A program made the position numbers and the translations under genes. Below are positions 1 to 52,653 of a stretch of DNA of 52,653 nucleotides, in pieces. The stretch covers positions 1 through 52,653 of the forward strand of contig QHSX01000072.1 in NCBI GenBank assembly GCA_003221695.1, read 5' to 3'. The notes beneath the pieces were generated by a model. The model ran no database searches. It saw only the letters and a program-made list of their open reading frames with translations, and had not been told where the DNA came from. Within the stretch, counting starts at the first letter, position 1. The number at the start of each line of letters is the position of its first letter. The stretch comes from Candidatus Rokuibacteriota bacterium. GTDB lineage: Bacteria > Methylomirabilota > Methylomirabilia > Rokubacteriales > CSP1-6.

Positions 1-589
1 AGGCGGGGATGTCGGAGGCGACGAACATCTCGCCGCGCCCGTAGCCGACGACGAGGGGGGAGCTGCCGCGGCGGAGGGCGACGAGGGTGTTAGGGGCGGC
101 GCTGGCGATACAGGCGATGGCGAAGGCGCCGCGGAGGTCGCGGGCGGCGCGGAGGACGGCGGCGGCCAGGCCGTTGGTCTGGTAGCGCTCGATGAGATGG
201 GCGATGACCTCGGTGTCGGTCTGGGAGCGAAAGCGGTGGCCCTCGGCGGCCAGGGTTTTGCGGAGCTCCCGATAATTCTCGATGATGCCGTTGTGAACGA
301 CGGCCAGCCGGGCGTGGCAATCGAGGTGGGGATGGGCATTGGCCTCCGAGGGGCGGCCATGGGTGGCCCAGCGGGTGTGGCCGACGCCCAGGGTGCCTGT
401 GGGCCGGTCTGAGGTGAGCACGGCCTCGAGGTCGGCGATCCGGCCGGTCGTCTTGCGGACGTCGAGCGAGGTTCGAGAGACCGTGGCGATCCCCGCCGAG
501 TCATAGCCGCGGTACTCGAGGCGCCGGAGGCCGGGCAGGATGAAGGAGACCGCGTCCCGATGGCCGACGTACCCGACGATTCCACACAT
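1..589 (-). CDS. glmS: Glutamine--fructose-6-phosphate aminotransferase, N-terminal part (cut by window edge)
   Basis: The visible part is the glutaminase (class II amidotransferase) domain, which releases ammonia for making glucosamine-6-phosphate, the entry to amino-sugar and peptidoglycan/LPS synthesis in the cytoplasm. The protein starts MCGIVGYVGHRDA, so the nucleophile Cys2 is exposed after Met removal. RRLEYRGYDSAG, GHTRWATHG and HNGIIENY follow, all typical of GlmS. About 196 codons are present; the isomerase half lies beyond base 1. It starts 13 bp after the stop of the NusG-like gene and is probably the last visible gene of the exopolysaccharide operon, where it could supply UDP-GlcNAc precursors. 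The family call is very secure; the operon link is inferred from spacing. Confidence 0.95.
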   Translation of the reverse strand, partial: MCGIVGYVGHRDAVSFILPGLRRLEYRGYDSAGIATVSRTSLDVRKTTGRIADLEAVLTSDRPTGTLGVGHTRWATHGRPSEANAHPHLDCHARLAVVHNGIIENYRELRKTLAAEGHRFRSQTDTEVIAHLIERYQTNGLAAAVLRAARDLRGAFAIACIASAAPNTLVALRRGSSPLVVGYGRGEMFVASDIPA

Positions 590-602
590 TGCCGTGGAGT
601 CC

Positions 603-1154
603 TTACGCAGCCTGCAAGAGGGTGCAATCGAGCTGGACGGCGATGCTGCGCCGCAGGAGGTTGACCGAGACCACCAGGAGCCCTTTCTTGGGGCTCACGC
701 GGACGACCATCCCCTCGACGTCGGCGAGCGGCCCACGCGTGATACGCACGCGCTGCCCTTCGCGGAGATACGGGTGGGGGAAGATCGGGAGGCCGGAGTG
801 AACGAGCCTTTTAATGTCCTCGATCTCCGTATCCGGGACGGCGTCGAGTCGGTCCCAGCGCTCTCCGAGGACGCGCACGAGCCCGCGCGCCTTGTAGACC
901 TCGAGGTAGCTCGCCTTGTCCATCACGTGGCGCAGGAAGAGGTATCCTCGGAACAGCGGGACGCGCGAGAGGCGCCGGACTCCGCCCCGTCGGGACCACG
1001 TCTCGACGGTGGGCAGGAACAAGTCAAAGCCCTTCGCGGCAAGCTGGTCAGAGACGAGCTGCTCGCAGTTGCTGTGGGTCCAGAGGACCCGCCAGCGCGG
1101 GGTCACGGCTTCCGCCACGATTTCTGACAAGGCTTCGCCCCCTTTGGTCTCCAT
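603..1154 (-). CDS. NusG-paralogue transcription antitermination factor (RfaH/UpxY/LoaP type)
   Basis: This 183-residue protein has the NusG N-terminal (NGN) fold: RWRVLWTHSNCEQLVSDQLAAKG near residues 21-43, then FLPTVETW and VPLFRGYLFLR. A C-terminal KOW segment follows (REGQRVRITRGPLADVEG, about residues 127-144). Housekeeping NusG is normally next to secE and ribosomal protein genes. This copy sits in a polysaccharide operon, as the specialised paralogues RfaH, UpxY and LoaP do. Such proteins bind elongating RNA polymerase and let it read through long polysaccharide operons. A hairpin lies between the preceding kinase gene and this one. The specific target is unknown. The start ATG is chosen as the first in frame; no other start fits the NGN domain better. 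Confidence 0.85.
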   Translation of the reverse strand: METKGGEALSEIVAEAVTPRWRVLWTHSNCEQLVSDQLAAKGFDLFLPTVETWSRRGGVRRLSRVPLFRGYLFLRHVMDKASYLEVYKARGLVRVLGERWDRLDAVPDTEIEDIKRLVHSGLPIFPHPYLREGQRVRITRGPLADVEGMVVRVSPKKGLLVVSVNLLRRSIAVQLDCTLLQAA

Positions 1155-1227
1155 CCCGTTCTCGGGTACGAGACCAACGACTTCTCACCGATGCCGCGCA
1201 GCCCGAGCTTCCGGCTGCACGCGTCCG

Positions 1228-1256
1228 CCCCCGCCGTCACCTCGGGTGACCGGCGT
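1228..1256 (-). other. Intra-operon hairpin upstream of the NusG-paralogue gene
   Basis: GTCACC (1236-1241) and GGTGAC (1245-1250) form a perfect 6-bp stem with a 3-base loop. The stem extends outward through GCC/GGC pairing if one base is bulged. It lies 24 bp downstream of the kinase stop codon, in the 119-bp gap before the NusG-like gene. No T-run follows on the transcribed strand, so a classical intrinsic terminator is unlikely. An attenuator or antitermination-related RNA structure is possible but unproven. Confidence 0.35.
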
Positions 1257-1273
1257 CACTCGTCTGAGGCGGT

Positions 1274-2137
1274 CTATTTCCTGTTGCGCTTCGAGAGTCG
1301 CGTCGCGTAGGAGCCGTACGAATTCCTCGAGAGGTGGCGGTCGTCTCCGTTGAAGACCAGGCCAACGACCTTGGTCCGCTCCGCGAGGTTCAACGCTTCC
1401 CCCAGGAACTTGCGGCCCGTCCTGTGAGCCGTCACCACGATGAGGAATCCGTCCACCCATTTCTCGATGACCCGACAGTCGGGGACCAACACGAGGGGCG
1501 GGGTATCGAGGATGACGTAGTCGTACCGCTTACGAGCCTCTGCGAGGAGCTCCCCGACCCGAGGCGACTTCAGCACTTCGTAGGTGGCAGACGGACGGCG
1601 GCCTGCTGGCAGCACGGACAGGTTCAGGTGCGGACACGCGTGCGCCGCGGTTTCCAGAGTCAGACTCGCGTCCAGGATCGCGTCCGCGAGGCCCGGGCCC
1701 ACCCGAGCGTCCCACCCGAGGCGCGCGGCCACGGCGGCCCCCCGCAGATCGGCGTCGATGAGAAGAACGCGTGCGTCGGGCGCCTGGGCCAGCGCGCCTG
1801 CGAGGTTGATGGCGGTGGTGGTCTTGCCATCAGCGACACCGGGGCTCGAGACCGCGACGACCGACAGCGCGGTCGACTTGCCGCGCTGTTCGATCAGATG
1901 GCGCAGCGCCCGATACTGTTCGGCTTCAAAGGAGGTTGGCGCGAGCAGGCTCACCAGATGTTCGTCGAGCCCGTTGGCGACGCCCCTCGGAAGCTCGGGC
2001 GCTGACCGGAGGGCGGGGTCGAGGGCGGTCTCAGGGACCGCTGGACCCCGCGCGTTCGTTGGCTCGGAAGGTGCGGCCTGAAAGCGAACGGCCCGCTCCT
2101 GCTCGGCGCGCTCGAGCGCTTCGAAGAACTTACTCAT
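1274..2137 (-). CDS. Bacterial tyrosine autokinase of exopolysaccharide synthesis (CpsD/CapB-like, XrtA-associated type)
   Basis: The 287-residue P-loop protein matches BY-kinases that phosphorylate tyrosines and work with a Wzz-type membrane activator to control polysaccharide chain length. Visible motifs are Walker A (GVADGKTTTAINLA, about residues 105-118), Walker A' (VLLIDADLRG) and Walker B (YVILDTPPLVLV). The N-terminus MSKFFEALERAEQER is typical of the PEP-CTERM/XrtA-associated subgroup. The C-terminal tyrosine cluster is short, with only two Tyr near NSYGSYATRL. The gene overlaps the preceding ATPase gene by 4 bp (ATGA), so translation is probably coupled. Its membrane partner is likely the Wzz-like protein at 3125-4741. 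Confidence 0.88.
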   Translation of the reverse strand: MSKFFEALERAEQERAVRFQAAPSEPTNARGPAVPETALDPALRSAPELPRGVANGLDEHLVSLLAPTSFEAEQYRALRHLIEQRGKSTALSVVAVSSPGVADGKTTTAINLAGALAQAPDARVLLIDADLRGAAVAARLGWDARVGPGLADAILDASLTLETAAHACPHLNLSVLPAGRRPSATYEVLKSPRVGELLAEARKRYDYVILDTPPLVLVPDCRVIEKWVDGFLIVVTAHRTGRKFLGEALNLAERTKVVGLVFNGDDRHLSRNSYGSYATRLSKRNRK

Positions 2138-3114
2138 GGGTCCAGGAGGTAACGAACCGATTGCACAAGGCCCAGCACGGCGGTGTCAGGCGCCAGGGCG
2201 AGGCCCACGACGGTACTGGCGAGGGCCACGGCCAGGGTTCCGACCGCCCACCGGGCGAGGCGCCGAGGCTTCAAGCCGCGGAGGCGCCAGACCTTGCGCG
2301 GTGCTTGCGTGCCCTCCTCCAGATACTCGATCGCCTGGTTGACGATGGGCCGATCGATCTGGCGTTTCTGATCGGCATAGCCGAAGAGGAGGCAGTGATC
2401 GCAGACGATGTTGATGAGCCGTGGAATCCCGCCCGAATATGTCGCGATCCGGTCCACCGCGGGATCGCTAAACAAGCCCAGGTCACGCGCGCCCGCAATG
2501 CGCAGTCGGGTCCGGATGTACTCGCGGATCTCGTGCAGCGTCAGCGGCGGGATCTGGCAGCGCAACCCGATCCGTTGCGTAAGCTGCGCGAGTTCGGGAA
2601 GCTGGAGCTTGGCCTTGAGCTCCGGCTGCCCCACCAGCAGGATCTGCAGGAGCTTGGTCGTCGGGGTTTCGAAGTTCGAGAGCAGTCGGATCTGTTCCAG
2701 CGTCGCGGGGGCCAGGTTCTGCGCTTCGTCCAGGATGAGGAGCGTGTTCTCGCCCGTCCGCTCGCGCTCGATGAGGAAGTGATTCAGCGCGATGAGCCGC
2801 TGCGCCCGTGACTCCCCGCCCTTGGCGATCCCCAGGTCCTCGAGGACGTACTCGAGAATGCCGTCAAAGGGCAGGGTGGAATGGACGACGAAGGAGATCG
2901 CCGTCTGTCTGTCGAGCCGCTGACGAAGCGCGTGCAGCAGGGTGGTCTTTCCCGTGCCCACGTGGCCCGTCAGGACGATGAATCCCTTCCGCTCCCGGAC
3001 CCCGTAGAGGAGCTGAGCGAGCGCCTCACGATGCGCCGGGCTCAGGTAGAGGAATCTGGGATCCGGGGTCGCGTTGAAGGGCTTCTCTGCGAGTCCGTAG
3101 AACGTCAGGTACAT
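2134..3114 (-). CDS. ExeA/GspA-like AAA+ ATPase of the exopolysaccharide (XrtA) cluster
   Basis: The protein begins MYLTFYGLAEKPFNATPDPRFLYLS, the typical opening of ExeA-like ATPases associated with PEP-CTERM/exosortase polysaccharide clusters. Walker A is GHVGTGKTTLL (about residues 49-59) and Walker B is TLLILDEAQNL. SGGIPRLINIVCDHCLLFGY near residue 225 is a typical AAA_22/ExeA sensor region. A hydrophobic stretch near the C-terminus (WAVGTLAVALASTVVGLALA) predicts one membrane anchor. I chose the ATG at 3114, which removes an 11-bp overlap with the upstream gene and matches family starts; an earlier in-frame ATG at 3135 also exists. It probably energises or scaffolds export or assembly. 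The exact biochemical role of this subgroup is not established. Confidence 0.85.
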   Translation of the reverse strand: MYLTFYGLAEKPFNATPDPRFLYLSPAHREALAQLLYGVRERKGFIVLTGHVGTGKTTLLHALRQRLDRQTAISFVVHSTLPFDGILEYVLEDLGIAKGGESRAQRLIALNHFLIERERTGENTLLILDEAQNLAPATLEQIRLLSNFETPTTKLLQILLVGQPELKAKLQLPELAQLTQRIGLRCQIPPLTLHEIREYIRTRLRIAGARDLGLFSDPAVDRIATYSGGIPRLINIVCDHCLLFGYADQKRQIDRPIVNQAIEYLEEGTQAPRKVWRLRGLKPRRLARWAVGTLAVALASTVVGLALAPDTAVLGLVQSVRYLLDP

Positions 3115-3124
3115 GCGGCGGTTC

Positions 3125-4741
3125 CTAGGAGCCACCCCGCCGCGCCAGAACCGAGACGAGGTGCTCGTTTCCGCTGGCGACGAAGTAGGCGGTACCGACG
3201 ATCATGACGAGGCCAATGAGGGCGGCGCTGGCGGCGAGTCGCGCGCGCCACTGGCTTCGGCGGCGGTCGGTCCGGGTGATGATCCGCGGAATACTGACCA
3301 GCACCGGCACGGTACTGAACGCCCGGAGATCGTCGACCGTGTGGAAGGACGTGTCGACGCGCTCGGCCACGACCACGGCGCCGACGGCCAGGCCGAGCGA
3401 TCCCATCAGAGCCATGAGGAGCAACCGGAACCGGTTGGGCGCGGCCGGCTCAGAGTTCGGGATCGCCGGGTCGAGCACGCGAAACTGTTCGCCCTTCTGG
3501 CGCTGCTCCATGCTCTCGGCGAGCTGGGCCTCCTCGTAGCGCTTCAACAGCGAGCTGTAGAGCTCGCGGGTGCTTTCGTAGTCGCGGGAGAGCTCCCTGA
3601 ACTCCTGTTCCCGTCGCGGCACGTTCTCCACCCGGCCCTGATAGGCGGCGATCCCGTCTCGAAGCCGGCGTTCCTCGCCCTTGAGAACCTTGATGTCCGT
3701 CTCCGCCTCGCTCAGGGCCTCTTTCAGGCGGAGCACATACGGCGTGAGGGGGGTGACCGGCGGAGTCGCCGGGTTCTCTTCCGGTTTGAGCTCGTGGGCC
3801 TTGGCATCAGCGACCTCGCGCTCGAGCGCGGTCACCTCCGCGGCCAGCAGGACGACGTCCGGGTACTTCGCGCTGAACTGAGTGCGGAGCCGTGTCAGCT
3901 CTTGCTTCAACCGGGCCAAGCGGGCCTCGGAGGTTTCGCGCGGGGCTCCTGGCCCGCCCGGCGCCGCTGCCGCGGCGACCAGGAGGGAATCGGCTTCGGC
4001 GAGCTGACTCGACAACGCCTGCCGGCGCTCCGAGGCTCGCGTCTGACTGTCGGCGTTCAGGCGAAGCTGCGCGTGGAGCCGTTCGAGGGTGGCGAGGTTG
4101 GCCTCCATCTGCTGGGGCAGCTCGCCCAGGTGGCGCCGCTTGAACTCGCTCACCCGTTGCTCATGAATGTCGAGCCGCTTCTTCGTTTCCTCGAGCTGGA
4201 CCTTGAGAAACTCCGCGGTGCCGGTCGCCTGACGCCCACGCGCCTTCAAGTCCTCCTCGATGTAGAAGGACGCGAGGGTATTGGTGACGAGCGAGACCGT
4301 GGCCGGCTCATTGCCCTGATAACTGATCGTGAAGGCCACCGTGGCCTCGCGCTGACCTCTGGCCTCGACCCCCTTGAGCTCGAGCTTGATGTCCCCGCGC
4401 ATGCGCTTGATGACTTCCTCGGATGGGGCCTGCGTCCACAGATCGGGGTAGAGGGCGAAGCGGGTGATCAGGGCTTCCAGTCGCGAGCGGCTCAGGATCT
4501 CCTGGCTGATCGTCTGGAGCCGGGTCTCGAGGGCACTGGTCACGGTGGACCGCACGAAGGTCTCGGGGATCTGCTGGCGGTCCACCAGGACCGTGGCCGT
4601 GGACCGATACAGGTTCGGGAGAAAGGTGATGAGACTGGCGGCGGCCGCCATGGGGGCGGCGAACGCCAGGATCGCCAGCCACTTGCGCCGGCTCCAGACG
4701 GCCAGCACCCCGTCCAGGTCTTTCCGTGTCTCGTCCGCCAT
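3125..4741 (-). CDS. Wzz/GumC-family polysaccharide chain-length determinant protein
   Basis: This 538-residue inner-membrane polysaccharide co-polymerase has an N-terminal membrane helix (WLAILAFAAPMAAAASLITF, about residues 17-36). A long periplasmic coiled-coil region follows, rich in Leu, Glu, Arg and Ala (about 170-400). The classic Wzz tail is FRVLDPAIPNSEPAAPNRF before a second membrane helix (about 435-455). A third hydrophobic stretch near the end (LIGLVMIVGTAYFVAS) is consistent with the XrtA-associated subgroup. There is no kinase domain; the tyrosine kinase is a separate downstream gene, as in Gram-negative XrtA clusters. It lies 9 bp downstream of the export gene and 10 bp upstream of the ExeA-like ATPase, so it is in the same operon. 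Confidence 0.9.
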   Translation of the reverse strand: MADETRKDLDGVLAVWSRRKWLAILAFAAPMAAAASLITFLPNLYRSTATVLVDRQQIPETFVRSTVTSALETRLQTISQEILSRSRLEALITRFALYPDLWTQAPSEEVIKRMRGDIKLELKGVEARGQREATVAFTISYQGNEPATVSLVTNTLASFYIEEDLKARGRQATGTAEFLKVQLEETKKRLDIHEQRVSEFKRRHLGELPQQMEANLATLERLHAQLRLNADSQTRASERRQALSSQLAEADSLLVAAAAAPGGPGAPRETSEARLARLKQELTRLRTQFSAKYPDVVLLAAEVTALEREVADAKAHELKPEENPATPPVTPLTPYVLRLKEALSEAETDIKVLKGEERRLRDGIAAYQGRVENVPRREQEFRELSRDYESTRELYSSLLKRYEEAQLAESMEQRQKGEQFRVLDPAIPNSEPAAPNRFRLLLMALMGSLGLAVGAVVVAERVDTSFHTVDDLRAFSTVPVLVSIPRIITRTDRRRSQWRARLAASAALIGLVMIVGTAYFVASGNEHLVSVLARRGGS

Positions 4742-4750
4742 CGGTGAGCC

Positions 4751-5370
4751 TTACGGCACCAGGACGATGTCGCCGTTCCGGAGGTAGAAGTTCTCCTGCT
4801 CTCCGGCCAGCTTGTTGTAGTTGAAGGGAATCCGCTTCATCGTCGTTCTCTCGGGACGAAGAATGACGATCCTCGAGCGCGTGGCGAACTGGGTGAACCC
4901 CCCGGCCAGGGCGAGGACGTCCAGCACGGTCGTCCAGCTCTTGAGCTCGAAGCGCCCCGGGTGGACGACTTCGCCCATGACCGACACTTTGAAGCTCCGG
5001 ACGTCGGACACGATCACGGAGACCTCCGGGCTCGGGATGTACTCCGTGAGCTTCTGTACGAGGTCATCGCGGAGCTCGAGCGCGGTGCGCCCCGCGGCCT
5101 GCACGTCGTTCACGAGGGGGAGCGAGATCTTGCCATCCGGCCTCACGGGCACCGTCCGGGTCAGCGCGTCGTTCTTCCAGACGGAGACCTGCAGCATGTC
5201 CTCGGGCCCGATCCGGTAGACGTCGGGCGCGACGACGCCATTGCCGTCGCGCGCCGACGCATCGACCGCCGGCGCCTGGGCGTCGGCCGGGTCGGCAGTC
5301 ATCCAGGCGGAGACGAGGACCGCGCCGGCAAGGAGCGGGTAGACCAGCGAGCGCTTCGTCACGGGGTGCC

Positions 5371-5374
<4 letters not shown>
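4751..5374 (-). CDS. Periplasmic/outer-membrane polysaccharide export protein (Wza/GumB-like)
   Basis: The 207-residue protein has an N-terminal signal peptide (LLAGAVLVSAWMTADPADAQA). The Poly_export domain begins YRIGPEDMLQVSVW and includes RPDGKISLPLVNDVQAAG. A SLBB domain follows (VSVMGEVVHPGRFELKSWTTVLDVLALAGG). No lipobox cysteine is visible, unlike Wza, so the anchoring differs or the protein is periplasmic. It would form the export channel or its periplasmic part together with the Wzz-like protein. The start is GTG, overlapping the regulator stop codon by 4 bp (GTGA), so regulator and structural genes are translationally coupled. Confidence 0.9.
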
Positions 5375-6756
<1,382 letters not shown>

Positions 6757-6776
6757 CTCGAGGCGGGGGACCGAAG

Positions 6777-6792
6777 CGCAAGTGCCGTACCA
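6777..6792 (-). promoter_or_regulatory. Sigma-54 (-24/-12) promoter for the EPS regulator operon
   Basis: Read on the minus strand the site is TGGTACGGCACTTGCG. It matches TGGCACG-N4-TTGC with one mismatch and has the strict GG-N10-GC spacing (GG at 6791-6790, GC at 6779-6778). Transcription would begin near 6766, about 10 bases before the regulator ATG at 6756, giving a very short leader. The first gene is itself a sigma-54 activator, so positive autoregulation is the natural inference. Confidence 0.75.
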
Positions 6793-6904
6793 AGAGTTCT
6801 TCAGAGCACGCGCGGGCTAGATAGTACGGATCTTTCATAGAAATCTTGTCCGATGCTCATGCAACGAGGTTCACAACGGCGGCCGCCAATGGGTAGTCCG
6901 GGAC

Positions 6905-6935
6905 TGTGTATGAAATTATCTACACTTTCCGGAAA
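6905..6935. promoter_or_regulatory. Paired dyad symmetries, candidate enhancer sites for the EPS regulator
   Basis: TGTA (6907-6910) and TACA (6921-6924) flank a central AATT, giving an 18-bp dyad TGTA-N3-AATT-N3-TACA. A perfect 10-bp palindrome TTTCCGGAAA follows at 6926-6935. The pair lies roughly 140-170 bp upstream of the expected start of the sigma-54 promoter, the usual distance for enhancer-binding protein sites. Assignment to the adjacent PrsR-like protein is inference from position. Confidence 0.45.
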
Positions 6936-7199
6936 CCCTTTAGAGTTAGGACTATGGAACTACGATGTGAAAGTAGATGCGCATCATTCGTGGCGTTTCC
7001 TGAGGGGAGCCTTGATGAGCCTTGTGATCAGAGGCGCGTGGTTCGTCGGGGCGAGCGTCCCGCGATATCTGGCCGCCCGCACCGCGCGCGAAGTGCTGCG
7101 ATAGGACTACTGGGGGGGCTCGCGCGAGCCTTCCGCCCTGGCATAGCGCGGCTTACGAGACCGGGGTTGTGGGCTCAATAAACGGGCGGGGAAACCTCC

Positions 7200-7240
7200 G
7201 ATCCGCTCTATAATCGAGCCTCACGGTGCTCAAGCGGATC
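7200..7240 (+). promoter_or_regulatory. Candidate -10 element inside an 8-bp inverted repeat, upstream of the barrel gene
   Basis: TATAAT (7209-7214) is a perfect -10 hexamer. It is bracketed by a perfect 8-bp inverted repeat, GATCCGCT (7200-7207) and AGCGGATC (7233-7240). The right arm ends only 8 bp before the GTG start at 7249, so it also covers the ribosome-binding region. No good -35 hexamer is seen at 16-18 bp spacing. The arrangement suggests an operator or RNA hairpin that could block both initiation and ribosome access. Confidence 0.4.
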
Positions 7241-7248
7241 CCAGTCCC

Positions 7249-8634
7249 GTGAGCTTCACCAAGGGGCACGTGGGTAGGTCGGTGCTCGCTTGGCCCTGGC
7301 CAGTCGGCACGGGCGGGGGCGCGATCGTTGGGATCGCCCTCTGTTTGATGACGGCCCACGCGTGGGGCCAAGAAGGTCCGCGTGCCGGCGGGAGAGAGCA
7401 GCCACCGGCGACTGAGCCCGCTCCATTTCCACCAAGCCCCGGCCCGCCGATTGGGGCGTATCCACTCGAGCTCTTGGGGCTCCTGGCGCCTCCTGCCCAA
7501 CGCGGACCGGTCACGCTAACGCCCTCGATCTCCGTGTCCGAGGAGTACAACGACAACCTCTTTTTCGACAACCGGAATCGCCAATGGGATCTCATCACGG
7601 GCCTGAGCCCGGCCCTGACGCTCTTCGTCACCCGCTCTTCGTATCAGCTGAGCGGCGGGTATTCGTTCACCGCCGAAATGTACGATCGGAACACCCGTCT
7701 CAACAATGCCCTCGAGCATCAGAATTTTGTCGCCAGCGGCCTCTACCGGGCGATGCCAGGATTGACGCTGACGGCCTCTGACGCATACACGTTGGATCGC
7801 AGCACAAATCGCCTCGCGACGCAGGGCTTTGCCACCGGCCGGCAGGAATCGTGGAGTAATACTTTCGCACCTGGCTTGACCTGGCAGATGACGCCCCTGA
7901 CCTCTCTGAATCTCGGCGCGACCTACAGCATTCTACGTTTCAAAGGGGCAGGGGCCGAAGGTGTAGGTACAGGTGCAGGTACAGGTACAGGTAGCGGGAT
8001 GGACTCAGATACCTACGGGTTTTCGACCACGCTCGGTCATGTGCTCACGCCCCGCCTCACCGGCCTCATCGGCTATGGCTTCACGTACCTGGATGTTCGC
8101 GGGGAGGAAAGCTCGCGGACTCATACCCCCACGCTGGGTGGCAGCTACCGTTTCACGCCGTCGCTCACCGGAACCGTCAGTGGTGGCCCGGCCATTACCG
8201 AGCTCGGGCGCCAGACGATCATGTCTCCCGCCGGCACCGCGAGTCTCGTCCAGCTTTTACGAACCGGCTCGGCCAGCGTCCAATACACTCGGGCGGTGAG
8301 TGCCGCAGGTGGATTAGGTGGGACGACCGACTCCCAGTCCGCTTCAGGCACGCTCACGCTTTCGACCTGGCAGCGCGGCTTGCTCATCGTGGTTAATCCT
8401 GTGTACAGCATCGCGGAGTCCGTGAGCAGCCGGCAGACCGACCGCATCGACGTCAAGTCGATCACACTGACCCTCGGCGTGACCTATCAACTCGCTCGTT
8501 ATGTGAGCCTCTTTGGAGGGTACACGTTGTTTCAGCAGCGCACCGGCACCACGTCGTCGTCGGGCCAGGCCGACGCGGATCAAAACCGAGTCAGGTTCGG
8601 TCTGCAGTTCGGGTATCCGATCAACTTCGACTGA
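7249..8634 (+). CDS. Outer-membrane beta-barrel protein (PEP-CTERM/XrtA-cluster associated type)
   Basis: The 461-residue protein starts with GTG and has a long signal peptide ending near AHAWGQEGPRAG. A proline-rich linker follows, then repeated amphipathic strands with alternating aromatic and polar residues (VSEEYNDNLFFDNRN, QLSGGYSFTAEMYDRNT, RYVSLFGGYTLFQQRTG). It ends VRFGLQFGYPINFD, a typical terminal barrel strand with final aromatic residue. The phrase 'SVSEEYNDNLFFD' is common in putative outer-membrane proteins of exosortase EPS clusters, so it is likely the outer-membrane component working with the divergent EPS operon. A Gly-Thr repeat lies in one loop (7960-7995). The precise role, porin or export, is unknown. 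Confidence 0.75.
   Translation: MSFTKGHVGRSVLAWPWPVGTGGGAIVGIALCLMTAHAWGQEGPRAGGREQPPATEPAPFPPSPGPPIGAYPLELLGLLAPPAQRGPVTLTPSISVSEEYNDNLFFDNRNRQWDLITGLSPALTLFVTRSSYQLSGGYSFTAEMYDRNTRLNNALEHQNFVASGLYRAMPGLTLTASDAYTLDRSTNRLATQGFATGRQESWSNTFAPGLTWQMTPLTSLNLGATYSILRFKGAGAEGVGTGAGTGTGSGMDSDTYGFSTTLGHVLTPRLTGLIGYGFTYLDVRGEESSRTHTPTLGGSYRFTPSLTGTVSGGPAITELGRQTIMSPAGTASLVQLLRTGSASVQYTRAVSAAGGLGGTTDSQSASGTLTLSTWQRGLLIVVNPVYSIAESVSSRQTDRIDVKSITLTLGVTYQLARYVSLFGGYTLFQQRTGTTSSSGQADADQNRVRFGLQFGYPINFD
7960..7995 (+). repeat. In-frame hexanucleotide repeat in the barrel gene
   Basis: Six tandem hexamers of the form GGTNNN are present (GGTGTA, GGTACA, GGTGCA, GGTACA, GGTACA, GGTAGC). They encode alternating Gly and Val/Thr/Ala/Ser. 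Gain or loss of a unit changes two residues without a frameshift. The position between barrel strands suggests a surface or periplasmic loop of variable length. Confidence 0.7.
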
Positions 8635-8940
8635 CCCCCTCGAGCCGTGTCCGGGGGTTTGCGCCGTTGCGTTTACCCACATTTCCACCGTTGTCCACAA
8701 TCGAAAATTTGGACGGTCCGACGCGCTCTCGCGACGACGCCGTTGAGAATCGCCCCGGGGTGCCTGCGTTGGATGGACGGCCCCTTCAGATTGCCTGGTG
8801 AAAGGGCGCGCTACGCGTTCGGTGCATCGGCAACGCCAGACTTGATAGGGGGAAATGGCGACTGGGGCGGGAAAAAAACGAATTGACGAGGAATTAAAGA
8901 TCGCCTACGCTCCACCCCGATCTCGCAGGAGGATACGAAG
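8635..8940 (+). other. Intergenic region upstream of the degenerate AAA+ gene
   Basis: This 306-bp gap contains no recognisable gene. Its 3' end carries the promoter and ribosome binding site described at 8883-8932. The remainder includes an AT-richer patch near 8695-8720 (AATCGAAAATTTGGAC). I see no convincing RNA gene or terminator. Confidence 0.5.
8883..8932 (+). promoter_or_regulatory. Sigma-70-like promoter and ribosome binding site
   Basis: TTGACG (8883-8888) and TACGCT (8906-8911) are separated by exactly 17 bp, a plausible -35/-10 pair. A perfect Shine-Dalgarno AGGAGG (8927-8932) lies 8 bp before the ATG at 8941. It suggests the degenerate AAA+ gene is expressed on its own housekeeping-type promoter, unlike the sigma-54-driven EPS operon. 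Confidence 0.55.
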
Positions 8941-9681
8941 ATGTCCGCCGGAGACGCGACGATCGAGTGCGCACCGACCGTCCTAAAGACGCCCCGGGTC
9001 CTTGACCTCGTGGCGGCAGGACAGCGTGCGGACCATCGAGTGCCTCTCCTGATCAGAGGCGAGCGCGGCGCCGGTAAGGACATCGTGGCACGGCTCATCC
9101 ACGCTGCCTCAGCACGCCAGCCCCATTCCTTCGTGAAGATGAATTGCGCGGTTCAACCCGCTGACCGGAGCGAGGCCGACTTATTTGGCCTGGAGAGAGG
9201 GACCTCCCCTCTGGCGAGCCGGCGGCGCCTCGGGAGCTTCGAGTTCGCGAACCACGGCACGATCTACCTGGACGAGATCGGGGCTCTCCCGAGCGCCGTG
9301 GCCCCCAAGCTTCTTCACGTGCTGCGGACGGGGGAGGTCTCGCGCACCGGCGGCCGCGAGATCATCCGGATCGACGTCCGCGTCATCGCCTCCACGGGAC
9401 AGAGCGCGGACATTGGGCGCGACGACTATCTCTGGAAGGAATTGCAGGCTCTCAAGATGGTCGAGATTTGTGTCCCTCCGCTCAGGCAGCGAACGGAAGA
9501 GATTCCCGTCTTCGCGTCATTTTTCCTGGAGCAATTCAACCGTCGGTACCGACGGGACGTCCAGCTCTGCGCTGACGAGCTTGCCGCGCTCATGGCCCGC
9601 TCATGGCCGGGGAATATTCGCGAACTCGAGGACGCGGTTCACCGGCTCGTCGTCGGTGGGGCGCCGTCTCCTTCCCATTAG
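8941..9681 (+). CDS. Degenerate sigma-54 activator AAA+ domain protein (no receiver, no DNA-binding domain)
   Basis: The 246-residue protein is an isolated AAA+ domain of the sigma-54 activator family. Walker A (GERGAGKD) and Walker B (GTIYLDEIGAL) are retained, so nucleotide binding is likely. The GAFTGA loop that contacts sigma-54 is replaced by GTSPLA, the sensor-1 Asn is lost (RVIASTGQS), and both Arg fingers are missing (YLWKELQAL where active members have FRADLYYRL). There is no N-terminal receiver and no C-terminal helix-turn-helix; the stop follows RELEDAVHRLVVGG. It probably cannot activate transcription. It could bind the PrsR-like protein and poison or tune its hexamer, or be a decaying gene. 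The strong ribosome binding site and uninterrupted frame favour function. Confidence 0.75.
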   Translation: MSAGDATIECAPTVLKTPRVLDLVAAGQRADHRVPLLIRGERGAGKDIVARLIHAASARQPHSFVKMNCAVQPADRSEADLFGLERGTSPLASRRRLGSFEFANHGTIYLDEIGALPSAVAPKLLHVLRTGEVSRTGGREIIRIDVRVIASTGQSADIGRDDYLWKELQALKMVEICVPPLRQRTEEIPVFASFFLEQFNRRYRRDVQLCADELAALMARSWPGNIRELEDAVHRLVVGGAPSPSH

Positions 9682-9859
9682 CCGGTTCGAGCGCGACGCC
9701 TCGACCCCCTGGCGGTGCTTCCCGAATTCCGCACCATCCGTTTAAGGGACTCACCTTGATGTTCGCGCAGGCGTCGAGGCAGAATATGGCGAGCCGGGGC
9801 GCTGCCAGCCGCGGAGGAGGTCGACGATGATCGCTCGCGCTCGCTCGCAGGTGACCTAG

Positions 9860-10354
9860 ATGGCCTCCTGGGACTTCAGGCCCCACGGTACCATCGTCGA
9901 CGGGGAAACTTTTGCCTGTGTCACTGAGCTCCAGATGCGTCAGGCCGCTCGCTTGCAGTACGCGGTCTCCATGCTGACAATTCACCAGAGCGGCAACGGG
10001 TATGTCGCCGATCCTGGCGACGGGGCTCAAGAGCTTGCGGAGGTGGTGAGTCCTCTGATTCGAGACACCGATCTCATCGAGGCCGTGCCGGCCGCCGGGA
10101 CGGTTCGAGTCCTGCTCGTTGGCGGAGAGCTGGAGGACCTCGACATCATCATTCGACGCATTATCACGGAAGTCAGCCACCACCGGTTCGACGAGCGGCA
10201 CGCGCTTGTCGTGCGCATTGGTGGGAGCTGTTTTCCCGCCACGGCAGGGAACTCCCGAGACCTCAAGCGTCAGGCCGACACCCTGGCGGAAGAGGCCCGT
10301 CGAGAGCAGGGCGCCTATTCGACGTATCGGCTTCGCACGCGCTCGGAGACCTGA
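9860..10354 (+). CDS. Small protein with degenerate GGDEF-like fold
   Basis: This 164-residue cytoplasmic protein follows the secondary-structure order of a GGDEF domain. A first strand (AVSMLTIHQSGNG) precedes a helix (AQELAEVVSPLIRDTDLIEAV), then comes a strand region where the GGDEF signature should be but reads PAAGTVRVLLVGG. A further helix (LDIIIRRIITEVSHH) and a final strand-helix (LVVRIGGSCFPATAGNSRDLKRQADTLAEEAR) resemble the SIGVA...ADxALYxAK tail. Metal-binding and catalytic residues are absent, so diguanylate cyclase activity is not expected; nucleotide sensing or a scaffold role is possible. It lies 178 bp after the degenerate AAA+ gene on the same strand and ends 8 bp from the convergent pseudokinase gene. 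The fold assignment is from pattern only. Confidence 0.5.
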   Translation: MASWDFRPHGTIVDGETFACVTELQMRQAARLQYAVSMLTIHQSGNGYVADPGDGAQELAEVVSPLIRDTDLIEAVPAAGTVRVLLVGGELEDLDIIIRRIITEVSHHRFDERHALVVRIGGSCFPATAGNSRDLKRQADTLAEEARREQGAYSTYRLRTRSET

Positions 10355-10362
10355 TCGAGCGT

Positions 10363-11856
10363 CTACTTGCCGCGCTCGGCGGAGTGCTTCAGCAGCCAGT
10401 CGATGACGGCGCTGGGATCGTAAGCCTCCACCTCGCTCGACGAAGGTGAGCCCTCACGAACGGCGCCTGCGGGCGCCTGCTGCACTCGTTGAGGCTGTCG
10501 GCGCTCTGCGCTGGGTGGGCCTGACGCCGGCGGGGCCGCGGACGGCGGCGTCGCTTTGGCGGCGGGCTGCGGGGCTGACGCGGGTGGGGGCGCGGACGGC
10601 CGCGCGGAGCGCGTAGCCGGCGGCACGACCGCTGACGTGGCCGGGGGGGCGACCGGGGCCGCGGTCCGTGTCTCTGTGACGGGGGCACCCGCGGGGGTGC
10701 TCGATACCGGCGGGGCGCCCACCGTCGCTTGCTGGGTTGCCGGCGCCGGCCGCGCTGGCGGCAGCGCCGTTTGCGGTGGCATCGTCGGCTGCGCGAGCGA
10801 CGCCGGGGGCTCTCGATCCGCCGACGGCGCCGTCGGGGATTGCGCCGACGGGCGTGGCGCCAACAGGCGCGACCCCATCAGGCTCCAGACAACGATCGCT
10901 GCGATCGACGCCGTGACGATTATGCCACCCACGACCGCGGCCTTCCGCTTCCACCGCCTCACCGGTCCGTGCGCCTCCGCCCACAGGCGGTTCAGGACGT
11001 CCTGCATGAGAGGCCGCAGCTCCGGCTGCTTGTAGAGCGCGAGCGCGACCGCGGACTCGACCGAGGCGGGAATGGCGCGCCGTCGCCGGCGCATCGGGGT
11101 CGGCGTCTCCGTCAGCTGCTTCGAGAGGACGGCATCGCGCGTGGGCGCCTGGAACGGCGGCACCCCGCAGAGCATCTCGTAGAGGATGACGCCAAACGCG
11201 TAGATGTCCGTCTTCTCGGTCGCCGGGGCCCGGCGGATCTGCTCGGGCGAGAGGTACTCCGCCGGCGGCTCAGCGGCGAGGAGGCCCTCGTTCGCCTGGG
11301 CGTCACGCAGGCCGGCCAGCTCCAGGTCCATCAGCTTGACGCGCCCGTCCTCCAGGACCATCACGTTCGAGGGCCGGAGGGCGCCGTGGACGAGGCCCAT
11401 GTTATGCAGCGTCTCCACGGATCCACCGAGGTCGAGCGCCACGCGCAGCGCCTCGGGGATGTCGAGCGGTGTGCCCCCCGACAGCATCTCGCTCAGACGG
11501 CGGCCCGCGACGAGCTCCATCGCCACGAACGGCCGGCCGTTCTCGACCTCACCGAACTCGAGCACGCGGACCAGTCCCGGATGACTCGTCGATGCCGCGA
11601 CAATCGAGCGACCCATGCGCTGGATCGTCTGCGCGGCGTGAGGGCCGGCGAGCGCGCGGGGCAGAAACCGGATCGCGACCGGGTGGCCGGTCGCTTCGTC
11701 CTCGGCGGCACAGACGATCCCGAAGGCGCCGGCCCCCAGCTCGGTGACGATCCGGTAGCGGCCCTTGACGGAGAACCCGATGGGAGCGCGGTCGCCGGCC
11801 TCGACGGACGGCACGGCCGTGGGCCCCGTCGGGCTCTCGTTGACGTCTTTACTCAC
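10363..11856 (-). CDS. Membrane-anchored Ser/Thr protein kinase homologue, probably a pseudokinase
   Basis: This 497-residue protein has a kinase-like domain (about 25-290), one membrane helix (AAVVGGIIVTASIAAIVVWSL, about 313-333) and a long Pro/Ala/Thr-rich external region. The protein ends SEVEAYDPSAVIDWLLKHSAERGK. The Gly-rich loop is intact (ELGAGAFGIV) and APE-like and F-helix features remain (YLSPEQI, DIYAFGVILYEML). The beta-3 Lys is Arg (HPVAIRFLP), the HRD motif is HGA with the catalytic Asp lost (LVHGALRPSN), and DFG reads DLE. Catalysis is therefore unlikely; ATP binding and signalling by conformation are possible. Its start overlaps the TAXI gene stop by 8 bp, so a periplasmic binding protein and this transmembrane pseudokinase are probably co-translated. 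Confidence 0.85.
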   Translation of the reverse strand: MSKDVNESPTGPTAVPSVEAGDRAPIGFSVKGRYRIVTELGAGAFGIVCAAEDEATGHPVAIRFLPRALAGPHAAQTIQRMGRSIVAASTSHPGLVRVLEFGEVENGRPFVAMELVAGRRLSEMLSGGTPLDIPEALRVALDLGGSVETLHNMGLVHGALRPSNVMVLEDGRVKLMDLELAGLRDAQANEGLLAAEPPAEYLSPEQIRRAPATEKTDIYAFGVILYEMLCGVPPFQAPTRDAVLSKQLTETPTPMRRRRRAIPASVESAVALALYKQPELRPLMQDVLNRLWAEAHGPVRRWKRKAAVVGGIIVTASIAAIVVWSLMGSRLLAPRPSAQSPTAPSADREPPASLAQPTMPPQTALPPARPAPATQQATVGAPPVSSTPAGAPVTETRTAAPVAPPATSAVVPPATRSARPSAPPPASAPQPAAKATPPSAAPPASGPPSAERRQPQRVQQAPAGAVREGSPSSSEVEAYDPSAVIDWLLKHSAERGK

Positions 11857-12841
11857 GGAGCATCTCGCGGATCGCGTCCATGACCGGATTGATCTCGGAG
11901 GACTTCTGCGGGCTGGCGGCCTTGGCGGTCGGCTTGTTCAGGTATTTCTTCACGCAGTCGTACTGCTCCCAGCCCTTCAGCGGGAACTCGAGGTTGACCG
12001 TCTTCCACTTCGGGTGGCCGTTCTTCGTCAGCCACTCGAAGTTCGTCGACAGAACCTGGGCGAGCCGTCCCACGTTGTCGCAATCGCCCCGCCGATAGTC
12101 GAACGACACGAGGACCGCCTTGACCGCGACGGTCTGGACGGGCTCGGGCTGCCAGGCGTACGTGTTGGCGGGGATCGTGACGGACGGGTAGAACTCGGCG
12201 ATGTCCTTGTTGGTGATCGGGACGAGCACGAGATTGTCCGCCGCGGCGACGCCTTCGGCGAGGAGCCGCACCGGATACCCGGCGACGAAGAACATCGCGT
12301 CGATCCGCCCTGCCCGGAGCTCCGCCAGCGCCCCATCGGTGTCGATCAGCACCATCTCACGCGGCGCGACCTCCGACACCTTGAAGAGCAACCGCACGGT
12401 GAGGTAGGTCCCGCTGCCCTCCCGCCCGATCGCCACCCGCTTCCCGGCGAGATCGTCGAAGGAGGCGATGCCCTTCCGCGCCAGCAGATGGACTTCCTCG
12501 TTGTAGAGCGGGAACACCATCTTGATCTTCTTCGCGATCCGCTGGAGGGTCTGATCGGTCTGTACTTTGGCGACGAAGGCGAGCACATCGGACTGCACGA
12601 TGCCGACCTGAACACCGGGCCGCTGGTAGACGGCGTAGATGTTCTCCACGGATCCTTTGGAGGGGTACACGCTCAGGTTGATGCCGTTCGACTTGCCGAG
12701 CGCCTGGAGATTGAGGCCGAACTGATAATAGGTGCCTTTCTCGCTTCCCGTCATCACGCCCATGTCCGCCGCGAGGGCGAGGGCGACGGGGCCGACCGTG
12801 AGCGACAGGGCCACCACCGAGATGAGTAGAGATCGCAGCAT
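11849..12841 (-). CDS. TAXI-family periplasmic solute-binding protein
   Basis: The protein has a signal peptide (LLISVVALSLTVGPVALALA) and the TAXI opening MGVMTGSEKGTYYQFGLNLQALG. VGIVQSDVLAF and DLAGKRVAIGREGSGTYLTVRLL are characteristic of the substrate-binding component of TRAP-associated extracytoplasmic immunogenic proteins. Substrates in the family include glutamate and other carboxylates. I chose the ATG at 12841 because AGGAG lies 8 bp upstream; an earlier GTG at 12850 is too close to that site. No TRAP membrane subunits (DctQM fusion) are nearby. The gene instead overlaps the membrane pseudokinase, which suggests a sensing role rather than transport. Confidence 0.88.
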   Translation of the reverse strand: MLRSLLISVVALSLTVGPVALALAADMGVMTGSEKGTYYQFGLNLQALGKSNGINLSVYPSKGSVENIYAVYQRPGVQVGIVQSDVLAFVAKVQTDQTLQRIAKKIKMVFPLYNEEVHLLARKGIASFDDLAGKRVAIGREGSGTYLTVRLLFKVSEVAPREMVLIDTDGALAELRAGRIDAMFFVAGYPVRLLAEGVAAADNLVLVPITNKDIAEFYPSVTIPANTYAWQPEPVQTVAVKAVLVSFDYRRGDCDNVGRLAQVLSTNFEWLTKNGHPKWKTVNLEFPLKGWEQYDCVKKYLNKPTAKAASPQKSSEINPVMDAIREMLRE

Positions 12842-12908
12842 AGCAATCACTCCTGGGTCGAGAAGTTCTCTACAAAGTCATCTAGAAATGAGAGCATTCT
12901 CGCTTATG

Positions 12909-12929
12909 GCGAGTCAAGGGGAAACTCGC
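12909..12929 (-). terminator. Weak hairpin after the Fbp-type ABC operon
   Basis: GCGAGT (12909-12914) and ACTCGC (12924-12929) form a perfect 6-bp stem with a 9-base loop, in the 116-bp gap between the ABC ATPase stop and the TAXI gene. No strong T-run follows on the minus strand, so terminator function is uncertain. It is the only obvious structure separating the two transcription units. Confidence 0.3.
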
Positions 12930-12957
12930 ACTATCCGGAAAATGCGCGCCGCGGATC

Positions 12958-14043
12958 CTACGGCGTCTCGGCTTCGGTCAGCGGCACACAGGCCTCCGGC
13001 GCCAGCGCGAGCGTCACCGTCTCGCCGGAGCGAAACACGGCGGGCGGGGGCGCGGTGACGCGCAGGGCCACGTCACTTCCGTTCACGCGGACCTGATAGT
13101 CCACGGCATCCCCGAGATAGCTCGCGCGCTGGACCACGCCGGCGAGGACATTGGGGTCGGGCGACGGGGGCTGGCCTCGTGCCACGAGCCGGATCTCGTG
13201 AGGACGGATCGAGACGACCACCGGGGCGCCGGGCTTGAGCCCGGTGACCGCGACGCGAAGCCGCAAGGCGCCGCGGGTGACGACGCCCGGCTCGGCCGCG
13301 ATGGCATCGACGAGGTTGGTCCTGCCGATGAACTCGGCGACGAACCGGGTCCGTGGATGTTGAAAGAGATCCTCCGCCGTCCCGACCTGGACGACGCGGC
13401 CTCGATGGAGCACGGCCACACGGTCGGAGATGACCATCGCCTCCGCCTGGTCGTGGGTCACGTAGAGGGTCGTGATCGCGAAAGTCTCGTGAAGCCGGCG
13501 GATCTCGAAGCGCATTTCTTCTCGCAGGTTTGCGTCGAGGTTGCTCAGAGGCTCGTCGAGGAGCAGGATCTCCGGCTCGACGACCAGGGCCCGCGCGACC
13601 GCGACCCGCTGCTGCTGGCCGCCTGAGAGCTCTCCCGGATAGCGCGAGCCGTAGCCATCGAGCTGGACGACCTTCAGCATCTCCTTGACGCGCGCCTCGC
13701 GCGCGGCCTTCGGCACGCCCGGCTTGAGGCGCAGGCCGTACGCGATGTTCTGTGCCACGGTCATGTGGGGCCAGAGCGCGTAGCTCTGGAAGATCATCGC
13801 CATCCGCCGCCGCTCGGGAGGGATCACGCGGGTCGGCGACGAGAGGCAGCGATCGCCGACCCAGATCTCGCCAGCCTCTGGCTGGAGGAACCCCGCGAGG
13901 AGGCGAAGGGTCGTCGTCTTGCCGCAGCCTGAGGGCCCGAGGAGCGAGACGAGCTCGCCGGGCTCCACCCGGAGGTCGAGCCCTTCGAGCGCGGCGACGT
14001 CGCCGTACCGCTTCGTCAGCCCCTTGATCGTCACGCCCGGCAT
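12958..14043 (-). CDS. ABC importer ATP-binding protein (FbpC/PotA type)
   Basis: The 361-residue ATPase has Walker A (GPSGCGKTTTLRLLAG), Q-loop (FQSYALWPHMTV), signature [15 protein letters not shown], Walker B ILLLDEPLSNLD and H-loop LYVTHDQAEAM. A C-terminal TOBE-type regulatory domain follows (about 240-361, with RPHEIRLVARG). It belongs to the MalK/PotA/FbpC branch, which energises uptake of iron, spermidine, 2-aminoethylphosphonate or similar. It is the last gene of the set binding protein - permease - ATPase, 10 bp after the permease. Substrate cannot be read from the ATPase; the MmgE/PrpD gene at the head of the operon hints at an organic acid. Confidence 0.92.
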   Translation of the reverse strand: MPGVTIKGLTKRYGDVAALEGLDLRVEPGELVSLLGPSGCGKTTTLRLLAGFLQPEAGEIWVGDRCLSSPTRVIPPERRRMAMIFQSYALWPHMTVAQNIAYGLRLKPGVPKAAREARVKEMLKVVQLDGYGSRYPGELSGGQQQRVAVARALVVEPEILLLDEPLSNLDANLREEMRFEIRRLHETFAITTLYVTHDQAEAMVISDRVAVLHRGRVVQVGTAEDLFQHPRTRFVAEFIGRTNLVDAIAAEPGVVTRGALRLRVAVTGLKPGAPVVVSIRPHEIRLVARGQPPSPDPNVLAGVVQRASYLGDAVDYQVRVNGSDVALRVTAPPPAVFRSGETVTLALAPEACVPLTEAETP

Positions 14044-14053
14044 CGGAGGTGGC

Positions 14054-15700
14054 TCAGTCCTTCGCGCCCATGACGTCGCGGCCGAGCAGCGTCTGCATCA
14101 CCCCGACGGCGGCGAAGGTCATGCCGAGCATGAAGAGGCCCAGGACCGCGATGGCGCCGAACTCGCCTTCCTCCTTCAGGTCGAAGATCACGACCGAGAT
14201 CACCTTCGTGTTCGGCGTGAAGAGGATGATCGACGCGGACAGCTCGCGGATCACGCCGATGAAGACGAAACACCAGGTGGCGATGATGCCGCTCCGGGCG
14301 AGCGGCGCCGTGATCTCGCCGAGCACGCGCAGGCGCCCCGCGCCGAGGATGCGACCCGCGTCCTCGAGCTCGGGGTGCACGCCTCTGAAGGTCGCGTCGG
14401 ACTGCGAGTAGCCCACGGGCATCTCCTTCGTCAGGTAGGCGACGAAGAGGATCCAGAGGCTCCCGTAGAGGACGAGCGGCGGGCGGGTGTAGGCGAGGAA
14501 GAGTGCGACGGCCAGGACCACGCCCGGAATGACCACGGGCGCCAGCGCGAGGAAGGTCAGGAGCTGATGGCCGGGGACGAGCTTGCGGTTGACGACGTAG
14601 GCCACGAGCGCCGCGAGCCCCGCGCCCACGCACGCCGTCATGATCCCGAGCTCGAGCGTGTTGACGATCGCGGACCGGGTGGCGCTGTGGCCGAACGTCA
14701 GGGCGAAGTTCCCGAGCGTGACGTTCTCCACCGTGAGCGGCTGGGCCCACGCACGCGCGAAGGCCGCCTTCGCGAGGATCCCGTAGGGCAGGAAGATGGA
14801 GCACGCCATCACGCCGAGACAACCGGCGAGCGCCGGCCGCCGCCAGGGCCCGAGCGGGATCTGTCGCCGCTGCCCGCTCTTGCCGCCGATCGCGGCGTAG
14901 CCCCGCCGCCCGAGGAGCTGCTTCTGCACCAAGAGGAGCAGCGCCGTCGCGAGGAACAGCGGGACGGAGAACGCCGCCGCCATCTCGACCTTGGGCGGGT
15001 ACTGGAACAGCGCCCAGATCTGGGTCGTGATCGTGTGGAAGCCTGCGGGCAGCGCGAGGATCGCCGGCGAGCCGAAGAGCGCCAGCGCCTGGAGGACGGC
15101 GAGGATGAAGCCGCTCAGGATCGCGGGCAGCACCATCGGGAGCGTCACCGTCAGGGCGACGCGGACGCGGCTCGCGCCCAGGATCGACGCGGCTTCCTCC
15201 AGGTCCGAAGCGATCAGCTCGAGGGTGTTCGCGATCATGATGAACACGTACGGGAAGGTGTAGATCGAGACGACGAAGATCAGCCCCGGCATCGTGAAGA
15301 CGTTGAGCAGGGGGTCCGCGGCCCCGGTCACGGACCGGTAGAGCTTGTTGAGGAGCCCGGCGTTCGGGCCGGCCAGCATGACCCAGGCGAAGGCGCCGAG
15401 GAACGGCGGCGTCACGAAGGACGCCAGGATGAGCGCGCGGACGAGCCGCTTGCCCGGCAGATCGGTCCGCGCGGTCAGCCAGGCCATCGGCGCGCCGATG
15501 GCGAGTGACGCGAGCCCGACCCAGAACGCGAGGACCACGGTGTTCCAGAGCGCCTTCTGGAGATGCGGGTCCGTGAACACCGCACGGTAGTGGGCGAGCG
15601 TCGCCCCGGTCTCGCTCGACACGCTCATGTAGCCGAGCCAGCCCAGCGGAAGCGCCATCAAGACGACGAGGGCGAGGGCGGCGGTGAGCCAGACCGTCAT
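14054..15700 (-). CDS. ABC importer permease with two fused membrane halves (FbpB type)
   Basis: The 548-residue inner-membrane protein has about twelve membrane segments in two homologous halves. Each half carries an EAA loop that docks the ATPase: EEAASILGASRVRVALTVTLPM in the first and EDAGRILGAGRLRVLGEITAPL in the second. This two-in-one layout is typical of FbpB-type ferric or phosphonate importers. It starts 4 bp after the binding-protein stop codon, so it is co-translated. Neighbours upstream and downstream complete the transporter. Confidence 0.92.
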   Translation of the reverse strand: MTVWLTAALALVVLMALPLGWLGYMSVSSETGATLAHYRAVFTDPHLQKALWNTVVLAFWVGLASLAIGAPMAWLTARTDLPGKRLVRALILASFVTPPFLGAFAWVMLAGPNAGLLNKLYRSVTGAADPLLNVFTMPGLIFVVSIYTFPYVFIMIANTLELIASDLEEAASILGASRVRVALTVTLPMVLPAILSGFILAVLQALALFGSPAILALPAGFHTITTQIWALFQYPPKVEMAAAFSVPLFLATALLLLVQKQLLGRRGYAAIGGKSGQRRQIPLGPWRRPALAGCLGVMACSIFLPYGILAKAAFARAWAQPLTVENVTLGNFALTFGHSATRSAIVNTLELGIMTACVGAGLAALVAYVVNRKLVPGHQLLTFLALAPVVIPGVVLAVALFLAYTRPPLVLYGSLWILFVAYLTKEMPVGYSQSDATFRGVHPELEDAGRILGAGRLRVLGEITAPLARSGIIATWCFVFIGVIRELSASIILFTPNTKVISVVIFDLKEEGEFGAIAVLGLFMLGMTFAAVGVMQTLLGRDVMGAKD

Positions 15701-15704
15701 CCCG

Positions 15705-16721
15705 CTACGCGCCGAAGAATTCCACGAATCGCTTCTTGATCTCCTCGTTACGCTTCTCGAGCTCGTCGGGGTCGGCGGGGAGCAGCCGGAGGTCGCCGAG
15801 CTTCGGCTTGTCCGTGGGGTAGGTGACCTCGGGATGGCCCGTGTAGAGGCCCTCGGTGTCGGCGAGCACCTGCTGGACCTCCTTGCTGAAGGTGAAGTCC
15901 GTGAAGAGCTTGGCGGCGTTCGGATGCGGCGCCCCGGCCGCGATCGCCGAGGGGGAGATGACGAGCGGCACGCCTTCCTTGGGATAGACGATCTCGACCG
16001 GGTTCCCCTTCTTCTTGGTCTGGTAGAAGGTGTAGTCGCCCCCGTTCACCGCGACGGGCCGCTCGCCGGAGGCAACGACGCCCGACGGATCGACCGCGGA
16101 CTGGACGAGCATGAGCCGGTTCTGCGCGAGCTGTTTCCAGTAGTCCCAGCCGTAGAGATGGACGAGGGCCAGCACGTGTGTCGCGATGACGCCGCTGTAG
16201 CCGGGGTGGGCGGTGACGAGGCGGCCCTTCCACTTCGGGTCGAGCAGATCCTTCCAGGTCCTCGGCGCCTCCGCCGCGGAAATGATCTTGGAGTTGTACG
16301 CGATGACGTTGACCGTCGCGCGCAGACCGTAGTAGTAACCGTCGCGGTCCTTGAACCCCGGCGGGAACACGTCCACTCCGGCCGGCGTGTACTTCAGCAG
16401 GAGCTTCTTGTCCTTGAGCAGCACGAAGTGGCCGGCGTCGGAGGTGTGGATCACGTCGACCAGCTTGAGGTTCGCCTGGAGCTCTTGCATCACACGCTGG
16501 AGGATGCGCTGGGAGCCGGTCCGGTGGACCTCGACGCCGACGCCCGGGTAGGCCGCCTCGAAGAGCTTGGCGACCTTCTCGGAGCTCGAGAGCGCGAGCG
16601 AGGTGTACCAGACGACCTTGCCTTCCTTGCGGGCGGCCTCGACGCGGGCGTCCTGGGCCGACGCCGGGAGCGCCGCCACCACGAGCGTCAACGCCAGCAC
16701 GCTCACCAGATGTCGGTTCAT
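15705..16721 (-). CDS. Extracellular solute-binding protein (FbpA/PotD family 1)
   Basis: The 338-residue protein has a signal peptide ([19 protein letters not shown]) and a binding fold that begins [31 protein letters not shown], the usual opening of Fbp-type proteins. Other features are [15 protein letters not shown] and a [15 protein letters not shown] hinge region. Tyrosine pairs that bind Fe3+ in FbpA are not clearly placed, so the ligand may not be iron. The ATG at 16721 overlaps the stop of the MmgE/PrpD gene in an ATGA arrangement. A longer upstream open frame exists but has no signal peptide and overlaps that gene. Confidence 0.92.
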
Positions 16722-18112
16722 GGGTCGTCTCCTCGCTGGCTCAGCGACTCCACGAGGGCGCGGAGGCTTTCCGCTCCCGCCAGCGCGTCGACGCTCCGGA
16801 TCACGCGCGACGCCTGCTCGCCTGCCATGGCGAGGCCGGCGTTTCCGCGGAATTTCGCCACGAGCTCCTCGCGCCCCATCGGAAGTTCGGCGCCGCCCCG
16901 CGCATGCTCCTGATGCTCCTCGAGCTGTCGTCCGTCGCGCATCCGGATCGCGACGTGGCCGACGAACTGCCGGGGATAGTCGATCGTCGGGTCCAGCTCG
17001 TAGCCCACCCGGGACGCGACCTCGAGCACCTCGGCGTCGCGTACCGCGTCGTCCTCGAACTCGGCAAGGCCGGCCCGCCCCTTGACGAGGATCACCGCGA
17101 GGAGATACGGCAGACTGAACTTCGCCGCGTACCCGTTCTGCGGCGTGCGCTTCCCCTGGAGCGGCTCCCAGAGGCGTGGCACCGGCCCGGGAGCCGTGCG
17201 GCAGCGGACCTCGGCGATCTGGTCGGGTGTGAGCCCGTGACGCTCGCGGAGGCGGAGCGCGCAGTCCATGTAGGGGTGCGCGATCGAGCCGCAGGGGTAG
17301 GGCTTGAACGTGAGCCGCCCGAGCTCCCACACGCTGCCGAGGCTTTCGAGGAGCTCCCGCAGGCGCGCCTCGTCGCAGCCACCCGCGAAGGCGCGGTAGA
17401 AGCCGTGCTCACCCTCGAAGACGGACTCCGGGCCCGTGAAGCCGGCGTGGGCGAGCAGGGTGGCGACGACGCCCGCGTGGGCCGCCCAGCCCGGGTGAAG
17501 GCGCTTGGTCCAGGCGCCGTCGGCCAGGTACTCGATGATCCCCCCGGCCTGGCTCCCGCAAATCCCGAAGGCGTGAACGAGCTGGTCCTCCGTGGAGCCG
17601 TGGAGCTTCCCCGCGACGGCCGCCGCGCAGAACGTCCCGGCGAGGGCGGTCGGGTGATAGTGACGGGCGTGGAACTTCCCAGGCACTGCGAGTCCCACGC
17701 GGCACATCACCTCCACGCCGGCGACGAGGGCCGCGAGCGTGGCGCGCCCGGACGCACCCAGCGCCTCGCCGACGGCGAGGGCGGTCGTGACCGCCACCGA
17801 GCCGGTGTGGACGATGGCGTCTTCGCGCGTGTCGTCGAAGTCGAGCCCGTGGGCGAGCGTGGCGTTCGCCAGGACGGCGTTGGCCGCGGCGACCCGCACC
17901 TTACTGCCAACCAGCGTGCTCTCATGATGGCCGCCCAGCCGCTCGGCAGTCTCGCGCGCGGCGCGGCCGAAGTCGTACCGTGTCGCGGCGAGCGCGCAGC
18001 CCAGCGTGTCGAGCACGAGACGGGTCGCCTTCGTCACGACGGGCGAGGGAACGTCCTCCAGTCGGAGACCAGTGACGAAGCGGGCGAGGCGCCTCGCGGC
18101 GGAGGGCGTCAC
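16718..18112 (-). CDS. MmgE/PrpD family protein (2-methylcitrate dehydratase / cis-aconitate decarboxylase superfamily)
   Basis: The 464-residue cytoplasmic protein shows the family hallmarks [67 protein letters not shown] and [18 protein letters not shown]. Family members dehydrate 2-methylcitrate, decarboxylate cis-aconitate or isomerise related acids. The rest of a methylcitrate cycle (PrpB, PrpC) is not in the window. It is the first gene of an operon with a three-part ABC importer, with a 4-bp overlap to the binding protein. The natural inference is import and metabolism of a small carboxylic acid; the true substrate is unknown. Confidence 0.9.
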
Positions 18113-18184
18113 GTCGCCCGTTCTACCGGTGCTCGCGGGGGAAAGTCAAGCGCGCCCGAGGCGCTGCGGCGCGCGGGCGGTCCT

Positions 18185-19411
18185 CTACTCGTAGCGGAGC
18201 GCTTCGATCGGGTCCAGAAGCGACGCCTTCCGCGCCGGATAAAATCCAAAGAAGATCCCGACGGCGGCGGCGAACGCGACGGCGAGCGCGATCGCCTCGG
18301 GCGGGACGAGGACCCGCCATTCGGCGAGGTACCCGATGGCCCACGACGCGGCGAGGCCGGCCGCGACGCCGAGCACCCCGCCGACCAGGGAGAGCGTGAT
18401 CGCCTCCACGAGGAACTGGGCGAGGATGTGGCGGCTCCGGGCCCCGACGGCCATGCGCAGACCGATCTCCCGCGTCCGCTCGGTGACCGACACAAGCATG
18501 ATGTTCATGATGCCGATGCCACCGACGAACAGGGACACCGAGGCGATCGCCGCGAGGAGGTACGTCATCACCCGCGACGCCTCCTCCTGCGTTCGGAGCA
18601 CGTCCGAGAGGTTGCGAACCCAGAAGGTGTCCTCCTGATCTGGCCTCAGCCGGTGGCGTTGCCGCAGGAGGTCACGGATCGCCGATTCCGCCTCCGTCAT
18701 GTCCTCGCCTGGTCGGATCTTGATCACGATCCCGTCGATCCTCCGGGGCCCCGACCGGGTCGTACCGAAGACGGTCTGGTTCCCCGTCGAGAGGGGAATC
18801 AGCACGGTATCGTCCTGGTCTTGTCCCCACGTGCTCTGGCCCTTCGGCCCGAGCACCCCGATGACGGTGAACGGGACGTTGGCGAGGCGGATGATCTCGC
18901 CGACCGGGTCGGTGTACGGGAACAGGTTCTCGACGGTGGTCTGGCCGAGCAGCGCGACCCTCGCCGCGCCGCGGACGTCTTCGGGCGCGATGGGTCGGCC
19001 GGCGGCGAGCGGCCAGTCACGCACGTCGAGGTACTCGGCGGCGACGCCGTTCACCCGCGTCGCCCAGTTCAGCGCACCGTAGACGATCTGGACCGTCCTG
19101 TCTCGGAACGCGGAGGCCGCCTCGACCGCGTCGAGCTCGCTCTGGATTGCCTCCGCATCGTCTTCGGTGATGCGCAACTGGGTTCCCGCCCCGAGCCGGA
19201 CACCGCTGGCGACCACGCTCCCGGGGCGCACCATGATCAGGTTCGAGCCGAGGCTCTGAATCTGCTCGGCGACGCGCGCCTCGGCGCCGGAGCCCACGGC
19301 CACCATCGCGATCACCGCGCCCACCCCGATGACGATCCCGAGCACCGCGAGGGTCGTGCGCAGCATGTTCACGCGCAGCGCGCGGAGCGAGATGCGCGCG
19401 CTCTGCCACAC
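18185..19411 (-). CDS. MacB/FtsX-type ABC efflux permease, copy 1
   Basis: This 408-residue permease has an N-terminal membrane helix ([20 protein letters not shown]), a large periplasmic MacB_PCD domain (about 45-240) and three C-terminal helices of the FtsX domain. It includes [33 protein letters not shown]-type sequence and ends [18 protein letters not shown]. It lacks its own ATPase domain, so it is the separate-subunit form. It is clearly paralogous to the protein at 38611-39843. The gene that should encode its ATPase, immediately upstream at 19414-19653, has lost essential regions. It either depends on the ATPase at 39840-40586 or is non-functional. The permease frame itself looks intact. 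Confidence 0.9.
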
Positions 19412-19413
19412 CT

Positions 19414-19653
19414 TCAGGGGACGGCCTCCGCCTCGAGCCCGCCGAGGACCGCGGCGGCATCGCCCGACGACGCCACCGGCTCGTCGAGGATCACGGACGG
19501 GTCGTTGACGAGGGCTCGCGCGATCGCGACCCGCTGCTGCTGGCCGCCCGAGAGCTGGTTGGGGTGGTGGGATGCGCGGTCGCCGAGGCCGACCGCGGTG
19601 AGCCGTTCGCGAGCCTTGGGCAGGAGATTGAAGGATCGTGTGCGACCCGCCAT
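19414..19653 (-). pseudogene. Shrunken MacB-type ABC ATPase remnant (in-frame, 79 codons)
   Basis: The frame keeps the start (MAG) of the 248-residue paralogue at 39840-40586, then jumps to [17 protein letters not shown] and an intact signature [26 protein letters not shown] follows, then a C-terminal tail ([13 protein letters not shown]) that resembles the last residues of the paralogue. Walker A and the Q-loop glutamine region are gone, a segment after FNLLP is missing, and the D-loop, H-loop and following helices are deleted. At least three internal deletions have each kept the reading frame. Spacing to both neighbours is only 2 bp, as in the intact operon, so retention for translational coupling is possible. 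ATPase activity is excluded. Confidence 0.85.
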
Positions 19654-19655
19654 GG

Positions 19656-21158
19656 TCAGAGCCGGAGCCGCCCGGAGGGAGTGGCCCGCGACGTCCCGGT
19701 GCCGGCCAGCCCCACGACGACGGCCTCGCCGTCCTTGAGGTCGCCCCGGATCACCTCCGTGGCCGTGCCGTCGGTAATGCCGAGCGTGACCGCGATCGGC
19801 TGCGGTTCCCCGTCGGCGTCGAGCCGCCAGACGCGTCCGCCGACGCCCGCCTTGCCGTCGGCGCTTCCGCCGGAGGCTCCGCGCGCCGGTGGCGAACCTT
19901 TGGTCTTGGTCTCCGCGCCGGTGGACTTGGCCTCCGCGCGGGCGCCGGCCGGGCGAAAGCGCAGCGCCGCGTTCGGGACCTTCAGAACGTTCGCCTTCTC
20001 GCCGACGATCAGCTTCACGTTCGCCGTCATGCCCGGGAGCAGCCGGCCGCCGCGATTGTCCGTGGCGATGACGACGGTGTAGGTCACGACGTTCTGGAGG
20101 ACCTGCGCGGCTTTCCTGATCTGGACCACCTTGCCGGTGAACGCCTCGCGGGGAAAGGCGTCGACCTTGAACGTCGCGGGCTGGGCGAGCGAGATCTGAC
20201 CGACGTCGGCCTCGGCGACGCTCGCCTCGACCTGCATCTTCGTCAGATCCTGCGCGATCGTGAACAGGGTGGGCGCCGACAGGCTCGCCGCGACGGTCTG
20301 CCCCACATCGACGGCCCGTGAGATGACGATGCCGTCCACCGGCGCGCGGATCGTCGTGTGGTCCAGGTCGACCTTCGCCTGACGGAGCGCCGCCTGCTTC
20401 TGCTTCACCTGGGCGCGCGCGGACGTGACCGCCGCCTCGGCGACCCGCTGCTGGGCGACCGCCGACTGGATGGCGGACGCGAACGCCTCCTCGTGAGCGC
20501 GCGCCGAGTCGAGCTGGGCGACGGCCGAGTCGTGCGCGGCCTGGGCGGTGTCGAGCTCGCTCTTGGCGATGAGCTGCCGGGCGAAGAGCTCCGCCTTCCG
20601 ATCCAGATCGCGCCTGGCGTCGACGACGGCGACCTGCGCTTTCGCCGTCTGCGCCTTGGCCTCGGCGTAGGCCGCGCGGGCGTTCTGGACGTCGGCGCGG
20701 TAGCGCTCGACCTGGGCCTGCTGGTTCTGGACGGAGGCTTCCGCGGACTCGACGTCGGCTTGCGCCTGGGTCACCTTGGCCTCGAAGGTCTCGGGATCGA
20801 TCCGGGCGACCACGTCGCCCCGGCGCACCTTCGAGTTGAAATCGGCGAGGAGCTGCTTGATCTGGCCGGAGATCTGGCTGCCCACCTGGACGGTGATCAC
20901 GGCGTTGAGGGCGCCGGTGGCCGACACGGTGGAGGTGAGGGGGCCGCGCTCCACGCGGGCCAGCCGATAGGCCGACGCGCCTGCGCGGCCGTGGAGGGAC
21001 GAGTACGCCCAGACGCCGGCGCCGACCACGGACACCACGAACACAAGGGACAGCAGGCGTCGCGTCAGACGCGAGCTGGCGCGAGACGGCCGAGCCCAGA
21101 CGCGCACGGCGCTGTCGGATTCGACGAGGTCGGATCGAGGGTCCGCGTTGATGGCCAC
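19656..21158 (-). CDS. MacA-type periplasmic adaptor (HlyD/RND membrane-fusion family), copy 1
   Basis: The 500-residue protein has an N-terminal membrane anchor ([23 protein letters not shown]). The lipoyl halves are separated by a very long Ala/Gln/Asp-rich coiled coil (about 105-260). The second half is [31 protein letters not shown], followed by beta-barrel and membrane-proximal domains. It would bridge the inner-membrane MacB permease to an outer-membrane TolC protein. The start is GTG at 21158. It differs from copy 2 by lacking the LTxxQ insert near the C-terminus and having a Gly/Ala/Lys-rich linker instead. No TolC gene is beside this copy. Confidence 0.9.
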
Positions 21159-21300
21159 AATGCGTCCTTACTCGACGCGGGCTGGCGTCTTCCCATCATT
21201 CGTACCGTCTCGCGGTGGGGGGCTCAATTCGGTGAATCCCCATAATCGATTGCAGACATTCCCTGACGACGGGCCCACGGACGCCGCGCGCGACGGCCGA

Positions 21301-22089
21301 TCAGCCTCTGACCTCTGTGAGCACCGCGAGCAGCGCGTCGTGGATCCGGCCGTTCGACGCGACGAGGGCGGGCGCGTCGAGGTCGAGCGCGCCGCCCGTG
21401 AGGTTGGTTACACGTCCGCCCGCTTCCTCGACGAGCAGGCTGCCCGCGGCCGCGTCCCAGGGCCCGAGTGTGAGCTCCCAGTAGCCGTCGAGGCGACCCG
21501 TCGCGAGCCAGGCGAGGTAGAGGACGGCGGAGCCCATCCGTCGGACGCCGCGGGTCCGCACCGCGAACGCGGCGTACTCGCGCAGGTTGTTGTCGGCCGT
21601 CTCACGGATGTTGTACGGAAACCCGGTCGCGAGGAGACTTTCGCCGAGCGTGGCCGCGGCGGAGACGGCGAGCGGCTGACCGTTCACCGTGGCGCCGCGA
21701 CCGCGCTCGGCGACGAACAGCTCGTCGCGATTCGGGTCGAAGACGACGCCGACCTCGACGCGCCGGTCCGCCTCGAGGCCGATCGACACGCCGAAGATCG
21801 GCAGGCCGTGGGCGTAGTTGGTCGTGCCGTCGAGCGGGTCGATGATCCAGCGCCGGCCCGAGCGCCCGAGTCGGGCGCCGCGCTCCTCGGCGAGGATCCC
21901 GTCCTCCGGGAACGCGGCGTGGAGCCGCTCGACGATCAGCTCTTCGGCGCGCGCGTCCATCTCGGTCACGAGATTGGTGGGGCTGCCCTTGTACGCGATG
22001 CGCCGCGGCCCCTGGAGCTCGCTCTGGAGGAGGTGGCCGGCCGCGCGCGCGGCGTCGATCGCCACGCGCCGTTCGAGCGAGGCTGACAT
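21301..22089 (-). CDS. Inositol monophosphatase family phosphatase (SuhB/CysQ-like)
   Basis: The 262-residue protein carries the Mg-binding signature DPLDGTTNYAHGLPIF, EERG before it (the Glu ligand, near residue 70) and the second signature GPWDAAAGSLLVEEAGG. Family members dephosphorylate inositol-1-phosphate, related sugar phosphates or 3'-phosphoadenosine phosphates. I chose ATG 22089 (MSASLERRVAIDAARAAG); an earlier ATG at 22110 is in frame but adds residues unlike family starts. It is divergent from the ketopantoate-reductase-like gene with only 27 bp between the two starts, so promoters must overlap coding sequence. Specific substrate unknown. Confidence 0.92.
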   Translation of the reverse strand: MSASLERRVAIDAARAAGHLLQSELQGPRRIAYKGSPTNLVTEMDARAEELIVERLHAAFPEDGILAEERGARLGRSGRRWIIDPLDGTTNYAHGLPIFGVSIGLEADRRVEVGVVFDPNRDELFVAERGRGATVNGQPLAVSAAATLGESLLATGFPYNIRETADNNLREYAAFAVRTRGVRRMGSAVLYLAWLATGRLDGYWELTLGPWDAAAGSLLVEEAGGRVTNLTGGALDLDAPALVASNGRIHDALLAVLTEVRG

Positions 22090-22116
22090 GTTCTTCGTGC
22101 AGTGTATCATCATGCC

Positions 22117-23037
22117 ATGCACATCGTGGTCATGGGCGCGGGCGGCGTCGGCGGTTACTTCGGCGCGAAGCTCGCGCGCGCCGGCGAGACGGTCACGCTG
22201 GTCGCACGCGGCGAGCACCTCGCGGCGATCCGGCGCGACGGGCTGCGCGTCCGATCCGCCGTCGAGGGCGAGTGGGTCGTCCGTCCCGCGGCCGTGGAGC
22301 ACGTCCGCGACCTCCCCCGCGCCGACGTCGTCCTCTTCTGCGTGAAGGCGTTCGACACGGAGCCTGCCGCTGAGCGTGTCCGCTCCGTCGTCGGTCCCGA
22401 GACCGCCGTCCTCTCGCTCCAGAACGGCGTCGACAACGAGGACAAGCTCGACGAGATCCTCGGCGCCGGCCACGCGATGGGCGGCGTCGCCCAGGTGTTC
22501 GCGCTCATCGAGCGCCCCGGCGTGATCGCCCACCACTTCCTCGGCCGGATCATCTTCGGCGAGCTCGACGGGCGGGAGTCCCCGCGGGCGGAGCGTCTGG
22601 GCGCGGCCTTCACGCGCGCCGCCATCGACGCCCAGCTCTCGACGGACATCCGCCACGCGCTCTGGCAGAAATACGTGCTGATCTGTGCGGTGGCCGGCAT
22701 GACCGCGCTCACGCGCTGCCCGATCGGGGTCGTGCGGGAGACGCCCGCGTGTTGGCAGATGTTCCGGGCCGTCGTCGAGGAGGTCGCCGCCCTGGCCGCC
22801 GCGGCGAAAGTCGGACTCGCGGCGGACATCGTCGATCAGATCATGGCGCAGGCGACCTCGATCGCGCCCGGGAACTTCTCCTCGCTCTACCAGGACCTGC
22901 GCCAGGGAAAGCGGCTCGAGCTCGACGCCCTCCACGGCTACGCCGTGCGCCTGGGCGAACGCCTCGGCGTCCCCACGCCCGCGCTCGCCGCGGTCGCCGC
23001 CGCGCTGGCACCGCACGCCGCGGGGAGGCGCGACTGA
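22117..23037 (+). CDS. Ketopantoate reductase family protein (PanE/ApbA-like)
   Basis: The 306-residue NADPH-dependent reductase begins with a Rossmann motif MHIVVMGAGGVGGYFGAKLARAG. It continues with VLFCVKAFDT and the conserved LQNGVDN, then a C-terminal domain with the catalytic Lys region (RHALWQKYVLICAVAGMTALTR). The family reduces 2-dehydropantoate to pantoate in CoA synthesis, but many bacteria have several paralogues of unknown substrate. The ATG at 22117 starts directly at the Rossmann strand; an in-frame ATG at 22102 is less likely. Its stop overlaps the start of the ABC exporter gene, making it the first gene of a long plus-strand series of overlapping genes. Confidence 0.9.
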   Translation: MHIVVMGAGGVGGYFGAKLARAGETVTLVARGEHLAAIRRDGLRVRSAVEGEWVVRPAAVEHVRDLPRADVVLFCVKAFDTEPAAERVRSVVGPETAVLSLQNGVDNEDKLDEILGAGHAMGGVAQVFALIERPGVIAHHFLGRIIFGELDGRESPRAERLGAAFTRAAIDAQLSTDIRHALWQKYVLICAVAGMTALTRCPIGVVRETPACWQMFRAVVEEVAALAAAAKVGLAADIVDQIMAQATSIAPGNFSSLYQDLRQGKRLELDALHGYAVRLGERLGVPTPALAAVAAALAPHAAGRRD

Positions 23038-24818
23038 CGTCGCCCGCGCGCGCCGTCTGGGGGTACGTCGCGCGTTACCGGTTCCGCTACGGAGCGGGCG
23101 TCGTGTGCCTCGGGGCGGCGACGCTCGCCTCGCTGGCGATCCCGTGGACGCTCAAGCGGGCGATCGACGCCCTCCAGCACGACCCGACGAACACCCCCCT
23201 CGCACGGTACGTGCTGCTCATCGTCGTCTTCGCCCTCGCCAACGGCGTGGCGCGTCTCGGCTCGCGGTTCGCGATCATCGGCGGCGGGCAGCGGATCGAG
23301 TACGACTTGCGCAACGACCTCTACGCGAGCTTCCTCGGGTTCCCGCCGCGGTTCTACGCCGCGCACTCGACGGGCGACCTGATGACCCGCGCCTCGAGCG
23401 ACGTCGCGGCGGTCAAGTCCCTCGTCGGCTTCGGTGTCGTGAGCCTCGCCGGCACGGCCTTCGCGTTCGCCGGCGCGCTCCTGGCGATGCTCGCCGTGGA
23501 CCCGTGGCTCACGCTCTGGGCGCTGGCCCCGTACCCCGCACTGATCGTCCTGTCGAAGCGCTTCAACGCCGTCGTCCACGAGCGGTCAGAGGCGGCGCAG
23601 GAACAGCTCGGTGTCCTGTCCGCCAAGGTCCAGGAGTACCTGGCCGGCATGACGGTCGTGCGCGCCTACACGCTCGAGGGGCGAGCGACGCGCGAGTTCG
23701 GCCGCGAGAACGACGAATACCTCTCCCGGAGCCTCGCGCTCGCGCGCAGCCAGTCGTCGTTCGCGCCGCTCATGGGGCTCATCGCGGGCGTCGGGACGCT
23801 GACCGTCCTCTGGGCGGGAGGCAAGGCGGTCGTCGAGGGCCGGCTGACCCTCGGCGCGCTCGCCGCGTTCAACGGCTATCTCGGGTACCTCGCGTGGCCC
23901 ACGATCGCGCTCGGCTGGACCCTGTCGATTGTCCGCCGCGGCCTGACGTCGATGGCGCGCATCCAGGAGATCACAGGCGCGGAGCGAGAAGAACAGATCG
24001 GACTTGAAGCAGCGGAACCACTTCGCTCCTCGCTCAGACCACCTACGGCTGAAGGCGACCACGCGGACCCCGCTACAACAATCCGGTTCGAGAACGTGAC
24101 GTTCGCGTATGAAGGACGGCCGCCGGCGCTCCGCGGCGCGAGCTTTGAGGTCGCGCCGGGGGAGACCGTCGCCGTCGTGGGGCCGACGGGGAGCGGGAAG
24201 TCGACGCTCGGGCTCCTCCTGGCGCGGCTCTGGGAGCCGCCGCCCGGGACGGTCTTCGTCGGCGGGCGCGATGTCACACGCCTCCCGCGCGGCGACCTCC
24301 GCGTCATGCTCGGCTACGTGCCGCAGGAGGGATTCCTCTTCTCGCGCTCGATCGCCGAGAACATCGCACTGGGGAGAGAGGACGTGGGCGCCGCCGGCGT
24401 CCGCGAGGCCGCGGTCGCGGCGGGAATCGCCGGCGAGACGGACGCGTTCCTCACGGGCTTCGACACGGTGGTCGGCGAGCGCGGCCTGACGCTCTCGGGC
24501 GGTCAGCGCCAGCGCGTGGCGTTGGCGCGGGCGCTCGTCGGCCGCCCGCCGATCCTCGTGCTCGACGACCCTTTCGCCTCGGTGGACGCGTCGAAGGAGG
24601 AGGAGATCGTCGGGAACCTGCGCGCTCTCGCCCAGGGACGTACGGTGCTCCTGATGACTCACCGGCTGCGCGCGGCCCAGCTCGCCGATCGGGTCGTCGT
24701 GCTGGACGCCGGGCGGGTCGTGGAGCAGGGGCGGCACGAGGACCTCGTCGCCGCGGGCGGGCTCTACGCGCGCCTCTGGCGGGTCCAGCAGCTCGAGGAG
24801 GAGATCGCGCGTGCCTGA
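23034..24818 (+). CDS. Heterodimeric ABC exporter subunit with degenerate catalytic site
   Basis: This protein of about 594 residues has six membrane helices (residues 1-310) and a nucleotide-binding domain (about 350-594). Walker A (VGPTGSGKSTLGLLL), signature LTLSGGQRQRVALARAL and H-loop LLMTHRLR are intact. Walker B ends LVLDDPFASVD, with Asp in place of the catalytic Glu, as in the degenerate half of BmrCD/LmrCD-type heterodimers. The partner at 24811-26601 has the complementary features. No ATG or GTG suits the expected N-terminus. A CTG at 23034 overlapping the upstream stop (CTGA) is the best candidate, with GTG at about 23102 as alternative; start confidence is low. The transported molecule is unknown. 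Confidence 0.88.
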   Translation: MTSPARAVWGYVARYRFRYGAGVVCLGAATLASLAIPWTLKRAIDALQHDPTNTPLARYVLLIVVFALANGVARLGSRFAIIGGGQRIEYDLRNDLYASFLGFPPRFYAAHSTGDLMTRASSDVAAVKSLVGFGVVSLAGTAFAFAGALLAMLAVDPWLTLWALAPYPALIVLSKRFNAVVHERSEAAQEQLGVLSAKVQEYLAGMTVVRAYTLEGRATREFGRENDEYLSRSLALARSQSSFAPLMGLIAGVGTLTVLWAGGKAVVEGRLTLGALAAFNGYLGYLAWPTIALGWTLSIVRRGLTSMARIQEITGAEREEQIGLEAAEPLRSSLRPPTAEGDHADPATTIRFENVTFAYEGRPPALRGASFEVAPGETVAVVGPTGSGKSTLGLLLARLWEPPPGTVFVGGRDVTRLPRGDLRVMLGYVPQEGFLFSRSIAENIALGREDVGAAGVREAAVAAGIAGETDAFLTGFDTVVGERGLTLSGGQRQRVALARALVGRPPILVLDDPFASVDASKEEEIVGNLRALAQGRTVLLMTHRLRAAQLADRVVVLDAGRVVEQGRHEDLVAAGGLYARLWRVQQLEEEIARA

Positions 24819-26601
24819 CGTCGGCCACGAGTTCGACGAGCGCCTCGGCACCGCCTTCGATCGGCGACTCGCCGTCCGTCTCTGGCATGCGGCGCGGCCG
24901 CACCGGGCGCTGATCGCCGGCTCGCTCGGGCTCTTCCCTCTGATCGCGGCCGTCGAGCTCGCCCAGCCCTACCTCCTGAAGGTCGCGATCGACGACCACA
25001 TCCTCAAAGGCGATTGGCTCGGTCTCACGTGGATCGCGGGCCTCTACGTCGGGGTGCTCGGCCTCCTCTACGTGCTGCGCTGGCTCGAGGCCTATCTCAT
25101 GAACCTCACCGGCCAGCGGGTGATCCACGACCTGCGCGCCGCGCTCTTCGCCCACCTCCTGCGCCTCGAGGCGGCGTTCTTCGACCGGAACCCCGTGGGG
25201 CGGCTGATGACGCGGGTGCTGGGCGACGTGGAGGCGGTGAGTGAGGCGTTCACGAGCGGGCTCTTCGCCGTCGTCGCCGACGTCATCACGCTCGTCGGCG
25301 TCGTCGGGGTGATGCTCTGGCTCGACTGGCACCTGGCGCTCGTGACCTTCTCCATCGTCCCGACGCTGTTCGTGGCGGCGGGGTACTTCCGCCTCCGGGC
25401 CCGCGACGCGTACCGGACAGTGCGGCAGCGTCTCGCCCACCTGAACGGCCTCCTGCAGGAGTCGCTCCAGGGGATGGCGGTCATCCAGCTCTTCGCGCGT
25501 GAGCGCCACGAGGCCGGGCGGTTCCGTGAGGCCAACCGCGCCTACCGCCGCGCCCTCTTCACCTCGATGATCTACGAGGCCTCGCTCTACGCGTCGGTCG
25601 AGGCGCTGGGCTCGATCGCCCTCGCGGTGCTCCTCTGGTACGGCGGCGGCCAGATCGTTGCCGGCGCCGTCACCTTCGGCGTGCTGGTCGCGTTCATCCA
25701 GTACACGAACCGGTTCTTCCTGCCCATCCGTGACCTCGGCGCCAAGTACACGGTCATGCAGTCCGCGATGGCCTCCGCGGAGCGGATCTTCGGTCTCCTC
25801 GACCGACCCCCTGCGATCGTCTCGATCGGGCGGGCCACAACCCGGCACCAGGGGCCCCGCCCGCCCGCCCTCGAGCTCCAAGGCGTGTGGTTCGCCTACG
25901 AGGGCGAGGCCTGGGTGCTGCGCGACTGCTCGCTGAGCGTTGCGCCGGGCGAGCGCGTGGCGCTGGTCGGGCCCACGGGCGAGGGCAAGTCGACGATCGC
26001 GCGGCTCCTCAACCGCTCGTACGAGGCGCAGCGCGGCCGGGTCCTGGTGGACGGCGTGGACGTGCGGGACTGGGATCTTGCCCGCCTCCGCCGGCACGTC
26101 GGGATCATCTTTCAGGACACCGTGCTCTTCACGGGTACGGTCGCGGAGAACCTCAAGCTCGGCGTCGACGGTGCGGTCGCGCCCGCCGACCTCGTCCGCG
26201 CGGTGGAGACGGCACGCGCCGCGGCCTTCGTCGCCGCGCTCCCGCGAGGGCTCGACGAGGCACTGGGCGAGCGCGGGGCCAACGTCTCGCACGGCCAGCG
26301 CCAGCTGCTGGCCATCGCGCGGGCCCTCGTGTACAATCCGGCCGTTCTCGTGCTGGACGAGGCGACGTCGAGCGTCGACGCGGAGTCCGAAGCGCTGATT
26401 CGGGAGGCGATGGCGGGACTGCTCGCGGGACGTACCAGCCTCACGATCGCCCACCGGCTCGCGACGGTCCAGCACGCCGAGCGGATTCTGGTCCTGCATC
26501 GTGGTCGGATCCACGAGGAGGGAACTCACGCGACCCTGGTGCGGCGCGGCGGGCTCTACGCTCGACTCACGGAGCTCCAGGCGGGTCCGTCGGCGGCGTG
26601 A
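24811..26601 (+). CDS. Heterodimeric ABC exporter subunit with consensus catalytic Glu
   Basis: The 596-residue partner starts at GTG 24811, overlapping the first subunit by 8 bp. Six membrane helices occupy about residues 20-320, including LGLFPLIAAVELAQPYLLKVAIDD and a long cytoplasmic loop LLQESLQGMAVIQLFARERHE. The ATPase domain has Walker A VGPTGEGKSTIARLL, a deviant signature NVSHGQRQLLAIARAL and Walker B VLVLDEATSSVD with catalytic Glu. A deviant signature here plus a degenerate Walker B in the partner is exactly the asymmetry of BmrC/BmrD and LmrC/LmrD, so only one ATP site should hydrolyse. Likely a lipid, drug or peptide exporter in the inner membrane. Confidence 0.93.
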   Translation: MPDVGHEFDERLGTAFDRRLAVRLWHAARPHRALIAGSLGLFPLIAAVELAQPYLLKVAIDDHILKGDWLGLTWIAGLYVGVLGLLYVLRWLEAYLMNLTGQRVIHDLRAALFAHLLRLEAAFFDRNPVGRLMTRVLGDVEAVSEAFTSGLFAVVADVITLVGVVGVMLWLDWHLALVTFSIVPTLFVAAGYFRLRARDAYRTVRQRLAHLNGLLQESLQGMAVIQLFARERHEAGRFREANRAYRRALFTSMIYEASLYASVEALGSIALAVLLWYGGGQIVAGAVTFGVLVAFIQYTNRFFLPIRDLGAKYTVMQSAMASAERIFGLLDRPPAIVSIGRATTRHQGPRPPALELQGVWFAYEGEAWVLRDCSLSVAPGERVALVGPTGEGKSTIARLLNRSYEAQRGRVLVDGVDVRDWDLARLRRHVGIIFQDTVLFTGTVAENLKLGVDGAVAPADLVRAVETARAAAFVAALPRGLDEALGERGANVSHGQRQLLAIARALVYNPAVLVLDEATSSVDAESEALIREAMAGLLAGRTSLTIAHRLATVQHAERILVLHRGRIHEEGTHATLVRRGGLYARLTELQAGPSAA

Positions 26602-26909
26602 CGTTTCGCGAGGCGGTCTGGCGGCTTGTTCGGCGCATCCCGCGCGGGCGGGTTGCGACGTACGGGCAGCTCGCGGCGCTGCTCGGACGGCCCCGGGCGG
26701 TGCGCGCCGTGGGCGGCGCGCTCCGGAGGTGCCCCGCCGATCTCCCCTGGCACCGCGTGGTCAATGCGCAGGGCGCGATCAGCGCCCGCCCGCGAATGAG
26801 TAGCATGCTGACGCAGCGAATCCGACTCGAAGGGGAGGGCGTCGCCTTCCGGCGGGGGCGCGTCGTCCTGCGCGCCCACGCGTGGCGGGCGTGGAGAAGG
26901 CTCCCATGA
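26598..26909 (+). CDS. Alkyltransferase-like protein (ATL), MGMT family without the acceptor Cys
   Basis: The 103-residue protein matches the C-terminal DNA-binding domain of O6-alkylguanine transferases: [28 protein letters not shown], then [14 protein letters not shown], then [15 protein letters not shown]. The usual PCHRV reads PWHRV, with Trp replacing the alkyl-acceptor Cys; this defines ATL proteins. They bind alkylated guanine and recruit nucleotide excision repair rather than repairing it directly. The GTG start overlaps the ABC exporter stop (GTGA) and its stop overlaps the next ATG (ATGA). Helix-turn-helix residues and the Arg finger of RAVGGALRR are present. Confidence 0.88.
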
Positions 26910-27925
26910 AGCTCGCGCTCACCCTCAGCTACTCCGGTGCGCAGATGTCGCTCGACATGGAGCGGATCCTCGAGGTCGAGCGCCTCGGCTTCGACTCGGT
27001 GTGGTCGGCCGAGTCGTACGGCTCGGACGCCGTGACGCCCGCTGCGTGGATCGCCGCGCGGACGACGCGGATCCACGTCGGCACGGGGATCATGCAGCTC
27101 GCGGGCCGCAGCCCCGCCGCGACCGCGATGACGGCCATGACGCTCGACGCGCTCTCGGGCGGCCGCTTCCGCCTCGGCCTCGGCGTGTCGGGGCCGCAGG
27201 TGGTCGAGGGCTGGCACGGCCAGCCCTTCGGCAAGCCGCTCGCGCGGACGCGCGAGTACGTCGAGATCGTCCGACGCGTCTTCCGTCGCGAGAAGCCGCT
27301 CGAGTTCCGCGGCGAGTACTACCAGATCCCGTACACGGGCCCGGAGGCGACAGGCCTCGGCAAGCCTCTCAAGTCGATCCTGCACGGTCGCCCGGACCTC
27401 CCGATCTATCTCGCGGCGGTTGGCCCCCGGAACACGGCGCTCGCCGCGGAGATCGCCGACGGCTGGATCCCGACGTTCTTCTCGCCGCGGCGGATCGCGA
27501 TGTTCCGGGAGTGGCTCGACGCGGGGTTCCGCGCGCGCGGCGGCGCGCCCGCGGGCTTCGACATCATGCCGATGGTCGCCGTCGTCGTGGGGGACGACGT
27601 CGCCGCGTGCCGCCAACCGGTGAGGGCGAAGCTCGCGCTGTACGTCGGGGGGATGGGGGCGCGCGGCCGCAACTTCTACAACGACGTCGCGCGCCGCTAC
27701 GGCTACGAGGAGGCCGCCAAGACGATCCAGGACCTCTACCTCGCGGGCCGCCGCGCGGAGGCCGAGGCCGCGGTGCCGGACGCGCTCGTGGACGAGGTCG
27801 CGCTCTGCGGGCCGCGCGAGCGGATCCGCGAGCGACTCGCCGAGTGGACGCGGTCGGGGATCACCACGCTGCTGATCGCGGGCGACCGACTCGCGGCGCG
27901 GACGATGGCCGAGCTGGCGCCGTAG
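26906..27925 (+). CDS. LLM class (luciferase-like) flavin/F420-dependent oxidoreductase
   Basis: The 339-residue TIM-barrel protein begins [36 protein letters not shown], the usual opening of F420-dependent members. [23 protein letters not shown] and [23 protein letters not shown] are also typical. It would use F420H2 or FMNH2 to reduce or oxidise an unknown substrate. The ATG at 26906 follows GGAGAAGG and overlaps the ATL stop codon in an ATGA arrangement; the alternative GTG at 26882 is less likely. Genes for F420 synthesis are not in the window. Confidence 0.9.
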
Positions 27926-28015
27926 CAACGGGCGCCGTGGTAGTGCGGACCTCTGGAATACGCGGGGCTGGGGCCCCGCCGTCCGAGGCGAGCCTGTGGA
28001 TGTGGAGGGCCGACG

Positions 28016-28777
28016 ATGAGACTCAACGGCAGGGTTGCGGTGATCACGGGAGCGGCTTCTGGAATCGGCGCCGCGTCGGCGCTCGCGATGGCCCGTGAGG
28101 GGGCGCGCGTCCTCGTGGCCGACATCGACGAGGCGGGGGCCAAGGGTGTCGTCGAGCAGATCGAGAAAGCCGGCGGCCAGGCCCTGGCGGCGCGCGCCGA
28201 CGTCGCGAAGGCGGTGGACAACCAGCTGATCGTCGAGAAGGCGGTCGCCACGTGGGGCAGGCTCGACATCTTTTTCGCGAACGCGGGGGTGCCCCAGTTC
28301 CCGGCGCGCATCGAAGAGCAGGAGGAGGCCGTCTTCGACCGGATCTTCGCGGTGAACGTCAAGGGCGTCTGGCTCGGCGCCAAGTACGCGCTCGCCGTCA
28401 TGAAGAAGCAGAAGCGGGGCGTGCTGCTGATCACCGCCTCGACCGCGGCGATCCGGCCGCGGCCCGGCGGGCAGACGTACGCCGCCTCGAAGGGCGCGGT
28501 CGTCGCGCTCGCCAAGAGCTTGGCACTCGAAGCCGCGCCACACGGCGTGCGTGTCGTCGCCATCGCCCCGGTGGCGACGGAGACGCCGATGCTCGCGACG
28601 TTCATGGGCAAGAAGGAGGTGGACGCCGAGGGGATGGCGCGCTACATCGCGACCGTGCCGCTCGGCCGGCTCAACCGCCCCGAGGACATCGCCAACGCGG
28701 CGGTCTTCCTCGCCTCCGACGAGGCCGCGATGATCACGGGCTCGTGCCTCGAAGTCGACGGCGGTCGCTGCATTTGA
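28016..28777 (+). CDS. Short-chain dehydrogenase/reductase (SDR)
   Basis: This 253-residue classical SDR has the cofactor motif TGAASGIGAA (residues 11-20) and an acidic residue after the second strand (VADIDEA), suggesting NAD preference. It also has NAG (ANAGVP), the catalytic Ser in LLITASTAA, YAASKG for Tyr/Lys, and a tail of the FLASDEAAMITGSCLEVDGG type. The substrate cannot be read from sequence. A ribosome site GGAGGG lies 6 bp before the ATG. The gene follows the LLM oxidoreductase after 90 bp and its stop overlaps the TTG start of the metallo-beta-lactamase gene. Confidence 0.93.
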   Translation: MRLNGRVAVITGAASGIGAASALAMAREGARVLVADIDEAGAKGVVEQIEKAGGQALAARADVAKAVDNQLIVEKAVATWGRLDIFFANAGVPQFPARIEEQEEAVFDRIFAVNVKGVWLGAKYALAVMKKQKRGVLLITASTAAIRPRPGGQTYAASKGAVVALAKSLALEAAPHGVRVVAIAPVATETPMLATFMGKKEVDAEGMARYIATVPLGRLNRPEDIANAAVFLASDEAAMITGSCLEVDGGRCI

Positions 28778-29700
28778 AGATCGTTCCGCTCGCGGCGGAG
28801 TCGCTCGGCGTCCGCTCGATGGCTACCTACGTCGAGGCCGGCCAGACGGGAATCCTCCTCGACCCGGGCGCGACGCTCTCGCCGTCGCGCTTCAACCTCC
28901 CCCCGTCCACGGAGGAGTGGGAGGCGTTCCGTCGGGCCAACGACCGGATCTCGGCGTACGCCGCCCGCGCATCGTTCGTCTTCGTCAGCCACTACCACGA
29001 AGACCACTTCCGCTCCGACCCGGCCACGTACGCCGGCCGGACGGTGCTGGTGAAGGACCCGCGCCGGATGGTGGCGGGCCTCCAGGCCAAGCGCGGGGCG
29101 GAGCTCTGGACGGCGCTCGGACCCGTCGCGCGCGTCGTGAGCGCCGACGGTTCCCGGCAACGGACGCTCGAGCTGGAGCTCCGGGGGTCGCCGCCGCTGC
29201 CGCACGGCGTGGACGGCTCGCCGCTCGGCGCGGTCGTCGTGCTGACCGTCGTCGACCCGGGTGAGAACGAACGCTTCGTCTTCGCCTCCGACGTCCAGGG
29301 GCCGCTCTCCCCCGTGGCGGCGGCGTACCTCATCCACGAGCGCCCGACGCTCCTCTATCTGTCGGGGCCGCCCTCGTACATCGAGCGGGAGGTGGGCGCC
29401 AGCGTGATCGAGCGCGGCATCGACAACCTCCTGAGAGTCGTGGGAGCCACCGGGTGTCGCGTGATCATGGATCATCACGCCCTGCGAGACGTGCGCTTCG
29501 CCGAGCGCTTCCGACGCCTCTGGGACACCGGCGCCGTCGTGACGGCCGCCGGCTACGTCGGCCTCCCAGAGGCGCCGCTCGAGTGCCGCCGGCCGCGCGC
29601 GTGGGCGGAAGCGAAGAAGGGTCCGGCGAGGGCCGGCGAGCGCCGTGCTATCATGACGCCCGTGACCCGCAAGATCCTGAAAGGGGGGTACCGCGCGTGA
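28774..29700 (+). CDS. Metallo-beta-lactamase-fold hydrolase (UPF0282-like)
   Basis: The protein of about 308 residues begins with beta-strands IVPLAAESLGVRSMATYVE and GILLDPGATLSPSRF. Its metal-binding motif is SHYHEDHF (HxHxDH), later FVFASDVQGP (Asp ligand) and IMDHHALRD (His ligand). The long insert PPSTEEWEAFRRANDRI resembles the UPF0282 group, common in archaea and some bacteria. Substrate unknown. The start is TTG at 28774, overlapping the SDR stop (TTGA); no ATG or GTG lies before the first strand. The stop overlaps the GTG of the peroxiredoxin gene. The C-terminal 30 residues are basic and poorly conserved-looking. Confidence 0.8.
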   Translation: MKIVPLAAESLGVRSMATYVEAGQTGILLDPGATLSPSRFNLPPSTEEWEAFRRANDRISAYAARASFVFVSHYHEDHFRSDPATYAGRTVLVKDPRRMVAGLQAKRGAELWTALGPVARVVSADGSRQRTLELELRGSPPLPHGVDGSPLGAVVVLTVVDPGENERFVFASDVQGPLSPVAAAYLIHERPTLLYLSGPPSYIEREVGASVIERGIDNLLRVVGATGCRVIMDHHALRDVRFAERFRRLWDTGAVVTAAGYVGLPEAPLECRRPRAWAEAKKGPARAGERRAIMTPVTRKILKGGYRA

Positions 29701-30173
29701 GTACGGCGACCCAGACCAAGACCCTCAACGTTGGCGATCCGGCACCCGACTTCACGCTGAAGACCATCGGGCTCAAGGAGATCAGCCTGAAGGACTTCCG
29801 AGGCAAGCACGTGGTGCTGCTGTTCTACCCGCTCGACTGGACGCCGGGCTGAAGCACCTGCATGCCCGCCTTCGACAAGCGCATCGGCGACTTCGAGGCG
29901 GCGAATACCCAGGTGCTGGGTATCAGCACGGACAGCCCCTTCAGCCACGAGAACTGGGCGAAGACGGTGGGCATCACTCGCTATCCGCTCCTCTCCGACG
30001 TCCAGCGGAGCGTCGTCAAGGACTATGGCGTGTACTGGCCGGACTGGAACGCGAATGTCCGGGCCACGTTCGTCGTCGACAAGCAGGGAAAGGTGCGTTT
30101 TACCGAGCGCTACGGCAAGGGCGAGTTGCCGCAACCCGACAAGATTCTCGCGGAGGTGAAGAAGCTCGGGTAG
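29697..30173 (+). CDS. Peroxiredoxin selenoprotein: in-frame TGA at the peroxidatic position (Sec-x-x-Cys)
   Basis: Read through one TGA (29850-29852), the frame gives a 158-residue AhpC/TSA peroxiredoxin. The N-terminal part is VGDPAPDFTLKTIGLKEISLKDF followed by VVLLFYPLDWTPG. Then comes UGA (residue 52) and STCMPAF with Cys55, then VLGISTDSPFSHENWAKTVGI, YPLLSDVQRSVVKDYGVYW and RATFVVDKQGKVRFT. Cysteine homologues have Cys exactly where the TGA lies (TPVCSTQMPAF-type). Sequence on both sides stays in the same frame and is fully peroxiredoxin-like, so a random nonsense mutation is less likely than selenocysteine. GTG at 29697 overlaps the upstream stop; AGGGGGG is about 8 bp before it. No sel genes are in the window to confirm decoding. 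Confidence 0.85.
29853..29917 (+). promoter_or_regulatory. Candidate bacterial SECIS hairpin immediately after the TGA codon
   Basis: AGCACCTG (29853-29860) pairs perfectly with CAGGTGCT (29910-29917). Inside, CCGCC plus TCG (29866-29874, one T bulged) pair with CGA plus GGCGG (29894-29901). AAGCGC (29877-29882) pairs with GCG-A-CTT (29887-29893), closing an ATCG loop at 29883-29886. The apical loop is about 30 bases after the TGA, inside the range known for bacterial SECIS elements. The loop does not begin with the preferred G, so SelB recognition is plausible but not assured. All of it is coding sequence. Confidence 0.5.
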
Positions 30174-30178
30174 TCCGG

Positions 30179-30988
30179 TCAGCCCACGGTCACGCGGGCC
30201 ACGAGCAGCACGCCGGCGGCGATGAGCACCACGCCCGCCAGGCGGCCCACCCGGTCGCCGCGCGGCACCACCTTCTCCACCAGGACGGCTACCGCGATGG
30301 CGGCGACCCAGAGAAGATTCATGACGCCCGCGACGAACAGGAGCGCCATGAGCGCCCAGCAGCAACCGAGGCAGTAGAGGCCGTGGCGCAGGCCCATCAC
30401 GAGCGCCCCGCCGCGGCCTTCGCGCCAGCCGGACATGAGGAAGGACAGCGGTGAGCGGCAGGCGGCGAGGCAGGCGCGCTTGAGCGGTGTCCACTGGAAC
30501 ACGCCGGCCGCCACGAGCAGCCCGCCGGCGAGCAGCGGGCTCGTGGCCGTCATCGCCGGCGAGAGCAGCGCGGCGGCGTGGAGCGCGGTCTGCACGACCC
30601 CGGCGGCGACGCTGTAGATCGTCCACACCACGAGATAGCCGAGGACGAAGATCATGGTCGGCACCGCCGGGCGGCCGTCCGCGGCGCGGCGCCTGTGGAT
30701 GGCGGCGAATATGAGGATCATCGGCGCTGCGGCGGGCGTCATCGTGGCGACCATCATCACGGCCCACATGACGACGAGCGCCCCGACCTCCACCCAGCCC
30801 CAGGCGTCTCTCGCCGGCATGGCCATGGCCATGCCGGGCATCGTCTGCATGTCGGGCATCGCCCGATCCGACATCGCGGAAGCGGCGTGGAAGAGATAGA
30901 GCCAGGCCGCCCCGACCAGCACCGCCAGCGCCCCGCCGCCGAGGACACGGTCACGGCGGAGCAGCGCTTCGAACGCCGCCTCGCTCAT
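30179..30988 (-). CDS. DUF2182 integral membrane protein (putative metal-related)
   Basis: This 269-residue protein has about seven membrane helices, for example ALVVMWAVMMVATMTPAAAPMILIF, MIFVLGYLVVWTIYS and GLYCLGCCWALMALLFVAGVMNLLW. A Met-rich external loop (MPDMQTMPGMAMAMP, about residues 45-59) and a CLGCCW motif resemble soft-metal (copper-type) ligand sites. These are family features of DUF2182, whose function is not established. The ATG at 30988 is chosen because upstream sequence is Pro/Arg-rich and unlike the family. It is 19 bp downstream of the DUF1326 gene, a recurring pairing. It converges on the peroxiredoxin gene with only 5 bp between stops. Confidence 0.85.
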   Translation of the reverse strand: MSEAAFEALLRRDRVLGGGALAVLVGAAWLYLFHAASAMSDRAMPDMQTMPGMAMAMPARDAWGWVEVGALVVMWAVMMVATMTPAAAPMILIFAAIHRRRAADGRPAVPTMIFVLGYLVVWTIYSVAAGVVQTALHAAALLSPAMTATSPLLAGGLLVAAGVFQWTPLKRACLAACRSPLSFLMSGWREGRGGALVMGLRHGLYCLGCCWALMALLFVAGVMNLLWVAAIAVAVLVEKVVPRGDRVGRLAGVVLIAAGVLLVARVTVG

Positions 30989-31007
30989 CGCGCGCCCGCC
31001 CGTCGCC

Positions 31008-31634
31008 TCAGGCGGCGTTCGACCAGTCGTACCGATAGTAGATCCAGTTCGTCTTGTTGAACTCGACGGAGAGTCCGGCGGCCGCCGCGCGGAACGAGCC
31101 CTGCCCGGCCTCACCCTTCTTCCAGATGAAGCCGGTGGGCAGGTCGACGTTGACGATGTGGTCCTCACCCGTGACGGGGTTCTTCAGGGCCTCGCCACGC
31201 CCTTCGCCCACGCCCTCGATGCGAAACGTGCTCTTGCGCCCACTGCCCTCGATCGTGATCTTTGCCTTCACGAGACCGACGACCTTGAAGGTCGGTCCGA
31301 GCAGCTCCCATGGCAGCCCGCCGAGCTGGCCGGTGAAAATCTGGGAGAGCGCCTCGACCTGCTTGTCGGTGGTGGGGGGGTCGACGATGAAGGCGGCCTT
31401 GCCGTCGCCCTGATGGATCGCCTTGGGCCACACGAAGATCCCGGCGCCCTTCACGCCCGAGAGGTCGACGTCGCCGCAGCGCCCCTTCGTCACGGTGAAG
31501 CCGACGAGCGCGCGGCAGCTGCCGTCCTTCGAGTTCGGGAAGCCGCCGAAGTTGCAGCCACAGCCGAAGTCGCAGTTGCAGAATTCGTACCCTTGGCCGC
31601 TCAGCTGCCAACGGGTCTTCGTCGCGTTCGCCAT
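31008..31634 (-). CDS. DUF1326 domain protein
   Basis: The protein of 208 residues starts MANATKTRWQLSGQGYEFCNCDFGCGCNFGGFPN. The Cys cluster CNCDFGCGC is the hallmark of DUF1326 and suggests metal or redox chemistry. A mostly beta-rich remainder (IEGSGRKSTFRIEGVGEGRGEAL, NPVTGEDHIVNVDLPTGFIWK) follows. I chose ATG 31634, preceded by GGAGGTG; a GTG six bases earlier overlaps that site. It precedes the DUF2182 membrane protein by 19 bp, and the two families are often neighbours, hinting at a joint role in handling a metal. The function is not known. Confidence 0.87.
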   Translation of the reverse strand: MANATKTRWQLSGQGYEFCNCDFGCGCNFGGFPNSKDGSCRALVGFTVTKGRCGDVDLSGVKGAGIFVWPKAIHQGDGKAAFIVDPPTTDKQVEALSQIFTGQLGGLPWELLGPTFKVVGLVKAKITIEGSGRKSTFRIEGVGEGRGEALKNPVTGEDHIVNVDLPTGFIWKKGEAGQGSFRAAAAGLSVEFNKTNWIYYRYDWSNAA

Positions 31635-31700
31635 GAGCACCTCCGGTGAACGGGTTCGACAAACGTGAGTGGCGGCAATTTACTCTGCCACCGTCGCGTG

Positions 31701-32603
31701 TCAAGGCACTCGTGAGCGGCGCGTGGTGAGGCCGACTCCCGCCAGGACCGCGGCGCCGCCGAGGATCTGCCAGACTCCGATCGGCTCCCGCAGGAGCGTG
31801 GCCGCCAGCGCGATGCCGACGAGGGGTTGGAGGTTCAGGAAGACCGCCGAGCGGCTCGGGCCGACGACGTCGACCGCGCGGTACCACCAGACATGGGCGG
31901 CGGCGCCGAGCACGCTCTGGTAGAGGACGACCGCCCACGCCGTCAGCGAGTGGAGGCGCGGCGCGGGAAAGAAGGGCGCCGCGACCAACGCCGTCGGCAG
32001 GATCATGAGCGTGCCGGCCACGTAGGCGCCCGTCGTGGCGAGCGCCGACGAGAGGCGGCCCAGGACGCGCTTGCCGTAGACCGTGTAGATCGACCAGCCG
32101 ACGAGCGAGGCGAGCGTGATGAAATCACCGGGACGGAGCTCCTCGACCCGGAGCGCGGCGAGCCGGCCGCTCGTGACGACGAGGAGCACACCGAACACCG
32201 AGACGGCCACGCCGAGCCACTGGTGCAGAAGGAGGCGCTCGCCGAGGTAGAAGCGCGCGCCGAGCGCCACCATCACCGGCGTCGCCGCCTGGAGGATGAC
32301 CGCGTTGCCCGCGGTCGTGTAGTAGATCGCGACGTACGAGAACTGGGTCGAGCCCCAGATGCCCGTGAGGCCCAGGACGACGCTGGCCAGGAGGGCCGGA
32401 GCGCCGAGGCCGCGCGTCGCGTCCGCACCGGCACGCGCCAGGAGGAGCACGAGAAGGCCGGACGCGATCGTGCAGCGGACCGCCGCGAGGAAGAAAGGCG
32501 GAAAATCCTCGAGTGCAAGCTTGGCGGTGGCCGGATAGCTGCCCCAGAGCGCGGCGATCGCGACGAGCGCCACGTAGGCGCGCGTTTGACTGAGTGCGGG
32601 CAC
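31701..32603 (-). CDS. EamA/DMT-family membrane transporter (RhaT-like)
   Basis: This 300-residue protein has ten predicted membrane helices in two EamA repeats. The first contains ALWGSYPATAKLALEDFPPFFLAAVRCTIAS, and the second LASLVGWSIYTVYGKRVLGRLSSALATTGAYVAG. It ends with LLREPIGVWQILGGAAVLAGVGLTT, typical of DMT carriers for amino acids, nucleotides or drugs. The GTG at 32603 begins just before the first helix; there is no ATG nearby. It is divergent from the SRPBCC gene, with only 24 bp between starts. Substrate unknown. Confidence 0.9.
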   Translation of the reverse strand: MPALSQTRAYVALVAIAALWGSYPATAKLALEDFPPFFLAAVRCTIASGLLVLLLARAGADATRGLGAPALLASVVLGLTGIWGSTQFSYVAIYYTTAGNAVILQAATPVMVALGARFYLGERLLLHQWLGVAVSVFGVLLVVTSGRLAALRVEELRPGDFITLASLVGWSIYTVYGKRVLGRLSSALATTGAYVAGTLMILPTALVAAPFFPAPRLHSLTAWAVVLYQSVLGAAAHVWWYRAVDVVGPSRSAVFLNLQPLVGIALAATLLREPIGVWQILGGAAVLAGVGLTTRRSRVP

Positions 32604-32627
32604 CTGCCTATGATATGCCGCGCGTCG

Positions 32628-33098
32628 ATGGCCGATCACATCCTCGAATCGCGCGTGTGGCTCGGCAAGGCGCGCCCCGATGTCTTCGCGTTCTTCGCGG
32701 ACCCGCGGAACCTGCCGCGACTGACGCCGCCCGCGATCCGCCTGCGACTCCTCTCCCCGCCGGCGCCGATGGTCGTGGGAAGCGTCTACGACTTCGCGCT
32801 CTCGTGGCTCGGCGTTCCCCTCCGCTGGCGGGCGTTCATCCGCGAGTTCGATCCGCCCTACCGTTTCGTGGACGTGCAGGTGCGTGGGCCCTACGCGCGC
32901 TGGGAGCACCGCCACCGGTTCCTCGAGGCGCCCGGCGGCACGTGGGTGGAAGACCGGGTCACCTACCGGTTGCCGCTGGGACCGCTCGGACACGCCGCGC
33001 ACGCGCTCGTCGTGCGGCGCCAACTCGCGGCGCTCTGGGCCTACCGCGACCGGCGACTGGCGGAGCTCCTGGCGCCGGTCAGTTCGTCGGCAGGGTGA
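32628..33098 (+). CDS. SRPBCC (START/Bet v1-like) ligand-binding protein
   Basis: The 156-residue protein fits the SRPBCC polyketide-cyclase-like family. It opens ESRVWLGKARPDVFAFFADPRNLPRLTPPA, then VGSVYDFALSWLGVPLRWRAFIREFDPPYRFVD, and ends with the helix region LGHAAHALVVRRQLAALWAYRDRRLAELLA. Such proteins bind hydrophobic ligands and often act in small-molecule metabolism. Its 3' end overlaps the convergent ferritin-like gene by 20 bp. ATG 32628 is the first start near the first beta strand. Function cannot be narrowed further. Confidence 0.87.
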   Translation: MADHILESRVWLGKARPDVFAFFADPRNLPRLTPPAIRLRLLSPPAPMVVGSVYDFALSWLGVPLRWRAFIREFDPPYRFVDVQVRGPYARWEHRHRFLEAPGGTWVEDRVTYRLPLGPLGHAAHALVVRRQLAALWAYRDRRLAELLAPVSSSAG

Positions 33099-34050
33099 CG
33101 CCGAGCTTCGCGAGCTCGGGCCGGACGCGCTCGGTCAGGAGCCCCAGGCGCGCGAGGTTGGCGACCATCGAAGCGTGCATGTCGCGCTTGAAGAGCTTGC
33201 GAAACGGCGCGTAGTCGTTCCGTGCCGCGACGTCGCGACGGTAGCGCTTGGCCTCCTCGATCTGGGCCCGGCTGAACCCCGCGTCCTCGTAGGCCTCGCG
33301 GGGGAAGAAGCCCGTCAGCGTCTTCTCGACGGCGAAGCACGTGTAATCCTCGAGCTCTCGCCGCTCACCAGGCGACGCTCCGTGAACCACCTCGGGGAGA
33401 GCGAGCATGCCGAAGCCCATGTGGCGCGATTCGTCCTGGAGGATCTTGCGGCACACCGCCTCGAGGACCGGGTCGCGCGCGCTCTCCGCCATCATCTTGA
33501 ACAACGCGACGGCGAAGGTCTCCGCCACGAGCTGGAGCCCGATCGTCTTTACGTACCACCGGCTCTCGCCCAGGATGGAGTCGAAGACGTCGCGGGCGTT
33601 GGCGGGAATCGGGTACTTCTGGTTGTCCAGGCGCTCCGTGAGGTACCGGTCGAGGACCTCGTTGTGGCGCGCCTCGTCCATGACCTGTGTCGCCTGGAAG
33701 AACTTCGCGTCCGCGTCCTTGACGATGTCCACGAGCTGGCTGCAGGCGAGGAGCGCGCCCTGCTCGCCGTGCATGAGGGCCGAGAGACGCCAGGCGGCGA
33801 TGCGCCGATTGAGCTGGACGCGCTCGGCCTCCGACAACTTCTCCCAGAGGGCGCTCCCGTAGATGTCGATCAGCTCGTCGGCGATCGCCCGCCCGTCCGA
33901 CGGCTGCGGGGTGGACCAAGGGATGTCGCGCGCGGCGTTCCACTGATCCCGCTTCGCGTTCTCGTAGAGCCGGCGCATGTCCGCCTCCGCGACGCCGTAG
34001 TCGAACGTGAACATCGTGGTGAACGACGTCGTGATCGCGCGTGGCTCCAT
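33079..34050 (-). CDS. Ferritin-like diiron protein (oxygenase/oxidase-like)
   Basis: This 323-residue helical protein has two Glu...ExxH-type iron motifs: HGEQGALLACSQLVDI...MDEARHNEV (about residues 93-125) and AETFAVALFKMMAES...LQDESRHMGFG (about 175-210). These give the E/ExxH ligand sets of a diiron carboxylate cluster as in AurF, R2-like and acyl-ACP desaturase-like proteins. The N-terminus MEPRAITTSFTTMFTFDYG shows no signal peptide. AGGAG lies 6 bp before the ATG at 34050, supporting that start over longer frames. It is divergent from endonuclease IV (94 bp between starts). The substrate is unknown; an N-oxygenase or hydroxylase role is possible. Confidence 0.82.
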   Translation of the reverse strand: MEPRAITTSFTTMFTFDYGVAEADMRRLYENAKRDQWNAARDIPWSTPQPSDGRAIADELIDIYGSALWEKLSEAERVQLNRRIAAWRLSALMHGEQGALLACSQLVDIVKDADAKFFQATQVMDEARHNEVLDRYLTERLDNQKYPIPANARDVFDSILGESRWYVKTIGLQLVAETFAVALFKMMAESARDPVLEAVCRKILQDESRHMGFGMLALPEVVHGASPGERRELEDYTCFAVEKTLTGFFPREAYEDAGFSRAQIEEAKRYRRDVAARNDYAPFRKLFKRDMHASMVANLARLGLLTERVRPELAKLGVTLPTN

Positions 34051-34144
34051 GCCGAACTCCTTCCGGAACCCTCGGGGGTGACTGCTCGGCATTATGTGGG
34101 CGGTCCACCGCGGGGTCAAGGCGGCGCGTGCTACGCTCGGCGCG

Positions 34145-35008
34145 ATGCCACGGCCCCCGGACGAGCTCGGCGCCCACATGTCGATCGCGGGTGGCCTCCA
34201 TCGGGCCCTCGAGCGCGGCCGAGCGCTCGACTGCGCCGCCGTGCAGATTTTCCTGAAAAACCAGCGCCAGTGGCGCACGCGGCCGATGACGGACGCGGAG
34301 GTCCGCGCCTTTCACGCGGCCCGGCGCCAGACGGGCATCCGCCACGTGTTCGCCCACGCGAGCTACCTGATCAACCTCGGCACGCCGGACGACGCCGCAT
34401 GGCGCCAGGCCGTGGATGCCTTCACCGACGAGCTCGAGCGCGCGGAGCGGCTCGGCCTCTCGTGCGTCGTCGTGCACCCCGGGTCGCATCTGGGGGCGGG
34501 GGTCGTGTCGGGCCTCGCGCGGGTCGTGGCCGCCCTCGACGAGGTGACCCGGCGGACACCGGGCTACAAGGTCAGCGTCGCGCTCGAGAACACGGCGGGC
34601 GCCGGCCAGGTCATTGGCCGCACGTTCGAGGAGCTCGGTACGCTGCTCGCGCGCGCGGCGCGGTCCGAGCGGATCGGCATCTGCATCGATACCTGCCACC
34701 TCTTTGCCGCGGGCTACGACGTCCGGAGCGACGCGGGCTACCGGCGGGCGATCGGGGAGTGTGGCCAGGCCGTCGGCTTCGCCCGCGTGCTCGCGTTCCA
34801 TCTCAACGACGCCAAGGCGCCGCTCGGCTCGGGGCTCGACCGTCACGAGCACATCGGGCGGGGCTATCTCGGGCGGCGGCCGTTCGCGCGTTTACTGAGG
34901 GACCGCCGGTTCCGAGCGGTGCCGAAAGTGCTCGAGACGCCGAAGGAGCCCGAGCCTGTCGCTGACCGGCGCAATCTCGCCCTGCTTCGAGCGCTTAGGC
35001 GCCGCTAG
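34145..35008 (+). CDS. nfo: Endonuclease IV (AP endonuclease)
   Basis: The 287-residue TIM-barrel nuclease cleaves the DNA backbone 5' of abasic sites in base excision repair. Zn-binding motifs are all visible: ELGAHMSIAGG (start), FAHASYLINLG (His), CVVVHPGSHLG (His), SVALENTAG (Glu), GICIDTCHLFAAGYD (Asp/His), AFHLNDAK (His) and GSGLDRHEHIGRG (Asp/His). KVLETPKEPE near the end carries the last Glu ligand. ATG 34145 starts seven residues before the first motif. The stop overlaps the convergent PEP-CTERM gene by 4 bp. A second repair nuclease (nth) lies about 1 kb away on the other strand. Confidence 0.95.
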   Translation: MPRPPDELGAHMSIAGGLHRALERGRALDCAAVQIFLKNQRQWRTRPMTDAEVRAFHAARRQTGIRHVFAHASYLINLGTPDDAAWRQAVDAFTDELERAERLGLSCVVVHPGSHLGAGVVSGLARVVAALDEVTRRTPGYKVSVALENTAGAGQVIGRTFEELGTLLARAARSERIGICIDTCHLFAAGYDVRSDAGYRRAIGECGQAVGFARVLAFHLNDAKAPLGSGLDRHEHIGRGYLGRRPFARLLRDRRFRAVPKVLETPKEPEPVADRRNLALLRALRRR

Positions 35009-35709
35009 CTCGCGTCGCTAGATCTACCTCTCCTCATTTTTCCCCACAGCCCCAGGCCGGTCAGTCCGGAGCCAAGCAGGAGAAGCGAGGAGGGTTCTGG
35101 GACCGCAGCCGGAGCCAGCGTCAACGACGTTAACGGGCCTCCGACTTTCGCACCGGAGTCATATTCCAAAGCCCAGCACGGACCCGGGGTTGCGAGGGTG
35201 ACCTCAGAGCACGCGTTGAAGCTTGCGAGATTGGGCGGGGTAGGGGGCAGGGGGGCTTCGCTACTCAATGCGGTCCCCGTCGTGTCTTGGAGCCTTATGG
35301 CAAACGTATTTGGTAGGGCGGTTCCCACGCTTGGCCCCGTCACGGGCTGAACAGTCACGTCATAAAAATCCTTGATTGGCGGGCCACCGTCGTTCTGTAA
35401 GGCAATCTCACTCAAAGGGCCACCCGGCGACGAGAACGCGTTACTGCCGATAGTGAATCTCACGTCAGTCAGGGCAAGGTACGACGTGGGCATAGACCCG
35501 ACGCCCGGGGTCGTGGACTCGAACGTGTATGAACCTGAGAGGGTTTGCGTTGTGTTGAATCGAGTGCTCAAGGACGCATCCACCGAACTTACAGTTCCCT
35601 GAAAATTGAAGGTAATCAGTGTCGCGTGTGCTTCTTCTACTGCGGCGGGGACCACGCCGATACTTAGAATCCCGATCGCGAGAAGGCCGTGGCGGACACG
35701 CGTCTTCAT
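35005..35709 (-). CDS. PEP-CTERM sorting-domain secreted protein
   Basis: This 234-residue protein has a signal peptide (LLAIGILSIGVVPAAVEEAHA) and a Thr/Ser-rich beta body (ITFNFQGTVSSVDASLSTRFNTTQTLSGSYTFE). The tail is VPEPSSLLLLGSGLTGLGLWG followed by KMRRGR. That PEP motif, membrane helix and basic end is the sorting signal cut by exosortase (XrtA). The body resembles many extracellular-matrix PEP-CTERM proteins of unknown role. GC is visibly lower than in neighbouring genes, suggesting recent acquisition or relaxed codon use. The 267 bp upstream (35710-35976) is also AT-richer and has no gene; I found no clear sigma-54 site there. The protein ties the window's EPS operon to an exosortase system, although exosortase itself is outside the window. 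Confidence 0.9.
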   Translation of the reverse strand: MKTRVRHGLLAIGILSIGVVPAAVEEAHATLITFNFQGTVSSVDASLSTRFNTTQTLSGSYTFESTTPGVGSMPTSYLALTDVRFTIGSNAFSSPGGPLSEIALQNDGGPPIKDFYDVTVQPVTGPSVGTALPNTFAIRLQDTTGTALSSEAPLPPTPPNLASFNACSEVTLATPGPCWALEYDSGAKVGGPLTSLTLAPAAVPEPSSLLLLGSGLTGLGLWGKMRRGRSSDAS

Positions 35710-35976
35710 GACGACCCCCGATCCTTACGCATCCAGTGCACATTAGCCGGAGCGTGCGTCATGGGTACATGGATCATGCCAGTCGTCGGATTTCCCAGCA
35801 CAGATGTGGCGGCAGGATCTTTTTCCCAGTGATTTTTATGTGTTTCCTTCCGCCGGCCACCTGGATACCGACGCGATGACCGACCTCAGGCGGACCCGGG
35901 GGGCGAGAACCTGAAAAGGATTTCCGAATCTACGCAATCCCTTTCAGTAGGGCGTAAGGTGAGCCCGTGCGATTGC

Positions 35977-36624
35977 CTAACGGGAGCTCCGCACGCCGAC
36001 CCGCCGGCAGAGCGTCCGCACGGGGCACGTGGAGCACCGGGGCGAGATCGGCGTGCAGACGTTCTGGCCGAAGGCGACCAGGAGGTCGTTGTAGCCGATC
36101 CAGTACCGCCTCGGGAGCCGCGCCCTGAGCGCCATCTCGGTCTCTTCCGGCGTCCGCGTCCGCACGTACCCGAGGCGGTTGGAGATCCGGTGCACGTGGG
36201 TGTCGACGCAGATCCCGGGCTTGTCGTAGCCCATCGTGACGACCAGGTTGGCGGTCTTCCTTCCGACGCCCTTGAGCGTGAGGAGCGCGTCGATCTCGTC
36301 GGGGACGCGGCCGCCGAAGCGCGCGAGAAGATCGCGGCAGATTCCGAGGATGACGCGGGCCTTCGTCCGGTAGAAGCCGACGGGGTAGATGAGCGTCTCG
36401 ATCCGGCGCGGCGAGAGCGTCAGCATGGCGTCGGGCGTGTCGGCGGCGGCGAAGAGCCGCTCGGAGGCCGGGCCGGTGGTCGTGTCCTGGGTCCTGAGCG
36501 ACAGGATGCACGCGATCAGGACGCGGAAGGGGTCGCGGCTCCGGTCGGCGATGACCGCGAGCGCGGTCGGGTTCCACCGCGGCGCCGTGCGCCGGAGGCG
36601 GCGGATGACCTCGGCGATCGCTAC
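35977..36624 (-). CDS. nth: Endonuclease III (DNA glycosylase/AP lyase)
   Basis: The product of about 215 residues removes oxidised pyrimidines and nicks abasic sites. It shows the helix-hairpin-helix with catalytic Lys (LLTLKGVGRKTANLVVT), the catalytic Asp motif GICVDTHVHRISNRLG and a C-terminal 4Fe-4S loop C-x6-C-x2-C-x5-C (CTPISPRCSTCPVRTLC). Length from VAIAEVIRRLRR matches the family (about 211). No ATG, GTG or TTG lies at the expected start. The frame touches the upstream TPR gene stop, with only GTA (36624), ATC (36618) or a far-upstream CTG available. The start is therefore unresolved, and translational coupling or a rare codon must be assumed. Confidence 0.9.
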   Translation of the reverse strand, partial: VAIAEVIRRLRRTAPRWNPTALAVIADRSRDPFRVLIACILSLRTQDTTTGPASERLFAAADTPDAMLTLSPRRIETLIYPVGFYRTKARVILGICRDLLARFGGRVPDEIDALLTLKGVGRKTANLVVTMGYDKPGICVDTHVHRISNRLGYVRTRTPEETEMALRARLPRRYWIGYNDLLVAFGQNVCTPISPRCSTCPVRTLCRRVGVRSSR

Positions 36625-37352
36625 TTGTCCCGGATGGACTCGAGGAGCTTTCGCGCGCGTGGCAGATCCTTCACGGTCCAGTCGGCGACGTTCGTCGGTG
36701 CCGTCTCGGCGATCACCTGCTGGAGCTCGCGCCGCGCCTCGGCGTCGCGGCCGGTGGCGATGTACAGGCGAGCGAGGTCGACCCGCAGCACGGTGAACTT
36801 CGGATCGATCGCGAGCCCCTTCTTGAAGTGCTCCTCCGCTCTGTTCTTGTCGCCCCCGAAAAGTCCCGGCACCTCCATGGCGACGTTCCCGGCGAGGGAG
36901 TGGGCGCGGACGGAGCGCGGCTGGAGCTGCAGGAGGATCTCGATCTCCTCGCGGACCCGCGGCAGGAGGAAGAGCGAGCGGAGCACGCCCTTCTCCTGGC
37001 CCCAGCGGCCGGTATTGATCGCGTACCAGAGGTGCGCATCGTGGTTCCGCGGCGCGAGCTCCACCGCACGCTCGCCGACCTCGCGGCCGCGCGCGTAGGC
37101 GGCGAGCTTCTCCTCGGTCGTCGTCGCGCGGACGTCGCCCCAGAGGAAGCTCACGTAGGAGAGCATGATCATCGTGTCGACCTGGCTCTCGCGCGTGAGC
37201 GCGGCCTCGAGGAGGTCGCGCGCACGGTCGATCACCGCGAGGTCCTCGTGGTAGCGCGCGATGAGCGCCCGCGCCTCGGCGGCGGGCGTCTCCGCGGACG
37301 CCCGGAGGGGGATGAGCAGCAGCAGTCCGAGGACGACCGGGCCAGCGAACAT
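36621..37352 (-). CDS. Secreted TPR-repeat protein (TRAP-T component-like)
   Basis: This 243-residue protein has a signal peptide (VVLGLLLLIPLRASA) and helical repeats with TPR spacing: LIARYHEDLAVIDRARDLLEAAL, EVGERAVELAPRNHDAHLWYAIN, RAEEHFKKGLAIDPKFTVLRVDLARLYIATG and AEARRELQQVI. The pattern with WY and GG-x-KN near the third repeat recalls TatT-type periplasmic TPR proteins of TRAP systems, but this is tentative. It probably acts in the periplasm as an interaction scaffold. The stop overlaps or abuts the endonuclease III start, so the two are co-transcribed. It is divergent from the DUF4149-like gene with 149 bp between starts. Confidence 0.75.
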   Translation of the reverse strand: MFAGPVVLGLLLLIPLRASAETPAAEARALIARYHEDLAVIDRARDLLEAALTRESQVDTMIMLSYVSFLWGDVRATTTEEKLAAYARGREVGERAVELAPRNHDAHLWYAINTGRWGQEKGVLRSLFLLPRVREEIEILLQLQPRSVRAHSLAGNVAMEVPGLFGGDKNRAEEHFKKGLAIDPKFTVLRVDLARLYIATGRDAEARRELQQVIAETAPTNVADWTVKDLPRARKLLESIRDK

Positions 37353-37501
37353 CGCTCGGCACTCTACCGCCCAGGGACGGACCCCGTCAACTTGACACGC
37401 CCCGACGCTTCGCTGATCCTCCCCTCCGTGGTGTCCGTCGGCGTGCAGACGTGGGGAACCGATGTTCGCCGAGCGGGCGACGGCCCCGCGATGACTCGCG
37501 C

Positions 37502-37957
37502 ATGAGGATCCTCCGAAGTCTCGCCGTCGTTGCGATCGCAAGCTGGCTCGGGATCATGGCCTTCTTCTCCTTCGGCGTCGCGCCGCTCGTCTTCCGCACG
37601 ATCGACCGCGCGATCGCGGGCCAGGCCGTGGCGGCCGTCCTGCCGCGCTACTACGACTGGGGGCTCGTCCTCTGCGGGGCCGCGGCCGTCGCCTGCGTCG
37701 TCCAGGTGCTCTCGGGCCGCGAGGGGCGACTGCGCCCGCTCGTCGGCGGAGCCCTCTGCGGCGCGATGTGCGGGCTCCTGGTGTGGGCGGCGACGGTCGT
37801 CATGCCGCGGGCCGAGGCCGCGCGGCGCGTCGGTGACGAGACGGCGTTCGCGCGCGCGCATCGCGCGGCCGTCCAGCTCAACGGCGCGGCGATGCTGACG
37901 GGCGCCGTCTTCCTCCTGCTGGAGGCGCTCAGCCGCCCGGCGCGGCGTGACCCGTGA
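37502..37957 (+). CDS. Small membrane protein, DUF4149-like
   Basis: The 151-residue protein has four membrane helices: LAVVAIASWLGIMAFFSFGVAPLVF, WGLVLCGAAAVACVVQVL, LVGGALCGAMCGLLVWAATVVM and QLNGAAMLTGAVFLLLEAL. The first helix followed by VFRTIDRAIAGQAVAAVLPRYY is typical of DUF4149/TMEM205-like proteins of unknown function. The ATG at 37502 precedes helix one directly. Its 3' end overlaps the convergent gene at 37929 by 29 bp. Confidence 0.72.
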   Translation: MRILRSLAVVAIASWLGIMAFFSFGVAPLVFRTIDRAIAGQAVAAVLPRYYDWGLVLCGAAAVACVVQVLSGREGRLRPLVGGALCGAMCGLLVWAATVVMPRAEAARRVGDETAFARAHRAAVQLNGAAMLTGAVFLLLEALSRPARRDP

Positions 37958-38396
37958 GCTCGAGCAGCGCGTGGACCCGGTCGGCGACCGCCGCCGGCGG
38001 CTCGTGGGCAAGCGCCTCGCACCCGGCCAGGAGGACCCAGGCGACCGTGTCGGGCGTGGCGTCGATGCGGCCGCGCTTGTCCCTTGGCGTCGCCTCGATG
38101 ATCTCCTGCAGGGAGAGGCGGACCTGCTCACGCGCCCACGCGAGCGCTAGCGCGGAGGTCTTGCTGCCGCGGCTCTCGGTCCAGGCGGTGGCGACGTCGT
38201 AGAAGAGGCGCCCGCCGGACGCCCAGGCGGCGGCCAGCTTCTCGAGCGCCGCCGCCAGCGTCAGCCGCTCGATCTCGCGCGCCAAGCCGAGCAGGCGCTT
38301 CTCCGCAGGCGTCGGCCTCGGCGTAGTGACGTGGGTCGGGCGCCGCGGGGCACGTGGGCGCTTGCGCTTCGCGGGGTGTTTGCGTACGCGCTCCAT
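37929..38396 (-). CDS. Hypothetical protein with basic N-terminus and helical body
   Basis: I do not recognise this 155-residue protein. It begins with a very basic tail (MERVRKHPAKRKRPRAPRRPTH, up to about residue 30). A mostly alpha-helical body follows (AEKRLLGLAREIERLTLAAALEKLAAAWASGGRLFYDVATAW, ALAWAREQVRLSLQEII). The ending VAWVLLAGCEALAHEPPAAVADRVHALLEL recalls the ligand domain of TetR-type regulators, but there is no helix-turn-helix. Start may be 38396 or the ATG at 38411. A 214-bp gap with no evident feature separates it from the efflux operon upstream. Confidence 0.5.
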   Translation of the reverse strand: MERVRKHPAKRKRPRAPRRPTHVTTPRPTPAEKRLLGLAREIERLTLAAALEKLAAAWASGGRLFYDVATAWTESRGSKTSALALAWAREQVRLSLQEIIEATPRDKRGRIDATPDTVAWVLLAGCEALAHEPPAAVADRVHALLELTGHAAPGG

Positions 38397-38610
38397 CCTA
38401 CCTACGACCATACCAGGCACGCGGAACCCGGCGAAGCTTTCGCCCCGAGCAGAGCCGCCCGCGGGCCGAGCGGCCGGGGGGCGAAGCCCTCCGAGACCCC
38501 TAGCTTCTGGGCGTCGTTTCGGCGCAGACCGGACGGAGCGTCTCGCGTAGGGAGTGCTAGCGTGGTCGAGGAGGGGTCGCCGCCCTGGCCGCCCCTGCCT
38601 GCCGGTCGAG

Positions 38611-39843
38611 CTACTCGTAGCGGAGCGCTTCGATCGGGTCCAGCCGCGAGGCCTTGCGCGCCGGGTAGAAGCCGAAGAAGATCCCGATGCCGGCGGCGAA
38701 GCCGAACGCGAGCACGATGGCCCCCGGGGCGACGAGGGTGCGCCACTCGGCGAAGTAGCTGATCGCGCGCGAGCCGCCAAGACCGAACGCGATGCCGACG
38801 ATCCCGCCGATCAGCGACAGCGTGACGGCCTCGATCAGGAACTGGAGCAGGATGTGACGCCGCCGGGCGCCGACCGCCATTCGCAGACCGATCTCGCGCG
38901 TGCGCTCCGTGACCGAGACCAGCATGATGTTCATGATGCCGATGCCGCCGACGAGCAGGGACACCGAGGCGATGGCGGCCAAGAGATAGGTCATCACCTT
39001 CGACGACTCCTCCTGCGTCTGGAGGACCTCGGAGAGGTTCCGCAGCCAGAAGTCGTCCTCCTGAAACGGCTGCAACCGGTGGCGCTGGCGCAGGAGCGCG
39101 CGGATCTGACTCTCCGCCTCGGCCATGTCCTCGCCCGCGCGGATCTTGATCGAGATCGACCCGACCGCGCGCGGGTTGGCCTGACTCGTGCCGAGGACCT
39201 TCTTCTTCGCGGTCGAGATCGGGATCAGGATGACGTCGTCCTGGTCCTGGCCCCACGAGCTCTGGCCTTTGCGATCGAGCATGCCGATCACTGTGAAAGG
39301 CACCTTCTTGATCCGGATGATCTGGCCCACGGACTCCGCCTCGCCGAAGAGGTTGAGCGCCGTCGTCTGACCCACGAGGGCGACCTTCGTCGCGCCGTCG
39401 ACGTCCTCGGCGCTGATCTGCCGGCCGTCCACCACCGGCCAGTCGCGCGCCTCGAAGTAGACGGGCGTGACGCCCTGGATCACGGTCGACCAGTTGAGGT
39501 TGCCGTAGACGACCTGCGCACTGCCGCGGACCGAGGACGCGGCGACCTGCACCGACGGGATCTCGCGCGCGATCGCGTTCGCGTCGTCCTCCGAGATCGT
39601 CAGCTGGCTCCCGGTGCCGAGACGGATGCCGCCCGCGGTGGCGCTGCCCGACAGCGCGATGATGAGATTCGACCCGAGGCTCTGGATCTGCTCCGCGACG
39701 CGCGCCTGCGCGCCGGCGCCCACGCCAACCATCGCGATGACGGCGGAAACACCGATGATGATGCCGAGCATCGTGAGGGCGCTCCGCAGCTTGTTGACGC
39801 GCAGCGAGCGGACGGCAATGCGGACGCTCTGCCAGACGCTCAC
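38611..39843 (-). CDS. MacB/FtsX-type ABC efflux permease, copy 2
   Basis: The 410-residue permease has the same layout as copy 1: N-terminal helix (LTMLGIIIGVSAVIAMVGVG), periplasmic MacB_PCD domain and C-terminal FtsX helices ([23 protein letters not shown] and [32 protein letters not shown] in sequence order), ending [11 protein letters not shown]. It overlaps the intact ATPase gene by 4 bp and belongs to a complete four-gene set: TolC, MacA, ATPase, permease. It likely exports a macrolide-like, peptide or lipid substrate from the periplasm through mechanical coupling. Strong similarity to copy 1 argues for an ancient or lineage-specific duplication of the operon. Confidence 0.93.
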   Translation of the reverse strand: MSVWQSVRIAVRSLRVNKLRSALTMLGIIIGVSAVIAMVGVGAGAQARVAEQIQSLGSNLIIALSGSATAGGIRLGTGSQLTISEDDANAIAREIPSVQVAASSVRGSAQVVYGNLNWSTVIQGVTPVYFEARDWPVVDGRQISAEDVDGATKVALVGQTTALNLFGEAESVGQIIRIKKVPFTVIGMLDRKGQSSWGQDQDDVILIPISTAKKKVLGTSQANPRAVGSISIKIRAGEDMAEAESQIRALLRQRHRLQPFQEDDFWLRNLSEVLQTQEESSKVMTYLLAAIASVSLLVGGIGIMNIMLVSVTERTREIGLRMAVGARRRHILLQFLIEAVTLSLIGGIVGIAFGLGGSRAISYFAEWRTLVAPGAIVLAFGFAAGIGIFFGFYPARKASRLDPIEALRYE

Positions 39844-40586
39844 GCCGCGTCCTCCTCCGCGGGGAGCGCGGCCAGGACCCGCGCCGCGTCGAGGGGCGCC
39901 GCGACGCGCTCGTCGGCGCGGAGCCTGCCGTCTTTGAAAGAGAGGATGCGGCCCGCATAGGCGGCGATGTCGGCCTCGTGGGTGACCAGCACGATCGTGA
40001 GGCCCTCGCGGTTCAGCCGCTGCAGGAGCGTGAGCACCTCGACGCTGGTGCGGGAATCGAGGTTGCCGGTGGGCTCGTCGGCGAGGATCACGGCCGGGTT
40101 GTTGACGAGCGCCCGGGCGATCGCGACGCGCTGCTGCTGGCCGCCCGAGAGCTGGCTCGGCTGGTGGCTCTCGCGGTCGGCGAGCGCCACCGCGGCGAGG
40201 CGCGCCCGGGCGCGGGCCCGGCGCTCGCGCGCGGACACACCGGCGTAGAGCAGCGGCAACTCGACGTTCTCGAGGGCGCTCGTCCGGGGCAGGAGGTTGA
40301 ACTGCTGGAAGACGAAGCCGATCTTTGCGTTCCGGATCCGCGCGAGCGCGTCAGGCGAGAGGCCGGCGACGTCCTCGCCGTCGACGACGTACCGACCGGC
40401 GGTGGGCGTGTCGAGACAGCCGAGGAGGTTCATGAAGGTGGACTTGCCGGAACCCGATGGCCCCATCACCGCGACGAACTCGCCGGGCTCGATGGTGACG
40501 GAAACGCCGCGGAGGGCGTGGACGGTGTGAGACCCGAGGTGGTAGTCCTTCGTCAAGCCGTCGACGGCGATGATCGCTCCGGCCAC
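39840..40586 (-). CDS. MacB-type ABC ATPase (LolD-like), intact copy
   Basis: The 248-residue ATPase has Walker [17 protein letters not shown]-loop [21 protein letters not shown], signature [16 protein letters not shown], Walker [13 protein letters not shown] and H-loop [11 protein letters not shown]. It belongs to the LolD/MacB/FtsE branch that pairs with FtsX-fold permeases. A C-terminal extension ([26 protein letters not shown]) is recognisable in the shrunken paralogue at 19414-19653. It lies 2 bp after the adaptor gene and overlaps the permease gene by 4 bp. It may serve both permease copies. Confidence 0.94.
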
Positions 40587-40588
40587 GG

Positions 40589-42229
40589 CTAGAGTCTCAG
40601 GCGCGGCCCGCTCTGCGGCTGGGGAGCGCCGCGGGCCGCACCGCCGGCCGAGCCGACGATGACTTCCTGGCCCTCCTTCAGGTCGCCCCGGACGACTTCG
40701 GTGAAGGTCCCGTCGCTGAGACCGAGCGTGAGCTGGGCCGGCGCGGGCCTCCCGTCGGGGCCGAGAAGCCAGGCGCGGCCGGGGACGCCCCCAGGCCGGC
40801 CGTCGTCCGAAGCGCCCGACAGCTCGTCGTAGCGGCTCTGCTGTTCCGGCGTGAGGATCTCGCGGATCCTCACGCGGGCCGCGTCGCGGATCTTCTGCGC
40901 CCGCGCGCGCCGGTCGGGCTCCGCCAGTCCAGAGGACTGGAGCGCCACGAGCTGCTTGCGACTGTCCTGGAGGATCGGCTCGAGCTTCTTCTGCTGGTCT
41001 CCGCTGAGATTGAGGTTGCGAACGAGCCCGTCGCGCATTTGCTCGAGCACGGGCTGGCTCCTCGCCGTCGCGCCCCCCGGTGGCCCGCTCGGGCCCGCGT
41101 CCACGCCGGCGGGGCGGAACCTGAGGGCCGCGTTCGGGACCTTCAGCACGCTCGGCTTTTCGGCGACGACGAGCTTGACGTTCGCCGTCATGCCGGGCAG
41201 GAGCCTGCCCGCCGGGTTGTCGAGGGCAACGACGACGGTGTACGTGACGACGTTCTGGACGACCTGCGCCGCCTTCCGGATCTGTGTGACCCTGCCGACG
41301 AACGTGTCGCCCGGGAACGCGTCCACGGTGAAGGTCGCCTGGTCGTCGAGCTTGATGCGCCCGATGTCCGCCTCGTCCACGCTCGTCTCCACCTGCATCT
41401 TCGTCAGGTCCTGGGCGATCGTGAAGAGCACCGGAGCCTGCAGGCTCGCGGCGACCGTCTGGCCGACGTCCACCTGGCGCGAGACGACGACCCCGTCCAC
41501 CGGGGCGCGGATCGTGGTGTGGTCGAGGTCGACCTGAGTCTGCTTGAGCGCCGCGTCTTTTTGCTCCACCTGGGACCGCGACGACTCGAGCATCGCCTCG
41601 CTGACCCTGAGCTGGGCGATCGCCGACTGGATGGCGGACGCGAGCGCCTGCTCGTGCGCCCGCGCGGAGTCGAGCTGGGCGACCGCCGAGTCGTACGCGG
41701 CCTGGGACGAGTCGAGGTCGCTCTTGGCGATGAGCTCCCGGGCGAAGAGCTCGGTCTTCCGGTCCAGATCACGCTTGGTGTCGACCACGGCGACCTGCGC
41801 CTTCGCCGTCTGCGCCTTGCCCTCGGCGTGCGCCGCGCGGGCGTTCTCGACGTCTGCGCGGGAACGCTCGACCTGGGCCTGTTGGTTGAGGACCGCGGAC
41901 TTGGCGGAAGCGAGGTCGGCCTTCGCCTGGTTGACCTTCGCCTCGAAGATGTCGGGGTCGATGCGCGCGACGACCTGGCTCTTCTTCACGACCGAGTTGA
42001 AGTCGACGAAGAGCTCTTTGATCTGCCCCGAAACCTGGCTGCCGACCTGGACGGTGATGACCGCGTTGAGGTTGCCGGTCGCCGAGACGGCAGCGGTGAG
42101 GGGACCACGCTCGACGCGCGCCAGCCGGTACTTGGGCGCGTTCCCGATGGACTGGGTGTAGAGATAGGCCCAGACGCCGGCGCCCGCAAGAACGGCCACC
42201 GCCAGGAGTGGGAGAAGCCGCTTCATCAC
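40589..42229 (-). CDS. MacA-type adaptor with an inserted Spy/CpxP-like LTxxQ segment, copy 2
   Basis: The 546-residue adaptor has a membrane anchor (LLPLLAVAVLAGAGVWAYLY), lipoyl halves around a long coiled coil (about 95-250), [24 protein letters not shown] and a barrel domain to about residue 375. Residues 376-484 are an insert absent from copy 1. It contains two LTxxQ-like motifs, LNLSGDQQKKLEPIL (about 406-420) and LTPEQQSRYDEL (about 459-470), separated by a charged helix. This is the pattern of Spy/CpxP periplasmic chaperones. The membrane-proximal domain then resumes (RAWLLGPDGRPAPAQLTLGLSDG). The insert could sense envelope stress, bind unfolded protein, or regulate pump assembly. 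Confidence 0.9.
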   Translation of the reverse strand: MMKRLLPLLAVAVLAGAGVWAYLYTQSIGNAPKYRLARVERGPLTAAVSATGNLNAVITVQVGSQVSGQIKELFVDFNSVVKKSQVVARIDPDIFEAKVNQAKADLASAKSAVLNQQAQVERSRADVENARAAHAEGKAQTAKAQVAVVDTKRDLDRKTELFARELIAKSDLDSSQAAYDSAVAQLDSARAHEQALASAIQSAIAQLRVSEAMLESSRSQVEQKDAALKQTQVDLDHTTIRAPVDGVVVSRQVDVGQTVAASLQAPVLFTIAQDLTKMQVETSVDEADIGRIKLDDQATFTVDAFPGDTFVGRVTQIRKAAQVVQNVVTYTVVVALDNPAGRLLPGMTANVKLVVAEKPSVLKVPNAALRFRPAGVDAGPSGPPGGATARSQPVLEQMRDGLVRNLNLSGDQQKKLEPILQDSRKQLVALQSSGLAEPDRRARAQKIRDAARVRIREILTPEQQSRYDELSGASDDGRPGGVPGRAWLLGPDGRPAPAQLTLGLSDGTFTEVVRGDLKEGQEVIVGSAGGAARGAPQPQSGPRLRL

Positions 42230-42269
42230 TCTGTTCGACGCCGTCGGCGTCAGAGGTATTTACCGGACG

Positions 42270-43613
42270 TCAGCGTCGACCCACGGCGCGATCGAGTCGA
42301 GCCAGCGCGATGCGGTAATCGGCGAGCGCCTGGGCCTCGGTGTTTTGCGCCTGCGTCAGCGCCAGCTGGGCGTCCGTGAGCTCGAGGATCGTTCCCACGC
42401 CGGCGTCGAAGCGACCCTGCGCGAGACGGAAGTTCTCCTGGGCGGAGGCGACGAGGGCCTGGGCGGCCTGGATACGCTCCTGGGCCTCCTCGACGGCGAT
42501 CTCGGCCTGCTCGACGTTCTGGATGATGTCGAGCTCCGTGGACTTTACCCGCTGCCTCGCGCCCTCGAGGTTCGCCTTAGCCTCGTGATACCTCGCGACC
42601 CGATTGCCGCCGTCGAAGAGCGTCCACGAGAGGCTCAGCCCGAGCGTCCAGTTCTCGTTGAGCTGGGGCTGCGTCCCGCCGTACGAGCCGTTGCCGCTGA
42701 TGTCGGGGAAGAAGTCGCGGAAGGTCTGGCGCTCGGTGGCCTCGGCGGCGCTGACGCGGAGCTTGGATTGGCGGTACTCGGGGCGGCTGCGCAGGGCTTC
42801 ACCGCGGAGCTGGGCACGGTCGAGGTTCGCGGCTTCGAAGACGAGGTTGTCCTGGATCTCGGTCGGGGTGTCCACGTCGATCGCCATCGCGGTGTTGAGG
42901 GCGACCCGCGCCGTCCGGAGCGCGTTTCGGGCGCGGATCAGATCCACGCGCGCGTTGGCCACGTCTACCTCGGCGCGCGCGACGTCGGACTTGGGCCGGG
43001 TGCCGACTTCGAAGAAGCCTTTCGCCGACCGGAGGTTCAGCTCGGCGCGCTGAACCGCCTGGTCCTGCACCCGGATCAGGCGCCCGGCGAACAGGATGTT
43101 CGTGTACGCCTCCTTCACCGCCAGCGAGATGAGCTGACGCTGGAGCTCCACGTCCTCCACCGCCACTTCGGCGAGCTTTCGCGCCGCCTCCGTCGCGGCG
43201 AGGTTCTTGCCGAAGTCGAAGAGGAGCTGGGAGAGCTGCATCTGAGCGAGAAAGTTGTCCGCGAGGCGGCTGGACGACGTGCTCACCTTACCGGTCGTCG
43301 CCGACGGACTGGTGACTTGGGTTTGGCTGGCCGACACCAAACCCGAGAGCTGGGGCAGAAGCGGGGCCAGCGCCTGGGTGACGCGGTAACGCGCCGCAGC
43401 ATAGTCGTACAGGGTCGCCTGGATCTTCGGCTGCGCCTCGAGCGCGATCGCGATGCATTCGTCGAGCGTCAGGATGCGTCCTGCGATCGGAGCCCGTTCG
43501 GAGACGGGTGAGGGTGGGGACTGCGGCGGCGGCGCCTGCGCGAGGGCATGCCGGGTCGAGAGCAAGAAGAGAGAAAGTGCGAGAGAGACAATAAGAAGCA
43601 AAGCCCTCTTCAT
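42270..43613 (-). CDS. TolC-family outer-membrane efflux protein
   Basis: The 447-residue protein has a signal peptide (LLIVSLALSLFLLSTRHALA). Two OEP repeats are rich in Ala, Gln and Glu, with features such as LTLDECIAIALEAQPKI, YPVTQ-like segments, GLSLSWTLFDGGNRVARYHEAKANLEGARQRV and AQALVASAQENFRLAQGRFDAGVGTILELTDAQLALTQAQN. It forms the outer-membrane channel and periplasmic tunnel for the MacA/MacB pump encoded just downstream (40 bp gap). It is divergent from nrdJ; the 195 bp between them contain phased repeats and hairpins. Confidence 0.93.
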   Translation of the reverse strand: MKRALLLIVSLALSLFLLSTRHALAQAPPPQSPPSPVSERAPIAGRILTLDECIAIALEAQPKIQATLYDYAAARYRVTQALAPLLPQLSGLVSASQTQVTSPSATTGKVSTSSSRLADNFLAQMQLSQLLFDFGKNLAATEAARKLAEVAVEDVELQRQLISLAVKEAYTNILFAGRLIRVQDQAVQRAELNLRSAKGFFEVGTRPKSDVARAEVDVANARVDLIRARNALRTARVALNTAMAIDVDTPTEIQDNLVFEAANLDRAQLRGEALRSRPEYRQSKLRVSAAEATERQTFRDFFPDISGNGSYGGTQPQLNENWTLGLSLSWTLFDGGNRVARYHEAKANLEGARQRVKSTELDIIQNVEQAEIAVEEAQERIQAAQALVASAQENFRLAQGRFDAGVGTILELTDAQLALTQAQNTEAQALADYRIALARLDRAVGRR

Positions 43614-43637
43614 ATGGGCCCTGAGGATATCACGACG

Positions 43638-43665
43638 GTGGATATGCCGTGGATGACCGGTGGAT
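43638..43665. repeat. Three GTGGAT repeats phased at 11 bp between tolC and nrdJ
   Basis: GTGGAT occurs at 43638-43643, 43649-43654 and 43660-43665, each start exactly 11 bp after the last, with C(C/G)G before each. The repeats lie just upstream of a TTGACG element and 24 bp outside the tolC-like start codon. One-turn phasing suggests side-by-side protein binding. The complement, ATCCAC, is the core of the DnaA box TTATCCACA, but the outer bases do not match well. Confidence 0.6.
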
Positions 43666-43675
43666 GCCTTTTTTC

Positions 43676-43706
43676 TTGACGACCCCTAGATTCTGCGTGG
43701 TAGAGT
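43676..43706 (+). promoter_or_regulatory. Weak promoter candidate for nrdJ
   Basis: TTGACG (43676-43681) is a good -35 hexamer. The best -10-like hexamer is TAGAGT (43701-43706) at 19 bp, which is longer than ideal. The location, directly after the phased GTGGAT repeats and 100-130 bp before nrdJ, fits a regulated promoter with a structured leader. Confidence 0.35.
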
Positions 43707-43753
43707 CCCCTTCACCACAAGATATAGGAGGTTCCTGACTTTTCGTCATGACA

Positions 43754-43780
43754 GGTTCCCATGCGTTTTGCGTGGGAACC
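43754..43780 (+). other. Strong leader hairpin upstream of nrdJ
   Basis: GGTTCCCATGC (43754-43764) pairs with GCGTGGGAACC (43770-43780) to make an 11-bp stem with one T-G wobble and a GTTTT loop. It is preceded by a GTCATGAC palindrome (43745-43752). The hairpin ends 13 bases before the GGAGGAG ribosome site of nrdJ and lacks a trailing T-run, so it is more likely a leader regulatory or stabilising element than a terminator. It does not resemble the cobalamin riboswitch consensus. Confidence 0.6.
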
Positions 43781-43808
43781 CGCGTGGCTGACCCGGAGGA
43801 GAATCAGC

Positions 43809-46800
43809 ATGCTGGCTGAAACCCGTCCTGCAAAGGTCGGTAAGTGGACCGAGCCCGCTCTGCGCGTGCTCCGGGAGCGCTATCTCGCGCGCGAAGGCGG
43901 TGAGGTGGCCGAGACACCGGAGGAGATGTGCTGGCGGGTCGCCCTCTCCATTGCCGCGGGCGAGGCCCGGTACGGACGCAGCCAGGCGGCGGTCCGCGAG
44001 ATCGCGACCGCCTTCTATGAGGTGATGGTCGACGGCGACTTCCTGCCGAACTCGCCGACCCTGATGAACGCCGGGAAGGGCAACGGCCTGCAGTACTCGG
44101 CCTGCTACGTCCTGCCGGTCGGCGACTCGATGGAAGAGATCTTCGACTCGGTGAAGGCCGCGGCCATAATTCATAAGAGTGGCGGCGGAACCGGATTCGC
44201 CTTCTCGCGCCTCAGGCCCAAGGACGACATCGTGGCGTCTACTGGCGGCCGTGCCTCCGGGCCCATCTCGTTCCTTCGCGTGTTCAACAGCGCCACGGAG
44301 GCTGTGAAACAGGGAGGCACGCGTCGGGGTGCTAACATGGGCATCCTCCGCGTCGACCACCCGGACATCCTCGAGTTCATCGAGTGCAAGCTCGACGGCG
44401 GGATCACGAACTTCAACATCTCCGTCGCCGCGACCGACAAGTTCATGGACGCGCTCGCCGCGGGCACGGAGTACGACCTGGTGAACCCGCACACGGGCGC
44501 GGTGACGGGGCGGCTCTCGGCAAAGGAGGTCTTCGAGCGCATCGTGCGCGCCGCCTGGCGCACCGGCGATCCCGGGATGATCTTCATCGACCGGATTAAC
44601 GCGAGCCCGGCAAATCCGACGCCCGAGATCGGCATGGTCGAGGCGACTAATCCATGCATTACCGGTGACGCGTTGGTCTACACCACGCGAGGACTCATCC
44701 GAGCCGACGCGCTCGCGCGGTCTCGGGAGGCCGTCGACGTGGTTCTCGACTCTCGTTTCGACGCCGGCGCATTCGGGCCCGCCTCTTCCGTGTTTGAGAC
44801 CGGAGTAAAGCAAGTGTATCGACTGCGCACAGAGGAAGGATACGAGATTCGACTTACGGCTGATCATCGCCTGATGACCCCGAAAGGGTGGCGGCGTGCC
44901 GGTGAGCTCCAGTCCGGGGACCTGCTTCACGTTCTGAATCGAAAGGGCGGGTTCGGTGCAGAAGGCAGCCTCGATGAAGGTCGGCTGCTTGGCTGGCTGA
45001 TTGGCGACGGCCACATTCGTCCCGACAAGGGCGTGATTCTCCGCTTCTATGGAGAAGAGAAGCGCGAACTTGCGCCGCTCTTCGCAAAGCACATCAATCG
45101 GGCGTTGGACTCAAAGGTGGGCGATCGGTACCACATCGCTCCTGTTGAAGTCACTGGCCGGGACCAGGCGACCGTCAGTTCGGTGAGGTTCGCCAGAACA
45201 GTGACTGAGAAATATGCGCTGACCCAGGACTCAAAGACCGCGCGCGTTCCCGAGCAAGTCCTGTGTGGCTCTGAGGACCTACAGCGTGGATTTCTCCAGG
45301 CCCTGTTCACCGCTGACGGGCATGTTGCCGGGACCACGCAGAAGGGGGTGTCCGTTCGGCTTACCTCGATCTCGCATCCGCTTCTGGTGGATGTGCAGCG
45401 GATGCTTCTGAACTTCGGAATCGCGTCACGGATCTACCAAGACCGCCACGGGGCACGGCGAGCCCAGCTTCCAGACGGTCATGGCGGTGTGGCTGAGTAT
45501 GAGTGCCAGCCCGATCACGACCTGACCGTCGCCAAGGAGAACCTCGTCGCGTTCGTGCGGGAGATCGGGTTCCTCACCACGGCCAAGCAGAACAGACTGC
45601 TCCACCTGGTCTCGACCTACTCGCGCAAGCCATACAGGGAGACGTTCCTCGTGCGCTTCAAGTCGCTCGAGCACGATGGGGAAGAGGTCGTCTTTGACCT
45701 CAAGGAACCACTGACCAATAGCTTCGTTAGTAACGGATTTGTTGTTCATAACTGTGGTGAGCAACCGCTTTTACCAAACGAAGCGTGTAACCTCGGCTCC
45801 CTCAACGTCTCGAAGTTCGCCCGCCGCGGCGAAGACGGGGAATGGTCGATCGACTGGGACGAGATGGAGCGGGTCGTGCGGCTGGCGGTGCGCTTTCTCG
45901 ACGACGTGATCGAGATGAACCCGTACCCGTTGCCCGAGATCGACGCCACGGTGAAGTCGAACCGCCGCATCGGTCTCGGCATCATGGGCTGGGCGGACCT
46001 GCTCTTCACCATGGGCATCCCGTACGACAGCCCGGAAGCGATCGATCTCGCCGACCGGCTGATGGCGTTCGTGAAGGAGAAGTCCCACGATCAGTCGGCG
46101 AAGCTCGCGGAGGAGCGCGGGCCGTTCCCGAACTGGAGCCTGTCGATCTACCAGAACGACCGCCCGCTCCGGAATTCGACGGTCACGACGATCGCGCCCA
46201 CGGGCACGATCTCGATGATCGCCGGCTGCTCGTCGGGCATCGAGCCGATCTTCGCGCTTGCCTTCGAGCACCGGGTGAAGCAGCCGGACGGCGAGCGGGT
46301 GCTGACCTTCGTCAACGAGACGTTCGAGCGCATCGCCAAGGAGCGGAGCTTCTACTCGGACGCGCTCATGCGGGAGATCGCCAAGCGCGGCTCGCTTCAC
46401 GGCATTCCGGGCGTGCCCGAGGACGCGGCGCGGATCTTCAAGACGTCGCACGAGGTCAGCCACGAGTGGCACGTGCGCCATCAGGCCGCGTTCCAGCGCT
46501 ACACCGACAACGGCGTGTCGAAGACGATCAACCTCCCGAACGGCGCGAGTGAGGAGGACGTCGCGCGCGCGTACCTGCTCGCGTGGGAGCTCGGCTGCCT
46601 CGGCATCACGGTGTTCCGCGACGGCTGTAAGGGCGAGCAGGTCCTCAACGTCGGTATCGGCACAACGGAGAAGACGCCAAGTGCGGCGCCCGCGGTCATC
46701 CGGCCGCGTCCGCGGAGCCTGTCCGGGACCACGTACCGGACCGACACGCCGATCGGGACGGCCTGGATCACGGTGACCGAAACGGCGGAGAAAGAACCCT

Positions 46801-47186
46801 TCGAGGTCTTCGTGCAGGTCGGCAAGGGTGGGTCGGACACGATGGCCGTGGCCGAGGCGCTCGGGCGGTTGATTTCGCTTGTGTTGAGGCTGCCTTCGCC
46901 CTTCACGGCTCAGCGACGGCTTGAAGAGGTCATCAGCCAGCTCTCGCGGATCGGCGGCGGCCAGCCGACGGGCTTCGGGCCGGCCAAGATCCTGTCGCTC
47001 CCGGACGCGCTCGCTCGCACGCTGGCCGAGCACATCGGCCAGGTCAAGCCACCGGCGGAGCTGCCCGTGGTGCGCGGCGACGGCCGCAAGCAGATCGGCG
47101 ACCTCTGCAAGGAGTGCGGGCAGGCGACCTTCATCTATGAGGAAGGGTGTAAGAAGTGCCTCTCGTGCGGCTTCAACGAGTGCTGA
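43809..47186 (+). CDS. nrdJ: Adenosylcobalamin-dependent (class II) ribonucleotide reductase, intein-containing
   Basis: The 1125-residue precursor reduces ribonucleotides to deoxyribonucleotides with B12 and no oxygen requirement. Extein motifs are NSPTLMNAGKGNGLQYSACYVLP, KSGGGTGFAFSRLRP, KQGGTRRGANMGIL, NPCGEQPLLPNEACNLGS (split by the intein) and the loop APTGTISMIAGCSSGIEPIFA. A TSCPD-type domain (TYRTDTPIGTAWITVTE, about residues 975-1060) and a Cys-rich tail (CKECGQATFIYEEGCKKCLSCGFNEC) complete it. Removal of the intein (residues 283-648) leaves 759 residues, a normal NrdJ length. ATG 43809 has GGAGGAG 7 bp upstream. The gene requires intein splicing to be active. Confidence 0.95.
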   Translation: MLAETRPAKVGKWTEPALRVLRERYLAREGGEVAETPEEMCWRVALSIAAGEARYGRSQAAVREIATAFYEVMVDGDFLPNSPTLMNAGKGNGLQYSACYVLPVGDSMEEIFDSVKAAAIIHKSGGGTGFAFSRLRPKDDIVASTGGRASGPISFLRVFNSATEAVKQGGTRRGANMGILRVDHPDILEFIECKLDGGITNFNISVAATDKFMDALAAGTEYDLVNPHTGAVTGRLSAKEVFERIVRAAWRTGDPGMIFIDRINASPANPTPEIGMVEATNPCITGDALVYTTRGLIRADALARSREAVDVVLDSRFDAGAFGPASSVFETGVKQVYRLRTEEGYEIRLTADHRLMTPKGWRRAGELQSGDLLHVLNRKGGFGAEGSLDEGRLLGWLIGDGHIRPDKGVILRFYGEEKRELAPLFAKHINRALDSKVGDRYHIAPVEVTGRDQATVSSVRFARTVTEKYALTQDSKTARVPEQVLCGSEDLQRGFLQALFTADGHVAGTTQKGVSVRLTSISHPLLVDVQRMLLNFGIASRIYQDRHGARRAQLPDGHGGVAEYECQPDHDLTVAKENLVAFVREIGFLTTAKQNRLLHLVSTYSRKPYRETFLVRFKSLEHDGEEVVFDLKEPLTNSFVSNGFVVHNCGEQPLLPNEACNLGSLNVSKFARRGEDGEWSIDWDEMERVVRLAVRFLDDVIEMNPYPLPEIDATVKSNRRIGLGIMGWADLLFTMGIPYDSPEAIDLADRLMAFVKEKSHDQSAKLAEERGPFPNWSLSIYQNDRPLRNSTVTTIAPTGTISMIAGCSSGIEPIFALAFEHRVKQPDGERVLTFVNETFERIAKERSFYSDALMREIAKRGSLHGIPGVPEDAARIFKTSHEVSHEWHVRHQAAFQRYTDNGVSKTINLPNGASEEDVARAYLLAWELGCLGITVFRDGCKGEQVLNVGIGTTEKTPSAAPAVIRPRPRSLSGTTYRTDTPIGTAWITVTETAEKEPFEVFVQVGKGGSDTMAVAEALGRLISLVLRLPSPFTAQRRLEEVISQLSRIGGGQPTGFGPAKILSLPDALARTLAEHIGQVKPPAELPVVRGDGRKQIGDLCKECGQATFIYEEGCKKCLSCGFNEC
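44655..45752 (+). mobile_element. Intein with LAGLIDADG homing endonuclease in NrdJ
   Basis: This 366-residue insert begins at Cys283 in ATNP|CITGDALVYTTRG and ends GFVVHN|CGEQP. It has N-terminal Cys, a block B TxxH motif (LTADHRLMTPKGW), penultimate His plus final Asn, and Cys as the first downstream residue: all residues needed for protein splicing. Two endonuclease motifs are visible, LLGWLIGDGH and LQALFTADGH. Codon use is less GC-biased than in the flanking extein. The insertion point splits the conserved NPCGEQ active-site motif, a classical position in ribonucleotide reductases. The Cys in NPCGEQ is regenerated by splicing. Confidence 0.95.
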
Positions 47187-47194
47187 GTCTCGGA

Positions 47195-47211
47195 GGGGGG
47201 CTTCGCCCCCC
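47195..47211 (+). terminator. Hairpin after nrdJ
   Basis: GGGGGGC (47195-47201) pairs with GCCCCCC (47205-47211) around a TTC loop, 9 bases after the nrdJ stop codon. It is a very stable GC stem, followed by TTCC rather than a long T-run, so it may be an inefficient intrinsic terminator or an mRNA 3' stabiliser. A second GC-rich inverted repeat lies near 47239-47255. Confidence 0.55.
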
Positions 47212-47295
47212 TTCCGACGCCTCCCTCGAGGGAGATTGCGGCGGCAACGCCGCCGCTCGAACGCGGCCGACCACGAAGCCGACGTAAAGTCTGCC

Positions 47296-47601
47296 GTGTT
47301 TTCCGGCGGTAGCTATGACGAGGTCGCGCGCTGGCTCTGGAATTTCCTCGGCGCGCACGCGAAGCACGTCGATCCACGCGTCGAGGTCGAGCTCGAGACG
47401 GGTAACGCGCGCGAGGGCAAATCCTACGGCGCGCGGCTCCGGTTCGGGGCCGCGGTGAGCGACGTGGTCGAGCTGGACTACCGCGAGGTCGCGGACAACC
47501 GCGGGAGCCTCGCGTGGTGCTCGGCGCTCGCTGCCCGGATGCGGGAGCTCACGCGTGCCCTGCTCGACGCGCAGAGGACGGCCGACGGCGGAGCGCGCTG
47601 A
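47296..47601 (+). CDS. Small hypothetical protein (about 101 residues)
   Basis: I do not recognise the family. From GTG 47296 the protein reads VFSGGSYDEVARWLWNFLGAHAKHVDPRVEVELETG, then NAREGKSYGARLRFGAAVSDVVELDYREVADNRGSLAWCSALAARM. It is a compact alpha/beta protein without signal peptide or membrane helix. Its end overlaps the NCS2 permease start by 47 bp in another frame, so they are probably co-translated. A weak ribosome site makes the start uncertain. The strong codon bias (GC at third positions) supports a real gene. Confidence 0.6.
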   Translation: MFSGGSYDEVARWLWNFLGAHAKHVDPRVEVELETGNAREGKSYGARLRFGAAVSDVVELDYREVADNRGSLAWCSALAARMRELTRALLDAQRTADGGAR

Positions 47602-49138
47602 GGGCCGCCGCGGATGGATCGCGTCCGGGGACCTCAACGGGTTCCTGGGCCTCGCCCTCGACAACGTCACGCAGCTCGTCATCCTCTCGAGCCTCCTGAT
47701 CGGCGTCTTCAAGTTCCCGGCCGATCTCGTCCTCGGCCGGATGGTTCCCGGCACGGCGCTCGGTGTCCTCGTCGGCGACCTGGCGTACACCGGGCTCGCC
47801 GTCAGGCTCCGGCAACGGACGGGGCGCGACGACGTCACGGCGATGCCGTTCGGCATCGACACGCCGACCCTGTTCGCGATGGTGTTCGGTGTGCTCGGGC
47901 CGGTCATGGCGGCGACCGGCGACCCGGTGCTCGCGTGGAAGGTGGGGATGGCGGCGACGCTCGCCATCGGCCTCACGAAGATCGGCCTCGCCTTCGCGGG
48001 CGACTGGGCGCGGCGGGTCGTGCCGCGTGCCGCGCTGCTCGGCTCGATCGGCGGGGTCGCGGTCCTCCTGATCGCGTTCCTGCCGACGCTCAAGATCCTC
48101 CGCGACCCGCTCGTCGGCCTCGTCGCGCTCGTGGTGCTGCTGCTCGGGCTCTTCGGCGGCGTGCGGATGCCGTTCGGGCTGCCGGGCGCGTTCGCCGCGG
48201 TCCTCGCCGGTACGGTCCTCTTCTGGCTCCGCGCGTGGCTGGGTGGCGGGCACGACGGCGGCCTGCCCGTCGCGGTGGCGCTCGGCATCGCCGTCCCGTG
48301 GCCGACCCTCGCGTGGCTCGACGCCCTCGAGGCGACGCTGCCCTACCTCTCGGTCGCGCTGCCCTTCGCGCTCGTCACGACGATCGGCGGGATCGACAAC
48401 ACCGAGAGCGCGGCGGCGGCGGGCGATGAGTACCGTGCGCGCGACATTCTTCTGACCGAAGCGGGAGCCACGGTGCTCGCGGCGCTCTGCGGGGGCGTCG
48501 TCCAGAACACGCCGTACATCGGCCACCCGGCCTATAAGGCGATGGGCGCGCGCGCCGGCTACACGTTCGCCACGGGACTCGTCATCGGCGGGGGCGCCGC
48601 GGCGGGCGCGCTGTCGCTGCTCGTCGCGGTGCTCCCCGAGGCGGCGATCGCGCCGATCCTCGTGTTCATCGGTCTCGAGATCACGGCCCAGGGGTTCCTC
48701 GCGTCGCCGCCGCGCCACGGTGCCGCTGTCGCCCTCGCCTTCGTGCCGGTCGCCGCAGCCGTCGTGCTGATCGAGACGGGCGGTGTGCTGTCGGCGCTCG
48801 GTGCCTCGCCGAGCCACCTCACGGGCGACGCCGCGCTAACCCACGGAACGCTCCTCGTCCTCGGCAACGGCTTCATCCTGACCGCGGTCGTGTGGGGCTG
48901 GGCGCTCGTCGGGATCATCGAGCGACGCTTCGAGGTGACCGGTCTCTTGTTCGCGTTCGCGAGCGTTGCAACGCTCGTGGGCGTGATCCATTCGCCCGAG
49001 CCGAGCGGCGCTGTCTTCTGGCCCTGGGCGCCGCCGTCCGCCGTGCCCGCGCGCCTGGCGGGCGCCTATGGCGCGCTGGCCGCGATCTGCTGGCTCGCGG
49101 CGGCGCGCGGCCGCGCGAACTGGCGAATATCGGCTTGA
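47555..49138 (+). CDS. NCS2-family permease (xanthine/uracil/purine type)
   Basis: The protein of up to 527 residues has about 12-14 membrane helices. It contains RQRTGRDDVTAMPFGIDTPTLFAMVFGVLGPVM, GSIGGVAVLLIAFLP, FALVTTIGGIDNTESAAAAGDEYRARDILLTEA and GVVQNTPYIGHPAYKAMGARAGYTFATG. These are the half-helix binding-site regions of NCS2 nucleobase transporters, here of the adenine/guanine-permease-like branch. The only usable start is GTG 47555, which overlaps the upstream gene by 47 bp; the recognisable domain begins at about residue 20. It likely imports purines by proton symport, but the substrate is unconfirmed. Confidence 0.83.
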   Translation: MPCSTRRGRPTAERAEGRRGWIASGDLNGFLGLALDNVTQLVILSSLLIGVFKFPADLVLGRMVPGTALGVLVGDLAYTGLAVRLRQRTGRDDVTAMPFGIDTPTLFAMVFGVLGPVMAATGDPVLAWKVGMAATLAIGLTKIGLAFAGDWARRVVPRAALLGSIGGVAVLLIAFLPTLKILRDPLVGLVALVVLLLGLFGGVRMPFGLPGAFAAVLAGTVLFWLRAWLGGGHDGGLPVAVALGIAVPWPTLAWLDALEATLPYLSVALPFALVTTIGGIDNTESAAAAGDEYRARDILLTEAGATVLAALCGGVVQNTPYIGHPAYKAMGARAGYTFATGLVIGGGAAAGALSLLVAVLPEAAIAPILVFIGLEITAQGFLASPPRHGAAVALAFVPVAAAVVLIETGGVLSALGASPSHLTGDAALTHGTLLVLGNGFILTAVVWGWALVGIIERRFEVTGLLFAFASVATLVGVIHSPEPSGAVFWPWAPPSAVPARLAGAYGALAAICWLAAARGRANWRISA

Positions 49139-49215
49139 CCTGCTTCGTCCCACGAGTGTTAAATGGCCGGGGCGTTGTGAACGTCATCACGATCAGGCGT
49201 CCGAGAGGAGGCGTC

Positions 49216-49617
49216 ATGAGCGCGCGCGGGAAGTTGGTGACAGCCGTCGTCGCTGGGGCCGCCCTGACCCTCGTGGCAGGGGTGCCGGGGGCGTTGGCGC
49301 AGGGGCCATGGGTCGCGCCGCCCGAGGCGAAGAGTCTCAAGAACCCCGTGAAGGGCGTCGGCGACGCGAAGAAGGTGGTCGAGACGAACTGCGTGACGTG
49401 CCACGGCGCGAGCGGACACGGCGACGGCCCCGCGGCCGCGGCCCTGCCGCCGCCCAAGCCGGCGAACTGGACGTCCGTTGCGGTGCAGAAACAGACGGAC
49501 GGCGAGATCTTCTGGAAGATCTCGAACGGGCGGGGGGCCATGCCCCCCTGGAAGCACCTCCCGGAGAAGGAGCGCTGGGAGGTCGTGAACTACATCCGCT
49601 CGCTCAAGGGAAAGTAG
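49216..49617 (+). CDS. Small secreted c-type cytochrome
   Basis: The 133-residue protein has a signal peptide (VTAVVAGAALTLVAGVPGALA) and one heme site CVTCH (about residues 60-64) with a likely Met ligand in RGAMPPWKHL. It ends with VNYIRSLKGK, typical of class I cytochromes c in the periplasm. GAGGAGG lies 5 bp before the ATG. It probably passes electrons to a periplasmic or membrane oxidase. It is alone, with no oxidase genes nearby, and is followed by a clear terminator, so it is a single-gene unit or the end of the permease unit. Confidence 0.9.
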   Translation: MSARGKLVTAVVAGAALTLVAGVPGALAQGPWVAPPEAKSLKNPVKGVGDAKKVVETNCVTCHGASGHGDGPAAAALPPPKPANWTSVAVQKQTDGEIFWKISNGRGAMPPWKHLPEKERWEVVNYIRSLKGK

Positions 49618-49640
49618 CTCTCTGGCGTCGACCTCGACGC

Positions 49641-49673
49641 GCCCCGCCGTGATCCGGCGGGGCGTTCGTCTTT
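49641..49673 (+). terminator. Intrinsic terminator after the cytochrome c gene
   Basis: GCCCCGCCG (49641-49649) and CGGCGGGGC (49655-49663) form a perfect 9-bp stem with loop TGATC, followed by GTTCGTCTTT. It sits 23 bp after the cytochrome stop and ends 5 bp before the next start codon. The T-rich tail is modest but acceptable for a high-GC genome. Confidence 0.7.
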
Positions 49674-49677
49674 CGGC

Positions 49678-50631
49678 ATGCGTGTCGCGACGATCGATGT
49701 CGGCACCAACACGGTCCGTCTCCTCGTCGCCGATGTGGTCGGCCCCGCGAGCTGGACGGTGGTCGACCAGCGGCAGACCGTGACGCGGCTCGGCGAGGGA
49801 CTCGCGGCTGCCGGCGCGCTCGGGGAGGCGCCGATGGCCCGCACGCTCGCCGTCGTGGGCGACTACGTGGCGCGCGCCGAGCGCCTGGCGGCCACGCGGG
49901 TGCGGGTGGTCGCGACGAGCGCCGTGCGGGAGGCGGCGAACGGGGGCGCGTTCGTCGCCGCCGTACACCGCGCGACGGGCCAGCGTGTCGAGGTGGTGAG
50001 TGGGGAGGAGGAAGCGCGGCTCGTGCTCCGGGGCGTGCAGTCCGGCCTCCCGGCCCTCGCCGGGCGCCTGGTCACCTTCGACATCGGCGGCGGCTCCACC
50101 GAGTACATCCTGGCGGAGCCGGCCCGAATCCTGGCCGCGGTCAGCCTGCGTCTCGGCGTCGTCCCGCTCGCCGAGCGGTTCCCGTTCGCCGACGGCGTGG
50201 ACCGGGACCGCTACGCGGCGTTGCTCGCCGAGGTGAGAGGCCGGCTCGAGCGCGAGCTGCCCCCGGCGATCCGCGGCGCGCGCGTCCCCCATCTGGTCGG
50301 CACCGCCGGCACGGTGACGACGCTCGCGGCGCTCGACCTCGACCTCCTCGAGTACGACCCGCAGCGCGTCCAGGGGCACCGGCTGAGCCGAGCGACGGTC
50401 GAGCGGCTGCTCCGGCGCCTCGGCCGCCTGTCGGTGGCCGCGCGTGCGGCGCTGCCCTGTCTCGAGCCGGGCCGGGCGGATCTGATCATCCCGGGCATCG
50501 CGATCGTGACGGCGACGCTCGACGTCCTCGGCCTCGACACGCTCATCGCGAGCGACTGGGGGCTGCGGGAAGGCATCCTGGCCGATGCGCTGGAGGCGCG
50601 CCACGGGACTCGGCCGGACGCTGTTCCTTAA
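49678..50631 (+). CDS. ppx: Exopolyphosphatase / pppGpp phosphohydrolase (Ppx/GppA family)
   Basis: The 317-residue ASKHA-fold phosphatase has phosphate loop 1 (ATIDVGTNTVRLLVAD), the catalytic Glu region (VVSGEEEARLVLRGVQ), phosphate loop 2 (TFDIGGGSTEYIL) and GTAGTVTTLAALDL. It hydrolyses long-chain polyphosphate or pppGpp in the cytoplasm. It is the short form (about 300 residues), without the C-terminal HD domain of E. coli Ppx, so which activity dominates is unclear. It overlaps the proline dehydrogenase gene by 47 bp. Confidence 0.92.
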   Translation: MRVATIDVGTNTVRLLVADVVGPASWTVVDQRQTVTRLGEGLAAAGALGEAPMARTLAVVGDYVARAERLAATRVRVVATSAVREAANGGAFVAAVHRATGQRVEVVSGEEEARLVLRGVQSGLPALAGRLVTFDIGGGSTEYILAEPARILAAVSLRLGVVPLAERFPFADGVDRDRYAALLAEVRGRLERELPPAIRGARVPHLVGTAGTVTTLAALDLDLLEYDPQRVQGHRLSRATVERLLRRLGRLSVAARAALPCLEPGRADLIIPGIAIVTATLDVLGLDTLIASDWGLREGILADALEARHGTRPDAVP

Positions 50632-51535
50632 GCTCTCGACCCGACGCAGGATCGGCGACGCGATGGCTCGCTGGCCGGCAGCGCGGCGGTTCGTCCGCCG
50701 CTTCGTGGCCGGTGAGGGTGCCGAGGACGCGCTGCGCGTGATCGCGCGGCTGAACGCCCAGGGGCTCCTCTGCGCCGTGACCTACCTCGGGGAGAATGTC
50801 GTCACCGCCGCCGACGCCGCGCAGGCGGGGCGCGCCTACGTGGAGCTGCTCGGGGAGATCGAGCGACGGCGGCTCGCCGCCGTCCCCTCGCTCAAGCTCA
50901 CGCACCTCGGGCTCGACCTGGGCGAGGCGGTGTGCCGGGCCAATCTCGAGGCGGTGCTCGCGCGTGGGCGCGCCAGCGCGACGCTCGTGTGGATCGACAT
51001 GGAGTCCACCGCGTACACCGAGCGGACGCTCGACCTCTACGCGCACGTGCGGCCCGCGTCCCCTAACGCGGCGTGCGTGGTCCAGGCCTACTTGCGACGG
51101 ACCGCGCAGGACCTCGAACGGCTGATCGAGCTCGGCGCGACGGTGCGGCTCTGCAAGGGTGCGTACCGCGAGCCCCCGGAGCTCGCGTTTCCCGCCAAGC
51201 GCGACGTGGACGCGAACTACGCTCGGCTGCTGGACCGCGTGTTCGCGCCGGACGCCCAGGCGCGCTCCGTCTACGTCGGCTTCGCGACGCACGACACGCG
51301 GCTCATCGCCCGCGCCCGTGATACGGCGCGCGCGAAAGGGATCGCGCGCGAGCGCTTCGAGATCCAGATGCTCTACGGGATCCGGAGCGACCTGCACGCA
51401 CGCATCGCCGCGGACGGGCTCCGGCTCCGGGTGCTCGTCCCGTACGGCGAGGACTGGTATGGCTACTTCATGCGGCGGCTCGCCGAGCGGCCGGCGAACC
51501 TCGCCTTCTTCCTTCGCCAGCTCGTTCACCGCTAG
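50585..51535 (+). CDS. Proline dehydrogenase (PRODH, PutA N-terminal type)
   Basis: This 316-residue FAD-dependent TIM-barrel enzyme oxidises proline to pyrroline-5-carboxylate. Visible features are SLKLTHLGLDLGE, IDMESTAYTERTLDLY, VRLCKGAYREPPELAF, YVGFATHDTRLI, FEIQMLYGIRSDL and the C-terminal VLVPYGEDWYGYFMRRLAERPANLAFF. It is monofunctional, like the PRODH of Thermus and Deinococcus. The second enzyme (P5C dehydrogenase) is not visible in the window. Its TAG stop lies exactly at the left edge of an insertion sequence, so its original 3' flank may have been altered. Confidence 0.93.
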   Translation: MRWRRATGLGRTLFLKLSTRRRIGDAMARWPAARRFVRRFVAGEGAEDALRVIARLNAQGLLCAVTYLGENVVTAADAAQAGRAYVELLGEIERRRLAAVPSLKLTHLGLDLGEAVCRANLEAVLARGRASATLVWIDMESTAYTERTLDLYAHVRPASPNAACVVQAYLRRTAQDLERLIELGATVRLCKGAYREPPELAFPAKRDVDANYARLLDRVFAPDAQARSVYVGFATHDTRLIARARDTARAKGIARERFEIQMLYGIRSDLHARIAADGLRLRVLVPYGEDWYGYFMRRLAERPANLAFFLRQLVHR

Positions 51536-52653
51536 CAGGCTGCTGAAAAACCCGACTTTTGGTATCGGGCCAGCATGAGAGTTCGATTACGATGCGCATG
51601 ACGACACCTAAGGAGGTGCGCATGCGCGGCGACGACCAGGAGCAGCAGAGCGCGATGTGGAGCTACGTGCCGATGGAGCGGCGCATCCCGGCGGATCATC
51701 CGCTGCGGCGCATGCGGCCGATGGTGGACGGCCTCCTGCAAGAGCTGTCGCCGCGGTTCGATGAGCTGTATTCCCGGGTCGGCCGGCCGTCCATCGCGCC
51801 CGAGAAGCTCCTGCGGGCGCTGCTGCTGCAGGTCCTCTACACCATTCGGAGCGAGCGCCTGTTGATGGAGCAGCTCGACTACAACCTGCTCTTTCGCTGG
51901 TTCGTCGGCCTGGAGATGGACGATCCGATCTGGAACCCGACCGTCTTCACCAAGAACCGGGAGCGGCTGCTCGCGGGGGAGATCGCGCGCGCGTTCTTCG
52001 ACCGCGTCGTGGCGCAGGCGCGCGAGCGGGGGTTGCTCTCCGATGAGCACTTCACCGTCGACGGGACGCTGGTCGAGGCCTGGGCCAGCCTCAAGAGCTT
52101 CAAGCGGAAAGACGAGACGCCGGCGCCGCCCGATGACCCGGGCAATCCCACCGTGAATTTCCACGGGGAGCGCCGCAGCAACACGACCCATGCCTCGACG
52201 ACGGATCCCGACGCCCGGCTCGCCCGCAAGGGCAACGCCCAGGAAGCCAAGCTCTGCTACACCGGGCATGTGCTGATGGAGAACCGGAACGGCCTCGCCG
52301 TCGGCGGCTGCGTGCTCCCCGCCAGCGGCTACGCCGAGCGGGCGGCGGCGCTGGAGCTGCTCGGGGCCCTGGAGCGTGGAGGGCGCGTCACGCTCGGGGC
52401 CGACAAGGGGTACGACACGCGCGATTTCGTCGCCGCGGCCCGCCTGCTGGGCGTGACCCCGCACGTGGCGCAGAACACCACGCACCGCGCCAGCGCGCTC
52501 GACGGCCGGACCACCCGCCATGCGGGCTACGCGGTGAGTCAGCGCCGGCGCAAACGCGTGGAGGAGATCTTCGGCTGGCTCAAGACGGTCGGGCTGATGC
52601 GCAAGACGCGGCACCGGGGCACCCGCCGCGTGGACTGGATGTTTACGTTTGCC
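51536..52653 (+). mobile_element. IS5/DUF772-type insertion sequence, left part (right end outside window)
   Basis: A terminal-repeat-like sequence, GGCTGCTGAAAAA (about 51538-51550), opens the element directly after the proline dehydrogenase stop codon. Similar GGCTGnTGAAAAA termini are common in IS elements with DUF772 transposases. The transposase begins at 51622 and runs off the window. The target duplication and right repeat cannot be seen. Confidence 0.8.
51622..52653 (+). CDS. Transposase, IS5/IS1182-like (DUF772 N-terminal domain), 3'-truncated by window edge
   Basis: At least 344 residues are present without a stop. The N-terminal DUF772 helix bundle reads MWSYVPMERRIPADHPLRRMRP and ALLLQVLYTIRSERLLMEQLDYNLLFRWFVGL. 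The catalytic DDE set is visible: VDGTLVEAW (Asp), GADKGYDTRDF (Asp) and the C-terminal RVEEIFGWLKTVG (Glu). It cuts and joins the IS ends. AAGGAGG lies 5 bp before ATG 51622. The gene looks intact as far as it is visible, so the element may be active. Confidence 0.92.
   Translation, partial: MRGDDQEQQSAMWSYVPMERRIPADHPLRRMRPMVDGLLQELSPRFDELYSRVGRPSIAPEKLLRALLLQVLYTIRSERLLMEQLDYNLLFRWFVGLEMDDPIWNPTVFTKNRERLLAGEIARAFFDRVVAQARERGLLSDEHFTVDGTLVEAWASLKSFKRKDETPAPPDDPGNPTVNFHGERRSNTTHASTTDPDARLARKGNAQEAKLCYTGHVLMENRNGLAVGGCVLPASGYAERAAALELLGALERGGRVTLGADKGYDTRDFVAAARLLGVTPHVAQNTTHRASALDGRTTRHAGYAVSQRRRKRVEEIFGWLKTVGLMRKTRHRGTRRVDWMFTFA

Follow-up and report, generated by a model that had tools for sequence, protein, structure and literature searches.

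EPS is controlled by VpsR, and in PspF/PspA and similar activator/anti-activator pairs a receiver-less sigma-54 AAA+ protein is placed under the control of a partner protein. Several AAA+ regulators that lack the GAFTGA motif, the NtrC proteins of Caulobacter and Rhodobacter and a regulator of V. cholerae, act with sigma-70 (PMC10274813). In Myxococcus xanthus, the NtrC-like regulator of EPS genes EpsI/Nla24 binds c-di-GMP (PMC4877007). PelD influences the production of EPS at a step after translation (PMC7112168). In the PEP-CTERM set PrsK/PrsR/PrsT, the accessible part of the description reports sigma-54 control beside EPS genes (PMC1569441). Among kinase folds, the bacterial pseudokinase families listed in the accessible text of a 2025 review include ActPs1-3, GLW, CP1, DYD and DLHK, and the terms substrate-binding, solute, periplasmic and TAXI do not occur in that text (PMC12599244). 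Among the titles and abstracts listed, nothing dealt directly with EPS regulation in Rokubacteria.

The locus described here lies on a contig of 52,653 nucleotides (hereafter the window) belonging to the 4.6 Mb genome of an uncultured soil bacterium of the Candidatus Rokubacteria. An earlier note on this DNA had named six elements, i.e. an AAA+ protein, a GGDEF-like protein, a pseudokinase, an outer-membrane barrel, a TAXI protein and an EPS operon, and all six are present where it had placed them. Comparison with related genomes strongly supports a different grouping from the single module that it had proposed: two separately conserved pseudoenzyme pairs abut in the window, and only the AAA+/GGDEF-like pair is tied to EPS.

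The EPS operon (603-5374, minus strand) is of the XrtA/PEP-CTERM type (NCBIfam TIGR03018, TIGR03015, TIGR03007 and TIGR03027) and encodes a NusG-like protein, a tyrosine autokinase, an XrtA-associated ATPase, a chain-length determinant and an export protein. It is headed, from position 6756 downwards, by a gene for a PrsR-like sigma-54 activator (5371-6756, minus strand; Pfam 3.9e-70) with a receiver, an AAA+ domain carrying GAFTGA and a Fis HTH; the orthologue likewise heads the operon in relatives, and the window protein is presumed to be the activator of the EPS operon. A -24/-12 site, TGGTACGGCACTTGCG, is located 20 nt upstream of this gene (6792-6777, minus strand), and such sites occur 20-65 nt upstream of PrsR in 8/8 orthologous loci, the window included. 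At the cut-off used, the background is 0.24 sites per kb per strand. Matches to the sigma-54 pattern across the whole window are not enriched above chance, so positional conservation alone was used as promoter evidence. The sigma-54 control of the EPS operon claimed earlier is thereby upheld. The genome encodes one RpoN and has 9 GGDEF and 10 PilZ matches; no EAL domain was matched in it. A second PrsR-like activator of the same genome (L008, G000:C64:5681-6172) falls very near that of the window in the tree, which suggests a second PrsR-type locus. On the other side of the promoter lies the gene for an outer-membrane beta-barrel of the TIGR03016 type (7249-8634, plus strand; BBP2_2, and NCBIfam 1.3e-12, under the curated cut-off). 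Pairwise NG86 dN/dS is 0.23-0.30 for the barrel gene and 0.06-0.21 for PrsR. The barrel gene also contains an AGGTAC hexanucleotide tandem repeat (7959-7993). The locus shares with PrsK/PrsR/PrsT a sigma-54 control adjoining EPS genes, but neither a GGDEF-like nor a short AAA+ protein figures in the accessible part of that description (PMC1569441).

The short AAA+ protein (8941-9681, plus strand) has 246 residues and a sigma-54 activator fold (Pfam Sigma54_activat, 1.8e-36) with an intact Walker A (GERGAGKD, 9058-9081) and an intact Walker B (GTIYLDE, 9256-9276). The family alignment places GTSPLA (9199-9216) where GAFTGA is expected. The chain, which has no receiver, stops after the AAA+ lid and gave no match in a search for HTH_8. 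Its family comprises 10 members, found in 8 of the 95 genomes of the class and in three genera of one family, none of which has an internal stop. In all 10, the receiver and the HTH are absent, GAFTGA is altered with an invariant proline (Pro90), the sensor-I Asn is lost and the arginine-finger segment FREDLYYRLN is changed with a deletion of two residues; Walker A is kept in 10/10 and Walker B deviates in four. These members form one group in the tree with 100/100 support, the parent EBP group being left unplaced since the tree is rooted by midpoint only. Their dN/dS is 0.21-0.47 by pairwise NG86, a rough measure in high-GC genomes. In the window copy the GAFTGA, sensor-I, arginine-finger and HTH elements are gone, but the label of dead ATPase was softened as too strong, both of its Walker motifs being intact. 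Having lost GAFTGA and the HTH, the protein should not activate sigma-54 alone. It resembles VpsR and the Caulobacter and Rhodobacter NtrC in that its sigma-54-type AAA+ domain lacks the loop that contacts sigma-54, but those regulators keep their receiver and DNA-binding domains and the short protein has neither.

Downstream, on the same strand, a stand-alone degenerate GGDEF-fold protein is encoded (9860-10354). Its sequence alone matches nothing in Pfam or NCBIfam. Searched with the family profile, diguanylate cyclases of solved structure are recovered (6d9m at 1.4e-11), the AlphaFold model has a pLDDT of 90.7 and a pTM of 0.86, and the 50 Foldseek matches shown are all GGDEF-domain proteins (best E 1e-8, TM 0.77). 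Judged from profile and model, the predicted fold is that of a true GGDEF domain. The GG(D/E)EF motif of diguanylate cyclases is absent from 21/21 members, PAAGT (10088-10102) standing in its place in the window. The I-site of PelD-type receptors, an RxxD followed by a downstream Arg, is found as R68-D-T-D71 (10061-10072; R in 20/21, D in 21/21) and R100 (10157-10159; 21/21), the latter aligned to the third I-site arginine. The former catalytic loop varies freely across the family while the I-site triad is conserved. The three residues are counterparts of I-site positions that were probed by mutation in B. cereus PelD, and the R68-R100 spacing of 32 is equal to that of R363 and R395 there (PMC7112168). 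RxxD is present in 20/21 family members against 3/7 in a class-wide sample of intact GGDEFs (Fisher p 0.008, one spurious pattern match being left out of the sample) and 1/5 of those examined in the genome of the window (Fisher p 0.002), two tests in which the family members are not independent. Retention of RxxD may be partly structural, as it is also found in many active GGDEF domains. The resemblance to PelD of Pseudomonas and Bacillus cereus extends to a degenerate GGDEF, an intact I-site triad and an adjacent EPS locus. PelD, however, also has a GAF domain, whereas the window protein, for which c-di-GMP binding is predicted, is a lone domain paired with a sigma-54-type AAA+ protein.

This pairing is conserved. 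A sigma-54 AAA+ gene lies at most 2.5 kb from the GGDEF-like gene in 21/28 family loci, on the same strand in 20, where roughly 3% per locus would be expected by chance and several of the remaining loci are on short contigs. In the window subgroup, which consists of the window gene and the three GGDEF-like genes nearest to it, the short AAA+ gene adjoins in each of the 4 loci. Members of the larger subgroup are instead found beside full EBPs, and three of these loci have a -24/-12 site of their own. A distant GGDEF-like copy (L080, G035:C246) has an in-frame TGA and no AAA+ neighbour and is apparently decayed. The link to EPS claimed earlier holds for the AAA+ gene, which adjoins a TIGR03016 barrel in 5/10 loci, three of them also with an EPS operon and one with a PrsT-like gene; the other 5/10 members are not visibly beside EPS genes, and the pseudokinase/TAXI pair is not tied to them. 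In the window, no sigma-54 site that would serve the pair was found before it, one weak site occurs within the AAA+ gene, 251 nt ahead of the GGDEF-like start, and the search for sigma-70 promoters and terminators gave nothing above chance.

In the reading that we prefer, the GGDEF-like protein of this first pair (8941-10354) would act as a stand-alone receptor reading c-di-GMP through its retained inhibitory site, with the short AAA+ protein as its output partner. The latter, predicted to be unable to activate sigma-54 by the known route after losing GAFTGA and DNA binding, would probably join or cap the assembly that a true sigma-54 activator forms, this activator being either PrsR or a paired EBP. 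As its nucleotide-binding motifs are kept, the simplest output would be to enter that assembly as an inhibitory subunit, and the protein would probably be an anti-activator gated by c-di-GMP, through which EPS transcription is tuned. An EPS-linked receptor/anti-activator pair of this kind, next to an unrelated pseudokinase receptor, is proposed tentatively, at a little short of an even chance. Such a pair would recall PspF/PspA in joining a receiver-less sigma-54 AAA+ protein to a partner protein, but the partner fold is unrelated and the AAA+ protein is itself without activator output. It would share with EpsI/Nla24 the tie between c-di-GMP and NtrC-like regulation of EPS genes; there, however, the activator itself binds c-di-GMP, whereas a separate GGDEF-fold protein is the proposed receptor here.

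Alternatively, the GGDEF-like protein could bind no nucleotide and work purely as a protein-protein adaptor, providing receiver-less AAA+ proteins with a regulatory domain in trans. Such a role would fit the pairing of these genes with receiver-less EBPs, and in the larger subgroup the true input would then be the convergent single-domain CheY-like receiver whose gene separates the full EBP from the GGDEF-like gene in seven loci (recognized by Pfam for one), and which is absent from the window locus. It would also fit the four genomes that carry the short AAA+ gene without a matching GGDEF-like gene, where the AAA+ protein must be used otherwise or with a different partner. That all three I-site residues are conserved, when the former catalytic loop is free to vary, argues against the adaptor, which we consider somewhat unlikely. 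Receivers of this type are found at L055 6196-6687, L056 3232-3609, L057 5632-6009, L059 6295-6702 and L065 7946-8323.

A second alternative concerns the target of the AAA+ protein, which could be sigma-70 promoters or non-transcriptional partners, e.g. EPS export proteins, rather than sigma-54 activators. Loss of the L1 loop (GAFTGA) could point to sigma-70 as the partner, on the pattern of Caulobacter NtrC, despite the lack of a DNA-binding domain. In favour of this alternative, GAFTGA-less AAA+ regulators work with sigma-70 (PMC10274813) and the effect of PelD on EPS production is exerted after translation (PMC7112168). The known regulators of this type nevertheless bind DNA, which the short protein has no domain for, and true sigma-54 activators accompany the related pairs. 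This alternative appears improbable beside the anti-activator reading.

The second pair (10363-12850) is encoded on the minus strand. The transmembrane Ser/Thr pseudokinase (10363-11856; Pfam, family alignment and tail comparison) has a Pro-rich tail ending in AVIDWLL. A Ser/Thr pseudokinase has lost at least one of the beta3 Lys, the HRD Asp and the DFG Asp; here VAIK has become VAIR (Lys to Arg), HRDLKPEN has become HGALRPSN (11365-11388; the catalytic Asp replaced by Ala, the Asn kept) and DFG has become DLE with its Asp kept. All 10 aligned family members have lost the beta3 Lys as well as the HRD Asp, and their DFG is changed to D-(L/V)-E. With this protein, the degeneracy of all three folds is borne out. 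Kinase-domain dN/dS against the window copy is 0.28-0.45 (pairwise NG86), and the relatives with public names that were found with the pseudokinase alignment are Candidatus Rokubacteria MAGs. An AVIDWLL-like tail end is conserved in the window, L086, L091, L092, L093 and L101, even without an adjacent TAXI gene. Every member whose sequence is long enough to show it has a transmembrane segment after the kinase domain, and in sister pseudokinases this segment is followed by a fused ABC_sub_bind (Pfam 5.8e-33 and 1.2e-25) or SPOR domain (1.9e-13 and 6.6e-18). The TAXI periplasmic binding protein (11849-12850) matches TIGR02122 at 8e-38, with 130.1 bits for a cut-off of 84.35, and the stop of its gene overlaps the pseudokinase start in three genomes (window, G002 and G006). 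That a binding protein is fused in the sisters and operonic here argues for a receptor role of the pair: the TAXI protein would sense a periplasmic ligand and signal via the single-pass pseudokinase through protein-protein contacts. The kinase fold is shared with PknB-type transmembrane kinases and the pseudokinases EssB and MviN, and the single-pass topology with an extracytoplasmic part with EssB and the PknB type; in the window family, by contrast, that part consists of a solute-binding protein, whether fused or encoded by its own gene. The titles and abstracts listed gave nothing direct on TAXI proteins with signalling.

The gene neighbourhoods of relatives separate the two pairs. The pseudokinase and TAXI genes lie elsewhere in G002 and G006, the two pairs being on different contigs in G002; the AAA+ protein occurs without a window-type pseudokinase in G003 and G020, and the pseudokinase without the AAA+ protein in G006, G010 and G030. 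In G001, the flanking ABC gene directly adjoins the AAA+ gene with no pseudokinase or TAXI gene between them. The pseudokinase adjoins the AAA+ gene in the window only, an adjacency best read as lineage-specific since the pairs are separate in relatives. The earlier note had also taken the three proteins for maintained regulators rather than a graveyard of genes, and that part is borne out: each of the three genes has a dN/dS well under 1, different species have the degenerate motifs in common and frames are open in relatives, with a sole stop in one distant GGDEF-like copy. It is thus very improbable that all three are decaying remnants that chance to be open, a graveyard to which the reduced size, the lost motifs and that stop would point, given a dN/dS of 0.2-0.5, motif changes common to several genera and a conserved pairing. 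A single EPS-serving module of three inactive proteins, favoured by their adjacency in the window, is rejected as scarcely credible, as the two pairs are found apart and independently.

In the cited cases, c-di-GMP control of EPS via NtrC-like regulators is by direct binding to the activator. If the anti-activator reading is true, a separate dead-GGDEF receptor paired with a loop-less AAA+ protein that does not bind DNA would represent another kind of wiring, with a natural dominant-negative subunit. Bacterial pseudokinases are a largely uncharacterised field, and a family in which solute-binding proteins are either fused or operonic offers a testable candidate for a ligand-to-pseudokinase receptor. 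The bolder claim, that the locus holds both a novel form of sigma-54 control, in which a stand-alone dead GGDEF domain sensing c-di-GMP at its I-site governs a poison AAA+ subunit that has neither sigma-54 loop nor DNA binding and enters activator hexamers, and transmembrane receptors of a new class, with a pseudokinase relaying the signal of a solute-binding protein, is judged unlikely. Beyond the second pair, the genes of an ABC transporter set (12958-15700) recur by the AAA+/EBP/EPS locus in several genera (L048, L052, L055 and L065).

Follow-up and report, generated by a model that had tools for sequence, protein, structure and literature searches.

The 246-aa protein encoded at positions 8941–9681 (+ strand) of the analyzed DNA stretch of 52,653 nucleotides (the window) is a genuine and conserved AAA+ paralogue of sigma-54 activators, itself non-activating, while its nucleotide binding, its contacts and the direction of its effect are predicted. 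We consider it, with a probability of about 0.45, to be a paralogue of receiver-less sigma-54 activators that are probably coupled to c-di-GMP, and to modulate an intact activator and/or its receptor. This reading is built on direct observations, i.e., the fold, the kept and lost motifs, a single origin, purifying selection, kinship, and an adjoining partner of GGDEF fold with I-site residues.

The short AAA+ protein and its motifs

The short protein was recognized in the ORF list as a stand-alone, degenerate sigma-54 activator domain, with the use of Pfam, AlphaFold2, and Foldseek. Pfam matches comprised Sigma54_activat (E 1.8e-36), AAA_lid_14 (E 4.5e-15), and two weaker AAA-type ones, and the score against PF00158 (125.8 bits, cut-off 20.2) identifies a sigma-54 activator-type AAA+ domain. 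With the AlphaFold2 model (mean pLDDT 84, pTM 0.82), the Foldseek matches listed were AAA+ domains of bEBPs, e.g., 1ny5 and 4qhs. Pfam found neither an HTH nor a receiver domain in this protein, which ends with the lid; beyond the lid, the other family copies carry no residues, except for two in one copy. Such an AAA+ domain on its own is an architecture of the FleT type.

The window copy retains Walker A (GERGAGKD, 9058–9081, + strand), Walker B (TIYLDEI), and sensor II (WPGNIREL), which agrees with the sequence-only reading, according to which the ATP-binding motifs are kept. Among the ten members of the family, Walker A and sensor II (WPxNxREL) are present in all, and Walker B occurs as Asp-Glu in only six and is eroded in four. 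The site of GAFTGA in loop 1 (9199–9216, + strand) reads GTSPLA in the window; this bEBP loop motif is found in none of the ten proteins, all of which have Pro in place of the loop Thr, and the sensor-I Asn, changed to Gly in the window copy, is missing from all ten as well. In the Arg-finger region (9418–9465, + strand), the motif alignment revealed LWKE--LQALK in place of FR(x)DLYYRLN, and hence the window copy has neither of the trans-acting Arg fingers of bEBPs. The proposed loss of GAFTGA, both Arg fingers and DNA binding holds for this copy, but not for the family as a whole, as Arg is left at the second finger position in half of the copies (L103, L050, L101, L051, and L054). The functional names of the Walker, sensor, finger and loop motifs are the customary ones, some of which are given in PMC7175178.

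Judging from these residues, the short protein may bind ATP without powering remodelling; with the loop Thr replaced by Pro and the sensor-I Asn lost in 10/10 copies, it would be unable to remodel the sigma-54 holoenzyme, as had been proposed. Sigma-54 activators are ring-shaped motors. Having kept its cis elements (Walker A and sensor II), while the trans elements (Arg fingers and loop 1) are eroded, the protein would be an acceptor-only ring subunit and, for this reason, likelier to act as a brake than to activate.

A ribosome-binding site (AGGAGG, 8927–8932, + strand), read from the sequence, ends 8 nt before the ATG of the short gene and confirms the good ribosome site ascribed to it. The good promoter of its own, ascribed to the gene in the same place, was not recovered: a sigma-70 scan of positions 6700–10450 gave no sites (0.8 expected in shuffles). 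The sigma-54 promoter motif, searched for in the window with up to two mismatches, gave 22 matches vs 36 expected, which is no evidence overall; the only site with one mismatch (6778–6792, − strand) lies just upstream of the PrsR-like gene described below, not of the short gene. In some copies of the short gene, the start codon is missing at the homologous position.

Distribution, kinship, and genomic neighbourhood

Ten open copies of the short gene were found in eight of the 57 genomes of the host GTDB family, representing three genera. The nine copies other than that of the window show 60–74% identity to it and share its loop and sensor-I losses. Among the 47 loci indicated by a search of a genome-contig database, the short form occurs in five; each of these is titled Rokubacteria and coincides with a different copy already included in the ten. 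Orthologues with the same substitutions, to be sought beside exopolysaccharide clusters according to the sequence-only reading, do exist, but exopolysaccharide-type neighbours accompany only five of the ten loci, the others being situated near GroEL, RlpA or metabolic genes.

In the 75-row tree, all ten short copies grouped together (100/100) on a long stem (1.38). The surrounding 24-row clade (100/99) further comprises twelve activators without a receiver and two with a fused PilZ. The short protein is most closely related to receiver-less activators, whose genes in most cases adjoin a homologue of ORF 9860–10354. Of the twelve, L099 and L104 were called receiver-less by Pfam, and the others by the N-terminal stretches of 22 to 116 residues preceding the AAA+ domain. 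From the tree, L160_2400 (a fragment of a split frame) and L051_4439 were omitted, and L007_1282, L008_1282, and L170_4831, called short at first by the score rule, were relabelled in it. The PrsR-like proteins fell into another clade, which rules out PrsR as the parent of the short protein.

Pairwise dN/dS values (Nei–Gojobori) within the short family ranged from 0.21 to 0.50, with a median of 0.36 (45 pairs). In comparison, the median was 0.13 when the AAA+ domains of ten intact activators without a receiver were analyzed (45 pairs), and 0.10 for six PrsR-like proteins (15 pairs). The short gene is thus constrained, though less than its relatives, since its ratio, about three times that of the intact activators, indicates relaxed constraint. 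With 10/10 frames open and dN/dS of 0.21–0.50 in all 45 pairs, a recent pseudogene was ruled out. The earlier suggestion of a retained modulator unable to remodel the sigma-54 holoenzyme gains support from the ten open copies, their common clade and the values not exceeding 0.50 in 45/45 pairs.

In the window, the XrtA-type exopolysaccharide chain-length determinant and export genes (3125–5374, − strand; NCBIfam TIGR03007 above the cut-off, TIGR03027 below it) are accompanied by a gene for a PrsR-like sigma-54 response regulator (5371–6756, − strand), which was characterized by Pfam, TIGR02915, the tree and the motif alignment and has intact GAFTGA and a Fis HTH. Its distance to the short gene is 2.2 kb, very close to the 2 kb given previously. 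Against TIGR02915 (PrsR; cut-off 502.6), both this protein (306.6 bits) and the short protein (176.3 bits) score below the threshold. The receiver domain of the PrsR-like protein may be degenerate, as its Pfam score is below the cut-off (24.7 vs 30.2). An outer-membrane beta-barrel gene (7249–8634, + strand; TIGR03016 E 1.3e-12, below the cut-off) lies upstream of the short gene.

Intact relatives at this locus had been named as the sign of a recent pseudogene. Two genomes, G030 and G067, do carry an intact receiver-less activator and a GGDEF-like gene in the stretch flanked by the PrsR-like gene and by an ABC ATPase (79–80% identical to that encoded at 12958–14043 of the window), where the window has the barrel gene, the short gene, the GGDEF-like gene, two more genes (one of them a Pfam protein kinase) and then the ATPase. 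The short gene, however, forms an old separate clade, and in G001 the short and intact genes stand side by side (permease, ATPase, short gene, intact activator), hence it is no recent pseudogene. As the gene order differs among the loci, they do not demonstrate that the gene was simply truncated where it stands; the origin of the short gene may lie in a duplication at the locus, after which one copy lost its function.

A sister activator was identified in six of the eight genomes with the short gene vs 15 of the 49 others (Fisher p 0.04), which is weak evidence of an association, since the carrier genomes are related and this is no clean test. Counting the contig-end fragment of G002 (82% identity), the only form in which its sister activator was found, the number rises to seven of eight. 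The window's genome (G000) carries an intact sister activator on contig C5, as well as rpoN and nine GGDEF-family matches. The search of G003 (96% complete, 440 contigs, two short genes) revealed no degenerate GGDEF partner and no close sister activator; perhaps one missing contig would remove both.

The degenerate GGDEF partner and its pairing with sigma-54 activators

The ORF at 9860–10354 (+ strand), starting 178 bp downstream of the short gene on the same strand, encodes a 164-aa degenerate GGDEF-fold protein, which is a predicted c-di-GMP receptor. Pfam gave no name to this partner (only its relative in L053 exceeded the GGDEF cut-off, 25.8 vs 23.8), and its identity was settled by profile search and fold comparison. 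The profile A2, built of 28 members, retrieved GGDEF domains from PDB (best E 1.5e-19). With the AlphaFold2 model (pLDDT 91, pTM 0.86), the matches listed by both Foldseek and VIA-align were also GGDEF domains, with the best Z of 19.5 for 6d9m and 4iob (rmsd 2.2–2.5, 147–148 aligned residues). PelD was not among the matches listed by either tool, which excludes nothing.

Profile A2, in which L110 (with an in-frame stop) is omitted, L061 is used only up to its stop and many rows begin at a frame edge, with no proven start, contains six invariant columns. Three of them (28/28 rows) are R68 and D71 of the RDTD motif (10061–10072, + strand) and R100 (10157–10159, + strand). They align with the I-site Arg-x-x-Asp and the later Arg of GGDEF structures, one of which is c-di-GMP-bound (3ign, HMMER-aligned with RDTD). 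The profile of the partner family gave 42 hits in 56 genomes, of which 38 lack the GG(D/E)EF motif and four are canonical; the window partner was counted as degenerate, the motif flagged in it by the pattern test (RIGGSCF) being false. The I-site triad is present in 37 of the 38 degenerate Rokubacterial members, that of the window included. Since the canonical hits also keep Arg-x-x-Asp (4/4; the second Arg in 2/4), the argument rests on the retention of the I-site after the loss of catalysis. On these residues, the partner may bind c-di-GMP through its I-site. In L102 (10044–10535), the partner copy lacks about 15 residues, in frame, behind the conserved glycine.

A homologue of the partner gene is localized directly 3' of the short gene, on the same strand, at four of the ten loci (window, L053, L101, and L102). 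It was not found beside the remaining six copies (the contig of L103 ends 940 bases downstream), and tblastn revealed no partner remnants downstream of them with a hit better than E 1.0. Regardless of the short gene, a sigma-54 AAA+ gene is situated no more than 1.5 kb away from 25 of the 38 degenerate members, if the split frames of L160 and L161 are taken as activators; at 3 kb, the number is 28. Both genes share a strand in 23 of the 25 pairs, and none of the four canonical hits is paired. The sister activators in L160 (G068:C310) and L161 (G028:C145) are apparently split over two frames or interrupted by a stop, and each adjoins an open GGDEF-like gene. The same pairing was observed at 16 of 42 further non-short loci, fetched through their activator. 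In Acidobacteriota, Myxococcota, and Nitrospirota, the degenerate GGDEF gene is situated directly beside sigma-54 activators, often two in tandem (L058, L060–L063, L065, L066, L068, L073–L076, L078–L080, and L082). Moreover, in three of four other kin examined (L025, L026, and L196, but not L195), a PilZ domain above the Pfam cut-off precedes the AAA+ domain; these three PilZ-fused activators carry a Fis HTH.

It is mainly because related activators have a predicted receptor in trans or in cis that we favor a role in c-di-GMP signaling. In the proposed mechanism, the activator family would be controlled by c-di-GMP through a separate degenerate-GGDEF receptor or a fused PilZ domain, and the short protein would contact the partner and/or enter or cap the rings of the intact sister activator. 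It would thereby lower or re-set the c-di-GMP response of sigma-54 promoters, probably those of exopolysaccharide genes. The short protein is probably a brake or an adaptor in a c-di-GMP-linked sigma-54 circuit, and, instead of directly switching genes on, the pair of the short gene and its partner probably fine-tunes polysaccharide production.

In G012 (L170, G012:C106, 2916–5808), the genes for an intact activator, a GGDEF-like protein and an independently degenerate activator-like protein follow one another on one strand. The degenerate activator, encoded 60 bp from the GGDEF-like gene, has Arg in place of the Walker A Lys, a changed Walker B and no GAFTGA, and it keeps its HTH. It belongs to a clade other than the short family, its exact place being unsure because of a long branch. 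This case points to a repeated origin of dead subunits next to a GGDEF-like protein of the partner type. A wider proposal, tentative and on balance somewhat unlikely, is that an undescribed c-di-GMP/sigma-54 switch exists in Rokubacteria (comparable gene pairs being seen in Acidobacteriota, Nitrospirota, and Myxococcota). In this switch, the in-trans c-di-GMP receptor of a sigma-54 activator would be a small GGDEF protein devoid of catalysis, exchangeable with an in-cis PilZ domain, and the switch would more than once have gained a dead AAA+ subunit (the short family and L170) as a built-in brake in mixed rings.

Known systems and alternative explanations

The short protein is known in kind, through the FleT-like architecture and c-di-GMP-linked activators. 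FleT of Rhodobacter (Cereibacter) sphaeroides is, in the available parts of PMC7175178 and PMC11999139, a lone activator AAA+ domain without regulatory or DNA-binding domains, which works in a hetero-oligomer with its DNA-binding paralogue FleQ, and FleQ/FleT activates flagellar promoters. The short protein is likewise an AAA+ domain alone. It lacks GAFTGA and Arg fingers and is linked to a GGDEF-like gene at 4/10 loci and to exopolysaccharide-type genes at 5/10. The intact sister activators resemble BerB of Burkholderia cenocepacia, described in the accessible text of PMC5552954 as a receiver-less sigma-54 activator which regulates exopolysaccharide, binds c-di-GMP and works with RpoN; BerB has GAFTGA and an HTH and binds c-di-GMP itself, whereas the short protein is devoid of GAFTGA and the predicted receptor is a separate GGDEF-like protein or PilZ. 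PelD, the c-di-GMP receptor of the Pel system, has a GGDEF-like fold without the GGDEF motif and, according to the part of PMC2170427 at hand, needs R367, D370, and R402 for c-di-GMP, to which R68, D71, and R100 of the partner correspond. Unlike PelD, the partner is a single domain of 164 aa, paired with sigma-54 activators outside any Pel polysaccharide system.

The regulators EpsI/Nla24, FleQ, and VpsR all have DNA-binding domains. They are NtrC-type regulators (EpsI/Nla24 that of Myxococcus xanthus) tied to c-di-GMP and exopolysaccharide, and in the available parts of PMC4877007 and PMC5552954 c-di-GMP is bound by the regulator itself, unlike the separate receptor predicted here. PrsR of the PEP-CTERM/exosortase clusters, an exopolysaccharide-linked sigma-54 response regulator in the part of PMC1569441 at hand, has intact domains and belongs to a clade other than the short protein. 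A literature search joining Rokubacteria, sigma-54, and c-di-GMP found nothing; one combining degenerate GGDEF, enhancer binding protein, exopolysaccharide, and c-di-GMP gave, by its listing, a match only in Vibrio, and among the matches listed for PilZ, sigma-54, GGDEF, and enhancer binding, no such pair appeared in titles or abstract starts. A subunit kept without the sigma-54 contact and the trans-catalytic residues is a natural experiment on the possible tuning of rings by dead subunits, and a degenerate GGDEF protein with a receiver-less activator (or a PilZ fusion) would connect c-di-GMP directly, and in a testable manner, with sigma-54-dependent exopolysaccharide control in soil phyla as yet uncultured.

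The kept AAA+ fold and Walker A, together with the lost Arg fingers and loop 1, would also suit a ring poison acting without c-di-GMP, i.e., a subunit that would form mixed rings with an intact activator of the same clade and stop ATP from being hydrolysed at the adjacent interface; the GGDEF-like neighbour would then be incidental. Hetero-oligomers of paralogous activators are documented in the accessible part of PMC9542535, the sister activator occurs in most carrier genomes (6/8, or 7/8 with the G002 fragment), and in G001 the short gene directly adjoins it. We nevertheless judge this explanation unlikely, as it leaves unaccounted for the same-strand partner at 4/10 loci, and G003 yielded no close sister activator. 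Mixed rings with the adjoining PrsR-like activator, as put forward in the sequence-only reading, received no specific support and appear very unlikely: that gene is adjacent to the short one in the window, L052, and L054, but in only these three of the ten loci, and its product falls in another clade. Receiver-less activators paired with the degenerate GGDEF protein are the likelier partners.

It is quite unlikely, in our opinion, that the short AAA+ and GGDEF-like proteins have abandoned transcription and form a sigma-54-independent nucleotide/c-di-GMP switch of their own, serving, e.g., polysaccharide export. The absence of DNA binding and of the sigma-54 loop in 10/10 copies and the close, one-strand arrangement of both genes at the four paired loci are in line with such a complex, yet no non-transcription neighbour is conserved across the ten loci. 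A duplicate that is slowly decaying and has residual function at most might be seen in the dN/dS exceeding that of intact relatives, in the copies without a start codon at the homologous position and in the Walker B eroded in 4/10; this is highly improbable, given that all ten frames are open with dN/dS of 0.21–0.50 in 45 pairs, and that Walker A, sensor II and the new loop Pro are invariant. A defence-system reading was rejected, as the PADLOC matches fall on the AAA+ part of RtcR-type regulators, and the neighbouring kinase accounts for those to kinase models.
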